From positions 1 to 40,290 of the forward strand of contig QIAB01000054.1 of assembly GCA_003225455.1 (NCBI GenBank): a stretch of 40,290 nt of DNA, read 5' to 3'. A model generated the notes under the pieces. The model did not search any database, was not told the DNA's origin, and worked only from the letters and a program-made list of their open reading frames with translations. A program made the translations under genes and the position numbers. The stretch comes from Acidobacteriota bacterium (GTDB lineage: Bacteria; Acidobacteriota; Terriglobia; Terriglobales; Acidobacteriaceae). Shown here piece after piece: positions 1-40,290 of this stretch (its first letter is position 1; each line of letters starts with the position of its first letter).

Positions 1-348
1 TTCATCGTCTGGCGGATTACGGCGAAGAAGCGAATGGCGGCGAAGCTCAAAGCCATCAAGGCTGAGCTGCAACGTCGCAAGCATCATCGCACGACCGAGG
101 TCGGTGCATGGCTCCGCAAAGTTGTGCTGGGCTACTTCCAGTACCATGCTGTTCCGGGTAACTCGACACAGTTGCGCATTTTTAGCCGTCGCGTCTGCTG
201 GCTATGGCGAACTGTGCTTGTCCGACGCAGCCAACGTGCACTGGTGGGGTGGGATCGACTCTATCCTCTCCTGAGCCGTTGGATTCCAAGACCCCGTGTT
301 CTGCATCCTTATCCCATGGCCCGCTTCGCCGTTATGCATCCCTGGTAA
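1..348 (+). CDS. ltrA: Group II intron reverse transcriptase/maturase, C-terminal part (partial at window edge)
   Basis: Open from the first base in frame 1 and ends at TAA 346-348, so the N-terminus and reverse transcriptase core lie outside the window. The visible 115 residues are the maturase (X) domain and tail. They include the stretches TAKKRMAAKLKAIKAEL, GAWLRKVVLGYFQYHAVPG and RWIPRPRVLHPYP, which I recognise from many bacterial intron-encoded proteins. The protein would help its own intron RNA fold, splice and insert into DNA. The stop codon lies directly before domain V, the usual arrangement when the ORF sits in domain IV. The family call is confident; whether the missing 5' part is intact cannot be seen. 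Confidence 0.9.
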   Translation, partial: FIVWRITAKKRMAAKLKAIKAELQRRKHHRTTEVGAWLRKVVLGYFQYHAVPGNSTQLRIFSRRVCWLWRTVLVRRSQRALVGWDRLYPLLSRWIPRPRVLHPYPMARFAVMHPW

Positions 349-420
349 GAGCCGTATGCGTAAACGCGCATGTACGGATCTGTGCGGGGGGCGGTCAGTG
401 ATGGTCGTCCCTACCGCGAC
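349..420 (+). ncRNA. Group II intron domains V and VI with 3' splice boundary
   Basis: Domain V is 349-380: it opens with GAGCCGTATGCG, has a TAAA loop and closes with CGCGCATGTACGGATC, matching the standard domain V hairpin. Domain VI follows. A lower stem GCGG 384-387 pairs with CCGC 414-417, and an upper stem 388-396 pairs with 403-411 around the loop AGTGAT (with G-U pairs). T412-A413 is left unpaired, so A413 is the likely branch-point adenosine, eight bases from the predicted intron end GAC at 420. The exon should resume at 421. I derived the pairing by hand from the sequence. Confidence 0.85.
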
Positions 421-434
421 AGTAATCGGGTGTT

Positions 435-511
435 TGGTCGGGACGGGCAGATTTGAACTGCCGACCCCTCGCACCCCAAGCGAGTGCTCTACCAGGCTGA
501 GCCACGTCCCG
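435..511 (-). tRNA. tRNA-Pro (anticodon GGG)
   Basis: On the minus strand the acceptor stem CGGGACG pairs with CGTCCCG, the D arm is GCTC/GAGC, and the anticodon stem CTCGC/GCGAG holds the seven-base loop TTGGGGT, giving anticodon GGG. The T arm is GGCAG-TTCAAAT-CTGCC. Discriminator A and CCA are encoded (435-438). All arms close without mismatches. It is the last gene of the leftward block, 95 bases past the rnr stop, and a group II intron ends 14 bases beyond its 3' end. Confidence 0.96.
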
Positions 512-606
512 ACGGCAGGAGCCCGCCGAATACTCCGACGAGCAGGGTTGACCTAGAAATTCTACACCAGCCTGCATGGTCTCGTCGCTCGCACAACAGG
601 CTGCAA

Positions 607-3120
607 CTATCTGCGTTTCCGCTTTGCCGCGCGCTGCTCGTGCTCCTCGACAATCGCGAATTGAATCTTCTTCTCCAACGGATCGATACGATCAACTAAA
701 ACTCGAATCCGCTGACCCAGGCGATACGTTTTTCGGCTGCGCTGACCAATAATTTCGCGCGTGTTCTCATGATAGGTGTAGCGGTCGTCAGTGAGCGTCG
801 CGAGGGGCACCAGGCCTTCAATAAAGAGATCCGTCAATTCAACGAAGAAGCCAAATTTCGTGACGCTGATGATGAGGCCGTCAAAATCTTCACCGACGCG
901 CTCCTGCATGAATTTGACTTTTTTCCATTCCATCAGCTCGCGTTCGGCATCGTCGGCGCGGCGCTCGGTTTGGCTGGACTCTTCGGCAATGTCGTGAAGT
1001 TCCTCGATTGGGATCGGCCCTGCGATGGGTTCAACCGGAGCGTGCTCTCGCCGTTTCGACCACGGACTGGCGCTACTGTCACCAACGCTGCCGGATAAGC
1101 CGACCGGAATCTGCCCTTCCCATCGCTCCGCCGAATCGCGAAGAACTTCTTTCAATATTCGATGGACAATCAGATCGGGACACCGGCGGATGGGCGATGT
1201 GAAATGGGTGTAAGTTTTTGCGGCCAATGCGAAGTGGCCGAGATTTTCCTCGGAATAGCGAGCCTGTTTCAGGGAGCGCAGCATGAGAAAGGAAAGTATG
1301 CGTTCCTCCGGCTTACCTGCGATCTTCTCCGTCAGCTTCTGGTACATGCGTGGCGTGATGTGAACTTCCTTCGGGATTTCAATCTCGCGAGCGCGTTTGC
1401 CGGTACCGTATGCGGCTCGGCGATCGGTCTTGAATTGCATTCGCTGAATCGGCAACGCCCCCACCCCAAGTGAGTAACCGAAAGTAGCGGCAATTATTTC
1501 GAAGTCGTAAACGCGCTTGGCATCGGGTTTTTCGTGGATGCGATAGAGCGAAGCCACGTGCTTGTTTTCCAGATAACTAGCCACACATTCGTTCGCCGAA
1601 AGCATGAATTCTTCAATAATGCGATGAGCGATGTTGCGCTCCGAGCGGGTGATGCTCTTCATCAACCCGAATTCGTCGAACTCGATCACCGGCTCGGGAA
1701 GGTCGAAATCAATCGAGCCGCGGCGCTCGCGCTTGCGATTCAGGATCATCGCCAAATCACGCATCAATTCAAAGGTGCCCACAAGTTCGGAGTGACGCCT
1801 GCGCGTGCTGGCATCACCCTCCAATATCGCATTCACGTTCGTGTAGGTCATGCGTTCGGTGGAGCGGATCACACCGGGGCAGATTTCATAACGAACGATC
1901 TCACCCTGGTGATCGATCTCCATAATGCAGGACATCACCAGGCGGTCAACCTGCGGGCGCAAGCTGCAGATGTCTGTCGAGAGTTCCAACGGGAGCATGG
2001 GCACAGCGCGATCGGGAAAGTAGACGCTGGTACCACGCAGACGCGCTTCCTGATCGAGGGCGGAGGCCGGCGTCACGTAGTGGGCCACGTCAGCAATGTG
2101 CACCTGAAGTTCAAAATTACCGTTTTCCAGCCGATAAACAGTAACTGCATCATCGAAATCGCGCGCGGTTTCACCGTCGATAGTTACAATCGGAAGTTGT
2201 CGGAAGTCGCGCCGCTTGTGCAACTCACGGGATGAGATGAGCGGTTCGACAGCCTCAGCTTCCTCCAGCACTTCTGCGGGGAATTGGTGTGGTAGGTGGA
2301 ATTTGCGAATGATGATTTCGACGTCTACGCCGAAGTCGTCCGCGTAGCCGAGAATTTCAACCACGCGGCCGCGGGGATTTTGGGTTGCGGTCGGCCAATC
2401 GGTGATTTCGACGTCCACAACTACATTCTCAAGATCCTCCCACTCGGGCCGACGGGCGGCTTCTTCGCCTAGAACCCGATGCGGGCTGCGTTTTTTTCGA
2501 TCACGGTGAGAATCACTGCCCCGGTGTTTAGAGCCAGTTCTCGGTTCCCCTTTTTCAGTTCTCAGTTCGGGATATTCCATCCCTGGCGGAATGACAATTT
2601 CTTGCGCAATTTTTTGATCTATGGGTGTGACGTAGTTGCGATGGCCGTGGTGAAAGATGCCAACGACGGTTGTGTGGGCCCGGTCGAGCGGGCGGACAAT
2701 TCGTCCCTCAGCGCGGCCGTCTGGTCGGATCGTGCCGATCTCAGCGAGCACGCGATCTCCGTGCATTGCCGAGCCGACCGCAGGAGGAGGAATGAAAATG
2801 TCTCCTGCGAGGCGAGCCTTCAGCCGACCATCCAGTGAGGTGGGGTCGGGCAGCACAAAGCCGAAGCCATCGCGGTGCATGCTGAGCCTTCCCACGATCA
2901 GGTTCTTGCCTGCGGCTACCTGCGGAATCGCATAACGATCGGAATCCAGTTTCAGAAGTTGGCCGCCACCAACCAAGTGACTGAGGCGGTCGTGAAGTTC
3001 GCGACGCTCGTCGCCATGAAGACCAAGCTCCCGAACCAGCTGCTTGAATCCGGCGGTGTGCTTGGGCTGGCGCTCGATCTTTTTCAAAATTGTGGAGTCG
3101 GGAAGCATTGTAGAGAACAT
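607..3120 (-). CDS. rnr: Ribonuclease R (RNB-family 3'-5' exoribonuclease)
   Basis: An 837-residue cytoplasmic exoribonuclease that degrades structured RNA from the 3' end. Order seen: N-terminal winged-helix and cold-shock-type OB region (about 1-180), RNB catalytic domain, and a C-terminal S1 RNA-binding domain (from about residue 745) with a basic tail ending KRKRR. The catalytic centre is IDGETARDFDDAV at 314-326, with Asp315, Asp321, Asp323 and Asp324 as likely magnesium ligands. Residues 187-227 are a charged low-complexity insert, encoded partly by a heptameric repeat, which most RNase R proteins lack. The start is ATG 3120, three bases after the upstream dehydrogenase stop; a second in-frame ATG lies at 3108. 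Tight spacing suggests cotranscription with the lpxI operon. Confidence 0.95.
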   Translation of the reverse strand: MFSTMLPDSTILKKIERQPKHTAGFKQLVRELGLHGDERRELHDRLSHLVGGGQLLKLDSDRYAIPQVAAGKNLIVGRLSMHRDGFGFVLPDPTSLDGRLKARLAGDIFIPPPAVGSAMHGDRVLAEIGTIRPDGRAEGRIVRPLDRAHTTVVGIFHHGHRNYVTPIDQKIAQEIVIPPGMEYPELRTEKGEPRTGSKHRGSDSHRDRKKRSPHRVLGEEAARRPEWEDLENVVVDVEITDWPTATQNPRGRVVEILGYADDFGVDVEIIIRKFHLPHQFPAEVLEEAEAVEPLISSRELHKRRDFRQLPIVTIDGETARDFDDAVTVYRLENGNFELQVHIADVAHYVTPASALDQEARLRGTSVYFPDRAVPMLPLELSTDICSLRPQVDRLVMSCIMEIDHQGEIVRYEICPGVIRSTERMTYTNVNAILEGDASTRRRHSELVGTFELMRDLAMILNRKRERRGSIDFDLPEPVIEFDEFGLMKSITRSERNIAHRIIEEFMLSANECVASYLENKHVASLYRIHEKPDAKRVYDFEIIAATFGYSLGVGALPIQRMQFKTDRRAAYGTGKRAREIEIPKEVHITPRMYQKLTEKIAGKPEERILSFLMLRSLKQARYSEENLGHFALAAKTYTHFTSPIRRCPDLIVHRILKEVLRDSAERWEGQIPVGLSGSVGDSSASPWSKRREHAPVEPIAGPIPIEELHDIAEESSQTERRADDAERELMEWKKVKFMQERVGEDFDGLIISVTKFGFFVELTDLFIEGLVPLATLTDDRYTYHENTREIIGQRSRKTYRLGQRIRVLVDRIDPLEKKIQFAIVEEHEQRAAKRKRR
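2534..2568 (-). repeat. Heptameric tandem array inside rnr
   Basis: On the minus strand, five consecutive 7-mers read GAACTGA, GAACTGA, AAAAGGG, GAACCGA, GAACTGG. Four of the five are near-identical. The array lies within the rnr coding frame and encodes part of the low-complexity insert. The length (35 bases) is not a multiple of three, so a change of one unit would break the frame. Confidence 0.75.
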
Positions 3121-3123
3121 CGA

Positions 3124-4137
3124 TTATGAAGATCGCAGAAGCTCGAGGTTAATCTTCCTGCTGTGATCGTTGATCGCGGCCGTTATATCGAGAGCTGCGG
3201 CTAGGGCGCGCTGGCCATCCTCCAATGGCACCACGGGCTTGGAACGCGTGCGCACGGAGTCGAGAAATGACTTCAGCTCGGCATGCAGAGGCTCCTCCGC
3301 GACGACCGGCGGTTTGGCAACTTTGATTTGCGGGTTGATCGAAGGCGCTCCAGCGTGCTCGCCTTCGCCGACGGTGAAAAGCAGCACATCCTGACGGGTA
3401 TAGTCGATTGAGATGTATTGCTTCGGTTGAAAAAAACGCAACTTGCGCACGCGCTCCGTGGAGACACGGCTGGCAGTAAAATTGGCTACACAACCCGAAT
3501 CGAATTCCACGCGGACGTTCGCAATATCAGTTTTTCCGGAGAGAATCGGTAGACCAACGGCGCGGATTTCTTTGATTGGTGATCTCACAAATGATAGAAC
3601 AACGTCCAAATCATGGATCATGAGATCAAGGACCACGTCGATGTCAAGCGAACGCGGGGTGAATACGCTTAGACGATGGACCTCGAAGAACATTGGCTGT
3701 GTTATGAGCGAGAGCGTGGCACGAATCGCGGGGTTAAAGCGCTCCAGGTGCCCAACCTGGGCGATACGGCCGAGGCGTTGCGCGAGGCGGATCAGTTCGT
3801 CGGCTTCAGCTAAGGAGGCAGTCACCGGCTTCTCAATCAGAATATCGATTCCCGATTCCATCAATGCGCGTGAAACTCGAAAATGCTGGGAAGTAGGCAC
3901 GGCCACGGAAGCCGCCTGGACTTCGCTGTGCGTGGCAGTAAGTTGCTCGATGGATCCAAAACTGCGGCAACCAAATTCGCGCGCGACGGCATCAGCGCGG
4001 GCGAGATCAGCATCGACCACACCTACCAGCCGCACAGACTCGCCCTGCTGCACAAGCTGGTGGTAAACGCGGGCGTGATTCCGGCCAAAAGCGCCTACAC
4101 CGATAACGGCAAGGTTGATGAGATTCTGCGTGCTCAG
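3124..4137 (-). CDS. Gfo/Idh/MocA-family NAD(P)-dependent oxidoreductase, probable CTG start
   Basis: A 337-residue dehydrogenase. The Rossmann motif GVGAFGRNHARVYHQL lies near the N-terminus, followed by the family lysine motif IEKPV and the (V)GHLERFNPA segment, then the C-terminal alpha/beta domain. The motif is lost if the first conventional start, GTG 4053, is used. Upstream in frame there is no ATG, GTG or TTG before a TGA. CTG at 4137 is preceded five bases earlier by AAGAGGGAG, a strong ribosome site, so I take CTG as the start. The gene lies between a DinB-fold gene and rnr and shares its block with lpxI. In Acidithiobacillus and Leptospira a family member, GnnA, oxidises UDP-GlcNAc for 3-amino lipid A. 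A GnnA-like role here is an inference; no GnnB aminotransferase is visible. Confidence 0.85.
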   Translation of the reverse strand: MSTQNLINLAVIGVGAFGRNHARVYHQLVQQGESVRLVGVVDADLARADAVAREFGCRSFGSIEQLTATHSEVQAASVAVPTSQHFRVSRALMESGIDILIEKPVTASLAEADELIRLAQRLGRIAQVGHLERFNPAIRATLSLITQPMFFEVHRLSVFTPRSLDIDVVLDLMIHDLDVVLSFVRSPIKEIRAVGLPILSGKTDIANVRVEFDSGCVANFTASRVSTERVRKLRFFQPKQYISIDYTRQDVLLFTVGEGEHAGAPSINPQIKVAKPPVVAEEPLHAELKSFLDSVRTRSKPVVPLEDGQRALAAALDITAAINDHSRKINLELLRSS

Positions 4138-4204
4138 ATTATCTCCCTCTTGGAACGGATGATTAAATCATAAAGGAGCAGAAGGAGCATCAACTCGGCT
4201 TGAT

Positions 4205-4687
4205 CTACCGCTTGAATTTTTTCAGGAGAGCTATCTGGCCAGCATGATAAAGCTCGTGCTGCACGATACCGCTGAACATGTAGTAAAAATCGTAATAGTC
4301 CTGTGTTTTGCCGGGCACTCTTTCTGATAGTCGTGATTCGGGGAACGTTCTGACCGTGTTCACCAGTTCCTTGTGTTTTCGTGTCATGTGATCGAGCACC
4401 TTATGCCAGGCGGTTTCGCTCGTATCCTTGACAGCAGGGAAATTCTCTTCATCGCTGAGAGTCACCGCGACGCCACCTGTCCGTCGACGCACAGCATCAT
4501 CCCACGCTGCAATGTGCAGAACCAGCTCCCAAATGCTGTGAGCGTTCGGAATCGGGCGCCCGGCGGCAGTCGCAGCATTCACATCTTTCAAAAGCTCGAC
4601 GACGGAATCCCCATGCCAGGCGTCTCCCTCGAAGGCGCGGCGGATCTGATCGGCAAGGCGGTGAGGCTCGGTGGTTGCTGAGATCAT
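4205..4687 (-). CDS. DinB/YfiT-fold putative metal-dependent protein
   Basis: A 160-residue four-helix-bundle protein of the DinB superfamily. The three histidine regions expected to bind a divalent metal are visible: the WHGDSV region near residue 24, LHIAAWDDAVRRR near 57, and the C-terminal HELYHAGQIALLKK. No signal peptide, so cytoplasmic. Family members include thiol transferases and damage-inducible proteins of unknown substrate; nothing here selects one. It sits 54 bases downstream of lpxI and 67 bases before the dehydrogenase, on the same strand. The DinB name refers to Bacillus DinB, not to DNA polymerase IV. Confidence 0.85.
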   Translation of the reverse strand: MISATTEPHRLADQIRRAFEGDAWHGDSVVELLKDVNAATAAGRPIPNAHSIWELVLHIAAWDDAVRRRTGGVAVTLSDEENFPAVKDTSETAWHKVLDHMTRKHKELVNTVRTFPESRLSERVPGKTQDYYDFYYMFSGIVQHELYHAGQIALLKKFKR

Positions 4688-4741
4688 TATGATGTTTTAC
4701 ATGGACGGCGCTGACGACTGCAAACGATGGGCTGCGAAATC

Positions 4742-5587
4742 TCAATCCGCAACAATCGCAATATCCGACTCATCGGCAGCGTTTGTGACCTGCTCTCCAT
4801 CAAGCAGCAGACACCTCCCCGCGTCGATGGCCAGGCAGGTAGCCCCCGCTTTGCGCATGCCTTCGATCGTCTTCACGCCTACGACGGGAACGTCGAAGCG
4901 CATATCCTGATCGGGCTTCGCAATTTTCACAACCGTCAAGGCACGGCTGAGTGTTGATGGATCAGATTGCAAAGAGGCCATGATTTGGCCCGCGCGTTCT
5001 ACCGCGGCATCGGTGCCTTCCATCGCTTCAACGGCCACGCATGCGCCTTCTGCGATGATCACTGTCTGGCCGATGTCGAATTGTGCCAGATGGCGCGCCA
5101 CACTCCGCCCATATTCAATATTTTTTTTCTCCGGTTCGCTGGGCGCGCGTTTCGTTAAAACTCCTGGCTTCGCCAGCAACGGCTCGAGCAACGAGGTCGA
5201 ATTTTCAAGCGTGATGCCCTCTTCCGCAAGAACCTTGGCGATGCCCCCAAGAAGAGAATCGGCGTTGCGGGTTCCAAGTGAAAGCAACAGCTTAGCCAGG
5301 CGCCAATCGGGGCGGATACTGGAAAAAATCTGTTTATGCTTGACCTGACCAGCCATCACAGCGCGATGGACCCCTTCACGCTTGAAAGTCTCGATTAATT
5401 TTGAGAGCTCGCCCAAAGACAGCCAGTGCACAGCAGCGGCCTGGCTCGACTCAATTTCTGGGAAGGTCTCCTCTTTAATGGCGGCGACGACCACCTCCAG
5501 GCCCTGAGCGCGGGCAGCGTCGAGCACGAGAAAGGGAAAGCGGCCATTGCCCGCAATCAGGCCCAGGCGCTTGTTCTGATCCGCCAT
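4742..5587 (-). CDS. lpxI: UDP-2,3-diacylglucosamine pyrophosphatase LpxI
   Basis: About 281 residues, the normal length of LpxI (DUF1009). It hydrolyses UDP-2,3-diacylglucosamine to lipid X and UMP in lipid A synthesis and replaces LpxH in many bacteria. Diagnostic segments are the N-terminal LGLIAGNGRFPFLVLDAA, the central AGQVKHKQIFS, and the C-terminal QDMRFDVPVVGVKTIEGM. Cytoplasmic or peripheral membrane. I chose ATG 5587; an in-frame TTG lies two codons upstream at 5593 and neither has a strong ribosome site. It is the first gene visible in the leftward operon. Its presence supports a Gram-negative cell making lipid A. Confidence 0.95.
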   Translation of the reverse strand: MADQNKRLGLIAGNGRFPFLVLDAARAQGLEVVVAAIKEETFPEIESSQAAAVHWLSLGELSKLIETFKREGVHRAVMAGQVKHKQIFSSIRPDWRLAKLLLSLGTRNADSLLGGIAKVLAEEGITLENSTSLLEPLLAKPGVLTKRAPSEPEKKNIEYGRSVARHLAQFDIGQTVIIAEGACVAVEAMEGTDAAVERAGQIMASLQSDPSTLSRALTVVKIAKPDQDMRFDVPVVGVKTIEGMRKAGATCLAIDAGRCLLLDGEQVTNAADESDIAIVAD

Positions 5588-5781
5588 TGACAAAGTCTAG
5601 CATCCAGCAATCGGCCTCCGGTGGTCTTACCTGAGACTGGAAGCGATCTAGCATCTGCGGATGAAAGAAGGGGCGGCACGAATTACAAGCCGTCGGGAAC
5701 CAGCTATTCGTCATAATTTGTGAAATCGACAATCACAACGAGGTTCTCGAAGTCTCTCGATGCCATACCCGTTATTGCCGA

Positions 5782-5813
5782 TTGATCCATGTGATCCGAA
5801 GTTGTTCTATAAT
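5782..5813 (+). promoter_or_regulatory. Candidate promoter before the secreted-protein gene cluster
   Basis: A perfect TATAAT at 5808-5813 lies 35 bases before the ATG at 5849. The best upstream hexamer is TTGATC 5782-5787 at a spacing of 20, longer than ideal, so the -35 is weak. It lies in the divergent gap between lpxI and the plus-strand cluster. Confidence 0.4.
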
Positions 5814-5848
5814 GCGCTTGCGTCTCCTTCCCCCAGAATGGGGCCGCG

Positions 5849-6622
5849 ATGTTTGATTCCTCATCAATGCATGTGCGTTTGGTCGTCAGAGGAGTTTTTC
5901 TGGCGATTACTGTGGCAACCTACGCTCAGACCCAAGGCATGAAAGATTTTGGTAACCGTCTCGAAGGCACGAATGTGCACCTTGATGCCTTGGAGGACTT
6001 CACTCTGATTGCCGTACACCGAAACTTCACCACTTTTTCACGCAATGCGAATTTGAATGTCCGGTTCTTTCTTCCCAGATTACCGGGTAATCCCAAAAAA
6101 AACGTGTTTGTGGAGGCTGTTGAACTTCAAGATTCGTTCCATTATTTCATGCAATCCAAGAGTTCAGCCTGGAACGATGACAGTTGGAACATCTTCGCCA
6201 ACTGGCCAACGAAAGACGTGATTGATCCCTTGGAACTTCATGCAGACAATGTGGGGGTACTTGCCCGGTATCAGATCGAAAACAGTCGTCCGGTTTATCT
6301 ACCAGTAGACGTTTATCAGAATGGTGGACGGATACCGGAGCACCCCTATGCGTTTTATTTCGTTACCGGTCAGGACCTTCAGTCGTTGGACGTATCTGTG
6401 ACGAACGCTGCCGGCGCAGCGATAAGCGGTCTGCAAAAAACGCTACAGTGCAAGAGGAACTTCAACCCCAATTGCAGACTGTACGCAGCCGGAAGCACGC
6501 AAGAGTTAGATCTCGATATGTCTTCATTAGCGGCAGGTGAGTACCACGTGAAACTTGTTGGGCACGTTCCAGGCACTTCGACGCCGACTTCTTTGGACAT
6601 CGTGATCTATCACCATCCTTAG
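5849..6622 (+). CDS. Secreted protein of unknown function
   Basis: A 257-residue ORF. A signal peptide is likely: a basic start then VFLAITVATYAQ, with probable cleavage near residue 28. A second ATG at 5867 would give a more typical signal sequence, and the choice is open. The mature part has no motif I recognise. It is rich in beta-prone and aromatic stretches, has two cysteines near the C-terminus (LQCKRNFNPNCR) and ends in IVIYHHP. It could be an immunoglobulin-like or carbohydrate-binding fold, but that is a guess. It heads a same-strand group with the next two genes: 11 bases separate it from the following start. Confidence 0.7.
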   Translation: MFDSSSMHVRLVVRGVFLAITVATYAQTQGMKDFGNRLEGTNVHLDALEDFTLIAVHRNFTTFSRNANLNVRFFLPRLPGNPKKNVFVEAVELQDSFHYFMQSKSSAWNDDSWNIFANWPTKDVIDPLELHADNVGVLARYQIENSRPVYLPVDVYQNGGRIPEHPYAFYFVTGQDLQSLDVSVTNAAGAAISGLQKTLQCKRNFNPNCRLYAAGSTQELDLDMSSLAAGEYHVKLVGHVPGTSTPTSLDIVIYHHP

Positions 6623-6633
6623 GGAGCGCCGCA

Positions 6634-7662
6634 TTGACCCCGAAAAAGCCGTTACGCCGTTGGCTGGCCTGGACGGTCGCCGGCGTCTGGATCGCAAGCG
6701 CTCTGGCGGTTCTGGTTACTATTCGCATGCATCCATCGACGGACGTAAATGCTTCCCTGAGTGTCGGACAGTTCACTTTCCGCACCAACGCCAGCCGTGT
6801 CCTCGGGCCAGGCAATGCAGAACAACTGCTCATCTCGGGAGTGAGCTCGCTGCAGATTCAGCTGAACAGTGAACAGACGATCAAAACCGGCGGCTCTTCA
6901 CTAAGAACTACTTCTATAGATATTCATGGTGAACCTTCGGCTTCCTGTTCCTTGTATCACGTCCGGAGTGGTGGCCTCGAGATGGCCGGACCATCAATCA
7001 TCACGCTGGCAGCGCCTAGAACTGGCGGGAGAACCTCCTTCAGCCTGAAGGTTCACGGTCCGCTTAGCGCCAATCTCACGAGCCGACCGAATGAGTCTGG
7101 CCTGAGGCCCGGTTTTGAATGCACACGAGTACATGTAAACGGCGCACCAGCAGGAGATGCGGAAGGTCGATTGTCTCCCCAGGGTGGCGATTCGATATTC
7201 TTTTCCAGCTCTCCCGATGCGCGGATTGATTTCGACCTGACCTCTCAGTCAGAAATCGGCGATACGCAAATCCCGATCCTGGGAGAGATTCGTTTCTCCG
7301 AGATCGATCCGCACACTTCAGAAGAGAAGACAGTTTTGCTGAAGCCGCCTGCCGGGTATAAGAATGAGGTCTCTTTTGAAAAGCTGGACAAAAGCTTCAC
7401 GCTTGATGATTCTGACCTGCTGGTCGTGGTTCCGAAGAGCGATTTCTATTTGAGACGCTTTATTGTAAAAGATGGAATCCAACTCAGCTTGCACGGTGCG
7501 GTTCGAGATGTGAGAGCGGGGGCAGGCAGCAGCGGTCTGGAGACTCAAATGCCGTCGCTCTTCGACCACCTGGAATACGGAAAGGCGATCTTCGGCACGA
7601 TTACCGGGCTCGTGGCGGTGATCCTCGGAATCTTGAAGCAGATGGGCGGTTTGTCAGAATGA
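6634..7662 (+). CDS. Membrane-anchored protein of unknown function
   Basis: 342 residues from a TTG start at 6634, preceded by AGGGAG. One N-terminal membrane helix (WLAWTVAGVWIASALAVLV) and a second near the C-terminus (IFGTITGLVAVILGILK) bracket a mainly beta-strand domain predicted outside the cytoplasm. No known motif. The stop overlaps the start of the protease gene as ATGA at 7659, which implies translational coupling and a shared role with it. Confidence 0.75.
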   Translation: MTPKKPLRRWLAWTVAGVWIASALAVLVTIRMHPSTDVNASLSVGQFTFRTNASRVLGPGNAEQLLISGVSSLQIQLNSEQTIKTGGSSLRTTSIDIHGEPSASCSLYHVRSGGLEMAGPSIITLAAPRTGGRTSFSLKVHGPLSANLTSRPNESGLRPGFECTRVHVNGAPAGDAEGRLSPQGGDSIFFSSSPDARIDFDLTSQSEIGDTQIPILGEIRFSEIDPHTSEEKTVLLKPPAGYKNEVSFEKLDKSFTLDDSDLLVVVPKSDFYLRRFIVKDGIQLSLHGAVRDVRAGAGSSGLETQMPSLFDHLEYGKAIFGTITGLVAVILGILKQMGGLSE

Positions 7663-8669
7663 AGGTATTTCAAACCATCGTCCTGATTTGCGTCACGTCA
7701 TTTGCGATTCGAGGAGAAGCGGCGTTTTCTCAGACGAGCGACTTGAGCACACAAAAGTCTGCCGTGGTGAAGCTGCGAATCCATCGGGCGGGGCACTCAG
7801 ATGAGACAGCCACAGGTCTTTTGGTTGGCACAGATCAGCAGAATGCATATTTCATTACCGCCTACCACGCCATAAAGCCAATCCAAGGGGTGTCCGTCCA
7901 ACTTCAGTTTTCCACCGCTCCCCAGAAATTTGACGCATTGCCCATCGACAATTTCGACGAAGGTTTGGACTTGGGGGTAGTGCAGTTGGCGATTGCAAAC
8001 TTGCCACCGAGGCTGCCGCAGATTGTGAGAAAAGATGTTAAGGCGGATATTCCCATTCACATCATCGGGCATCCCTCTGCCGGCGATTGGAGCGTGTGGC
8101 ACGGCAGTGTGCAGAACGAATTCGCTCCCAATGGAGAGGCTCGCAAGTTCACAACTAATAGCGATCAGTCCCTGGCCGGAGGATACTCCGGCGGACCCGT
8201 ATTCGATTCGCAAGGCAACTTCTTGGGCATGCACACTGCTGCCTCAAGCTATGGCATCGCAGCGAAGAGCTTCGATATCGTGACCCAGCTTAGAGCCTTG
8301 CACGTCCCTACGAACAATCTCACTGATGTCAAACCTGAGTCAGATCTTGACGCCATCAAGAAGGTGCTCCATCAGTACGAAGAGGCCTATACTCAACGGG
8401 ATGCAGATGCTCTTTGGAAAATTTGGCCAAGCCCCTCGGCGAACACAAAACGCGCCATTGAAAAGTCCTTCCCTGCCGCTCGCTCGATTTCGATGAAGCT
8501 CCAGTACAACGATTCTGCGATTAAGACAGACGGCACCACGGCAACCGTGAATGGAGAATTTGCCCAGGTGTTTACTCCTAAGGCAGGAGATTCGCACACC
8601 CGTGAGGGCGCCATCATCGTGAAGTTAAAAAAAAATGATGGAGTATGGACCATAGTTGAGGTACAGTAG
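7659..8669 (+). CDS. Exported trypsin-like serine protease with C-terminal NTF2-like domain
   Basis: 336 residues with a signal peptide (VFQTIVLICVTSFAIRGEA). The first 220 residues form a chymotrypsin-fold protease: His in TAYHAI, Asp in GLDLGVVQL and Ser in GGYSGGPVFD give the triad in the DegP-like order. No PDZ domain follows. Instead residues from about 225 (LDAIKKVLHQYEEAYTQRD) resemble the SnoaL/DUF4440 NTF2-like fold, here probably a binding or dimerisation module. Its start overlaps the stop of the membrane-anchored gene upstream. Likely periplasmic. The substrate is unknown; neighbouring exported proteins are candidates for processing. Confidence 0.85.
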   Translation: MKVFQTIVLICVTSFAIRGEAAFSQTSDLSTQKSAVVKLRIHRAGHSDETATGLLVGTDQQNAYFITAYHAIKPIQGVSVQLQFSTAPQKFDALPIDNFDEGLDLGVVQLAIANLPPRLPQIVRKDVKADIPIHIIGHPSAGDWSVWHGSVQNEFAPNGEARKFTTNSDQSLAGGYSGGPVFDSQGNFLGMHTAASSYGIAAKSFDIVTQLRALHVPTNNLTDVKPESDLDAIKKVLHQYEEAYTQRDADALWKIWPSPSANTKRAIEKSFPAARSISMKLQYNDSAIKTDGTTATVNGEFAQVFTPKAGDSHTREGAIIVKLKKNDGVWTIVEVQ

Positions 8670-8832
8670 TGTCCCCATCGCTATTGATGTAAGCGTCGCC
8701 AGAAGGCGCGACGAGCGGTTACCTGCGCCATCGCGATAGCTTCTGATCCGAGAACTTGAGGGGGCCTTGCAATACCGAGGCCGGCGGGGAGTGAGCGGCT
8801 TCGGTTAGCCCGTAAGGGGAAAGGGCCGCTTC

Positions 8833-10287
8833 ATGTCAAAGCACGTCCTGTCGGCTGTTTTCTTCTTGGTTGTTCTGGCCTATACAAGCACAAGCGCCCA
8901 AGATCTCTGCCCGCCCGGGGTAGCCAGCAGCAAGCTGATCTGCGTGATTCCGCAGGCGTTCGGAGTCAGCCAAACGCTAAATGTGGGCAACCCCACCCAA
9001 ACCGTCAACCAGAGCCTATTTCGCCTTGATACTCTCAAACAGAGCCTGCGGCCTTTAAACTCATCGGTTGCCCGAGAGTCAACTCTTTTGCCGCTCGCCT
9101 CACCCTCCGGAATCACCTTTTTGTGGGATCCAGCAGCCAAGGTCTCGGTTCCTTCCGCTGACAGCTTGGGGCCGATTCTGGGTGAGCGAGCGGAGACAAT
9201 CGGCAAGAACAAATTATTTCTGGGACTAAGCTATCAGTTCTTCGAATTCGACCGCCTCGATGGAATCAACTTGAAACAGTTGCCGGTCGCCATAACCCAG
9301 TCGGACGACAGCCAGACTTTCGGGGGCAATCCGACGTGCTCCGTGAACGGCGCTAACTTAGATCAATGTGGCTACATTAGAGACATTATCACGACCAACA
9401 CCAGACTCAATTTGAAGGTTCATCAAGTCACGAGTTTTTTCACCTATGGGTTCACCAACCGAATTGATATATCCATGGCCATACCGATCGAGAACGCGCG
9501 CATGGCAGCATTCTCCACAGCGACGATTGTGGACAATTCTCATAGTAACGTGCACTCGTTCCCTATCGTCAATGGTTGCGGCAGCACAAGTGGTGGGGTC
9601 ATTGTGCCGTGTCTCGTAAATTCGTTCCCTAGCGTTCGCAGCGTCTCTGGGATTGGCGATATTACTTTTCGGGTCAAGTCGAACGCTTGGAAATCGGAGA
9701 ACGAGCGAGCTGGATTGGCACTCGGCGTTGATGTGCGCACTCCCACTGGGGACGCTCTCAATTTTCTCGGCGCAGGGACGTATGGGGTTAGGCCATTTGT
9801 TGTGTGGTCTTACCGTTGGAGGATTGCGCCACATTGGTCCGCTGGCTACCAAATAAACGGCGACTCATTACTGGCTGGCGACATCTCGACGGGGAAGAAG
9901 GCGAGGTTGCCTGGCGCTCTGACTTACACTGCCGGGGCAGATTTCTGGGTTACTAAGATGCTCAGTGGCGCTTTCGATGTGATCGGGCAGGAGGTATTTG
10001 AGGCGGACCGCACAACAGTGACCCAAGTTCCGGTACCAGGAGCGTGCGTGGACACATCGGGCGCCTGCGATTCGGCGCAAGGGTTTGCTCCTTCCCAAAA
10101 CGACCCCAGCCTTTCCCGGACGACAGCGAGTTTCAATAGTACGAGCATGTCTGTCGGGGCGAAGATTAGGCCCTTTGGCAGTAGCAGCAGTTTTCTAATA
10201 ACGGGAAATGCGTTAATCGGAGTTAACAGCAGCGGCGGGCTCCACTCTAAGGTCGTTCCGCTACTGGGGGCCTCATACACGTTCTAG
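8833..10287 (+). CDS. Outer-membrane beta-barrel protein (transporter-like)
   Basis: 484 residues with a clear signal peptide (VLSAVFFLVVLAYTSTSAQ). After about 100 residues a run of amphipathic strands begins, alternating with short turns, and the protein ends in SYTF with a terminal aromatic residue as BAM substrates do. Segments such as GVDVRTPTGDALNFLGAG resemble the phenol-meta-pathway/transporter-like outer-membrane family. An insert with paired cysteines (PVPGACVDTSGACDSAQG) may be an external loop. The start is ATG 8833 after AAGGGG. The following large surface protein begins within about 150 bases, so the pair may work together. Confidence 0.8.
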   Translation: MSKHVLSAVFFLVVLAYTSTSAQDLCPPGVASSKLICVIPQAFGVSQTLNVGNPTQTVNQSLFRLDTLKQSLRPLNSSVARESTLLPLASPSGITFLWDPAAKVSVPSADSLGPILGERAETIGKNKLFLGLSYQFFEFDRLDGINLKQLPVAITQSDDSQTFGGNPTCSVNGANLDQCGYIRDIITTNTRLNLKVHQVTSFFTYGFTNRIDISMAIPIENARMAAFSTATIVDNSHSNVHSFPIVNGCGSTSGGVIVPCLVNSFPSVRSVSGIGDITFRVKSNAWKSENERAGLALGVDVRTPTGDALNFLGAGTYGVRPFVVWSYRWRIAPHWSAGYQINGDSLLAGDISTGKKARLPGALTYTAGADFWVTKMLSGAFDVIGQEVFEADRTTVTQVPVPGACVDTSGACDSAQGFAPSQNDPSLSRTTASFNSTSMSVGAKIRPFGSSSSFLITGNALIGVNSSGGLHSKVVPLLGASYTF

Positions 10288-10437
10288 ATGTTGCGTGCTC
10301 ACTCGGCATGTCAGGTCCGCGTGATGTCAGGAAGAATCCGGGTAGCAAACGGGGAGGTAATGTCGACATCACCGGTATGGATCGTTCGTGGTTTTTGGGT
10401 TGGGATGTCTCTGGGGAGATTTCCGCAGGTGTTGCAT

Positions 10438-13400
10438 ATGCAGCCCATCCGCCAGTTGCCGCTATTATCGCTCGTCATTTTTATGTCATTGGCTCTCGCC
10501 CCAGCTGCGTTAGGGGCGCCTTCCATCACCGGCCTGACTCCCGCCACAGCGCCAGTCGATGCCTTGGTAACGATCGCCGGAACCAACTTCGGGGCGACAC
10601 AGGGCACAAGCACAGTAACATTCAACGGTACAGTGGCAACGGTCATTGTGGGCTGGAGTGATACTTCAATTGTGGCAACCGTGCCGAGTGGAGCCATAAC
10701 GGGCAACGTGGTGGTGACCGTTGGTGGCGTAGGTTCTAACGGCAAGAGCTTTACGGTGGGGATCGACATTGACATCAAGCGGGTAGTGGCCTTCGGGTCG
10801 CCAGACCCTGGCAGGACTCAGATTAGCAAAGTAACCGTCTGGGTCAACTTCCCCCCAGGCACAGCCAGCGTGGGACTCAAGTTCACGTCCCCAGATACGT
10901 TTGCGTCTCCCGCAAACAAAGTTTGGACCAAGACCCTAACACCCGGAATGCCCCACGATACATCTTGCCTCCTCGACCCCACAGCCGTGGCTTGCCACGA
11001 TTTCCCCGTACCAACCCTATTGACTCAAGGAGCCAATCCGATCTGTCCTTCGGCGTGCTTTGACAACATAACCATCATCCCGCATCCGACTGGGACGGCA
11101 GGTGCCTTGCAATTTGAAATTACATTCCTACTGCAATCGAACTATAACGTTGGTCCAGGAACAACAAGCACCCTCTGCTCCAGCACCCAAAACATCGATC
11201 CAGAACATTACACGATAGAGGTTACGACCGGTACACCCCTGACTGGTGCATGTGTGGAAAGCTACAACAAATCAACGGCGACTAGCTGTCTTGCTAACGC
11301 GAACTTCAATCTCCTCCCCGCTAACGAAGTGTTTGTGCAGGGTTTCCCCAAGCCTACCGTACAGTGTGGAAAAACTTCCCGGCCGGCGGTAGATGTAGTG
11401 ATGGTACTGGACAGGTCTGGGAGCATGAGTACTCAGTTAACTCCGCCGCCGGGGGCATTTTGCTCCGGCCAGGTTGACAGAATAGGCGCGTTGCGGTGCT
11501 CGGCCCGCAGATTCCTTGATCTTTGGGACCCATTGACTGTAGATCCTAGTAATCCGCCCCTCCGGATTTCGGGTGACAACGTCGGCGTTGTCTCCTTTTC
11601 GAGCGCAGCGACATCTCCTCCGGATCAAGCTTTGACGCCAGTAGTGCCGGGCAACGGCGCCGTCCAGACAGTGCTCACCAACATCTCACCTGGTGGTTCG
11701 ACGAGTATCGGCGACGGGCTTCGAGTTGCGAATCAAATGTTGGGCACAGCAAACCGACAGGCGATTCTCCTGATGACAGACGGCCAGCAAAACACTGACC
11801 CTAAGGTGGAAGTCACAAACCTTGCGACACGTACTGCTGCATTGTATTGTGACACGGCAGCGAACTGCGCGGGGCTACCAACAACGGGGACATGTAACTA
11901 TACCTCGGGTAACCCTTGTCCCCTTCCGAACAACGCACAGATTTATACCGTTACACTTGGGCCCAGTCTCGGTGTATCCGCCGCAGTTGACCAAGCGATC
12001 TCCGACGCCTCGCTCGGGTTCTACCTGCACACCGACACGGATGGCGGTTTGCTGAGTCCGTTTTTTCTGGAGTTGTTGCAAAACTTTCTCAAGTTCAACA
12101 GCCCAGAGACTGTTCGGCTGATCTCTGACCGTGTCTCTGGGACGCCGTTCTCCACCGAAGTTCCGATTTCTACCACTAGCCGAGACGCAGAGTTCAGCCT
12201 GATGTGGCCGAAAGATCTTGGCGCCCTCCGGATTACTGTGACTCCCCCTGGAGGTGCCCCGGCGATCGTGAAAGGGGACACATCTGGATTTATCGTTATC
12301 ATTCGGTCGTTGCCGCTCCCGCCTTCCTTTGACCCAATAGGGAATTGGCACATCGACGTGAAAGCGATTGACTTGGCCCCAGGGATAACAACGGCAGGTA
12401 CAAACGCTGCAGGCATTCCGTTTGATCTTCACATCATGACCGACGATGCAGGGGTGAAGAGCGAGTTATCAGTGGTGCCGGGAGATTACAAGACTGGGGA
12501 CAATATCCGGCTGCAGGCCAAGCTTCGTTACTTCGGTCTGCCGATTCTGGGTTTGGGATCGCGCCCCGGTGACAAAATATTCGTGAGTCTAATCGCACCT
12601 GGGCAAGGTGTTGGCGATATGCTTTCGGACAGCACAGCAAGCTCAACTCCGCCACGTCCAGACATCGACCCCGGGGCTGAAGCCAAGTTGTTCAATGCGG
12701 TCCAAAATGCTCCACTGAGAGTAGTGCGCCCGCCAGACATAACGCTTTTCGACGATGGAAGACCAGAGCACGGCGATGACGTAGCTGGCGACGGAATCTA
12801 CAGCGCTCTTCATCCCGGGACTATACCCGGTGATTACAATTTCGTGTTTTCGGTTGAGCGCACCGACCCGAATTCCATTCGCTTCTCGCGCCAGCAACTG
12901 AGGACCGCGTTTGTGCGCGCAGTCCCGGATGCCGGCAATACTGTCTTCCAAAGCAGTATCGTGCGCGGGGATAGAACCAACACGCTATCGATTGTTATGA
13001 CACCCCGTGTCAAGCCTGGGCCCGGATGCCTCCAGGCTGATCCCAAGTGCGGTCGCATGGGACCTGGCTGGGCGAATTATTTCTGGTTCACAGCGCCTGG
13101 CCAGACGCCATTCAAAGCGGTGGACAACCTGAATGGGACCTACACCGCCACGTTGGCCTTCACCGGATCCAACCCACCCCCGGTCTCCGTCCACTTTGAG
13201 AATGTTTTGGCGGTGATCGGTGACTCGGTTACGCCCGACCATCTCCCCGCTCCTCTGGGACCGGGCAACGTCTTTACTGATGTTCCGCCTCCCACGGGAC
13301 GAGGCAAATTCGCCGTCTTCTTCGACGCCGGCGCTGGCATCCCGCACGGGACATTCGGCAATTTCTTCAACACCGGATTCAGCCTGAACGCCGGGTTGGA

Positions 13401-13743
13401 ATACATCGCCACCAGCCACTTTTCGGCGGAAGGGATCTTTGGCTATCACCACTTTCCCGGGACGATTACCGGCGACCTGAACCTCTACCAATTCTCGGTT
13501 AAAGGGGAGGCGTACCTGACTAGCGGCACGCTCCGGCCATTCGTCAACGGTGGGATCGGCGCGTACAAGTTCAGCCCGGGACCGACGAAGTTTGGCGGCA
13601 ACGTTGGAGCCGGTTTGTTGTACAGCCTTACGTCGCGTGTCGGGCTGGAGGGCGCATACAACTTTCACGCAATCAATACTGCGGGGGGTGTAACCGAGTA
13701 TTCGAGCTTCCAAGGCGGGATCCGGTTTGTAATTAAGCCCTGA
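10438..13743 (+). CDS. Large exported IPT/TIG - von Willebrand A - beta-barrel protein
   Basis: The reading frame is open from ATG 10288, which abuts the previous stop. The convincing signal peptide (PLLSLVIFMSLALAPAALG) starts at ATG 10438, preceded by GCAGGTG, so I place the start there (1101 residues). Order: an IPT/TIG immunoglobulin-like domain at about 29-107; a cysteine-containing domain; a vWA domain with the MIDAS motif DRSGS at 325-329 and LLMTDGQQN further on; a second beta region with a PEHGDDVAGDGIYSA calcium-like or choice-of-anchor type stretch; and from about 955 an OmpX/opacity-type barrel ending GIRFVIKP. The vWA part should bind a protein or matrix partner through a metal ion. 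TIG, vWA and barrel in one chain is unusual and suggests an adhesin or sensor fixed in the outer membrane. Confidence 0.8.
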   Translation: MQPIRQLPLLSLVIFMSLALAPAALGAPSITGLTPATAPVDALVTIAGTNFGATQGTSTVTFNGTVATVIVGWSDTSIVATVPSGAITGNVVVTVGGVGSNGKSFTVGIDIDIKRVVAFGSPDPGRTQISKVTVWVNFPPGTASVGLKFTSPDTFASPANKVWTKTLTPGMPHDTSCLLDPTAVACHDFPVPTLLTQGANPICPSACFDNITIIPHPTGTAGALQFEITFLLQSNYNVGPGTTSTLCSSTQNIDPEHYTIEVTTGTPLTGACVESYNKSTATSCLANANFNLLPANEVFVQGFPKPTVQCGKTSRPAVDVVMVLDRSGSMSTQLTPPPGAFCSGQVDRIGALRCSARRFLDLWDPLTVDPSNPPLRISGDNVGVVSFSSAATSPPDQALTPVVPGNGAVQTVLTNISPGGSTSIGDGLRVANQMLGTANRQAILLMTDGQQNTDPKVEVTNLATRTAALYCDTAANCAGLPTTGTCNYTSGNPCPLPNNAQIYTVTLGPSLGVSAAVDQAISDASLGFYLHTDTDGGLLSPFFLELLQNFLKFNSPETVRLISDRVSGTPFSTEVPISTTSRDAEFSLMWPKDLGALRITVTPPGGAPAIVKGDTSGFIVIIRSLPLPPSFDPIGNWHIDVKAIDLAPGITTAGTNAAGIPFDLHIMTDDAGVKSELSVVPGDYKTGDNIRLQAKLRYFGLPILGLGSRPGDKIFVSLIAPGQGVGDMLSDSTASSTPPRPDIDPGAEAKLFNAVQNAPLRVVRPPDITLFDDGRPEHGDDVAGDGIYSALHPGTIPGDYNFVFSVERTDPNSIRFSRQQLRTAFVRAVPDAGNTVFQSSIVRGDRTNTLSIVMTPRVKPGPGCLQADPKCGRMGPGWANYFWFTAPGQTPFKAVDNLNGTYTATLAFTGSNPPPVSVHFENVLAVIGDSVTPDHLPAPLGPGNVFTDVPPPTGRGKFAVFFDAGAGIPHGTFGNFFNTGFSLNAGLEYIATSHFSAEGIFGYHHFPGTITGDLNLYQFSVKGEAYLTSGTLRPFVNGGIGAYKFSPGPTKFGGNVGAGLLYSLTSRVGLEGAYNFHAINTAGGVTEYSSFQGGIRFVIKP

Positions 13744-14209
13744 TCGTGCTTTGGAAGCGCACAAATGGGGACGCTCACGGATCGTAAGGAGTCGAGCCTT
13801 CCGGTTCAAGGGGACTCGCGGCCGTCGTTGGGAAGTGAGACGTTGAAGCTCCTGACCCGGGTTTAACGACATGAGAGGCGCGCGCTACACGCGAGTTCGG
13901 CAAAAAAGAAGTGTCCGTACTTGCAGGAGGTTTTAAGGCCTGTGTTCTGAATTCGTAACAAAAACACAAAAAGCTTTCCGTTGTCCATCACTTGTGCTAT
14001 ACAGAGCGCCGCGCGATTGGAGGAGTTCCTTCGAGCGCAATGAAATCCGTCGTACTTCTTATAGTCGGGCCCCACAGACAACAGCGTAGTCTTGATAAAT
14101 AAGCAAGCTTGCTAAGCTGGCAAGCGTCCTTAAGACAGGATAATAGTTTGATGCGTGGCGGCACCACGAATGCTGTCGTCCATAGGAGACCCACCAAGGA
14201 GGGAGTTGC
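13744..14209. other. Intergenic stretch, no gene found
   Basis: Holds no ORF with credible codon use. A perfect palindrome AGCAAGCTTGCT lies at 14102-14113, followed by GCAAGC 14120-14125, which could pair with GCTTGC 14107-14112. The stretch ends in the strong ribosome site AAGGAGGG before the phosphoesterase start. I see no clear promoter or terminator. Confidence 0.5.
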
Positions 14210-15355
14210 ATGCTGCGCCCAGGTCAGGTGAGAACCCGTCCGAAGAGAGGTTATTCCCAGGCATACTCGGGTGTTCAACCCATTTCTTCGCTCACCCACA
14301 GTACACAGCGTTTTCAACCATTGCCGCCGCCGCTGGGACAACCGCCTTACCACTACGACTTGGAATCGGTTCTTCCGGGCATCGGGGCACAAGCTGCCGC
14401 CAATGGCAAGATCGTCTTTCACTGTGCGGGTGACACCGGCGGCATAAAAAACCCGGACTACCAGACAGACGTTGTCAATGCGATGAAGGCCGATCTGAGC
14501 CTGTCGGCTACCGAGCCAAGTTTCTTCTACCATCTGGGCGACGTCGTCTATTTCAACGGCCAACTGAGCGAATACTACAGCCAATTCTACGAACCGTACG
14601 ATGCCTACACCCCTCCCATTATCGCAATCCCTGGCAACCACGACGGCGCCCCGATTGATAGGACGCAGGTTTCGCTCGACGGCTGGGTCGCGTACTTTAT
14701 GACGGCACAGCCCCATGTGGATCCAGCGTCGCAAGACGCACCGAGAGTCACCATGTCGCAGCCTAACGTGTTCTTCACGCTGCTGTGCCCGTTTGTCACC
14801 ATTGTTGGTTTGTACACGAACGTGCCGGAACATGGCTCCGTCGACTCGGTTCAGCAGCAATGGTTGACGAACGAACTCGCGACTGCAGACCGGAACAAGG
14901 CGTTGATTGTCGCGTTGCATCACCCCATATACTCATTCGATAACTATCACAGTGGCAGTCCGAACATGGCAAATGTTCTGGACCAAGCGATCAATGACTC
15001 ACAGCGTGTCCCCAATATGGTGCTCACGGCACATGTGCACAATTACCAGCGGATTGAACAAACGGTAGCAGGAGGAATCAAGGTTCCCTTTATCGTCAGT
15101 GGGAACGGTGGGTATCACAACCTACATAAGCTGAATGCCGCTCCCGGAGACGTTGACCCAGATAACAATGCGACGCTGGTCGCTGCGGACGATAAAAATC
15201 ATGGCTATATGACGTTGACAGTGGACTCGAACAATATTTCAGTTGCTGCAACCTCGGTGGACGACTCCACCGGGCAAGCGACGCCGAACTTCGATCAGAT
15301 CTCGTATCCTACAGCGGCGCAAACTCCGCCGGCCGGGATGACCGTGAGCCTGTAG
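14210..15355 (+). CDS. Calcineurin-like metallophosphoesterase
   Basis: 381 residues. The dinuclear-metal motifs appear in order: GDTGG, GDVVYFNG, GNHDG, HHP and AHVHNYQR, as in purple-acid-phosphatase-type members of the family. It would hydrolyse a phosphate ester; the substrate is unknown. No signal peptide is evident: the N-terminus is basic and Pro/Ser-rich, so it is probably cytoplasmic unless exported another way. ATG 14210 follows AAGGAGGG by six bases, an excellent start. It appears monocistronic, with gaps of over 450 bases on each side. Confidence 0.9.
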   Translation: MLRPGQVRTRPKRGYSQAYSGVQPISSLTHSTQRFQPLPPPLGQPPYHYDLESVLPGIGAQAAANGKIVFHCAGDTGGIKNPDYQTDVVNAMKADLSLSATEPSFFYHLGDVVYFNGQLSEYYSQFYEPYDAYTPPIIAIPGNHDGAPIDRTQVSLDGWVAYFMTAQPHVDPASQDAPRVTMSQPNVFFTLLCPFVTIVGLYTNVPEHGSVDSVQQQWLTNELATADRNKALIVALHHPIYSFDNYHSGSPNMANVLDQAINDSQRVPNMVLTAHVHNYQRIEQTVAGGIKVPFIVSGNGGYHNLHKLNAAPGDVDPDNNATLVAADDKNHGYMTLTVDSNNISVAATSVDDSTGQATPNFDQISYPTAAQTPPAGMTVSL

Positions 15356-15620
15356 AGATTGACTGGCACATATCTGTATCGGAGAAAGGTACGACAATTC
15401 AGCACATCTGAGAAAACTTTGAGAAAAGGAGCGTTACGGTGGAGCGGACTCAGACAGCGACCCGGGAGCTTTGGCGGTTTTCTTGCGCGGCAACATACAA
15501 AGCGAAGCACTATCAGCGCTTTCAGGCTTGGACGGAATTTGCAGCGTAGCAGAAACCCCACCATGATCCGCCATAAGTCTCGCTGATGTTGCGCTTGAAT
15601 TTCGTCTGTCGTGAATGCTC
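15356..15620. other. Intergenic stretch before the GST-P450-DyP block
   Basis: No supported gene. A 36-codon GTG-initiated frame (15440-15550) ends at TAG with no recognisable family. The stretch leads into the promoter at 15621. Confidence 0.4.
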
Positions 15621-15648
15621 TTGACAAGGGTTAAATAGCGTTTATATT
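15621..15648 (+). promoter_or_regulatory. Near-consensus housekeeping promoter of the GST-P450-DyP operon
   Basis: TTGACA at 15621-15626 matches the -35 consensus exactly. TATATT at 15643-15648 matches the -10 in five of six positions, and the spacer is 16 bases. It is the best promoter I found in the window. A transcript starting near 15655 would have a leader of about 160 bases carrying a short ORF. Confidence 0.7.
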
Positions 15649-15773
15649 TGCGCGGTACTTGTTTCGGTGTACTAACTCAGGAACCCAAGGCGCCGACTGA
15701 TCTTTCCCCCTGGCTGACGCCGGCGTTGCTCCGCGCCTAACCTTCTTTTGTCGTGGACCCGTGAGGAGAGTCC

Positions 15774-15812
15774 ATGAACAGGTCTGTGGTTGGAGTCCTC
15801 CGAGCGAGGTGA
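15774..15812 (+). CDS. Possible 12-residue leader peptide
   Basis: ATG 15774 follows GTGAGGAGAG, a strong ribosome site. The frame reads MNRSVVGVLRAR then TGA at 15810-15812. The TTG start of the GST gene lies five bases later at 15818, so ribosomes ending the leader could restart there. The peptide has three arginines in 12 codons. Whether it is translated or only a by-product of the sequence is unknown. Confidence 0.35.
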   Translation: MNRSVVGVLRAR

Positions 15813-15817
15813 GTTAG

Positions 15818-16600
15818 TTGACGGTCTCCACCATCTATCATCCGCGAATGATCTCGGTTCCAGTAAGTCCGTATTGCGAGCTGGCGCGGTGGATTCTGGA
15901 TCGACGCGGAATTCCTTACTACGAAGAATGTCACGCTCCCGTGTTCCATGTATTGGCCACCCGACGGTGTGGCGGTGGCAATGTGGTTCCAGTACTCGAC
16001 ACTGGTGAGGCGTCCCTTCTCGATGCGCGGGAAGTTGTCGATTACTATGAGGCCCGCGGGCCGCGTGAACAGGCGGTCTATCCCGAGGACACCGAAGCAC
16101 GCACCGATACGAAGAAATTGTTTGACTTCTTTTTCGATATCTTTGGCGTTGCCGTCCGTTCCTGGGCCTATGCTTACATGCTGCCGATGCAGCGGAGTAC
16201 GAGCCGTGCCTGGTCAGATCGAATCCCGTTGTGGGAACGAATAGGGGTGCTTTTCCTTTATCCTCTGCTCGCCGCAGCGGTTCGTCGCAATCTCGGATTA
16301 CAACCAGACACCATATCCCGGCAACAGCAAGTCATCGAAGCCGCGTTGGCGCAGGTGGAAGCGCGTCTTGCTGATGGGCGGCGCTTCTTGATGGGAGAGA
16401 AGTTGACTGCTCCCGATCTGGCCCTTGCTGCACTCGCTTGCCAACCTTGGATCAGTTACCGCCCGCCATGCGGGTTGCGGTGGACCACTGGCGTGCCCGC
16501 CCCGCCGGTCAGTTTATTCTGCGGCTCTATAGGGAAGAGCGACCTCCACGCCCCGTGGATTTGGTTGCAATCGGCAAGCATGCATCGGGGCAAACCTTAA
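15818..16600 (+). CDS. Glutathione S-transferase domain protein (frame continues into P450 after a one-base shift)
   Basis: Starts at TTG 15818 after GCGAGGTGAG. Thioredoxin-fold half: SPYC at residues 17-20 is in the usual active-site position, NVVPVLDTGE holds the cis-proline and SLLDAREV follows. Helical half: FLMGEKLTAPDLALAALA carries the N-capping T-x-x-D of GSTs. Family similarity stops at about residue 207 (base 16437); the remaining 54 codons to 16600 look like out-of-frame sequence. The expected GST tail (LDQLPPAMRVAVDHWRARP) is in the other frame, continuous with the P450. So the natural product is either a GST-P450 fusion broken by a lost base, or two separate proteins. The change is a -1 shift near 16438, with no classical slippery heptamer. 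Confidence 0.75.
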   Translation: MTVSTIYHPRMISVPVSPYCELARWILDRRGIPYYEECHAPVFHVLATRRCGGGNVVPVLDTGEASLLDAREVVDYYEARGPREQAVYPEDTEARTDTKKLFDFFFDIFGVAVRSWAYAYMLPMQRSTSRAWSDRIPLWERIGVLFLYPLLAAAVRRNLGLQPDTISRQQQVIEAALAQVEARLADGRRFLMGEKLTAPDLALAALACQPWISYRPPCGLRWTTGVPAPPVSLFCGSIGKSDLHAPWIWLQSASMHRGKP

Positions 16601-17940
16601 AAGACAGGCTCGCTAATTTTGTGATCCGTCCGGCTATCCTACGGCCTATTTTCGGGCTCCTACGGTGGTTATCTCCGATTCTTGTTTTCGGCAAACGTGC
16701 CATCATCACCCGGTATGACGATGTCGTAGAGATATTAAAGCGCGATACCGATTTCACCATCAGCCAGGTCAACGCCGAAAAGATCAACCAGATCGACGGC
16801 CCCTTCATTCTCGGCATGGATGATTCGCCACAATACGAGCAGGAAAAGGCGATGCTTCACCAGGTCGTCCGCCCTGACGATCTCGAGCGCATTCGTAAGT
16901 TTGTGAGGGAATCCGCCGCCACCCTGGTCGACGCTGCCCGTCCCCGGCGGCAGATTGACGTGGTGAGTGGCTTGGCGCGGGTTGTGCCGGTACGGCTGGT
17001 TGCTTCCTATTTCGGCATGCCGGGCCCCGACGACCCGACCATGATGCGCTGGATGCGCGATGTGTTTCACTACCTCTTCGCGGACCTTACCAATGACCCG
17101 AGGGTATTGCGGGACGCCCTCAGCTCCTCCACCGAGCTGCGCCGACATATGGATGGACAAATCGCCCTCCGTAAGTCTCTGCTATCCGAGCGGTACCAGG
17201 GCGAAGAGGTTTTGGACCGCCTACTGGCCATGCAAGACACGACCCTTTCGTGGCTTGGGGAAAACGTTGTGCGCCGGCAGACGGATGCGCCAATCCCACT
17301 CACCCAGCGTCTGGTACGAGGACAGGACCTCAATGACGACGTGCTGAGCCGACTACTGTCCATGCAAGATGCAGCGCATCCGTGGCTCGACGATAACGCC
17401 GTGCGTCGCAATCTCGCAGGTGTGATCGTCGGAGCGGTTGACACCACCTCGAAATTTGTAACTCTCGCGATCGACGAACTGCTGCGCCGGCCACAATCCT
17501 TGGCGGAAGCCCGCGAAGCAGCCCTGAAAGGCGATGTGGATGCAGTTCGGCGCTATGCCTATGAGGCCGTGCGCTTCAATCCCCATCACCCACTCCAGGT
17601 CCGTTTTTGTACGCGCGACACTCAAGTGGCCGCCGACCAGCGGCGTTCGAAGAATATTCCGGCGGGAACCTTCACCTATGTCGCGACTCTTTCCGCTATG
17701 TTCGATCCCGAAGTTTTTACCAGTCCCGAGCAGTTCAACGCCCAGCGTGAGGTTGAATACCTGCACTTCGGCTACGGCCTGCATACTTGTTTTGGTCGAG
17801 CCATCAATGGTGTGCAAATACCGGAATTGCTGGCCGCTCTGTTGCGCCTGCCCGATTTGCGCCGCGCACCTGGGAGCGCGGGGCACATCCTTTATGACGG
17901 CCCATTCCCCAACCGGTTGATTCTGGAATTCGACGCTTGA
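16438..17940 (+). CDS. Cytochrome P450, carrying the tail of the preceding GST domain
   Basis: From TTG 16438 there are 500 residues. The first 35 or so are GST C-terminal sequence (ARPAGQFILRLYREER), the rest a bacterial class P450. Visible motifs: I-helix AGVIVGAVDTT at 327-337, ExxR at Glu376/Arg379 and heme loop FGYGLHTCFG with Cys451. These suggest an active monooxygenase. No ferredoxin or reductase gene lies nearby. Residues around 258-280 and 302-324 are an imperfect repeat just before the I helix. No ribosome site suits the TTG, which supports a fusion with the upstream GST rather than independent translation. A gap of 17 bases separates it from the next gene. Confidence 0.88.
   Translation: MPTLDQLPPAMRVAVDHWRARPAGQFILRLYREERPPRPVDLVAIGKHASGQTLKDRLANFVIRPAILRPIFGLLRWLSPILVFGKRAIITRYDDVVEILKRDTDFTISQVNAEKINQIDGPFILGMDDSPQYEQEKAMLHQVVRPDDLERIRKFVRESAATLVDAARPRRQIDVVSGLARVVPVRLVASYFGMPGPDDPTMMRWMRDVFHYLFADLTNDPRVLRDALSSSTELRRHMDGQIALRKSLLSERYQGEEVLDRLLAMQDTTLSWLGENVVRRQTDAPIPLTQRLVRGQDLNDDVLSRLLSMQDAAHPWLDDNAVRRNLAGVIVGAVDTTSKFVTLAIDELLRRPQSLAEAREAALKGDVDAVRRYAYEAVRFNPHHPLQVRFCTRDTQVAADQRRSKNIPAGTFTYVATLSAMFDPEVFTSPEQFNAQREVEYLHFGYGLHTCFGRAINGVQIPELLAALLRLPDLRRAPGSAGHILYDGPFPNRLILEFDA
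17209..17409 (+). repeat. Imperfect tandem duplication within the P450
   Basis: Two 23-residue copies, VLDRLLAMQDTTLSWL... at 17209-17277 and VLSRLLSMQDAAHPWL... at 17341-17409, are 132 bases apart and share about 14 of 23 residues, both ending in a VRR-type triplet. The second copy is in the normal place before the I helix; the first is the extra unit. Confidence 0.8.
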
Positions 17941-17957
17941 GAAGCGGAGAAGTATCA

Positions 17958-19220
17958 ATGACACACACCGTTCTGACCTTTATCGCACGAGTGAAACCCG
18001 AGAAAACCGAGGACCTACGCAAGTTGCTCAAGCTGATTCAGGACGATCCCGAGAAAAATTCCTGCGTGCCCTTTCGCTCACTGCAGCTGCTTCACTTTGC
18101 CAGCTTTGTGTTGCATGAGTCCCAGGAATACGGCCCCTACCTGGTGTTCGAGAATAACTTCGACGGATTGTTGCAGGCGTACCTGGATGATTTGTACCTT
18201 CACGCTTCCCGCGGACTTCATCAAGTCTATAGTTGCTGTCAGGACTACACCGTCACAAGCGCCGGCGATCGCCAGAGATTGTTCGCCTATTTGCACGCGC
18301 ATGTGGTTCGGCCGAATGCATACCACATCGGCAATACCGGCCGAAGCGTGAAGCGTATTCTCGACGAACAAACGCTCCGTGATGCACTCGAAACGCGCGC
18401 CGATGCTCTGGCTCAGAGCGTCCCACCGCCTTCGCCGAGCGGTTTGTTAGGAGCCTTTCAAAATTTCGTACGCTCTGACCCGCAGTTTGCTTGGGTGTCC
18501 GGGGTCGGCCCACGTCAGACCTTTATCGAGTGGTTCATGCCGTGGGTCAAGTTCGTCGCAGTGATTCTCCTTGTGATTGTGTTACTGCCAATTTGGCTTC
18601 TTCCGGGAATCATCGGGCTCCTGGTGCTCCGGTTCAAGGAAAGCACCGACCCAGTACAATCGAGTGCCGCCAAGATCCAGAATGTCAAGGACCTGGTGGA
18701 CCGCGAAGACCGCACGCCCAGCGTACAAAACCACATGGCGAGCATCACCATTGTGAAGCCCGGCTGGCTTCGACGCCTGACGCTCCGGGTTGTGCTCTGG
18801 GCGATTAACTTACTGGCCCGCGCCAAAGCGACGCATGGCGAACTTAGCGGCATTCCGAGTATTCATTTTGCCCACTGGTCTGTCATCGATAACGGCCGGC
18901 GTTTGCTCTTCCTGAGCAACTTTGATGGTAGCTGGGAAAACTACCTGGACGACTTCATCGACAAGGCCAGCTCCGGCCTGACCGCCGTGTGGAGCAATAC
19001 GCTCAATTTCCCTCGCACACAATTCCTGCTCTGGGGTGGCGCGCGGGACGGTTCGAGATTCAAGGCGGTTGCCCGCGATAGTCAAACTGTTACCAATGCC
19101 TGGTATAGCGCGTATTGGGACCTAACCGTACAGGGGATCGATAACAACAGCAGTATTCGCGAAGACGTGCTAAATCCACTCGACGCAACGGCAACTAAAG
19201 CCTGGCTGCTGCGCTTGTAG
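17958..19220 (+). CDS. Membrane protein with two related domains, partner of the DyP peroxidase (unknown function)
   Basis: 420 residues from ATG 17958. Two halves share a pattern. The first has FENNFDG, YLDD, ASRGLHQVYS (about residues 62-95); the second has LSNFDG, YLDD, ASSGLTAVWS (about 316-340). Each half has the feel of a dimeric alpha/beta barrel, the fold also used twice in DyP peroxidases, but neither carries the DyP GxxDG or heme histidine signature. Between them lie two hydrophobic segments (FVAVILLVIVLLPIWLLP, GIIGLLVLRF), so the protein is membrane-bound with the two domains joined by a hairpin or re-entrant loop. It lies 17 bases after the P450 and 19 before the peroxidase. I infer it anchors or feeds the peroxidase. 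Confidence 0.75.
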   Translation: MTHTVLTFIARVKPEKTEDLRKLLKLIQDDPEKNSCVPFRSLQLLHFASFVLHESQEYGPYLVFENNFDGLLQAYLDDLYLHASRGLHQVYSCCQDYTVTSAGDRQRLFAYLHAHVVRPNAYHIGNTGRSVKRILDEQTLRDALETRADALAQSVPPPSPSGLLGAFQNFVRSDPQFAWVSGVGPRQTFIEWFMPWVKFVAVILLVIVLLPIWLLPGIIGLLVLRFKESTDPVQSSAAKIQNVKDLVDREDRTPSVQNHMASITIVKPGWLRRLTLRVVLWAINLLARAKATHGELSGIPSIHFAHWSVIDNGRRLLFLSNFDGSWENYLDDFIDKASSGLTAVWSNTLNFPRTQFLLWGGARDGSRFKAVARDSQTVTNAWYSAYWDLTVQGIDNNSSIREDVLNPLDATATKAWLLRL

Positions 19221-19239
19221 GAAATGAGGAATATCTGCC

Positions 19240-20670
19240 ATGGAATTGGAACGAAAAGACATCCAGGGCTTGATCGTGAGCTCCTACAAGCACCTTCCCT
19301 GCGCCGCGTACCTGCTGCTGCAGGTGAAAGATGCGACAGCGGCAAGAGCCTGGCTCGCTCGGAGTGTTGGCGATTTTACGACCGCAGAAACTAAGCACCC
19401 ACATTTTTCTACGAACGTGGCATTTACGTATAACGGACTGAAAAAACTTGGCTTAAATCAGGAGGTCCTTGCGACTTTTTCATTTCCCTTCCAGGAAGGA
19501 ATGGCGACCGAGCACCGTTCGAGAATTCTTGGCGATGGCAATGAGAACGCGCCGTCGAACTGGGAGTGGGGCGGCGCACAAGATAACTTGGTTGATCTGC
19601 TATTGCTAGTCTACGCGAGAGATGAAAGCGTGCTGAAAGCGCAGCTTGAACATTGGCAGCAGGAACTCAGGGGAAGCGGTGGATTCGGAGAGCCGCGCAT
19701 ACTCCATGCCCAGCGCCAGCCGAAGAACAATCCTGAGCATTTCGGTTTTCACGATGGAATTGGGCAGCCGGTCATGGAAGGCACCGGGAACAAGCAACGC
19801 CAGCTAGCCAGAACGCACCATGCCACCGAGCTGCCGGCCGGTGAGTTTCTGCTGGGACATGCCAATCTATACGGAGCCACTTCCGATACTCCCGTAGTGC
19901 GCCCGGAAGATGATCCCCAGCAGTTGCTAACCACGGTGCCCGACAGTGCTACCGCCTTAGGTGCCAGACCTGGAATGCACGACCTCGGCCGCAATGGGAC
20001 GTATCTTGTCTTTCGCCAGTTGGCCCAGGATGTTGCCAAGTTTTGGAACTTCCTGGACAAAGCGACCTGCGATCCGAACGGCAAGAGCAACCCCTCAGCG
20101 CGCGACCATCTGGGAGCGAAGTTTGTCGGCCGGCGGAAAAGCGGCGCTCCCCTGGTTTTGTCCCCACAACAAGATGATCCTCGGCTGGACAACGAAAACA
20201 ATTTCAGCTATATCGACAAAGATCCCCAGGGTTTTGCCTGCCCGATTGGAGCCCACATACGCCGCTCCAATCCTCGGGATTCACTCGGCCCCGATCCGCA
20301 GGCCGCGCTAAATACGGCGAACCGTCACCGTATATTGCGTCGAGGACGCTCCTACGGGCCCCGCTTGACCGATCCGCTGGTGGATGATGGGAAAGAACGC
20401 GGTCTTCATTTCATCTGCCTCAATAGTGATATCGAGCGTCAATTCGAGTTTGTTCAGCAGACCTGGATCAACAATCCCGTATTCGGAGGCTTGTATGAGG
20501 AGGTCGATCCACTGGTCGGCAATCTCGCGAAGGGGGACGCGCTCTTCACCGTCCAGGGGGAGCCGCTGCGCGCCCGAGTACACAATCTCAGCCGATTCGT
20601 TATTGTCAAAGGTGGGTCTTATTTTTTCTTACCCAGCATTCGAACGTTGGGCTACCTTGCCAATCTGTAG
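19240..20670 (+). CDS. DyP-type heme peroxidase
   Basis: 476 residues from ATG 19240. The GxxDG motif is GFHDG at 169-173, with Asp172 as the peroxide-activating acid. The proximal heme histidine is His339 in CPIGAHIRRSNPRD, and RILRRGRSYG follows with the conserved arginine. Length and inserts fit the larger DyP subgroups more than the short bacterial type-B enzymes. No Tat signal or cargo-loading tail is visible, so it is probably cytoplasmic or held at the membrane by its neighbour. It would oxidise phenolic or dye-like compounds with hydrogen peroxide; its true substrate is unknown. Last complete gene of the GST-P450 operon. A GC-rich hairpin at 20682-20695 follows without a T run. Confidence 0.93.
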   Translation: MELERKDIQGLIVSSYKHLPCAAYLLLQVKDATAARAWLARSVGDFTTAETKHPHFSTNVAFTYNGLKKLGLNQEVLATFSFPFQEGMATEHRSRILGDGNENAPSNWEWGGAQDNLVDLLLLVYARDESVLKAQLEHWQQELRGSGGFGEPRILHAQRQPKNNPEHFGFHDGIGQPVMEGTGNKQRQLARTHHATELPAGEFLLGHANLYGATSDTPVVRPEDDPQQLLTTVPDSATALGARPGMHDLGRNGTYLVFRQLAQDVAKFWNFLDKATCDPNGKSNPSARDHLGAKFVGRRKSGAPLVLSPQQDDPRLDNENNFSYIDKDPQGFACPIGAHIRRSNPRDSLGPDPQAALNTANRHRILRRGRSYGPRLTDPLVDDGKERGLHFICLNSDIERQFEFVQQTWINNPVFGGLYEEVDPLVGNLAKGDALFTVQGEPLRARVHNLSRFVIVKGGSYFFLPSIRTLGYLANL

Positions 20671-20778
20671 AAGAAACAAATCGGGGCCCGCCCCGGTCGG
20701 CTCATGTAGTGTCAGGTAAGGATAGCGTCTGACTGCACCCGATAAGCCTTTGGTGCTCCGATTTTCTCGGGACTGATT

Positions 20779-20844
20779 ATGCCTAACAAAGCTCACTCGT
20801 GTGTTGTCATCGGTGCAGGGCAAGCCGAAGATAAGGCGTCCTAA
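20779..20844 (+). pseudogene. N-terminal remnant of an FAD/NAD(P)-binding protein
   Basis: ATG 20779 opens a 21-codon frame reading MPNKAHSCVVIGAGQAE and stopping at TAA. VVIGAGQA is the beginning of a Rossmann dinucleotide-binding motif as in flavin monooxygenases, broken right after it. No later part of such a gene is found. It lies just after the peroxidase, so the operon may once have had a flavoprotein. Confidence 0.45.
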
Positions 20845-20916
20845 GAGCGGACGCCGACAGGAGGGAAATTGCAGAGCGATCAGAGGGGAAGAACAGGGAC
20901 GCGCTCGGCATTGTCT

Positions 20917-21018
20917 ATGCGATATAAAGATGAGGACATTATTTACTTCCTCACCATAGATGATGTTGAGGATGTCGCAAAGAAAATTGGCCTAATCAAC
21001 CTGACTGCGGCACATTAG
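20917..21018 (+). CDS. Short acidic ORF of unknown status
   Basis: A 33-codon frame from ATG 20917 (MRYKDEDIIYFLTIDDVED...) to TAG 21016. It is acidic with regular codon use, and an in-frame TTG lies two codons upstream. No family recognised. It may be a fragment of a larger lost gene. The rest of 20671-21256 holds only the flavoprotein remnant and a promoter. Confidence 0.25.
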   Translation: MRYKDEDIIYFLTIDDVEDVAKKIGLINLTAAH

Positions 21019-21100
21019 TCCCGCCCCAATGTTTTTCTAAACTGACGAGCGCAACTGATTTGTACGCAAGCTTACCTAATTGGATCGATGTAGCCCACTC

Positions 21101-21130
21101 CTGACACGATTTTTAAGCTTGTCTTAATAT
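21101..21130 (+). promoter_or_regulatory. Candidate promoter of the OmpX-like gene
   Basis: CTGACA at 21101-21106 and TAATAT at 21125-21130 (18-base spacer), or TTAATA at 17. It lies about 130 bases before the ATG of the barrel protein in AT-richer sequence. Confidence 0.45.
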
Positions 21131-21256
21131 TTATGTCCGAGCTGGCACGTTTAGGCTGTAGCGTTAGTTCCGCCCACTACCTTTCCCTTCATGCACGGCT
21201 CTCTTTCTGCTCTCAGCCTGCATCTGACCTTAGTAGAACTCCCAGGAGAAAGATTC

Positions 21257-21871
21257 ATGCATAAGCTTGCAACATTGGCAGCGATCATTTTCTGTATCTC
21301 GGTAATTTCTGTGGCTCAAGAGGAGACCACGCCGCGAGCAACAATTTTCGGCGGCTATTCCTATCTTCGCAACGGAGGCAACAACAATTTCAACGGCTGG
21401 GAAGGCCAGGGCACTTTTAACTTCACCCGCCATTTCGGCATCACCGCCGATATAAACGGAAATTACCGCACATTAGCTTCTTTCTCACTACTACCGGGCG
21501 TTTCAGTCACCGCTAACCAGAGCATCTACAACTTTCTGTTCGGCCCCGCGGTCACGACCAATTTCGGTCGGACTTCCGTCTTTGGACACGCCTTATTTGG
21601 CCAGGCTCTGTCGAATCTCGGCGGGGGAATCAGCCTGCCCATCATTGGAGGAATATCCAGCGGCGTGACCAGCGCGACCGCATTTGCCATGGCCTTCGGC
21701 GGAGGCGTTGATATTGGTCTGTCTCGTCACTTCGCGATCCGTGCCGCCCAGCTCGATTACGTTCGCACGAATTTTAGTTCGACGGATGCGCTGTCGACTG
21801 GACTCTTCAGCAACACCAACGGCCGCCAAAACAGCTTCCGCTACTCGGCAGGCATTGTCTTTCGATTTTGA
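21257..21871 (+). CDS. Small outer-membrane beta-barrel protein (OmpX/opacity type)
   Basis: 204 residues from ATG 21257, with AGGAGAAA nine bases before it. Signal peptide HKLATLAAIIFCISVISVAQ. The mature chain starts RATIFGGYSYLRNGG, the typical first strand of porin_2/OMP_b-brl proteins, shows about eight strands and ends GIVFRF with a terminal phenylalanine. Two glycine-rich stretches (GGGISLPIIGGISSG, AFGGGVDIG) form loops or turns. Outer membrane; ligand or role unknown. The gene stands alone, with its own promoter candidate upstream. Confidence 0.88.
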   Translation: MHKLATLAAIIFCISVISVAQEETTPRATIFGGYSYLRNGGNNNFNGWEGQGTFNFTRHFGITADINGNYRTLASFSLLPGVSVTANQSIYNFLFGPAVTTNFGRTSVFGHALFGQALSNLGGGISLPIIGGISSGVTSATAFAMAFGGGVDIGLSRHFAIRAAQLDYVRTNFSSTDALSTGLFSNTNGRQNSFRYSAGIVFRF

Positions 21872-22198
21872 TGAGGGGCGGAAGCTGCTCTGGGCTGTTC
21901 CCTTCAGACAGAACGTATAGGTCATCGGCTGACACCCCGAAGGCACCGAGTTTAGGCGAGAGCATCTCTTCGCAGCGGCATGATCTCTGAGGGGACAATC
22001 TTATTCCTTTCAAAACAGGTTCACCGAACACCAGATTCGTGAGTGCAGTGCAGCCGCGATCTGGAGCCTCGCCCCAGACAAAACAGTTATAGGTCAAGAT
22101 CTTGAAACCAGAATCGTGCGCAACGTCGATGTCGTTCGACTGGGGCAACGGTCCCTAGTGGCACGGAATCAAAAATCCCAAAGCAGGTGGGTTCGATT
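21872..22198. other. Intergenic stretch, no supported gene
   Basis: Between the barrel gene and yihY. A minus-strand frame (21807-22148) is open, but overlaps the barrel gene, lacks a ribosome site and has no recognisable motif, so I do not call it. No promoter stands out. Confidence 0.4.
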
Positions 22199-23164
22199 AT
22201 GGCAATTTCAGATACCGCCTCGAATCTCAGCACCGAGCAGCAGCTTCAATCGATCTGGAGTTTAGGCGGCCTGACGAAAAGGCAGCTTGCAAGAAAAGTT
22301 TGGTATGGAATAAACGAGCACAATCTCCTCGGCCGAGCCTCGGAACTGGCATACAACTTCATTCTCGCGATCTTTCCATTGTTACTTTTTCTGTTGTCGC
22401 TATTCGGGCTTTTTGCATCGCGCGGTATGTTGTTATGCGGCAATTTCCTGTTTTATTTGTCTCAGGCTTTGCCACCCTCCGCGTTTCAAGTGCTCAACAA
22501 GACTATCAGCGAGGTGACGCAAAACACCGGGGGATCCAAGCTCACATTCGGAATCGTTTTTGCGTTGTGGGCCGCAGCGGGCGGAATGACATCGATGATG
22601 TCGACACTCAGCGGCGTTTATCAAGTGCGCGACACTCGCTCGTTAATAAAGTTTCGCGCTATCGCCCTAGCGCTGACTGTTGCGATTTCAATACTGGTGA
22701 TGGCAGCGGTGCTGGTCGTGCTGCTGGGTGGACGCATGGCAGATTTCGTTGGCGCGCACTTTCAATTCAAAGAGGTTTCGTTTATTGCCTGGAAAATCGT
22801 GCAGTACCCGATCGCGCTATTCTTTGTCATCTTGTCCTTTTCTCTTATCTACTACTTTGGTCCTGATGTGGAAGAGCAGCACTGGTACTGGATCACCCCG
22901 GGTTCGGTATTCGGGGTCCTGCTCTGGCTGGCTGCTTCGTTCGGTTTCCGCGTGTACTTGCATTTCTTTGATAGCTACTCGAAAACATACGGGTCACTGG
23001 GTGCCGCGATGATTCTGCTGGTGTGGTTCTACGTAACCGGGTTTGCTTTTTTGGTGGGAGGTGAAATCAACGCGCAGATTGAGCACGCCGCCGCACGACA
23101 CGGACATCCGGAAGCGAAAGCCCCCGGAAAAAAAGCTATAAGCGAAGAAAAGAAAGCCGCATAG
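22199..23164 (+). CDS. YihY/BrkB-family inner-membrane protein
   Basis: 321 residues. ATG 22199 is preferred over the in-frame GTG 22187 because GCAGGTGGG lies at the right distance before it. It has six membrane segments, starting after the GRASELAYNFILAIFPLLLF signature that marks the family. LTFGIVFALWAAAGGM, TYGSLGAAMILLVWFY and LVGGEINAQIEHA are further conserved blocks. The C-terminus is a lysine-rich cytoplasmic tail. Once called RNase BN by error, the family has an unproven transport or export role. The Gfo/Idh/MocA gene starts 15 bases later, suggesting cotranscription. Confidence 0.92.
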   Translation: MAISDTASNLSTEQQLQSIWSLGGLTKRQLARKVWYGINEHNLLGRASELAYNFILAIFPLLLFLLSLFGLFASRGMLLCGNFLFYLSQALPPSAFQVLNKTISEVTQNTGGSKLTFGIVFALWAAAGGMTSMMSTLSGVYQVRDTRSLIKFRAIALALTVAISILVMAAVLVVLLGGRMADFVGAHFQFKEVSFIAWKIVQYPIALFFVILSFSLIYYFGPDVEEQHWYWITPGSVFGVLLWLAASFGFRVYLHFFDSYSKTYGSLGAAMILLVWFYVTGFAFLVGGEINAQIEHAAARHGHPEAKAPGKKAISEEKKAA

Positions 23165-23179
23165 GAATTGGAGGAAGGA

Positions 23180-24400
23180 ATGAATCGGCGCACCACATCA
23201 ATACGTAAGATTCGCTACGCAGTGGTTGGACTGGGACACATTGCGCAGGTCGCCGTCCTGCCCGCATTCAGGAACGCAAGAAACTCGGAGCTGGTATCCA
23301 TTGTCTCAGGGGAGCCGGAAAAGCGGGAAAAATTGGCCAGGAAATATCGCCTCGAACATGTGTACTCCTATGACGACTATGACCACGCCCTTTCCCAGGT
23401 TGACGCGGTATATCTGGCGTTGCCGAATCAATTGCATCGGGACTATATGATCCGAGCTGCGCAGGCTCGCGTTCACGTGCTCTGCGAAAAGCCGATGGCG
23501 GTTACAGAAGACGACTGCCAGGCCATGATCGACGCGGCGGACCATAACGGCGTGAAATTGATGATCGCTTACCGTCTCCATTTCGAAGCAGGAAAACTCG
23601 AAGCGATTCGCTTGGCAGAGAACGGAAAACTGGGAAACCTGCGAATCATCACTTCGGAGTTTGCCCAGCAGGTGGCCGAGGACAACATCCGGGTGAGCCA
23701 AAGCGTCGCCCGCGGGGGCGGTCCTCTGTATGACATGGGCGTCTATTGCATTAACGCAGCCCGATATCTGTTTCGTGCTGAGCCAACCGAGGTATTTGCC
23801 ATCACAGCAAATAATGGAGAAAAGAGATTCCGAAACGTGGAAGAAATGACATCTGTTGTTATGCGCTTTCCCGAAGAACGCATTGCCACGTTCACATGCA
23901 GTTTCGGCGCTACCAATATAAGTCGCTACACACTGATTGGTACAGAGGGCTTGCTAACGGCCGATCCGGCTTACGAATACGCAATGGAAATCAAGCATCA
24001 GCTCACGATTGGCGGAAGAACAAAAACAAGAACCTTTCCCAAACGGGACCAGTTTGCCGCTGAGCTGATTTATTTTTCCGACTGCATTCTTCAGGACAAG
24101 GAACCGGAGCCCTCGGGGATCGAAGGTCTGGCGGATGTGCGCATTGTGCAAGCGATTTACGAATCTGCCCGAACGAGAAGGATCGTTGAATTACCAGAGC
24201 TGCCTGCCAAGAGAAGACCGACAATACGCCAAGAAATTCATCGGCCGCCCCACGAAAAACTGAGACGGTCCATGCGAAGTCGCCTTCTGGGGAAGCAGCG
24301 TGATCTGGACTCGAAGAGTGTGCGGCTTGAGGATGGGCTTGACCGGAAAGATTCAGGCCACACGATGAGGCCTCCTGGCATCCAAGCCCTTTGCCGTTGA
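23180..24400 (+). CDS. Gfo/Idh/MocA-family oxidoreductase with basic C-terminal tail
   Basis: 406 residues from ATG 23180, directly after GGAGGAAGG. Rossmann motif VGLGHIAQVAVLPAF, then the catalytic lysine motif CEKPMAV and a GGGPLYDMGVYCINAARYLF segment with the family's conserved Asp and Tyr-containing block. This is the arrangement of glucose-fructose oxidoreductase and related sugar dehydrogenases. The last 50 residues (RRPTIRQEIHRPPHEK...) are basic and outside the fold. Substrate unknown. It is distinct from the first family member at 3124-4137, sharing fold motifs only. It follows yihY by 15 bases. Confidence 0.9.
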   Translation: MNRRTTSIRKIRYAVVGLGHIAQVAVLPAFRNARNSELVSIVSGEPEKREKLARKYRLEHVYSYDDYDHALSQVDAVYLALPNQLHRDYMIRAAQARVHVLCEKPMAVTEDDCQAMIDAADHNGVKLMIAYRLHFEAGKLEAIRLAENGKLGNLRIITSEFAQQVAEDNIRVSQSVARGGGPLYDMGVYCINAARYLFRAEPTEVFAITANNGEKRFRNVEEMTSVVMRFPEERIATFTCSFGATNISRYTLIGTEGLLTADPAYEYAMEIKHQLTIGGRTKTRTFPKRDQFAAELIYFSDCILQDKEPEPSGIEGLADVRIVQAIYESARTRRIVELPELPAKRRPTIRQEIHRPPHEKLRRSMRSRLLGKQRDLDSKSVRLEDGLDRKDSGHTMRPPGIQALCR

Positions 24401-24412
24401 GGGGTGTGCGCC

Positions 24413-24817
24413 ATGCGTTTTCGTCCGGTCCCATTCTGCCGAACATTTCTCGCTTCCATCTTGGCTATATTCTTTGCCCTTCCACCAAGCTTGTTTGCGG
24501 AGTCTCATCTGGTAAATCCTGCAGAACTCCATCAGGAGTTGCTGAAGGCTTCTCGGATAAGGATGGAGAATCAACACGCGATTCAGCAATTATTGTCCTC
24601 AGATGTAGGCCAAAAGGCACTTCGATCCGTTCATGTCGATCAAGTCCAGGTGACACGAGCAATCGCTGGACTGGACGACGCGGAACTGGCGCGGCTTGCT
24701 GAACGTGCTCGACGGGGACAACAGGATTTCGCGGCGGGTTCGCTCAGCAAAGAGTCGTTACTGATTATCGCGGTCGCAGTAATTGTGGTGATTATTATTG
24801 TTGCCGTAAAAGTCTGA
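24413..24817 (+). CDS. PA2779-like small membrane protein
   Basis: 134 residues from ATG 24413; GTG 24404 is an in-frame alternative. Signal-like N-terminus (FCRTFLASILAIFFALPPSL), an alpha-helical middle with QLLSSDVGQKAL and the diagnostic LDDAELARLAERA, and one C-terminal membrane helix made almost only of I, V and A. This layout matches the PA2779/DUF6627 family, found in Pseudomonas beside a C39-type peptidase gene, which is absent here. Function unknown. Starts 13 bases after the dehydrogenase. Confidence 0.7.
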   Translation: MRFRPVPFCRTFLASILAIFFALPPSLFAESHLVNPAELHQELLKASRIRMENQHAIQQLLSSDVGQKALRSVHVDQVQVTRAIAGLDDAELARLAERARRGQQDFAAGSLSKESLLIIAVAVIVVIIIVAVKV

Positions 24818-24926
24818 TATCGGCTTCGGCCCGATATCCTGCGGCGGCATAAACAAGGGCGATTTGCCCAAGGAACAAACTTTTACTCTCTCGCGGGCAG
24901 CGACATCGAGATTACACGGACAGCAA

Positions 24927-25466
24927 ATGAGCAAGAAGAATGGATTGGCAGACCCGACCCGCCTCAAGCCTTTCGATGCAGATGACAAGCAGTTGCTTCG
25001 CGTGGTTATCGAAACTCCGAAAGGAAGCCGAAACAAGTTTGCTTTTGACCCCGATGACCACATCTTTGAACTGAAGAAAGTGTTGCCCACCGGGATGACA
25101 TTTCCATATGACTTTGGATTCGTTCCATCAACCAAAGCAGATGACGGTGATCCGATTGATGTGTTGGTGCTGATGGATGAGCCCGCATTTCCGGGATGTG
25201 TGTTGTCATGTCGCCCGATCGGTGTAATCGAAGGCGAACAGGAGGACAAACAAGGCAAAGAACGCAATGATCGAATCATTGCAATTGAACAAGACGCACA
25301 CAGTTGGGCAGACATCAAAACGATTAATGATTTGGGCAAGCAATTCTGTAGGGAATTAGAAGAATTTTTTATTAACTACCATAAGCTGGCGGGCAAGGAA
25401 TACCGGGTGCTGGGTTTGAAAGGGCCGGGTCAGGCGCGAAAACTGGTGAAATCGGGAAGACAATGA
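24927..25466 (+). CDS. ppa: Inorganic pyrophosphatase (type I)
   Basis: 179 residues, normal for the soluble family I enzyme that hydrolyses pyrophosphate with magnesium. The signature DDGDPIDVLVL is present, with GMTFPYDFGFVPST before it and a conserved ENLHR-like region replaced by DAHSWADIKTINDL. I chose ATG 24927. The frame is open back to TTG 24864, which would add 21 residues (MPKEQTFTLSRAATSR...) not expected for the family, and neither start has a strong ribosome site. Cytoplasmic. The gene follows the PA2779-like gene by about 110 bases. Confidence 0.93.
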   Translation: MSKKNGLADPTRLKPFDADDKQLLRVVIETPKGSRNKFAFDPDDHIFELKKVLPTGMTFPYDFGFVPSTKADDGDPIDVLVLMDEPAFPGCVLSCRPIGVIEGEQEDKQGKERNDRIIAIEQDAHSWADIKTINDLGKQFCRELEEFFINYHKLAGKEYRVLGLKGPGQARKLVKSGRQ

Positions 25467-25675
25467 GTCAACTTCTCGCCCGGTTTCTAATTGGGGCCTG
25501 GTGGTCTCCGCCTTCGCAGTCATGGGTGATCTCTTAAAGCCGAAAGGCTTCGCTCGTTTGTTTGGTGCTGCGCCATCCGTCGCTCTTGCCACTTTGGGTT
25601 GACGGTAGCGACCGAAGGCGCCTACTGCGGCCTTGAAGCTCGCTCCATGATGGCTGGAGCAATCGCATTCCTCGG

Positions 25676-25906
25676 TCACCGAGACACCTTCGCTGTTACA
25701 GTCCGCAATCGCGAGTTACTTCGGTCGCTCTTTGGGCTGGCTTTGTCCAGTTCTGCTCGGGCTTGTTGCAAGTGTCCATAGGCTGCGCTCATGTGAGGCT
25801 CGTGACGCGCCATTTGCTCACTCTGGGCATGACCTGCCAGGGAATATAGACTGAGCCCAATTAGCACGATTGCCACGCTGCAAGCTGCCATGATTTTCTC
25901 AAGCAT
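25676..25906 (-). CDS. Small secreted protein, probably truncated
   Basis: 76 residues from ATG 25906, preceded by AAGAGGAG seven bases earlier, an excellent ribosome site. Signal peptide IMAACSVAIVLIGLSLYSLAGHAQ. The mature part (HMSAAYGHLQQARAELDKASP) resembles small Acidobacterial helical exported proteins, which normally go on with a glycine-histidine turn and a second helix. Here the C-terminus turns into Ser/Arg-rich sequence (KSDRSNSRLRTVTAK) unlike that, so the gene is probably frameshifted or cut. The start further upstream (26095) has no ribosome site and is rejected. Confidence 0.6.
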   Translation of the reverse strand: MLEKIMAACSVAIVLIGLSLYSLAGHAQSEQMARHEPHMSAAYGHLQQARAELDKASPKSDRSNSRLRTVTAKVSR

Positions 25907-26276
25907 ATAGTGCTCCTCTTTGGGGTTAGCCCCACAGTGGGACGTAATGTTGCAGTGGTGGGTTGCCCGATGATTTAGAGGCTGCCCTTCCAGCCGCCAC
26001 AAAAGTGAGCGGACGTGATATCCGTTGAAACTATGACCTTTGCAGGAATTTTGCGCATTGGCAGCGAATGGCGGAGGGCAAAAATATTCGCGCATCTAAA
26101 AATGAGAAAAGGCGCACCGTTGGTTGTAGGACGCTTTATGCCGCACGCGGTTCTCGTTCGATTGCTCGCTTTTTGTTCTCAGGCACTCATAACATCGCCA
26201 CTCCATTCTGTGATTAATCCGTTTTGGCTGTGTGCACTCGGCAGAGCCTCGGGTCTCGCTGTGCGATACTGACATT
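25907..26276. other. Divergent intergenic region
   Basis: Lies between the minus-strand small secreted protein and the plus-strand DUF971 gene, so it should hold promoters in both directions. I could not find a pair of hexamers good enough to name. No ORF is supported. Confidence 0.4.
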
Positions 26277-26645
26277 ATGACGAGTGTGGCTGATCCCAAG
26301 TCGGTCAAGGTAAATCTGACGACCGGCACCGGGCTCGACATCGAGTGGAAAGATGGGCATCGCTCGCATTACTCGTTTCCATTCCTGCGCGATGCCTGCC
26401 CTTGTGCCTTGTGCGATGAAGAGCGCAGCAAGACGGGCCGCCAGCCGGGGGAAGCACCGAAACCGAAAGCCGGAGAGCTTCCTATGTTCAAGCCCGCTGC
26501 CAAGCCACTCTCGGCCGAAGGCGTCGGCAAGTACGCGATCAGATTCAAGTGGAATGATGGGCACGAATTAGGAATTTACTCGTGGCAGTTTCTGCGGGAC
26601 GTTTGCCCGTGCGAAGAGTGCGGGGCCGTTAAGCATTCGGCGTGA
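26277..26645 (+). CDS. DUF971 (gamma-butyrobetaine-hydroxylase-like N-terminal) protein
   Basis: 122 residues from ATG 26277. Two copies of the cysteine motif, CPCALC (about residue 39) and CPCEEC (about 116), and the two WxDGH segments (IEWKDGHRSHYSF and FKWNDGHELGIYS) are diagnostic. The domain is the zinc- or iron-binding N-terminal part of carnitine-synthesis hydroxylases but occurs alone in bacteria, often near iron-sulfur assembly genes. Its own activity is not established. Start chosen because the frame upstream (to 26232) has no ribosome site. Cytoplasmic, single gene. Confidence 0.9.
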   Translation: MTSVADPKSVKVNLTTGTGLDIEWKDGHRSHYSFPFLRDACPCALCDEERSKTGRQPGEAPKPKAGELPMFKPAAKPLSAEGVGKYAIRFKWNDGHELGIYSWQFLRDVCPCEECGAVKHSA

Positions 26646-26684
26646 CCCCTCGGCCAGAAAGGGCTCTTTCCCGATTTTGGAAAC

Positions 26685-26924
26685 GGTGGCCCACTCAAGC
26701 CCGGTTTTGGATGTTCAGATCTTTTCAATTCTGTCATCCCGACCGGAACAGATCATCGCGAAGGCGATGATCTGCGGAGTGGAGGGACCTTGTGTTTTTT
26801 CGGGCGGAACGCCTCGAGATCGACTGGGAATGGATGGGACGAAAACGCGAACGAGCGGCGGGAACACTCTTTCCAGCCGTCGAACTGTCCCACTCAAGCC
26901 AAAAGCAGGCTTGAATGGGCCACC
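26685..26924. repeat. 240-bp intergenic element with 26-bp inverted ends and inner hairpins
   Basis: The ends 26685-26710 (GGTGGCCCACTCAAGCC...) and 26899-26924 are inverted copies with 3 mismatches in 26. Inside, CAGATCATCGC 26749-26759 and GCGATGATCTG 26764-26774 form a perfect 11-bp stem with loop GAAG. A third hairpin at the right end has a 12-bp stem with one mismatch. No transposase. It looks like a MITE- or REP-type element and fills the gap between DUF971 and pcrA. Confidence 0.75.
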
Positions 26925-26960
26925 CCACCTTGATATCCGGTAAAATCAAAGTAATCTCTC

Positions 26961-29636
26961 ATGTGCGCGTCGAATTCTTCCGGCTTTCTATCTCAACTCA
27001 ACCCGCAGCAGCGTGAGGCTGTTGAGACTACTGAAGGGCCGGTGCTCATCCTGGCTGGCGCGGGGAGTGGGAAGACCCGTGTCATTACGTATCGCATCGC
27101 CCATTTGATCGAGCATTTGGGAGCCATGCCGGAGTCCATCCTGGCAATGACGTTTACCAACAAGGCCGCCACGGAGATGGTGGAGCGCGTGGACAAGCTG
27201 GTCGGGGGTCTTTCCATTGCCAAGCCCGTCATCTCAACTTTTCATTCTTTTTGCGTGCGCGTGCTGCGGCGCGACATCGAAGCGCTGCGGATTCCGTCAG
27301 CTACTCCGGGACAACCTCCCATCGGGCTGACGAAAGGTTTTGTGATTTACGACGAAGCTGATCAGCAGCAGCTCGTGAAATCTGTTATGCGCCGACTGGG
27401 GATTGATGATAAGCAGACCACGCCGCGCGCCGTGCTGGCGCACATTTCGTGGGCGAAGAACCACATGCTCGATCCGCAGGAAGTCTATCTGCAGTCGGCC
27501 GATCCAAACACTGAGCGTGTGGCGCAGATTTATGCGCAATATCGCAAAGAATTAGCCAAAGCCAATGCCCTCGATTTCGACGATCTGCTGCTCGAAAGCG
27601 TGCGCCTGCTGAAGGCGGTGCCAGCGGTTCGCGAATATTACAACCGGCGGTTCCAGTACATTTTGATTGATGAATACCAGGACACAAACCGTCCGCAATA
27701 TGAACTGATGCGCATGCTGGCAGGCTCGCGACACAACGTCTGTGCAGTTGGCGATGAGGATCAGTCGATCTACTCCTGGCGCGGCGCGGACATCCGCAAC
27801 ATTCTGGAGTTCGAGAAAGATTTTCCGGAAGCGAAGATCATCCGTCTCGAGCAGAACTACCGTTCCACCCAGAACATTTTGCAGGCGGCTTCGGCGGTTG
27901 TGGCAAACAATGTCCGCCGGAAAGGAAAGAATCTTTGGACCTCACGCCAGGGCGGACCGAGGATCGGGTACTACGAAGCGCCGGATGGCGAGAACGAGGC
28001 ACTGTTCGCCGCCGATTATGTCGCCAGATATCTGCGGGAAGCTATCGATCACGGCGAAAACGGGCGCGCCGCGGTTCTCTACCGTACGAACTCGCAGTCG
28101 CGCTTGTTTGAAGAGGCCATGCGCCGTTATCAGTTGAAGTACAACGTGGTCGGCGGCTTTTCGTTTTACGAGCGCGCCGAGATCAAGGACATGATCTCGT
28201 ACCTGAAGGTCATCCAGAATCCGGATGACTCGATCTCGCTGCTGCGCGTCATCAATACGCCATCGCGCGGCATCGGGAAGACGACGCTGGAGGTTTTGGA
28301 ACGAGTGGCGCTTGAGACTGGGGCCTCACTGTGGGGAGCAATCGCCGAATCTGTGCGGCGCCAGCTTTTGCCGCAGCGCGCGTTGGCGGCGCTGAAGTCG
28401 TTTAAGAATTTAATTGAAGATGGGCAGGCAATGCTGACGGGAACGTATGTGGAAAGGCTGGAGCAGACTGCTCAAGAGGAGGAACCGACCGAAGCGCCTG
28501 CTGCCATCGAATTGAATGACCAGATTTCGTTCGATCCGGCAGAGTTTGAGTTTCCAACGTTACCCGACGGGGCCGATGTGGAGGCGGGACGCCTCCACGA
28601 TAGCCGGCAAGATGCCAGCGCTACGATTGTCAGCGGAATCGATAACGAGTTGGGTAGCGCCGGCGTCTCGCCGGCCCGAGAGCGGACGGGAGGACCCCCG
28701 CCAGACACCCCGCAGGATGCGGGTGCTGCTGTCGCCAACACGGCGCAGATTCTGAAGTTCTTGATTGATCGCACCGGCTACATCAAGCAGCTTGAGGAGG
28801 AAGACACACCCGAGGCTTACTCGCGCGGCGAGAACCTGCGCGAACTGGTCAATGCTGCAATGGATTCGCGGGACCGTGGTGAGACTCTGGATCAGTTTCT
28901 GGATCATGCTGCCCTTGTGAGCGATGCGGATGCGTACGATGAGCGCGCGCAAATCACGTTAATGACTCTGCATGCGGCCAAGGGGCTGGAATTTTCTCTG
29001 GTGTTTTTGTGCGGACTGGAAGAAGGATTGTTTCCGCACTCGCGAACGTTTCTGCATCCGGATGACATCGAGGAAGAGCGGCGGTTGTGCTATGTAGGCA
29101 TGACGCGAGCGATGGACGCGTTGATTTTGACGCGGGCGGTTTATCGGCGGCGATATGGGACTGATATGCCCGAGGCGAGCGTGCCATCACGATTCCTCGA
29201 GGAAGTACCGGCAGAGTTGTTGGAAGATTTGGGACTGGCCAGAGGAAGCCGAGCGCGGACAAGAGTGTCCGCCCCGCACGATGCGCACTATGCTTATGAA
29301 GACGAGGATCAGAGTGTGGGTTGGGCGGGACGCAACCATCGTCGCAACCAGACTGGATCTTATTCAGGCAAGACCTACAACTCGATCGAGAACATCGCAG
29401 AATTTTTCGCTTCGCGGGGGAAGAAGTTCAGCGTACCCAAAGTTCCTGTCGGTGAACCTATGGGACGGCGCGGGTTCCGGCCCGGACAAAAAGTGAAGCA
29501 TCCGAAATACGGCGAAGGCACGGTCTATCAACGCGAAGGAGAAGGCGAAGAAGCTAAGATTACGGTACAATTCCCTCGCTTCGGCTTGAAGAAGCTGGTG
29601 GAGAAATATGCGCAGTTGGAGAGGGTCAGCCATTAA
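26961..29636 (+). CDS. pcrA: UvrD/PcrA-type superfamily 1 DNA helicase
   Basis: 891 residues, a 3'-5' DNA helicase of repair and replication. Motifs in order: Q motif LNPQQREAV, Walker A AGAGSGKT (32-39), TFHSFC, DEYQDTN, GDEDQSIYSWRGA, EQNYRST, TLHAAKGLE and VGMTRAMDAL. The C-terminal VKHPKYGEGTVYQREG...TVQFPRFGLKKL is the PcrA Tudor-like domain that binds RNA polymerase, so pcrA is preferred to uvrD or rep. Residues about 540-591, in the 2B region, are a Gly/Ala/Arg/Pro-rich insert encoded by REP-like palindromes. Longer than typical PcrA (about 730) because of this and the surrounding linker. ATG 26961 has only a weak ribosome site. No operon partner. Confidence 0.95.
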   Translation: MCASNSSGFLSQLNPQQREAVETTEGPVLILAGAGSGKTRVITYRIAHLIEHLGAMPESILAMTFTNKAATEMVERVDKLVGGLSIAKPVISTFHSFCVRVLRRDIEALRIPSATPGQPPIGLTKGFVIYDEADQQQLVKSVMRRLGIDDKQTTPRAVLAHISWAKNHMLDPQEVYLQSADPNTERVAQIYAQYRKELAKANALDFDDLLLESVRLLKAVPAVREYYNRRFQYILIDEYQDTNRPQYELMRMLAGSRHNVCAVGDEDQSIYSWRGADIRNILEFEKDFPEAKIIRLEQNYRSTQNILQAASAVVANNVRRKGKNLWTSRQGGPRIGYYEAPDGENEALFAADYVARYLREAIDHGENGRAAVLYRTNSQSRLFEEAMRRYQLKYNVVGGFSFYERAEIKDMISYLKVIQNPDDSISLLRVINTPSRGIGKTTLEVLERVALETGASLWGAIAESVRRQLLPQRALAALKSFKNLIEDGQAMLTGTYVERLEQTAQEEEPTEAPAAIELNDQISFDPAEFEFPTLPDGADVEAGRLHDSRQDASATIVSGIDNELGSAGVSPARERTGGPPPDTPQDAGAAVANTAQILKFLIDRTGYIKQLEEEDTPEAYSRGENLRELVNAAMDSRDRGETLDQFLDHAALVSDADAYDERAQITLMTLHAAKGLEFSLVFLCGLEEGLFPHSRTFLHPDDIEEERRLCYVGMTRAMDALILTRAVYRRRYGTDMPEASVPSRFLEEVPAELLEDLGLARGSRARTRVSAPHDAHYAYEDEDQSVGWAGRNHRRNQTGSYSGKTYNSIENIAEFFASRGKKFSVPKVPVGEPMGRRGFRPGQKVKHPKYGEGTVYQREGEGEEAKITVQFPRFGLKKLVEKYAQLERVSH
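28578..28725. repeat. Cluster of REP-like palindromes inside pcrA
   Basis: GTGGAGGCG-GGA-CGCCTCCAC at 28578-28598 is a perfect 9-bp hairpin. A GCCGGC-type unit at 28600-28623 and another at 28654-28677 are inverted copies of each other; the second contains GCCGGCG-TCT-CGCCGGC, 28659-28675. A further hairpin CCCGCA-GGA-TGCGGG-type lies near 28709-28723. All are read through in the helicase frame. Confidence 0.8.
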
Positions 29637-29710
29637 CAGTTGGCCATTTGCATTTAGCCAAAGCCGATGGTCTTCGGAGGGGTAAATCCAATGCTAGCTG
29701 CGAAGCAGCG

Positions 29711-29756
29711 GAATAATTTAGCCCAGGACGTGAGTCCTGGGTGAGCGGAATTATTC
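29711..29756. repeat. Nested palindromic repeat downstream of pcrA
   Basis: GAATAATT 29711-29718 and AATTATTC 29749-29756 are perfect inverted copies enclosing CCCAGGAC-GTGA-GTCCTGGG at 29722-29741. The inner part is a REP-like hairpin; no T run follows, so it is not a clear terminator. Confidence 0.65.
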
Positions 29757-29790
29757 AGCGAGTCCCTTTACGGACGACAGAAATAAATAG

Positions 29791-29840
29791 ATCCTTCGTC
29801 GGAATTTGTTTCGCAGGCGAAACAAATTCCTTCTCAGGAT
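29791..29840. repeat. Long hairpin repeat element
   Basis: GGAATTTGTTTCGC 29801-29814 pairs perfectly with GCGAAACAAATTCC 29817-29830 (14-bp stem, two-base loop). It is framed by ATCCT 29791-29795 and AGGAT 29836-29840. It belongs to a class of dispersed intergenic palindromes I associate with Acidobacteriota genomes. Confidence 0.7.
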
Positions 29841-29884
29841 GACAATTCTTAAATTTTGAGAATAAAAGGAAAGTACCCGGACTG

Positions 29885-30046
29885 ATGGCAAATACCAAGA
29901 CTCTTAGCAAGGACGAACGCAAAAAAGTTAAACGTGCTTCGCGGAAGAAGCGCAAGACCGAGCATCCACTGAAGCCCCGCGAGTACGCTCGCGGATCGCA
30001 GAAACGAAAAGTGAAGAAGATGGTACGCGGACAGGCGAAGAGATAA
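29885..30046 (+). CDS. Small highly basic protein
   Basis: 53 residues from ATG 29885 to TAA 30044-30046, starting MANTKTLSKDERKKVKRASR. About 40 percent of residues are Lys or Arg, spread evenly, with almost no hydrophobic residues. AAAGGAAAG lies about ten bases upstream. The composition fits a nucleic-acid-binding protein such as a ribosome- or nucleoid-associated factor, but no family is recognised. Codon use is regular and it stands in the gap between pcrA and the permease, so I consider it real. It is not a fragment of a larger ORF on either strand. Confidence 0.65.
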   Translation: MANTKTLSKDERKKVKRASRKKRKTEHPLKPREYARGSQKRKVKKMVRGQAKR

Positions 30047-30137
30047 GGTAGCGTTGTAATGCGATGTCGGGCGGTCGCAGATCCGCCCTTTCGCGTCAAA
30101 TTGGTCGCACCCGTTGAGGTTCAGGGAGGCAGCGCTT

Positions 30138-31736
30138 TTGGCACAGCCGTCGGCAACCAAACAGAGCGTGGGCATCCGAACATCTGAAAATCAGCTCTTC
30201 TGTTGTAAATCTATCGACAAACTTATTTCTGATTCCGAGGAGCCTGAACGAAAATTAAAGAAAACCTTAGGACCAGTCTCCCTCACCGCCTTAGGGATAG
30301 GTGCGGTGATCGGTTCTGGCATTTTCACCGTGATCGGAACGGCAATTGCGGGACAGAAGTTCGATACCAGGTCAATTCTGAATGCGCCCCTTTTGGATTA
30401 CCTAATCAGGCATACAGCATCCGTCGGGCGGCCTGGAGCTGGTCCCGCGTTGGCGCTGTCGCTCGTGTTAGTAGCCGTCGTCTGCGCATTTACTGCGCTG
30501 TGTTATGCGGAACTTGCGTCTATGATTCCGATCGCTGGCAGCGCATACACCTATACCTACGCCACCATGGGCGAGCTCATCGCGTGGATCATCGGATGGG
30601 ATTTGATTTTGGAATACGCCGTCAGCAACATGGCTGTCAGTGTCGGATTTGCAGCGCATTTGGTAGACATGCTCGACTGGTTTGGTTGGCACCCTGCTCT
30701 ACGTTGGATATCTCCCGCGTACTTGCCCGCCGGTCTTACCGACTTGAAGGGTAACGTGCTTTATGGACCGGGGTTGCACTTAGGGTTCAACTTTCCGGCC
30801 TTCCTGGTAGTCATGATTCTTACGGTCATCTTGGTGCGCGGTATCCGCGAATCGGCGGAGGCAAACAACACGATGGTGATTTTAAAAATTGCCGCCATCC
30901 TGGCTTTTGTGATCGCAGGCGCCCACTATGTCCATCCCGGCAACTGGCATCCCTTTGCTCCAATGGGATGGTCAGGAATCCTCACGGGTGGTTCAATCAT
31001 TTTCTTCACCTACATCGGATTTGACTCGGTTTCGACAGCAGCCGAAGAAGCGCGCAATCCACAACGAGACCTGCCCATCGGCATTATTACTACTCTCATA
31101 ATCTGCACCGTGCTGTACGTAGCTGTCGCAATCGTCTTAACGGGATTAGTTCCTTGGCAGTCATTGCTCGACGATGCGGCGCCAGTGGTGAACAGTCTAA
31201 AGAAACTAACGGTAGCAACCGGATCGCCCACTTTGCACTGGGTAAGGCTCGGCGTTCTGTTTGGCGCAATGATGGGCATGATCTCCTCCCTCCTCGTATT
31301 TCAGTTGGGACAAGCTCGGGTATGGTTTGCAATGTCAAGGGATGGACTGCTGCCCCGGCTCTTCGGCCGTGTGCATCCCCGTTTCCGCACGCCTTCGACA
31401 GCAACTTGGATCGCAGGCTTCGTCGTCGGTGTTCCGGCGGGAATATTGGATATCGGAACGCTCGCCGATCTTTCGAACATAGGCACCCTTTTCGCCTTCG
31501 TGTTAGTTTCGATTGGAGTGGTTATTTTGCGCTATCGTGATCCCGATCGTCGTCGCGGGTTCCGCGCTCCGGGAGGCATAGCAGCACCGCTCCTAAGTGT
31601 GCTTTTCTGCATATTACTGATGTCCGGACTGCCCATCCTCACCTGGTTGCGGTTCTTCGGTTGGCTTGCGATTGGCCTAGGCATCTATAGTTTCTACAGC
31701 CGCCGGCACAGTGAGTTCGCCAAGGCAAAGGCCTAG
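30138..31736 (+). CDS. APC-family amino-acid permease (cationic amino-acid transporter type)
   Basis: 532 residues. I place the start at TTG 30138 because AGGGAGG lies eight bases before it; TTG 30114 is an alternative with no ribosome site. The N-terminus carries the family's SIDKLISDSEEPE...LKKTLGP lead-in, then TALGIGAVIGSGIF, the helix 1 substrate-binding break. Twelve or more membrane helices follow, with FFTYIGFDSVSTAAEEARNP typical of the CAT group. The longer loop after helix 1 (KFDTRSILNAPLLDYLI) is typical of Acidobacterial copies. Probable proton-coupled uptake of basic or other amino acids; specificity unknown. No operon partner. Confidence 0.92.
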   Translation: MAQPSATKQSVGIRTSENQLFCCKSIDKLISDSEEPERKLKKTLGPVSLTALGIGAVIGSGIFTVIGTAIAGQKFDTRSILNAPLLDYLIRHTASVGRPGAGPALALSLVLVAVVCAFTALCYAELASMIPIAGSAYTYTYATMGELIAWIIGWDLILEYAVSNMAVSVGFAAHLVDMLDWFGWHPALRWISPAYLPAGLTDLKGNVLYGPGLHLGFNFPAFLVVMILTVILVRGIRESAEANNTMVILKIAAILAFVIAGAHYVHPGNWHPFAPMGWSGILTGGSIIFFTYIGFDSVSTAAEEARNPQRDLPIGIITTLIICTVLYVAVAIVLTGLVPWQSLLDDAAPVVNSLKKLTVATGSPTLHWVRLGVLFGAMMGMISSLLVFQLGQARVWFAMSRDGLLPRLFGRVHPRFRTPSTATWIAGFVVGVPAGILDIGTLADLSNIGTLFAFVLVSIGVVILRYRDPDRRRGFRAPGGIAAPLLSVLFCILLMSGLPILTWLRFFGWLAIGLGIYSFYSRRHSEFAKAKA

Positions 31737-31803
31737 GGATTTCATCAAAGCGGCGCCGGGTTTTCCCCACCTACCTACTTGGAGGTCGACTTACCAATTC
31801 GCA

Positions 31804-31832
31804 AATCTTCAATCTGAAATCTAAAATCTGAA
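31804..31832 (+). repeat. Four-copy heptameric tandem repeat at the add ribosome-binding position
   Basis: AATCT occurs at exactly seven-base steps: 31804, 31811, 31818 and 31825, with units AATCTTC, AATCTGA, AATCTAA and AATCTGA. It ends just before the ATG at 31835, where a Shine-Dalgarno sequence is expected and none is present. Similar in form to the heptamer array inside rnr. Confidence 0.8.
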
Positions 31833-31834
31833 CT

Positions 31835-32842
31835 ATGGATGCGCAGCCCAGCGCCTTTATCCTCGGTTTGCCCAAGGCCGAGCTGCATCTTCATCTTGAA
31901 GGTTCTGTCGATCCGGTGACTCTGCTGGAACTTAGAAAACAGCGTGGAAGGAATTCGTCGCTGGCCGAAGTGGAACAGCTATATCGTTATGTGGATTTCC
32001 CGGGCTTTCTGCTGGCGTTCAAGGCTGTGACCGACGATCTGCAAAATGGGGGAGATTACGAGCTGACCGCGTATCGCCTGATGCAGAAGCTGAAGTCGGA
32101 AAACGTGCTGCATGCCGAAGTCTACGTTTCGGTTGGCGTGTGCCTGTGGCGCAAGCTCGATTTCGAAGCCATCTTCAATGGGCTGGAGCGCGGACGCGAA
32201 CGAGGAGAACGCGACTTCGGAATTTCCGTGCTATGGATTTTCGACGCCGTGCGCCAATTCGGACCCGAAGCTGCTCAACAAGTTTTCGAGCTTGCGGCGC
32301 GCTATCGCGACCGCAGCGTCGTAGCAGTCGGAATTGGGGGCGATGAGCAAAAAGGCCCTGCTGAACTGTTTCGCGATGCTTACGCCTGCGCCGCCGATAA
32401 TGGCCTGCGGCTTACGGTTCATGCGGGGGAAAATGCCGGGCCGGATTCGATTTGGGGCGCGCTCAATTTGCGCGCGGAACGGATTGGCCATGCGCTCACG
32501 GCCTGTCAGGATATCGAACTTGTGGAAGAACTGGCACGGCGGCAAATCCCAGTGGAAATTTGCCTGACCAGCAACTTGCGGACCGGCTGCTGCCCCGGGA
32601 TCAGCGAGCACCCATTACGCAGCTATTTCGATCAAGGCCTCATGATTACACTTAACAGCGACGATCCGGCAATGTTTAGCACGTCTCTAGCCCACGAATA
32701 TCAGCTGGCCCAGGACTCGTTCGCTTTCAGCGATGAGCATCTGCGGGAGTTGGCGCGCAATTCTTTCGAAGCATCGTTTCTTCCTCCAGAAAAGAAACTT
32801 GCCTTTCTGAATTTGTTTGACGCCGCGGCGGCGCGGTCCTAG
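31835..32842 (+). CDS. add: Adenosine deaminase family protein
   Basis: 335 residues from ATG 31835. Zinc ligands and catalytic residues are in place: HLHLEGS with His18 and His20, VHAGEN with the catalytic Glu, RIGHAL, and LNSDDP at the end of the barrel. It would deaminate adenosine to inosine. The same fold and motifs occur in adenine deaminase and aminodeoxyfutalosine deaminase of the futalosine menaquinone route; without that pathway's genes nearby I cannot choose. Cytoplasmic. No Shine-Dalgarno; instead the heptamer array lies upstream. The stop overlaps the start of a decayed racemase frame. Confidence 0.9.
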   Translation: MDAQPSAFILGLPKAELHLHLEGSVDPVTLLELRKQRGRNSSLAEVEQLYRYVDFPGFLLAFKAVTDDLQNGGDYELTAYRLMQKLKSENVLHAEVYVSVGVCLWRKLDFEAIFNGLERGRERGERDFGISVLWIFDAVRQFGPEAAQQVFELAARYRDRSVVAVGIGGDEQKGPAELFRDAYACAADNGLRLTVHAGENAGPDSIWGALNLRAERIGHALTACQDIELVEELARRQIPVEICLTSNLRTGCCPGISEHPLRSYFDQGLMITLNSDDPAMFSTSLAHEYQLAQDSFAFSDEHLRELARNSFEASFLPPEKKLAFLNLFDAAAARS

Positions 32843-33041
32843 ATTCCGCGGGAAAATTGGCGAAGGCTGGGGCGGACTTTCTTATCTGCCCTGACAATAC
32901 GATTCACCAGGCATTCGATCTGGTGGAGCATCGGTCGCCTCGGCCATGGCTGCGCCCGGTGTATCCCAATAAGCTGAAAGCCACCGGGCTGGAATAGCGT
33001 ATTCCGGGCGGACGGCGACTCAGAGCGTACATACTGCAATG
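32839..33041 (+). pseudogene. Aspartate/glutamate racemase remnant
   Basis: The frame reads LDSAGKLAKAGADFLICPDN, then THQAFD-like sequence and PWLRPVYPNKLKATGLE, then TAG at 32995 and RIPGGRR. GADF-ICPDNT-H is the second cysteine region of Asp/Glu racemases. The part normally between PWLH and the VYPNKL segment is deleted, the N-terminal half is absent and a stop interrupts the end. Not functional. Confidence 0.7.
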
Positions 33042-33350
33042 ATCGCAGGAGTTGCCAATCCCGGATTTGAAGAATCCGCATTGTTGAAGCTGCGCGTGAA
33101 GGAACTCGAAGAGCAGCACCTTGCTTTTCGCAACTCGCTCGTCTGTGGGTTCAACCAGCTACTCGATCTCAAAGCATTAGCACTGGCGTTCACAGCACTC
33201 GTTTAGCCGAATGGGCGATCCGGGTCGCCCGAAAGCTGAATATTCCTGAAGAACATTTGTACCAAGTCGAAGTCGCAGCGCGGCTCCACGATGTCGGCAA
33301 GATCGGGGTTCCGGACGCCATCCTGAAGAAACAGGGTCCACTCACGACTG
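33039..33350 (+). pseudogene. Frameshifted, truncated HD-GYP domain gene
   Basis: Frame 1 from ATG 33039 gives 55 residues with a coiled-coil start and NQLLDLKA, ending at TAG 33204. In the next frame, from about 33176, STGVHSTRLAEWAIRVARKL and RLHDVGKIGVPDAILKK follow, which are the first half of an HD-GYP cyclic-di-GMP phosphodiesterase including the HD dyad. A base change near 33176 breaks the frame, and the GYP half is missing after GPLT (about 33345). The region 32843-33407 thus holds only decayed genes. Confidence 0.8.
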
Positions 33351-33407
33351 TCACCTCAAAGATTTCCTATAGAATGATGCTTCCGTCCGCTGCACTCCTT
33401 ACATCTA

Positions 33408-34568
33408 ATGATTGTTCTGACTGCGGCAACGTTGTTCACACCGATGGAGCGCCTCGATCAGCCGTTACTGTTGATCGAGGACGGAGTGATTCGTACACTC
33501 AGCGCACGCGCGAACAGCGAGATTCCACCAAACTGCCGCGTAGTGGATTTGAAAGATGCAATCCTTGCGCCGGGGCTCATTGATATTCACATTCATGGCG
33601 GCGCCGGGCACGACATCATGGAAGCCAACCCAGAAGCTCTGCCTGCGCTGGAGCGGCTTCTGGTTCGTCACGGTGTGAGCAGTTATTTCCCAACTACGGT
33701 CACGGCTCCGCTCGAGGCGACGCTCGCGGCTTTAAAGCGATTGGCTACTGCTGTCGAAGCTGCGCAAAAGCATCACGCGGGCGAAGCTCGCGCCGTTCCA
33801 CTTGGAATTCATCTCGAGGGGCCTTTTATTAGCCATATCCGTCGCGGCGTGCATCCACCGGAGGACCTGCTGCCGCCCACGGTTGCAACTTTTGAACGCT
33901 TTTGGCACGCGGCCCGTGGTCATATTCGCATCATGACGATCGCTCCGGAATTGCCTGGAGCGCCGGAAGTAATCGCAGAGGCTGCGCGACGTGGCGTGTG
34001 CGTAAGTCTTGGGCATTCTAATGCGGATCTGAATTCCGCTCGCGCTGCAGTCGCAGCCGGAGCGAGGCACGCAACTCACACCTTCAATGCCATGCGACCC
34101 TTGTCACACAGGGACCCAGGGATCCTGGCCGAAGTGCTGACCGACACGCGGGTTTCTGCCGACATTATTGCCGACGGTGTTCACGTCGACCCCGCTGTGG
34201 TGAACCTGTTCTTGAAAACTAAAGGGGCCGATGCTGCAGTCTTGATTACCGATGCAACGGCTGCGACGGGAATGCCGGCAGGCCGATATCGTCTCGGATC
34301 TTGTGAAGTAGAGGTGAAAGATGGGAAGTCCCTCATTGGCGGCAAGCTGGCGGGAAGCATTCTCACCATGGATTGTGCTGTCCGCAATGTGATGCAGTAT
34401 GCCCAGTGGGACCTGCAGAAGGCCCTTCGGCTGGCAACGGTAAACCCAGCGCGGGTAGCAGGCTTGAACAGCCACGGCGTGGTGAAAGAGGGTGCGCCAG
34501 CCGACTTGGTGGTGCTCAGCCCGGGTGGTGAAGTGAGAAAAACAATTGTTCGCGGTGTCGGAATCTAA
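33408..34568 (+). CDS. nagA: N-acetylglucosamine-6-phosphate deacetylase
   Basis: 386 residues, the usual length. An amidohydrolase TIM barrel that removes acetate from GlcNAc-6-P. Metal and substrate residues: PGLIDIHIHGG with HxH, LGIHLEGPFIS with the conserved Glu, LGHSNAD, HTFNAM, and LITDATAATGMP with the catalytic Asp. The C-terminal VVKEGAPADLVVLSP is typical. ATG 33408 has no clear ribosome site. Followed after 26 bases by the GlmS-like isomerase, which would act on the product, so the two form a catabolic pair for amino sugars, probably from peptidoglycan or chitin. Confidence 0.95.
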   Translation: MIVLTAATLFTPMERLDQPLLLIEDGVIRTLSARANSEIPPNCRVVDLKDAILAPGLIDIHIHGGAGHDIMEANPEALPALERLLVRHGVSSYFPTTVTAPLEATLAALKRLATAVEAAQKHHAGEARAVPLGIHLEGPFISHIRRGVHPPEDLLPPTVATFERFWHAARGHIRIMTIAPELPGAPEVIAEAARRGVCVSLGHSNADLNSARAAVAAGARHATHTFNAMRPLSHRDPGILAEVLTDTRVSADIIADGVHVDPAVVNLFLKTKGADAAVLITDATAATGMPAGRYRLGSCEVEVKDGKSLIGGKLAGSILTMDCAVRNVMQYAQWDLQKALRLATVNPARVAGLNSHGVVKEGAPADLVVLSPGGEVRKTIVRGVGI

Positions 34569-34594
34569 GCGCAGTTCACTTCGAGGAGCAAAGA

Positions 34595-35722
34595 ATGGCT
34601 GATAAAGGCAGATTTCCTCATTACATGATCAAGGAAATCTTCGATCAGCCGCAGGGTTTGCGCGACGCCATTGAGCCGCGCGTCTCGCTCGAAGAGGGCA
34701 TCGTGAAGCTCGACGAAGTCCGCATCAGTCCAGAGGAGCTGCGAGCGCTGCGGCGCATCAATATAGTCGCTTCCGGAACCAGCCGTCATGCGGGGATGGC
34801 CGGCCAGTACATGATTCAGGAGCTGACAAACATTCCTGTCGACGTGGATTACGCCAGCGAGTTCGAGTACCGCAATCCGTTGATCGGGCGTGGCGAGCTC
34901 ACGATTGTGATCACGCAATCGGGCGAGACTGCCGATACGACCGCCGCGCAGCGCGAAGCACGCGCAAAGGGATCACGCACGATTGCGATTTCCAATGTTG
35001 TGGATTCCACGATAGCGCGCGAGGCCGATGGCGTCATTTATACGAATGCAGGTCCTGAGATCAGCATCGCTTCCACGAAAGCTTTTACAGCACAGATGGC
35101 TGTGCTGTTTCTATTTGCTCTTTATCTCGGCCAGGTGCGCGAAAAATTGAGCAAAGAACAGATGCGGCGTTACATCCGCGAACTGCTCGAGCTTCCGGGT
35201 AATGTCGAAACTGTGTTGCAGTCGGCGCCGGAATGCGAGCAACTGGGGGAGAAGTACCACAAGGTTCAGGATTTCCTATTTCTCGGCCGCGCAATTCATT
35301 ACCCGATCGCTATGGATGGCGCGTTAAAGCTGAAGGAGGTTTCTTACATTCACGCTGAAGGCTATCCCACGGGTGAGACCAAGCACGGCCCGAACGCGCT
35401 GATCGACGAAAGCCTGCCGGTGGTCATGATTGCCACTTGTGATCGCAACGATCCCGGCTCGGTGCTTCGCTATGAAAAGAATCTCGCCAACATCAAAGGC
35501 TTCAAAGAACAATCCGGGCGGGTGATCGCAATCGCTACGCAGGGTGATGAAACAATTCGGCGGATCGCCGACCACACGATTTTCGTTCCTGAAGCGCAAG
35601 AGCTGCTTTCACCGATTCTCGAGATTGTCCCGCTGCAACTGTTCGCTTATTACATGACAGTGCGAAAAGGACTGGACGTAGATCGGCCGCGGAATTTGGT
35701 GAAGTCAGTGATGTTGGAGTAA
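34595..35722 (+). CDS. GlmS-like isomerase (double SIS domain) without glutaminase domain; probable glucosamine-6-phosphate deaminase
   Basis: 375 residues from ATG 34595 after GAGGAG. It begins at FPHYMIKEIFDQP, the point where the isomerase half of GlmS begins, so the N-terminal glutamine amidotransferase (with catalytic Cys1) is absent. SIS1: ASGTSRHAG, QSGETADT, AGPEISIASTKAFTAQ. SIS2: LGRAIHYPIAMDGALKLKEV, HAEGYPTGETKHGP, and the C-terminal DVDRPRNLVKSV. Without the glutaminase it cannot use glutamine, and next to nagA it most likely runs in the catabolic direction as a NagB-II type deaminase, giving fructose-6-P and ammonia. Alternative: an ammonia-dependent synthase. Confidence 0.9.
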   Translation: MADKGRFPHYMIKEIFDQPQGLRDAIEPRVSLEEGIVKLDEVRISPEELRALRRINIVASGTSRHAGMAGQYMIQELTNIPVDVDYASEFEYRNPLIGRGELTIVITQSGETADTTAAQREARAKGSRTIAISNVVDSTIAREADGVIYTNAGPEISIASTKAFTAQMAVLFLFALYLGQVREKLSKEQMRRYIRELLELPGNVETVLQSAPECEQLGEKYHKVQDFLFLGRAIHYPIAMDGALKLKEVSYIHAEGYPTGETKHGPNALIDESLPVVMIATCDRNDPGSVLRYEKNLANIKGFKEQSGRVIAIATQGDETIRRIADHTIFVPEAQELLSPILEIVPLQLFAYYMTVRKGLDVDRPRNLVKSVMLE

Positions 35723-35740
35723 GTGTGGAAAGATCGGGAG

Positions 35741-36133
35741 TCAGTTCGGTTTTCGATTCTTTCCATCCGATAGAAACCGTAGAAGCGCTGCATCGGTGGC
35801 GCACTTGAATTTTTCCAACAACGACGCTTCCGCGTTGAGCATCGCGTCCCCGGCTGGCTTTTGCCGGATGGTTTGCCGCAATCTCTCGCCAGCCTCTGAT
35901 TCGTTGGTCATCACCTGCATATAGAACCACAGAAAGTGTCGCATCTGGTCGACAGCCGATTTGAGGACCTGCAGCGATTCCATTTCAGGCAACTGGCTGA
36001 GCGCTTCCATTAGCTCCGGATCGGTTGGGGCTTGCATCGCCGCGCAATTAAGTTCCCGCTGAATGGCCCGCAGATCCTCAGTCACCCGCACAATGCGAGT
36101 GTGGATATCGTGCATGTAATCGTCTCGTTCCAT
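35741..36133 (-). CDS. Hypothetical conserved-looking protein
   Basis: 130 residues, mostly alpha-helical and charged, with no signal peptide. The segment SAVDQMRHFLWFYMQVM is the most distinctive and likely the conserved core. No catalytic motif seen. ATG 36133 is the first start; ATG 36115 is an alternative and neither has a strong ribosome site. It converges with the isomerase gene (stop to stop 18 bases) and diverges from the sigma-factor operon. Function unknown. Confidence 0.65.
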   Translation of the reverse strand: MERDDYMHDIHTRIVRVTEDLRAIQRELNCAAMQAPTDPELMEALSQLPEMESLQVLKSAVDQMRHFLWFYMQVMTNESEAGERLRQTIRQKPAGDAMLNAEASLLEKFKCATDAALLRFLSDGKNRKPN

Positions 36134-36481
36134 GGCTTTCTAGAGCTAATGAGATTTCACCATCTCACTCGCGTTGCAGTGCGAATAGATGTCACCCGTG
36201 CATGCGCCTTTCGTAATTCGCTACTGCGAGAACAAGTTCGGGTCTGCATTGTCGTGGTCGAGACCGCTGAGAACTCGCACGGGGCGCGGGTTTTATCTGA
36301 CTCGCGAGATGCGTTTGCCGATAAATGTCTCTCTACTATTGTTGAGGTCTGAAAGCCCGCGCGCGACAGTGTAGTTCTAAGATGCCGAGAACACGGCAAT
36401 TTTGGATGCTGGCGGGTGTTCTCCAATTGTTCGCCTATGATTTTTCCGCCTGTTAAAATGCCTTGCTTTATCGGAAGTCCT
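36134..36481. other. Intergenic region between the hypothetical gene and the ECF operon
   Basis: No supported ORF. It should contain the leftward promoter of the hypothetical gene. The ECF-type promoter candidate starts at 36482. Confidence 0.4.
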
Positions 36482-36510
36482 GAACTTTTGGGACCACAAC
36501 AACGTATCTA
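36482..36510 (+). promoter_or_regulatory. Candidate ECF-type promoter of the sigma-factor operon
   Basis: GAACTT at 36482-36487 resembles the ECF -35, and GTATCTA ending at 36510 resembles the -10, with about 15 bases between. An inverted repeat ACCACAA ... TTGTGGT flanks the -10. Self-activation by the ECF factor is a common arrangement, but not shown here. Confidence 0.45.
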
Positions 36511-36584
36511 TATTGTGGTGTTAAGGCTGCGGTGTATCGACGCGACCGCTTGCGGCCGAGACCAGGAGTTCCGGGGAGTGCTGG

Positions 36585-37184
36585 TTGGAAGACGCCCAGG
36601 TCGTAGCACTGCTGGTCCGTCGCTGTATCGCCGGCGACGCGGGGGCCTGGGAGGATATTGTACAGCGGTACCATCGGAGGATTTACAACATCTGCTATCG
36701 TTTCGCAGGATCGGCTGATGACGCGCAAGATCTCACGCAGGAGGTCTTCATCAAGATCTATCGCACTCTGAATACCTATGATCTGGAGCGCGGCGCATTC
36801 ATGACTTGGGTAACAAGCATCACTCGTAATCTGCTGGTGGATCATTTCCGGAAAAGCAAGCACGATCGAATGACCGACTCGCTGGATGCGGCGCCCTCCG
36901 AACACGAAGATGCTCAACCGCTCAGCGAGCAGATTCAGGATAAGGCCCTACCGCCGGACGCGAGCGTGCAGCATCGCGAAGCCAAGGAAACAGTGCATCG
37001 GGCGTTGCAGAAATTATCGCCCGACCTGCGGGAGGCGGTCGTGCTGCGTGACCTGCAGGACATGGACTATCGCGAAATTGCTACAGTTTTGAAGGTTCCT
37101 GAAGGCACGGTGAAGTCGCGAATCAATCGCGGACGCGCGGAACTTGCGCGCCTGCTTCAACGTACATATAGGCAGGTGATGTGA
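36585..37184 (+). CDS. ECF-family RNA polymerase sigma factor
   Basis: 199 residues from TTG 36585, preceded by GGGGAG. Region 2: WEDIVQRYHRRIYNICYRF, DAQDLTQEVFIKIYR, AFMTWVTSITRNLLVDHFR. Region 4: LSPDLREAVVLRDLQDMDY, REIATVLKVPEGTVKSRINR. A 45-residue acidic linker joins them. No extra domain. Its TGA overlaps the ATG of the anti-sigma gene (TGATG at 37182-37186). With that partner it forms a classic sigma/anti-sigma pair responding to an envelope signal. Confidence 0.95.
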   Translation: MEDAQVVALLVRRCIAGDAGAWEDIVQRYHRRIYNICYRFAGSADDAQDLTQEVFIKIYRTLNTYDLERGAFMTWVTSITRNLLVDHFRKSKHDRMTDSLDAAPSEHEDAQPLSEQIQDKALPPDASVQHREAKETVHRALQKLSPDLREAVVLRDLQDMDYREIATVLKVPEGTVKSRINRGRAELARLLQRTYRQVM

Positions 37185-37921
37185 TGGCCGGAGAGAGCAA
37201 GAACGGCATGCAATGTACAGAGTTTGAAGCTCTGTTGAGCGACGCTGTTGAACGAGCGTTGAGCGGCAGCCGTCTGGAAAGCTTCCAGGCGCACGCGCAA
37301 GCTTGTGCAGTTTGTGGACCTCTGTTGGCGGAAGCCGAAGAGGGGCACCGCTTGCTGAAGTCGCTCGAAGAAGTCGAGCCTCCGGCTAACCTGGTTCATA
37401 ACATCTTGGTCGCGACCACCGGACGGGAAAGCAGCCGCTCGCGCAAAGGAGGCATTTCCTGGAAAGAAGCCGCAACCGGATGGCTGCGCCCAATATTCGC
37501 GCCGGTTTTCGCGATGGCGCGGCAGCCCAGATTTGCAATGTCATTCGGTATGGCTTTCTTCTCGCTCTCGATTACCTTGAGCGTGGCAGGAGTGAAGGTC
37601 GGCAATCTTCGCCATGCCGACTTGCGGCCCAGCGCCCTGCGCCGCACTTACTACGAGACCACCGGGCGAATCGTAAAGTATTACGACAACATTCGATTCG
37701 TGTACCAAATCGAATCGCGCTTGCGGGAGTTTAAGCGGGCGACCACGCCTGCCCAGCCCGCTCCGGAGAAAAAGGAAAAGGAGCGAAAGAACAACACGAG
37801 TGGACAACCCGAACAAAAACAGGAACGCAACTACAGCCAGTGGGAAAACCATCCCGTCTTAGCCGCTGCGCCAGACCAGCCCCCTGTAGTGTCGGCGACC
37901 ACATACAGGAGGAATTCATGA
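37184..37921 (+). CDS. Zinc-binding anti-sigma factor
   Basis: 245 residues from ATG 37184. The N-terminal ZAS-type motif is HAQACAVCGPLL (HxxxCxxC), with MQCTEFEALLSDAVE before it, the helix that binds the sigma factor. One membrane helix (AMSFGMAFFSLSITLSVAGV) at about 122-141, then a basic periplasmic part with a proline/lysine/glutamate-rich tail (PAQPAPEKKEKERKNN). It holds the ECF factor inactive at the membrane until a signal releases it. Start and stop both overlap neighbours (TGATG, ATGA), so expression is coupled. Confidence 0.88.
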   Translation: MAGESKNGMQCTEFEALLSDAVERALSGSRLESFQAHAQACAVCGPLLAEAEEGHRLLKSLEEVEPPANLVHNILVATTGRESSRSRKGGISWKEAATGWLRPIFAPVFAMARQPRFAMSFGMAFFSLSITLSVAGVKVGNLRHADLRPSALRRTYYETTGRIVKYYDNIRFVYQIESRLREFKRATTPAQPAPEKKEKERKNNTSGQPEQKQERNYSQWENHPVLAAAPDQPPVVSATTYRRNS

Positions 37922-38922
37922 ACTGCGCTAACCATCCCGCTGTTCAGGCTGCGGCTTATTGCCGCACCTGCGGGAAAGCGCTGTGCGCCAACTGCACCCG
38001 ACCGGTGCAAGGAGTGATTTATTGCGAGAACTGCCTCGCAGCTCGGCTCGGACATCCACCGCAGATCGCGAATCAGCCTCGAGTGGCAATGCCGGCCGAT
38101 ACCCGTCTCCCGAGTCCTGGCCTTGCTGCTGCGCTGGGCTTTATTCCCGGAGTCGGCGCGATGTACAACGGGCAGTTTCTGAAGGGATTCATCCATGTCA
38201 TGGTTTTCGTGATCATGATTTGGATGGCGAATGAATATGGCCCAATTATGGTGCCGGTCTTCTTTGCCTATTTCTTCTATTCGGTCTTCGACGCTTACAA
38301 GACAGCACACGCAGTTGAACTGGGGCAGCCTGTACCTGATCCGTTTGGTTTGGAGCGTATGTTCGGAGGGCAGAGTGCGACCGCTTCTGCGGTGCCTGGA
38401 AGCCCAGTTCCACCCACTGCTCTTAGTCCCGTGACTCCAGCGGCTGCTGAGCTACGTGGACCGCGGCATTCAGCCCCGATAGGGGCCATTGTTCTTATCG
38501 TGCTCGGCGTTCTCTTCTTGCTGGATAACACTGGCTGGTTTGAATTCCATTGGGTGCATCACCTTTGGCCGTTGATTCTGATCGCCCTAGGCGGTTGGCT
38601 ACTGGCGCGAAGACTTGGGCTGCTTGGCCTGGCTCCCGGGGAATGTGCATGTGAACGTTGCAAATCGCGGGGCATAATGGGGCCTGCCATCCTGCTGACT
38701 CTGGGTGTGCTCTTTCTTGTTGCCGAAATCGTGCCGTTCGCCCGACTGTCGCACACGTGGCCTGCGATTCTGATTGTCGTCGGTCTGGTAAAAGTTTTTC
38801 AGGGCAATGCGTCAACTGCTGGTCACATTGGGTCGGGGCCAAGCACAGCGCCGCCAACCACAGACGTTCAGCCTCCTCCTAGTGAAGTCCAACCGCCACC
38901 AACCGAGGTGCACAATGGCTAG
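37918..38922 (+). CDS. B-box zinc-finger and LiaF-like membrane protein
   Basis: 334 residues from ATG 37918, with AGGAGG upstream. N-terminal zinc finger: NCANHP, YCRTCGKALCANC and YCENC. Then helices AALGFIPGVGAMYNGQF and FIHVMVFVIMIWMA, a TM2-like pair, a proline-rich linker, and two copies of a LiaI/LiaF-type unit: GAIVLIVLGVLFLLDNTGWF and MGPAILLTLGVLFLVAEIV, each followed by a WP-containing helix. This arrangement is common in Acidobacteriota. LiaF proteins sense or limit cell-envelope stress. The stop overlaps the start of the next gene (ATGGCTAG). Confidence 0.88.
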   Translation: MNCANHPAVQAAAYCRTCGKALCANCTRPVQGVIYCENCLAARLGHPPQIANQPRVAMPADTRLPSPGLAAALGFIPGVGAMYNGQFLKGFIHVMVFVIMIWMANEYGPIMVPVFFAYFFYSVFDAYKTAHAVELGQPVPDPFGLERMFGGQSATASAVPGSPVPPTALSPVTPAAAELRGPRHSAPIGAIVLIVLGVLFLLDNTGWFEFHWVHHLWPLILIALGGWLLARRLGLLGLAPGECACERCKSRGIMGPAILLTLGVLFLVAEIVPFARLSHTWPAILIVVGLVKVFQGNASTAGHIGSGPSTAPPTTDVQPPPSEVQPPPTEVHNG

Positions 38923-40290
38923 CCCAGTCCAAGCACCGCCTCCATTGCAGCGCCGCCGCTCGTTCGCCGGGCCGGTCGTGCTGATTATTTTGGGGACAGT
39001 CCTCCTTCTGGCGACGATGGGCGTGCTGCAATGGGAGCCGTTGCTGCGCGCGTTTGGAACTTACTGGCCGGCGCTCATCATTCTGTGGGGAGTGATCAAA
39101 CTGGTTGAACACCATCGCGCGCTGCGTGAAGGAGTTCGTCCGCGGGGAATCGGCGCCGGCGGCGTGTTCTTGCTGATTATGCTGATCATAATTGGGCTGG
39201 CGGCCACGCCGATCTCGCATGTCAATTGGCGGGAACTGGGCGATCAAATGAATTTTGGCGAAAATGATTGCTCGTGGTTTGGACATTGCTACAGCTTTGA
39301 CGATCAGCTTCAGCAGGAGTTTCCTGCTGGTAACAGCCTGCGGATTATCGACGATCGCGGCGCGGTCACCGTGAATCCATCCGATGATAATCAGGTCCAC
39401 ATTGTGGTGCGGAAACGTGTCAGCGCGCGCGACCAGAGTGACGCTGACAAGTGGAACGCCGGTACAAAACCGCAGTTCACAACCAGCGGAAATACCTTGA
39501 TTCTGAATGCGAATACTCAGGGCGCGGGCGATCATTGGGTGGCGACCGATATGGACGTTTCCGTTCCGCGTAAAGCGGCGGTCGTGATTTCGACGCGGCA
39601 CGCGCGACGCCGATACCGAAGTTTCCAGTCAGCACGGCGATGTTTCTCTCACCGACATAACTGCAAAAGCCAACGTTAATCTGGATGGCGGCTCAGCGCG
39701 CATATCCAACGTCAGCTCTGATGTTGCGATTCAGGGACGCGGCGGCGATGTTTCGCTCACCGATATAAAGGGGGCGGCTCGGCTGAGCGGCGAGTTCGAT
39801 AACGTCAAACTGGCAAGAGTCGCTAGTGGCCTGAGCTTCAAATCTGCGCGCACAGACCTGGAGTTTTCGCGCCTCAATGGCGATCTCGATATGGATTCGG
39901 GGGACATGCGCGCCACCGACGTCATTGGGCCATTTCGCATGTTGACCCGCTCGAAGGATATCCGCCTTGCCGGTGTGAGTGGCGATCTGCGTCTGCAAGA
40001 TGAGAATGGCGCGGTTGAAATCCGCGTGAGCAAGCTGGGCAGCATGCAGGTGGACAACCGCAGCGGTGACGTTCAGATTTATCTGCCCGACAAGGCGGGT
40101 TTCCAGGTGCAGGCGCGGGCGCGCGGCGGCGAAGTGGAGTCCGATTTCAGCGAACTGAAGATCGCGACCGGCGATGATCAGGCCACAGCCGCAGGTTCGG
40201 TTGGCATAGGCGGTCCTCGCCTGGTGATCAACAACGAGCACGGAACGATCGAAATTCGCAGAGGCTCTGCCTTGGCCGAAACCAGCGCTC
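38915..40290 (+). CDS. LiaF-like / DUF4097 membrane protein, frameshifted, partial at window end
   Basis: Starts at ATG 38915. The first frame gives a LiaF-like helical pair (FAGPVVLIILGTVLLLATMG, VFLLIMLIIIGLAATPI) and the beginning of a DUF4097 beta-helix (SLRIIDDRGAVTVNP). Around 39603 the frame is lost and runs to TAA 39679 as nonsense. The next frame, from 39606, continues correctly: DADTEVSSQHGDVSLTDITA, then repeated strand turns (GGDVSLTDI, SGDMRATDV, SGDVQIYLP) to the window end. One extra base in CACGCGCGAC would explain it: CACGGCGAC restores both frames. A sequencing error or true mutation are both possible. The repeated SGD turns are typical of DUF4097 stress-linked surface proteins. 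Confidence 0.8.

What the first reader, a model, noticed from the sequence alone, without database searches (positions are those of the whole stretch)
15621..20670. A compact GST - P450 - duplicated membrane protein - DyP peroxidase operon
Four activities are packed with gaps of 17-19 bases behind one strong promoter: a GST domain joined in series to a P450, an unknown membrane protein built of two related halves, and a DyP heme peroxidase. GST, P450 and DyP are all detoxifying or oxidising enzymes, but I know of no described system uniting them with a two-domain membrane partner. A working idea is a membrane-held oxidation complex: the P450 makes or uses an electrophile, the GST handles the glutathione-type conjugate, and the peroxidase finishes the substrate or removes peroxide. 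The protein roles are seen from motifs; the pathway is inference.
Basis: partly seen in the sequence, partly recalled or inferred. Interest (0 to 1): 0.85.

Follow-up and report, generated by a model that had tools for sequence, protein, structure and literature searches.

The report
Membrane-anchored P450-DyP haem enzyme module
A gene set for two haem enzymes and an unnamed membrane protein, which in many unrelated bacteria stays together or is fused into one protein, may make or rearrange oxidised fats at the cell membrane, and no description of it was found in the papers that could be searched.

Summary
The operon is real and the association is strong. Behind a sigma-70-like promoter lie a GST, a P450, an unannotated two-half membrane protein ("MEM") and a DyP peroxidase, with gaps of 17 and 19 bases. 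Correction: GST and P450 are not one open frame. The GST's last ~39 residues lie in the P450 frame and ~12 residues of loop are missing.

MEM is a pseudo-dimeric ABM-type barrel with membrane helices between its halves. In 97 of 97 related loci (eight or more phyla) DyP is its neighbour; 58 also have a P450; in 31, P450-MEM-DyP is one chain. GST is optional (4 of 97).

Partner exchange suggests the chemistry. Without the P450, 13 loci carry a catalase-related gene, weakly like coral allene oxide synthase; 7 of these also a COX-like peroxidase. Without MEM-DyP, the same P450 group sits beside COX-like or RoxA/10S-DOX-like proteins. Ferredoxin-like ORFs show no excess, and 30 of 30 fused P450s examined (one clade) lack the I-helix acid.

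Best reading: a membrane-held module forming and rearranging (lipid) hydroperoxides, analogous to DOX-CYP or AOS-LOX pairs. Substrate and activity are untested, and the window's own P450 keeps the canonical acid-threonine pair.

The parts
15621..15648 (+). sigma-70-like promoter, TTGACA-16-TATATT
   Evidence: consensus scan, 11 of 12 matches; 4 sites found in the region against 2.7 expected (sd 1.5); not evidence of function by itself
15818..16438 (+). GST, residues 1-207 (frame 2)
   Evidence: PF13417 E 1.3e-8, PF13410 E 2.1e-7; same profile group as GSTs beside the module in L037, L041, L051, L067
16438..16554 (+). displaced C-terminal tail of the same GST, now in the frame of the P450
   Evidence: first 39 residues of the P450 ORF align to the C termini of the four related GSTs, E 1e-9 to 5e-5 in a 4-sequence database
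16438..17940 (+). P450 ORF; P450 domain 16618-17937, Cys-haem motif FGYGLHTCFG, ExxR, I-helix GAVDTT
   Evidence: PF00067 E 3.8e-17; motifs aligned with 57 other rows
17209..17412 (+). old internal duplication in the P450 just before the I helix (copies 17209-17280 and 17341-17412), 14 of 24 residues identical
   Evidence: sequence; insertion absent from the 11 other rows printed; no direct repeat of 20 nt or more found
17958..19220 (+). MEM: unannotated two-half membrane protein, pseudo-dimeric ABM-type alpha+beta barrel
   Evidence: no family match; AlphaFold2 model pLDDT 89.7; Z 15.8, rmsd 3.8 over 221 residues to WhiE-ORFI 9lmn
18522..18644 (+). membrane helix region between the two barrel halves
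   Evidence: helix 189-229 in the model; linker hydropathy peak 2.92, two segments
19240..20670 (+). DyP-type peroxidase, class V-like, with GFHDG, proximal His and distal Arg
   Evidence: PF21105, PF20628, TIGR01413 117.9 bits against cut-off 100.5; closest solved chain D. radiodurans DyP 8re3/8re2

Best explanation
A membrane-anchored module that forms and rearranges hydroperoxides, most likely of unsaturated lipids. Shown by sequence and model: MEM is a pseudo-dimeric ABM-type barrel whose halves are joined by hydrophobic helices; it is tied to a DyP with an intact active site, often covalently; a haem partner (a P450, or a catalase-related protein) completes the module in most loci. Inferred: MEM holds the DyP at the bilayer and may bind the hydrophobic substrate; DyP, with peroxide, oxidises an unsaturated acyl or similar chain, or works on its hydroperoxide; the partner then isomerises, dehydrates or cleaves the hydroperoxide without a redox partner, as self-sufficient CYPs of DOX-CYP fusions and catalase-related allene oxide synthases or hydroperoxide lyases do; an optional GST may trap the reactive product. 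In the window the GST is probably disabled, leaving P450-MEM-DyP.
For: DyP within 500 bp of MEM in 97 of 97 loci that were found by MEM alone; P450 within 1.5 kb on the same strand in 58 of 97; P450-MEM-DyP one chain in 31, MEM-DyP one chain in 18 more (one of them, L016, by an overlapping reading), DyP-P450 one chain in 1. The 30 fused P450s in the tree are one clade, 100/100. Partner exchange: P450 58, catalase-related 13, both 0 of 97 (hypergeometric 1.7e-6, loci not independent); COX-like peroxidase 8, none with the P450 (Pfam PF03098 checked on three of the eight). The catalase-related profile finds coral allene oxide synthase 1u5u first (whole-sequence E 4.4e-4) and NCBI names the L021 member 'catalase family protein'. 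In the 13 best plasmid matches of the P450 (H21-H33): MEM-DyP in 4 (in L122 the DyP is taken from its likeness to L014), COX-like peroxidase in 3, dihaem cytochrome c peroxidase or 'cytochrome c' in 5, cut off by the record start in 1 (L115 and L116 tested and RoxA-like, PF21419). Those with COX-like or RoxA-like neighbours (six rows, group 100/99) fall among the MEM-DyP P450s, beside L027/L028 at 88/78, while four unlinked P450s fall outside. RoxA-like PA2077/PA2078 are fatty-acid 10S-dioxygenase and diol synthase (PMC4496055, abstract and passages). Electron supply: 12 ferredoxin-pattern hits in small ORFs against 15 in shuffled ones in 64 loci; 30 of 30 fused P450s examined have Pro in place of the I-helix acid. 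DyP catalytic residues kept: Asp 96, His 97, Arg 97 of 97 rows. Some loci add a class 3 lipase (L027, L028) or a patatin (L112).
Against: No activity or substrate is known. The window's own P450 keeps Asp-Thr-Thr, and 18 of 28 non-fused rows keep acid plus Thr, as ordinary O2-using P450s do; the loss in the 30 fused rows lies in one clade and may be one event. DyPs are not known fatty-acid dioxygenases (recalled), and the nearest solved one, D. radiodurans DyP, is reported inactive at physiological pH (PMC10820274, start of abstract). 25 of 97 loci have none of P450, catalase-related or COX-like gene in reach (some contigs are short), so the core may work without them. The catalase likeness is weak: best single stretch against 1u5u has an independent E of 0.048, no Pfam catalase match at 0.01-0.05 in the members scanned, and 12 of 13 have Asn where coral AOS has the catalytic His67. 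The printed Nostoc 10S-DOX motifs that I searched were not found in the nine COX-like proteins tested. The fold likeness of MEM (ABM, WhiE) fits many small hydrophobic substrates. The tree carries long-branch warnings and was rooted at its midpoint for drawing only.
Confidence: 0.45

Rival explanations
1. Detoxification of xenobiotic or aromatic compounds: P450 activates, GST conjugates, DyP removes radicals or peroxide, all held at the membrane.
For: GST of one profile group beside the module in the window (upstream) and in 4 of 97 loci (downstream in three, divergent in one); homologues on plasmids of Novosphingobium aromaticivorans and of Skermanella from hydrocarbon-contaminated sand.
Against: This GST was not found in 93 of 97 loci and is broken here; among 86 flanking proteins no catabolic family is shared by two or more; partner families elsewhere are lipid or hydroperoxide enzymes.
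Confidence: 0.15
2. Oxidative tailoring of a specialised hydrophobic metabolite (polyketide, terpenoid, carotenoid or hopanoid): MEM as ABM-type cyclase or oxygenase, P450 and DyP as tailoring enzymes.
For: Closest fold of MEM is WhiE-ORFI of a polyketide pathway, then Abx(+)O; RoxA itself cleaves polyisoprene (PMC4496055, passages); P450 and ABM proteins are common tailoring enzymes (recalled).
Against: No polyketide, peptide or terpene synthase family is shared by two or more of 86 flanking proteins (single-member families beyond the first 25 of 98 were not shown); very wide taxonomic spread of one compact module; a shared fold shows no function.
Confidence: 0.2
3. Membrane peroxide defence: DyP removes peroxides formed by P450 uncoupling or arriving at the membrane; MEM is only an anchor.
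For: DyP active-site residues intact; cyclase/TPR and Crp-type regulators next to the fused loci would suit a stress response.
Against: Does not explain why the P450 is replaced by catalase-related and COX-like genes, or accompanied by COX-like or RoxA-like ones where MEM-DyP is absent, nor the two conserved barrel halves of MEM.
Confidence: 0.12

Closest known systems
Fungal DOX-CYP fusions (linoleate diol, allene oxide and epoxy alcohol synthases)
   Same: Two haem enzymes in one chain, a hydroperoxide-making part and a self-sufficient P450 (PMC13049297, abstract and passages; PMC4420034, passages).
   Different: The other enzyme is DyP plus an ABM-type membrane barrel, not a COX-like dioxygenase; in the three-part fusion the P450 comes first; activity untested.
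Cyanobacterial 10S-DOX plus catalase-related hydroperoxide lyase; coral AOS-LOX
   Same: Seven loci of the P450-less variant carry a COX-like peroxidase and a catalase-related protein beside MEM-DyP (PMC13049297 and PMC5617202, passages).
   Different: Adds MEM-DyP; distal His is Asn in 12 of 13; the printed 10S-DOX motifs searched were not found in nine COX-like proteins.
Pseudomonas oleate-diol synthase pair PA2077/PA2078 (RoxA-like dihaem proteins)
   Same: RoxA-like proteins stand beside P450s that group with the window's family.
   Different: RoxA-like proteins were not searched for with a profile in MEM-DyP loci; the family is not shared by two or more of 86 flanking proteins there. The pair is described without P450 or DyP partners in the passages seen (PMC4496055).
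D. radiodurans class V DyP (8re2, 8re3)
   Same: Nearest solved relative of the DyP, E 3.6e-57.
   Different: Studied as a single protein; the words operon, neighb* and P450 do not occur in the paper's text (PMC10820274).
ABM/SchA-like proteins (WhiE-ORFI, 9lmn)
   Same: Two ferredoxin-like halves forming one barrel, Z 15.8 over 221 residues.
   Different: 12% identity; MEM has membrane helices between the halves and no detectable sequence family match.

Membership tests
DyP-type peroxidase | GxxDG distal Asp, proximal His, distal Arg, DyP family score | tested here: met
   TIGR01413 117.9 bits against cut-off 100.5; Asp 96, His 97, Arg 97 of 97 rows, window included
Cytochrome P450 | Cys haem motif and ExxR | tested here: met
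   PF00067 62.6 bits; Cys 58 of 58, Arg 58 of 58, Glu 57 of 58 rows
Canonical O2-activating, redox-partner-dependent P450 | I-helix acid-alcohol pair; ferredoxin or reductase nearby or fused | tested here: inconclusive
   Pair kept in the window and in 18 of 28 non-fused rows (window, L019 and L020 among the 28), acid lost in 30 of 30 fused rows; no ferredoxin-pattern excess over shuffles in 64 loci
Glutathione transferase | complete thioredoxin-like N domain and helical C domain in one frame | tested here: not met
   Both domains recognisable but the C-terminal tail is in another frame and 12 residues are missing
ABM-type dimeric alpha+beta barrel (MEM) | two ferredoxin-like halves forming one barrel | tested here: met
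   AlphaFold2 pLDDT 89.7; Foldseek E 4.7e-5 and Z 15.8 to 9lmn; fold only, not function
DOX-CYP fusion family | N-terminal COX-like (animal haem peroxidase) domain fused to P450 | tested here: not met
   No PF03098 match in the window proteins or in the fused L015 protein
Catalase-related AOS/HPL (partner in 13 other loci, not in the window) | catalase fold with distal His and Thr, proximal Tyr | tested here: inconclusive
   Profile finds 1u5u at whole-sequence E 4.4e-4, best stretch 0.048; no Pfam catalase match in the members scanned; His67 position is Asn in 12 of 13
Oxylipin-forming system | oxygenated fatty acid product | not testable with these tools
   needs enzyme assays

The most novel reading that the evidence does not exclude
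MEM-DyP is a previously unrecognised kind of membrane lipid oxygenase: a DyP that, seated on an ABM-type membrane barrel, makes the hydroperoxide, taking the place held elsewhere by COX-like, LOX or RoxA-like dioxygenases, and hands it within one polypeptide to a peroxide-driven P450. This would give DyPs a physiological substrate and bacteria a widespread further route to oxylipin-like signals.
Probability: 0.3. Interest if true: 0.92.

Novelty: new variant of a known kind. Interest (0 to 1): 0.76.

Why it matters
The natural role of DyP peroxidases is called unclear in print (PMC10820274, passages). Here a DyP subfamily stands beside an unannotated membrane-barrel family in 97 of 97 loci, and often joined to a P450 in one chain, in eight or more phyla. 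That turns an open question into a testable one: one natural polypeptide of about 1,400 residues can be expressed and its substrate sought. If the lipid reading is right, tandem hydroperoxide-making and -rearranging haem pairs, known from fungi, corals and cyanobacteria, are far more widespread in bacteria and built from different parts.

Tried and rejected
A fold of a natural MEM-DyP fusion (L099, 985 residues, 13 sequences) gave a poor model (pLDDT 64.4, pTM 0.47), so nothing is said about how the two touch; it was used only for a Foldseek look that found known DyPs. The profile of MEM against PDB sequences gave only a weak match to CSC1-like channel ERD4 (E 0.0023), not followed because the structure search pointed elsewhere. 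The printed 10S-DOX motifs that I searched were not found in nine COX-like proteins. A recent duplication in the P450 was looked for at DNA level and not found. Ferredoxin-like ORFs were no commoner than in shuffles (12 against 15; the 64 loci are the 58, the window and five with only an unlinked P450). Close relatives: MEM is in 1 of 41 genomes of the nearest set, the window's own, and in 12 of 396 of the phylum sample, the window's included; no tool that I used named the organism. Paper searches (open-licence PMC only) showed no P450-DyP fusion or MEM-DyP module among the titles and abstract starts listed (12 of 64 papers, 15 of 34, 10 of 11 were listed); most subscription papers are not in that library. 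A review of octadecanoids held none of five terms in its first 300,000 characters (PMC11719350).

L019 and L020 (P450 found, no MEM) and the window are outside the 97. Three loci with partial P450s (L056, L057, L096) count among the 58 and, for L096, among the 31, but are not in the 58-row P450 alignment, which instead holds the window, L019 and L020. Two of the 58 (L077, L104) have divergent P450s on a long branch and may be of another family. DyP residue counts use the 97 rows longer than 380 residues, the window included. The flanking-protein census scanned 86 of 140 candidates, already thinned by 22 loci left out as near-copies. H23 and H24 are two records of one strain with identical P450s. 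Outputs were cut in the middle; the counts come and from the lines that were shown.
Full report
What is there. Between 15818 and 20670 on the + strand lie a GST, a P450, an unannotated protein (here MEM) and a DyP peroxidase. The gaps after P450 and after MEM are 17 and 19 nt. A TTGACA-16-TATATT box lies at 15621-15648, 11 of 12. That they form one transcript is likely from this layout but was not tested.

A correction. The GST and P450 are not one open frame. The GST is read in frame 2 to residue 207; the next conserved residues of its subfamily appear in frame 1 at the very start of the P450 ORF, where 39 residues align to the C termini of four related GSTs. Against each of the four, 12 residues are missing and the frame changes, as after a deletion of about 37 nt. 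There is no stop between the GST tail and the P450 domain, so a fusion may have existed. Assembly error cannot be excluded. The P450 also carries an old internal duplication (period 44 residues) before its I helix.

What MEM is. No Pfam, NCBIfam or single-sequence PDB match. One profile matches both halves, E 1.2e-37 and 7.6e-61. AlphaFold2 gives a confident model, pLDDT 89.7. Foldseek and VIA-align place it with ABM/SchA-like barrels, first WhiE-ORFI 9lmn (E 4.7e-5; Z 15.8, rmsd 3.8, 221 residues), then Abx(+)O (Z 11.8). Between the halves lie hydrophobic helices: 89 of 91 two-domain ORFs, the window's included, have a linker segment with hydropathy 1.6 or more, while 0 of 9 single-domain ORFs have such a segment anywhere; in L030 and L031 the two halves are separate adjacent genes. 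So the membrane linker seems to have come with the joining of two halves (inference).

Conservation of the set. MEM is in 1 of 41 genomes of the nearest set (the window's own), in 12 of 396 of the phylum sample, the window's included, and in 27 plasmid records, so it is patchy and perhaps mobile (inference). A scan of the genome-contig collection with a MEM profile gave 297 relatives; the best 80 were kept. DyP lies within 500 bp of MEM in 97 of 97, a P450 within 1.5 kb on the same strand in 58 of 97. By record titles and tree labels these loci span Actinomycetota, Bacteroidota, Pseudomonadota, Acidobacteriota, Cyanobacteriota, Gemmatimonas, Chloroflexi and Myxococcota. In 31 loci P450-MEM-DyP is a single ORF, mostly of about 1,390 to 1,640 residues, for example the 1443-residue WP_011907039 of Novosphingobium aromaticivorans plasmid pNL2; in L022 DyP and P450 are one ORF. 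The 30 fused P450s in the tree form one clade, 100/100. A GST of the same profile group is beside the module in 4 of 97 loci, downstream in L037, L041, L051 and divergent in L067; the profile did not take up the ordinary GST annotated in L018.

Partner exchange. In 13 of the 39 loci without the adjacent P450 there is a ~400-residue protein next to or near MEM-DyP. Its profile finds coral allene oxide synthase 1u5u (whole-sequence E 4.4e-4), AOS-LOX 3dy5 and mini-catalase 3e4w (the name mini-catalase for 3e4w is recalled). This is a weak match: the best single stretch has an independent E of 0.048, and the members scanned have no Pfam catalase match, though NCBI calls the L021 member a catalase family protein. 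By that alignment the distal Thr66-His67 of coral AOS, named in PMC5617202 (passages), is Gly-Asn in 12 of 13; L021 keeps His. An animal haem peroxidase (COX-like) is near the module in 8 loci, 7 of them with the catalase-related gene (PF03098 checked on three); all eight show a Tyr-x-x-His context like the COX site by eye (sequences; the reading is mine), but lack the Nostoc 10S-DOX motifs that I searched. P450 and catalase-related gene never share a locus (58 and 13 of 97, hypergeometric 1.7e-6, loci not independent), nor do P450 and COX-like gene. GMC oxidoreductases stand near two loci, class 3 lipases near two, a patatin near one, among the neighbours tested. From the P450 side: the 13 best plasmid matches have MEM-DyP (4), a COX-like peroxidase (3), a dihaem cytochrome c-type protein (5) or are cut off by the record start (1); the next-ranked Pantoea P450 has none of these. 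Two of the dihaem proteins were tested and are RoxA-like, PF21419 (PDB match 4b2n). PMC4496055 (abstract and passages) puts the Pseudomonas fatty-acid 10S-dioxygenase and diol synthase in the RoxA group. Six such P450 rows group together (100/99) and fall among the MEM-DyP P450s, beside L027/L028 at the lower support 88/78, while four unlinked P450s fall outside (rooted at the midpoint, with long-branch warnings).

How it probably works. One P450 group stands beside MEM-DyP, COX-like or RoxA-like proteins; MEM-DyP stands beside a P450 or a catalase-related protein. The common denominator is making and transforming hydroperoxides, best known for unsaturated fatty acids. Ferredoxin-pattern hits in small ORFs do not exceed a shuffled control in 64 loci (12 against 15), and no reductase family is shared by two or more of 86 flanking proteins. 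In 30 of 30 fused P450s examined the I-helix acid is Pro, as would suit peroxide-driven chemistry, though this is one clade. DyP residues are intact in nearly all rows. I therefore infer a membrane module in which DyP-MEM oxidises a lipid-like substrate and the partner rearranges the hydroperoxide. Against this: 18 of 28 non-fused rows, the window's P450 among them, keep acid and Thr, so monooxygenation with a distant redox partner is open; 25 of 97 loci have none of the three partners in reach; no substrate is known.

Regulation. In 28 of the 31 fused loci a ~600-residue protein lies directly upstream (in the other three the contig begins at or near the module); cyclase and TPR domains were found in the member tested from L049 and TPR in that from L018. 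The similarity cluster counts 36 loci, but its other eight members lie elsewhere and may be joined by repeats alone. A Crp-type protein (tested in L050) belongs to a cluster of 27 loci, 26 of them fused, mostly directly downstream on the other strand. No such neighbour was noted in the window, where it was not searched for with a profile.

Comparison with the known. It works most like fungal DOX-CYP fusions and the cyanobacterial or coral dioxygenase plus catalase-related pairs (PMC13049297, PMC5617202, PMC4420034, passages), but it is not a member: it lacks a COX-like or LOX domain match. Its DyP is nearest to D. radiodurans DyP; DyP roles are called unclear (PMC10820274, passages). Ten paper searches gave no description of the module in what they listed, within an open-licence library.

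Verdict. A widespread, apparently undescribed module with natural three-part fusions deserves bench work.

Noticed in passing
L049 5898-7670, L050 12007-12726 and matching positions in other fused loci: A nucleotide-cyclase/TPR protein directly upstream in 28 of 31 fused loci (the other three contigs begin at or near the module) and a Crp-type regulator near 26 fused loci, suggesting cyclic-nucleotide control of the fused form (families tested on single members).
   Followed up: partly
L043 8674-9897, L025 9999-11237 and 11 others (alignment A3): A catalase-related family with Gly-Asn where coral allene oxide synthase has Thr66-His67; L021 keeps the His.
   Followed up: partly
L043 4844-5281, L023 12282-12722, L025 11309-11758, L053 6901-7332: A small protein of about 146 residues recurs in the catalase-related variant; the L043 member has no Pfam match and no convincing PDB match.
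   Followed up: no
L115, L118, L119, L120 (Methylobacterium plasmids): A four-gene cassette of dihaem cytochrome c peroxidase, helix-turn-helix regulator, P450 and peptidoglycan-binding protein is kept on four plasmids (RoxA-like family tested only in L115).
   Followed up: partly
L116 1-7164 (Bradyrhizobium barranii plasmid): P450 of the same group beside a RoxA-like cytochrome c, with an oleate hydratase annotated about 3 kb upstream of the latter.
   Followed up: no
L055, L071 (Amycolatopsis): An unrelated P450 divergent from the COX-like peroxidase, which is followed by MEM, DyP and the catalase-related gene: four haem protein families in one place.
   Followed up: partly
window 17209-17412: Internal duplication (period 44 residues) in the P450 just before the I helix, absent from the 11 other rows printed.
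   Followed up: partly
L029 7101-9200: The one locus of the 97 whose only DyP comes before MEM; MEM is a single half without a hydrophobic segment there.
   Followed up: no
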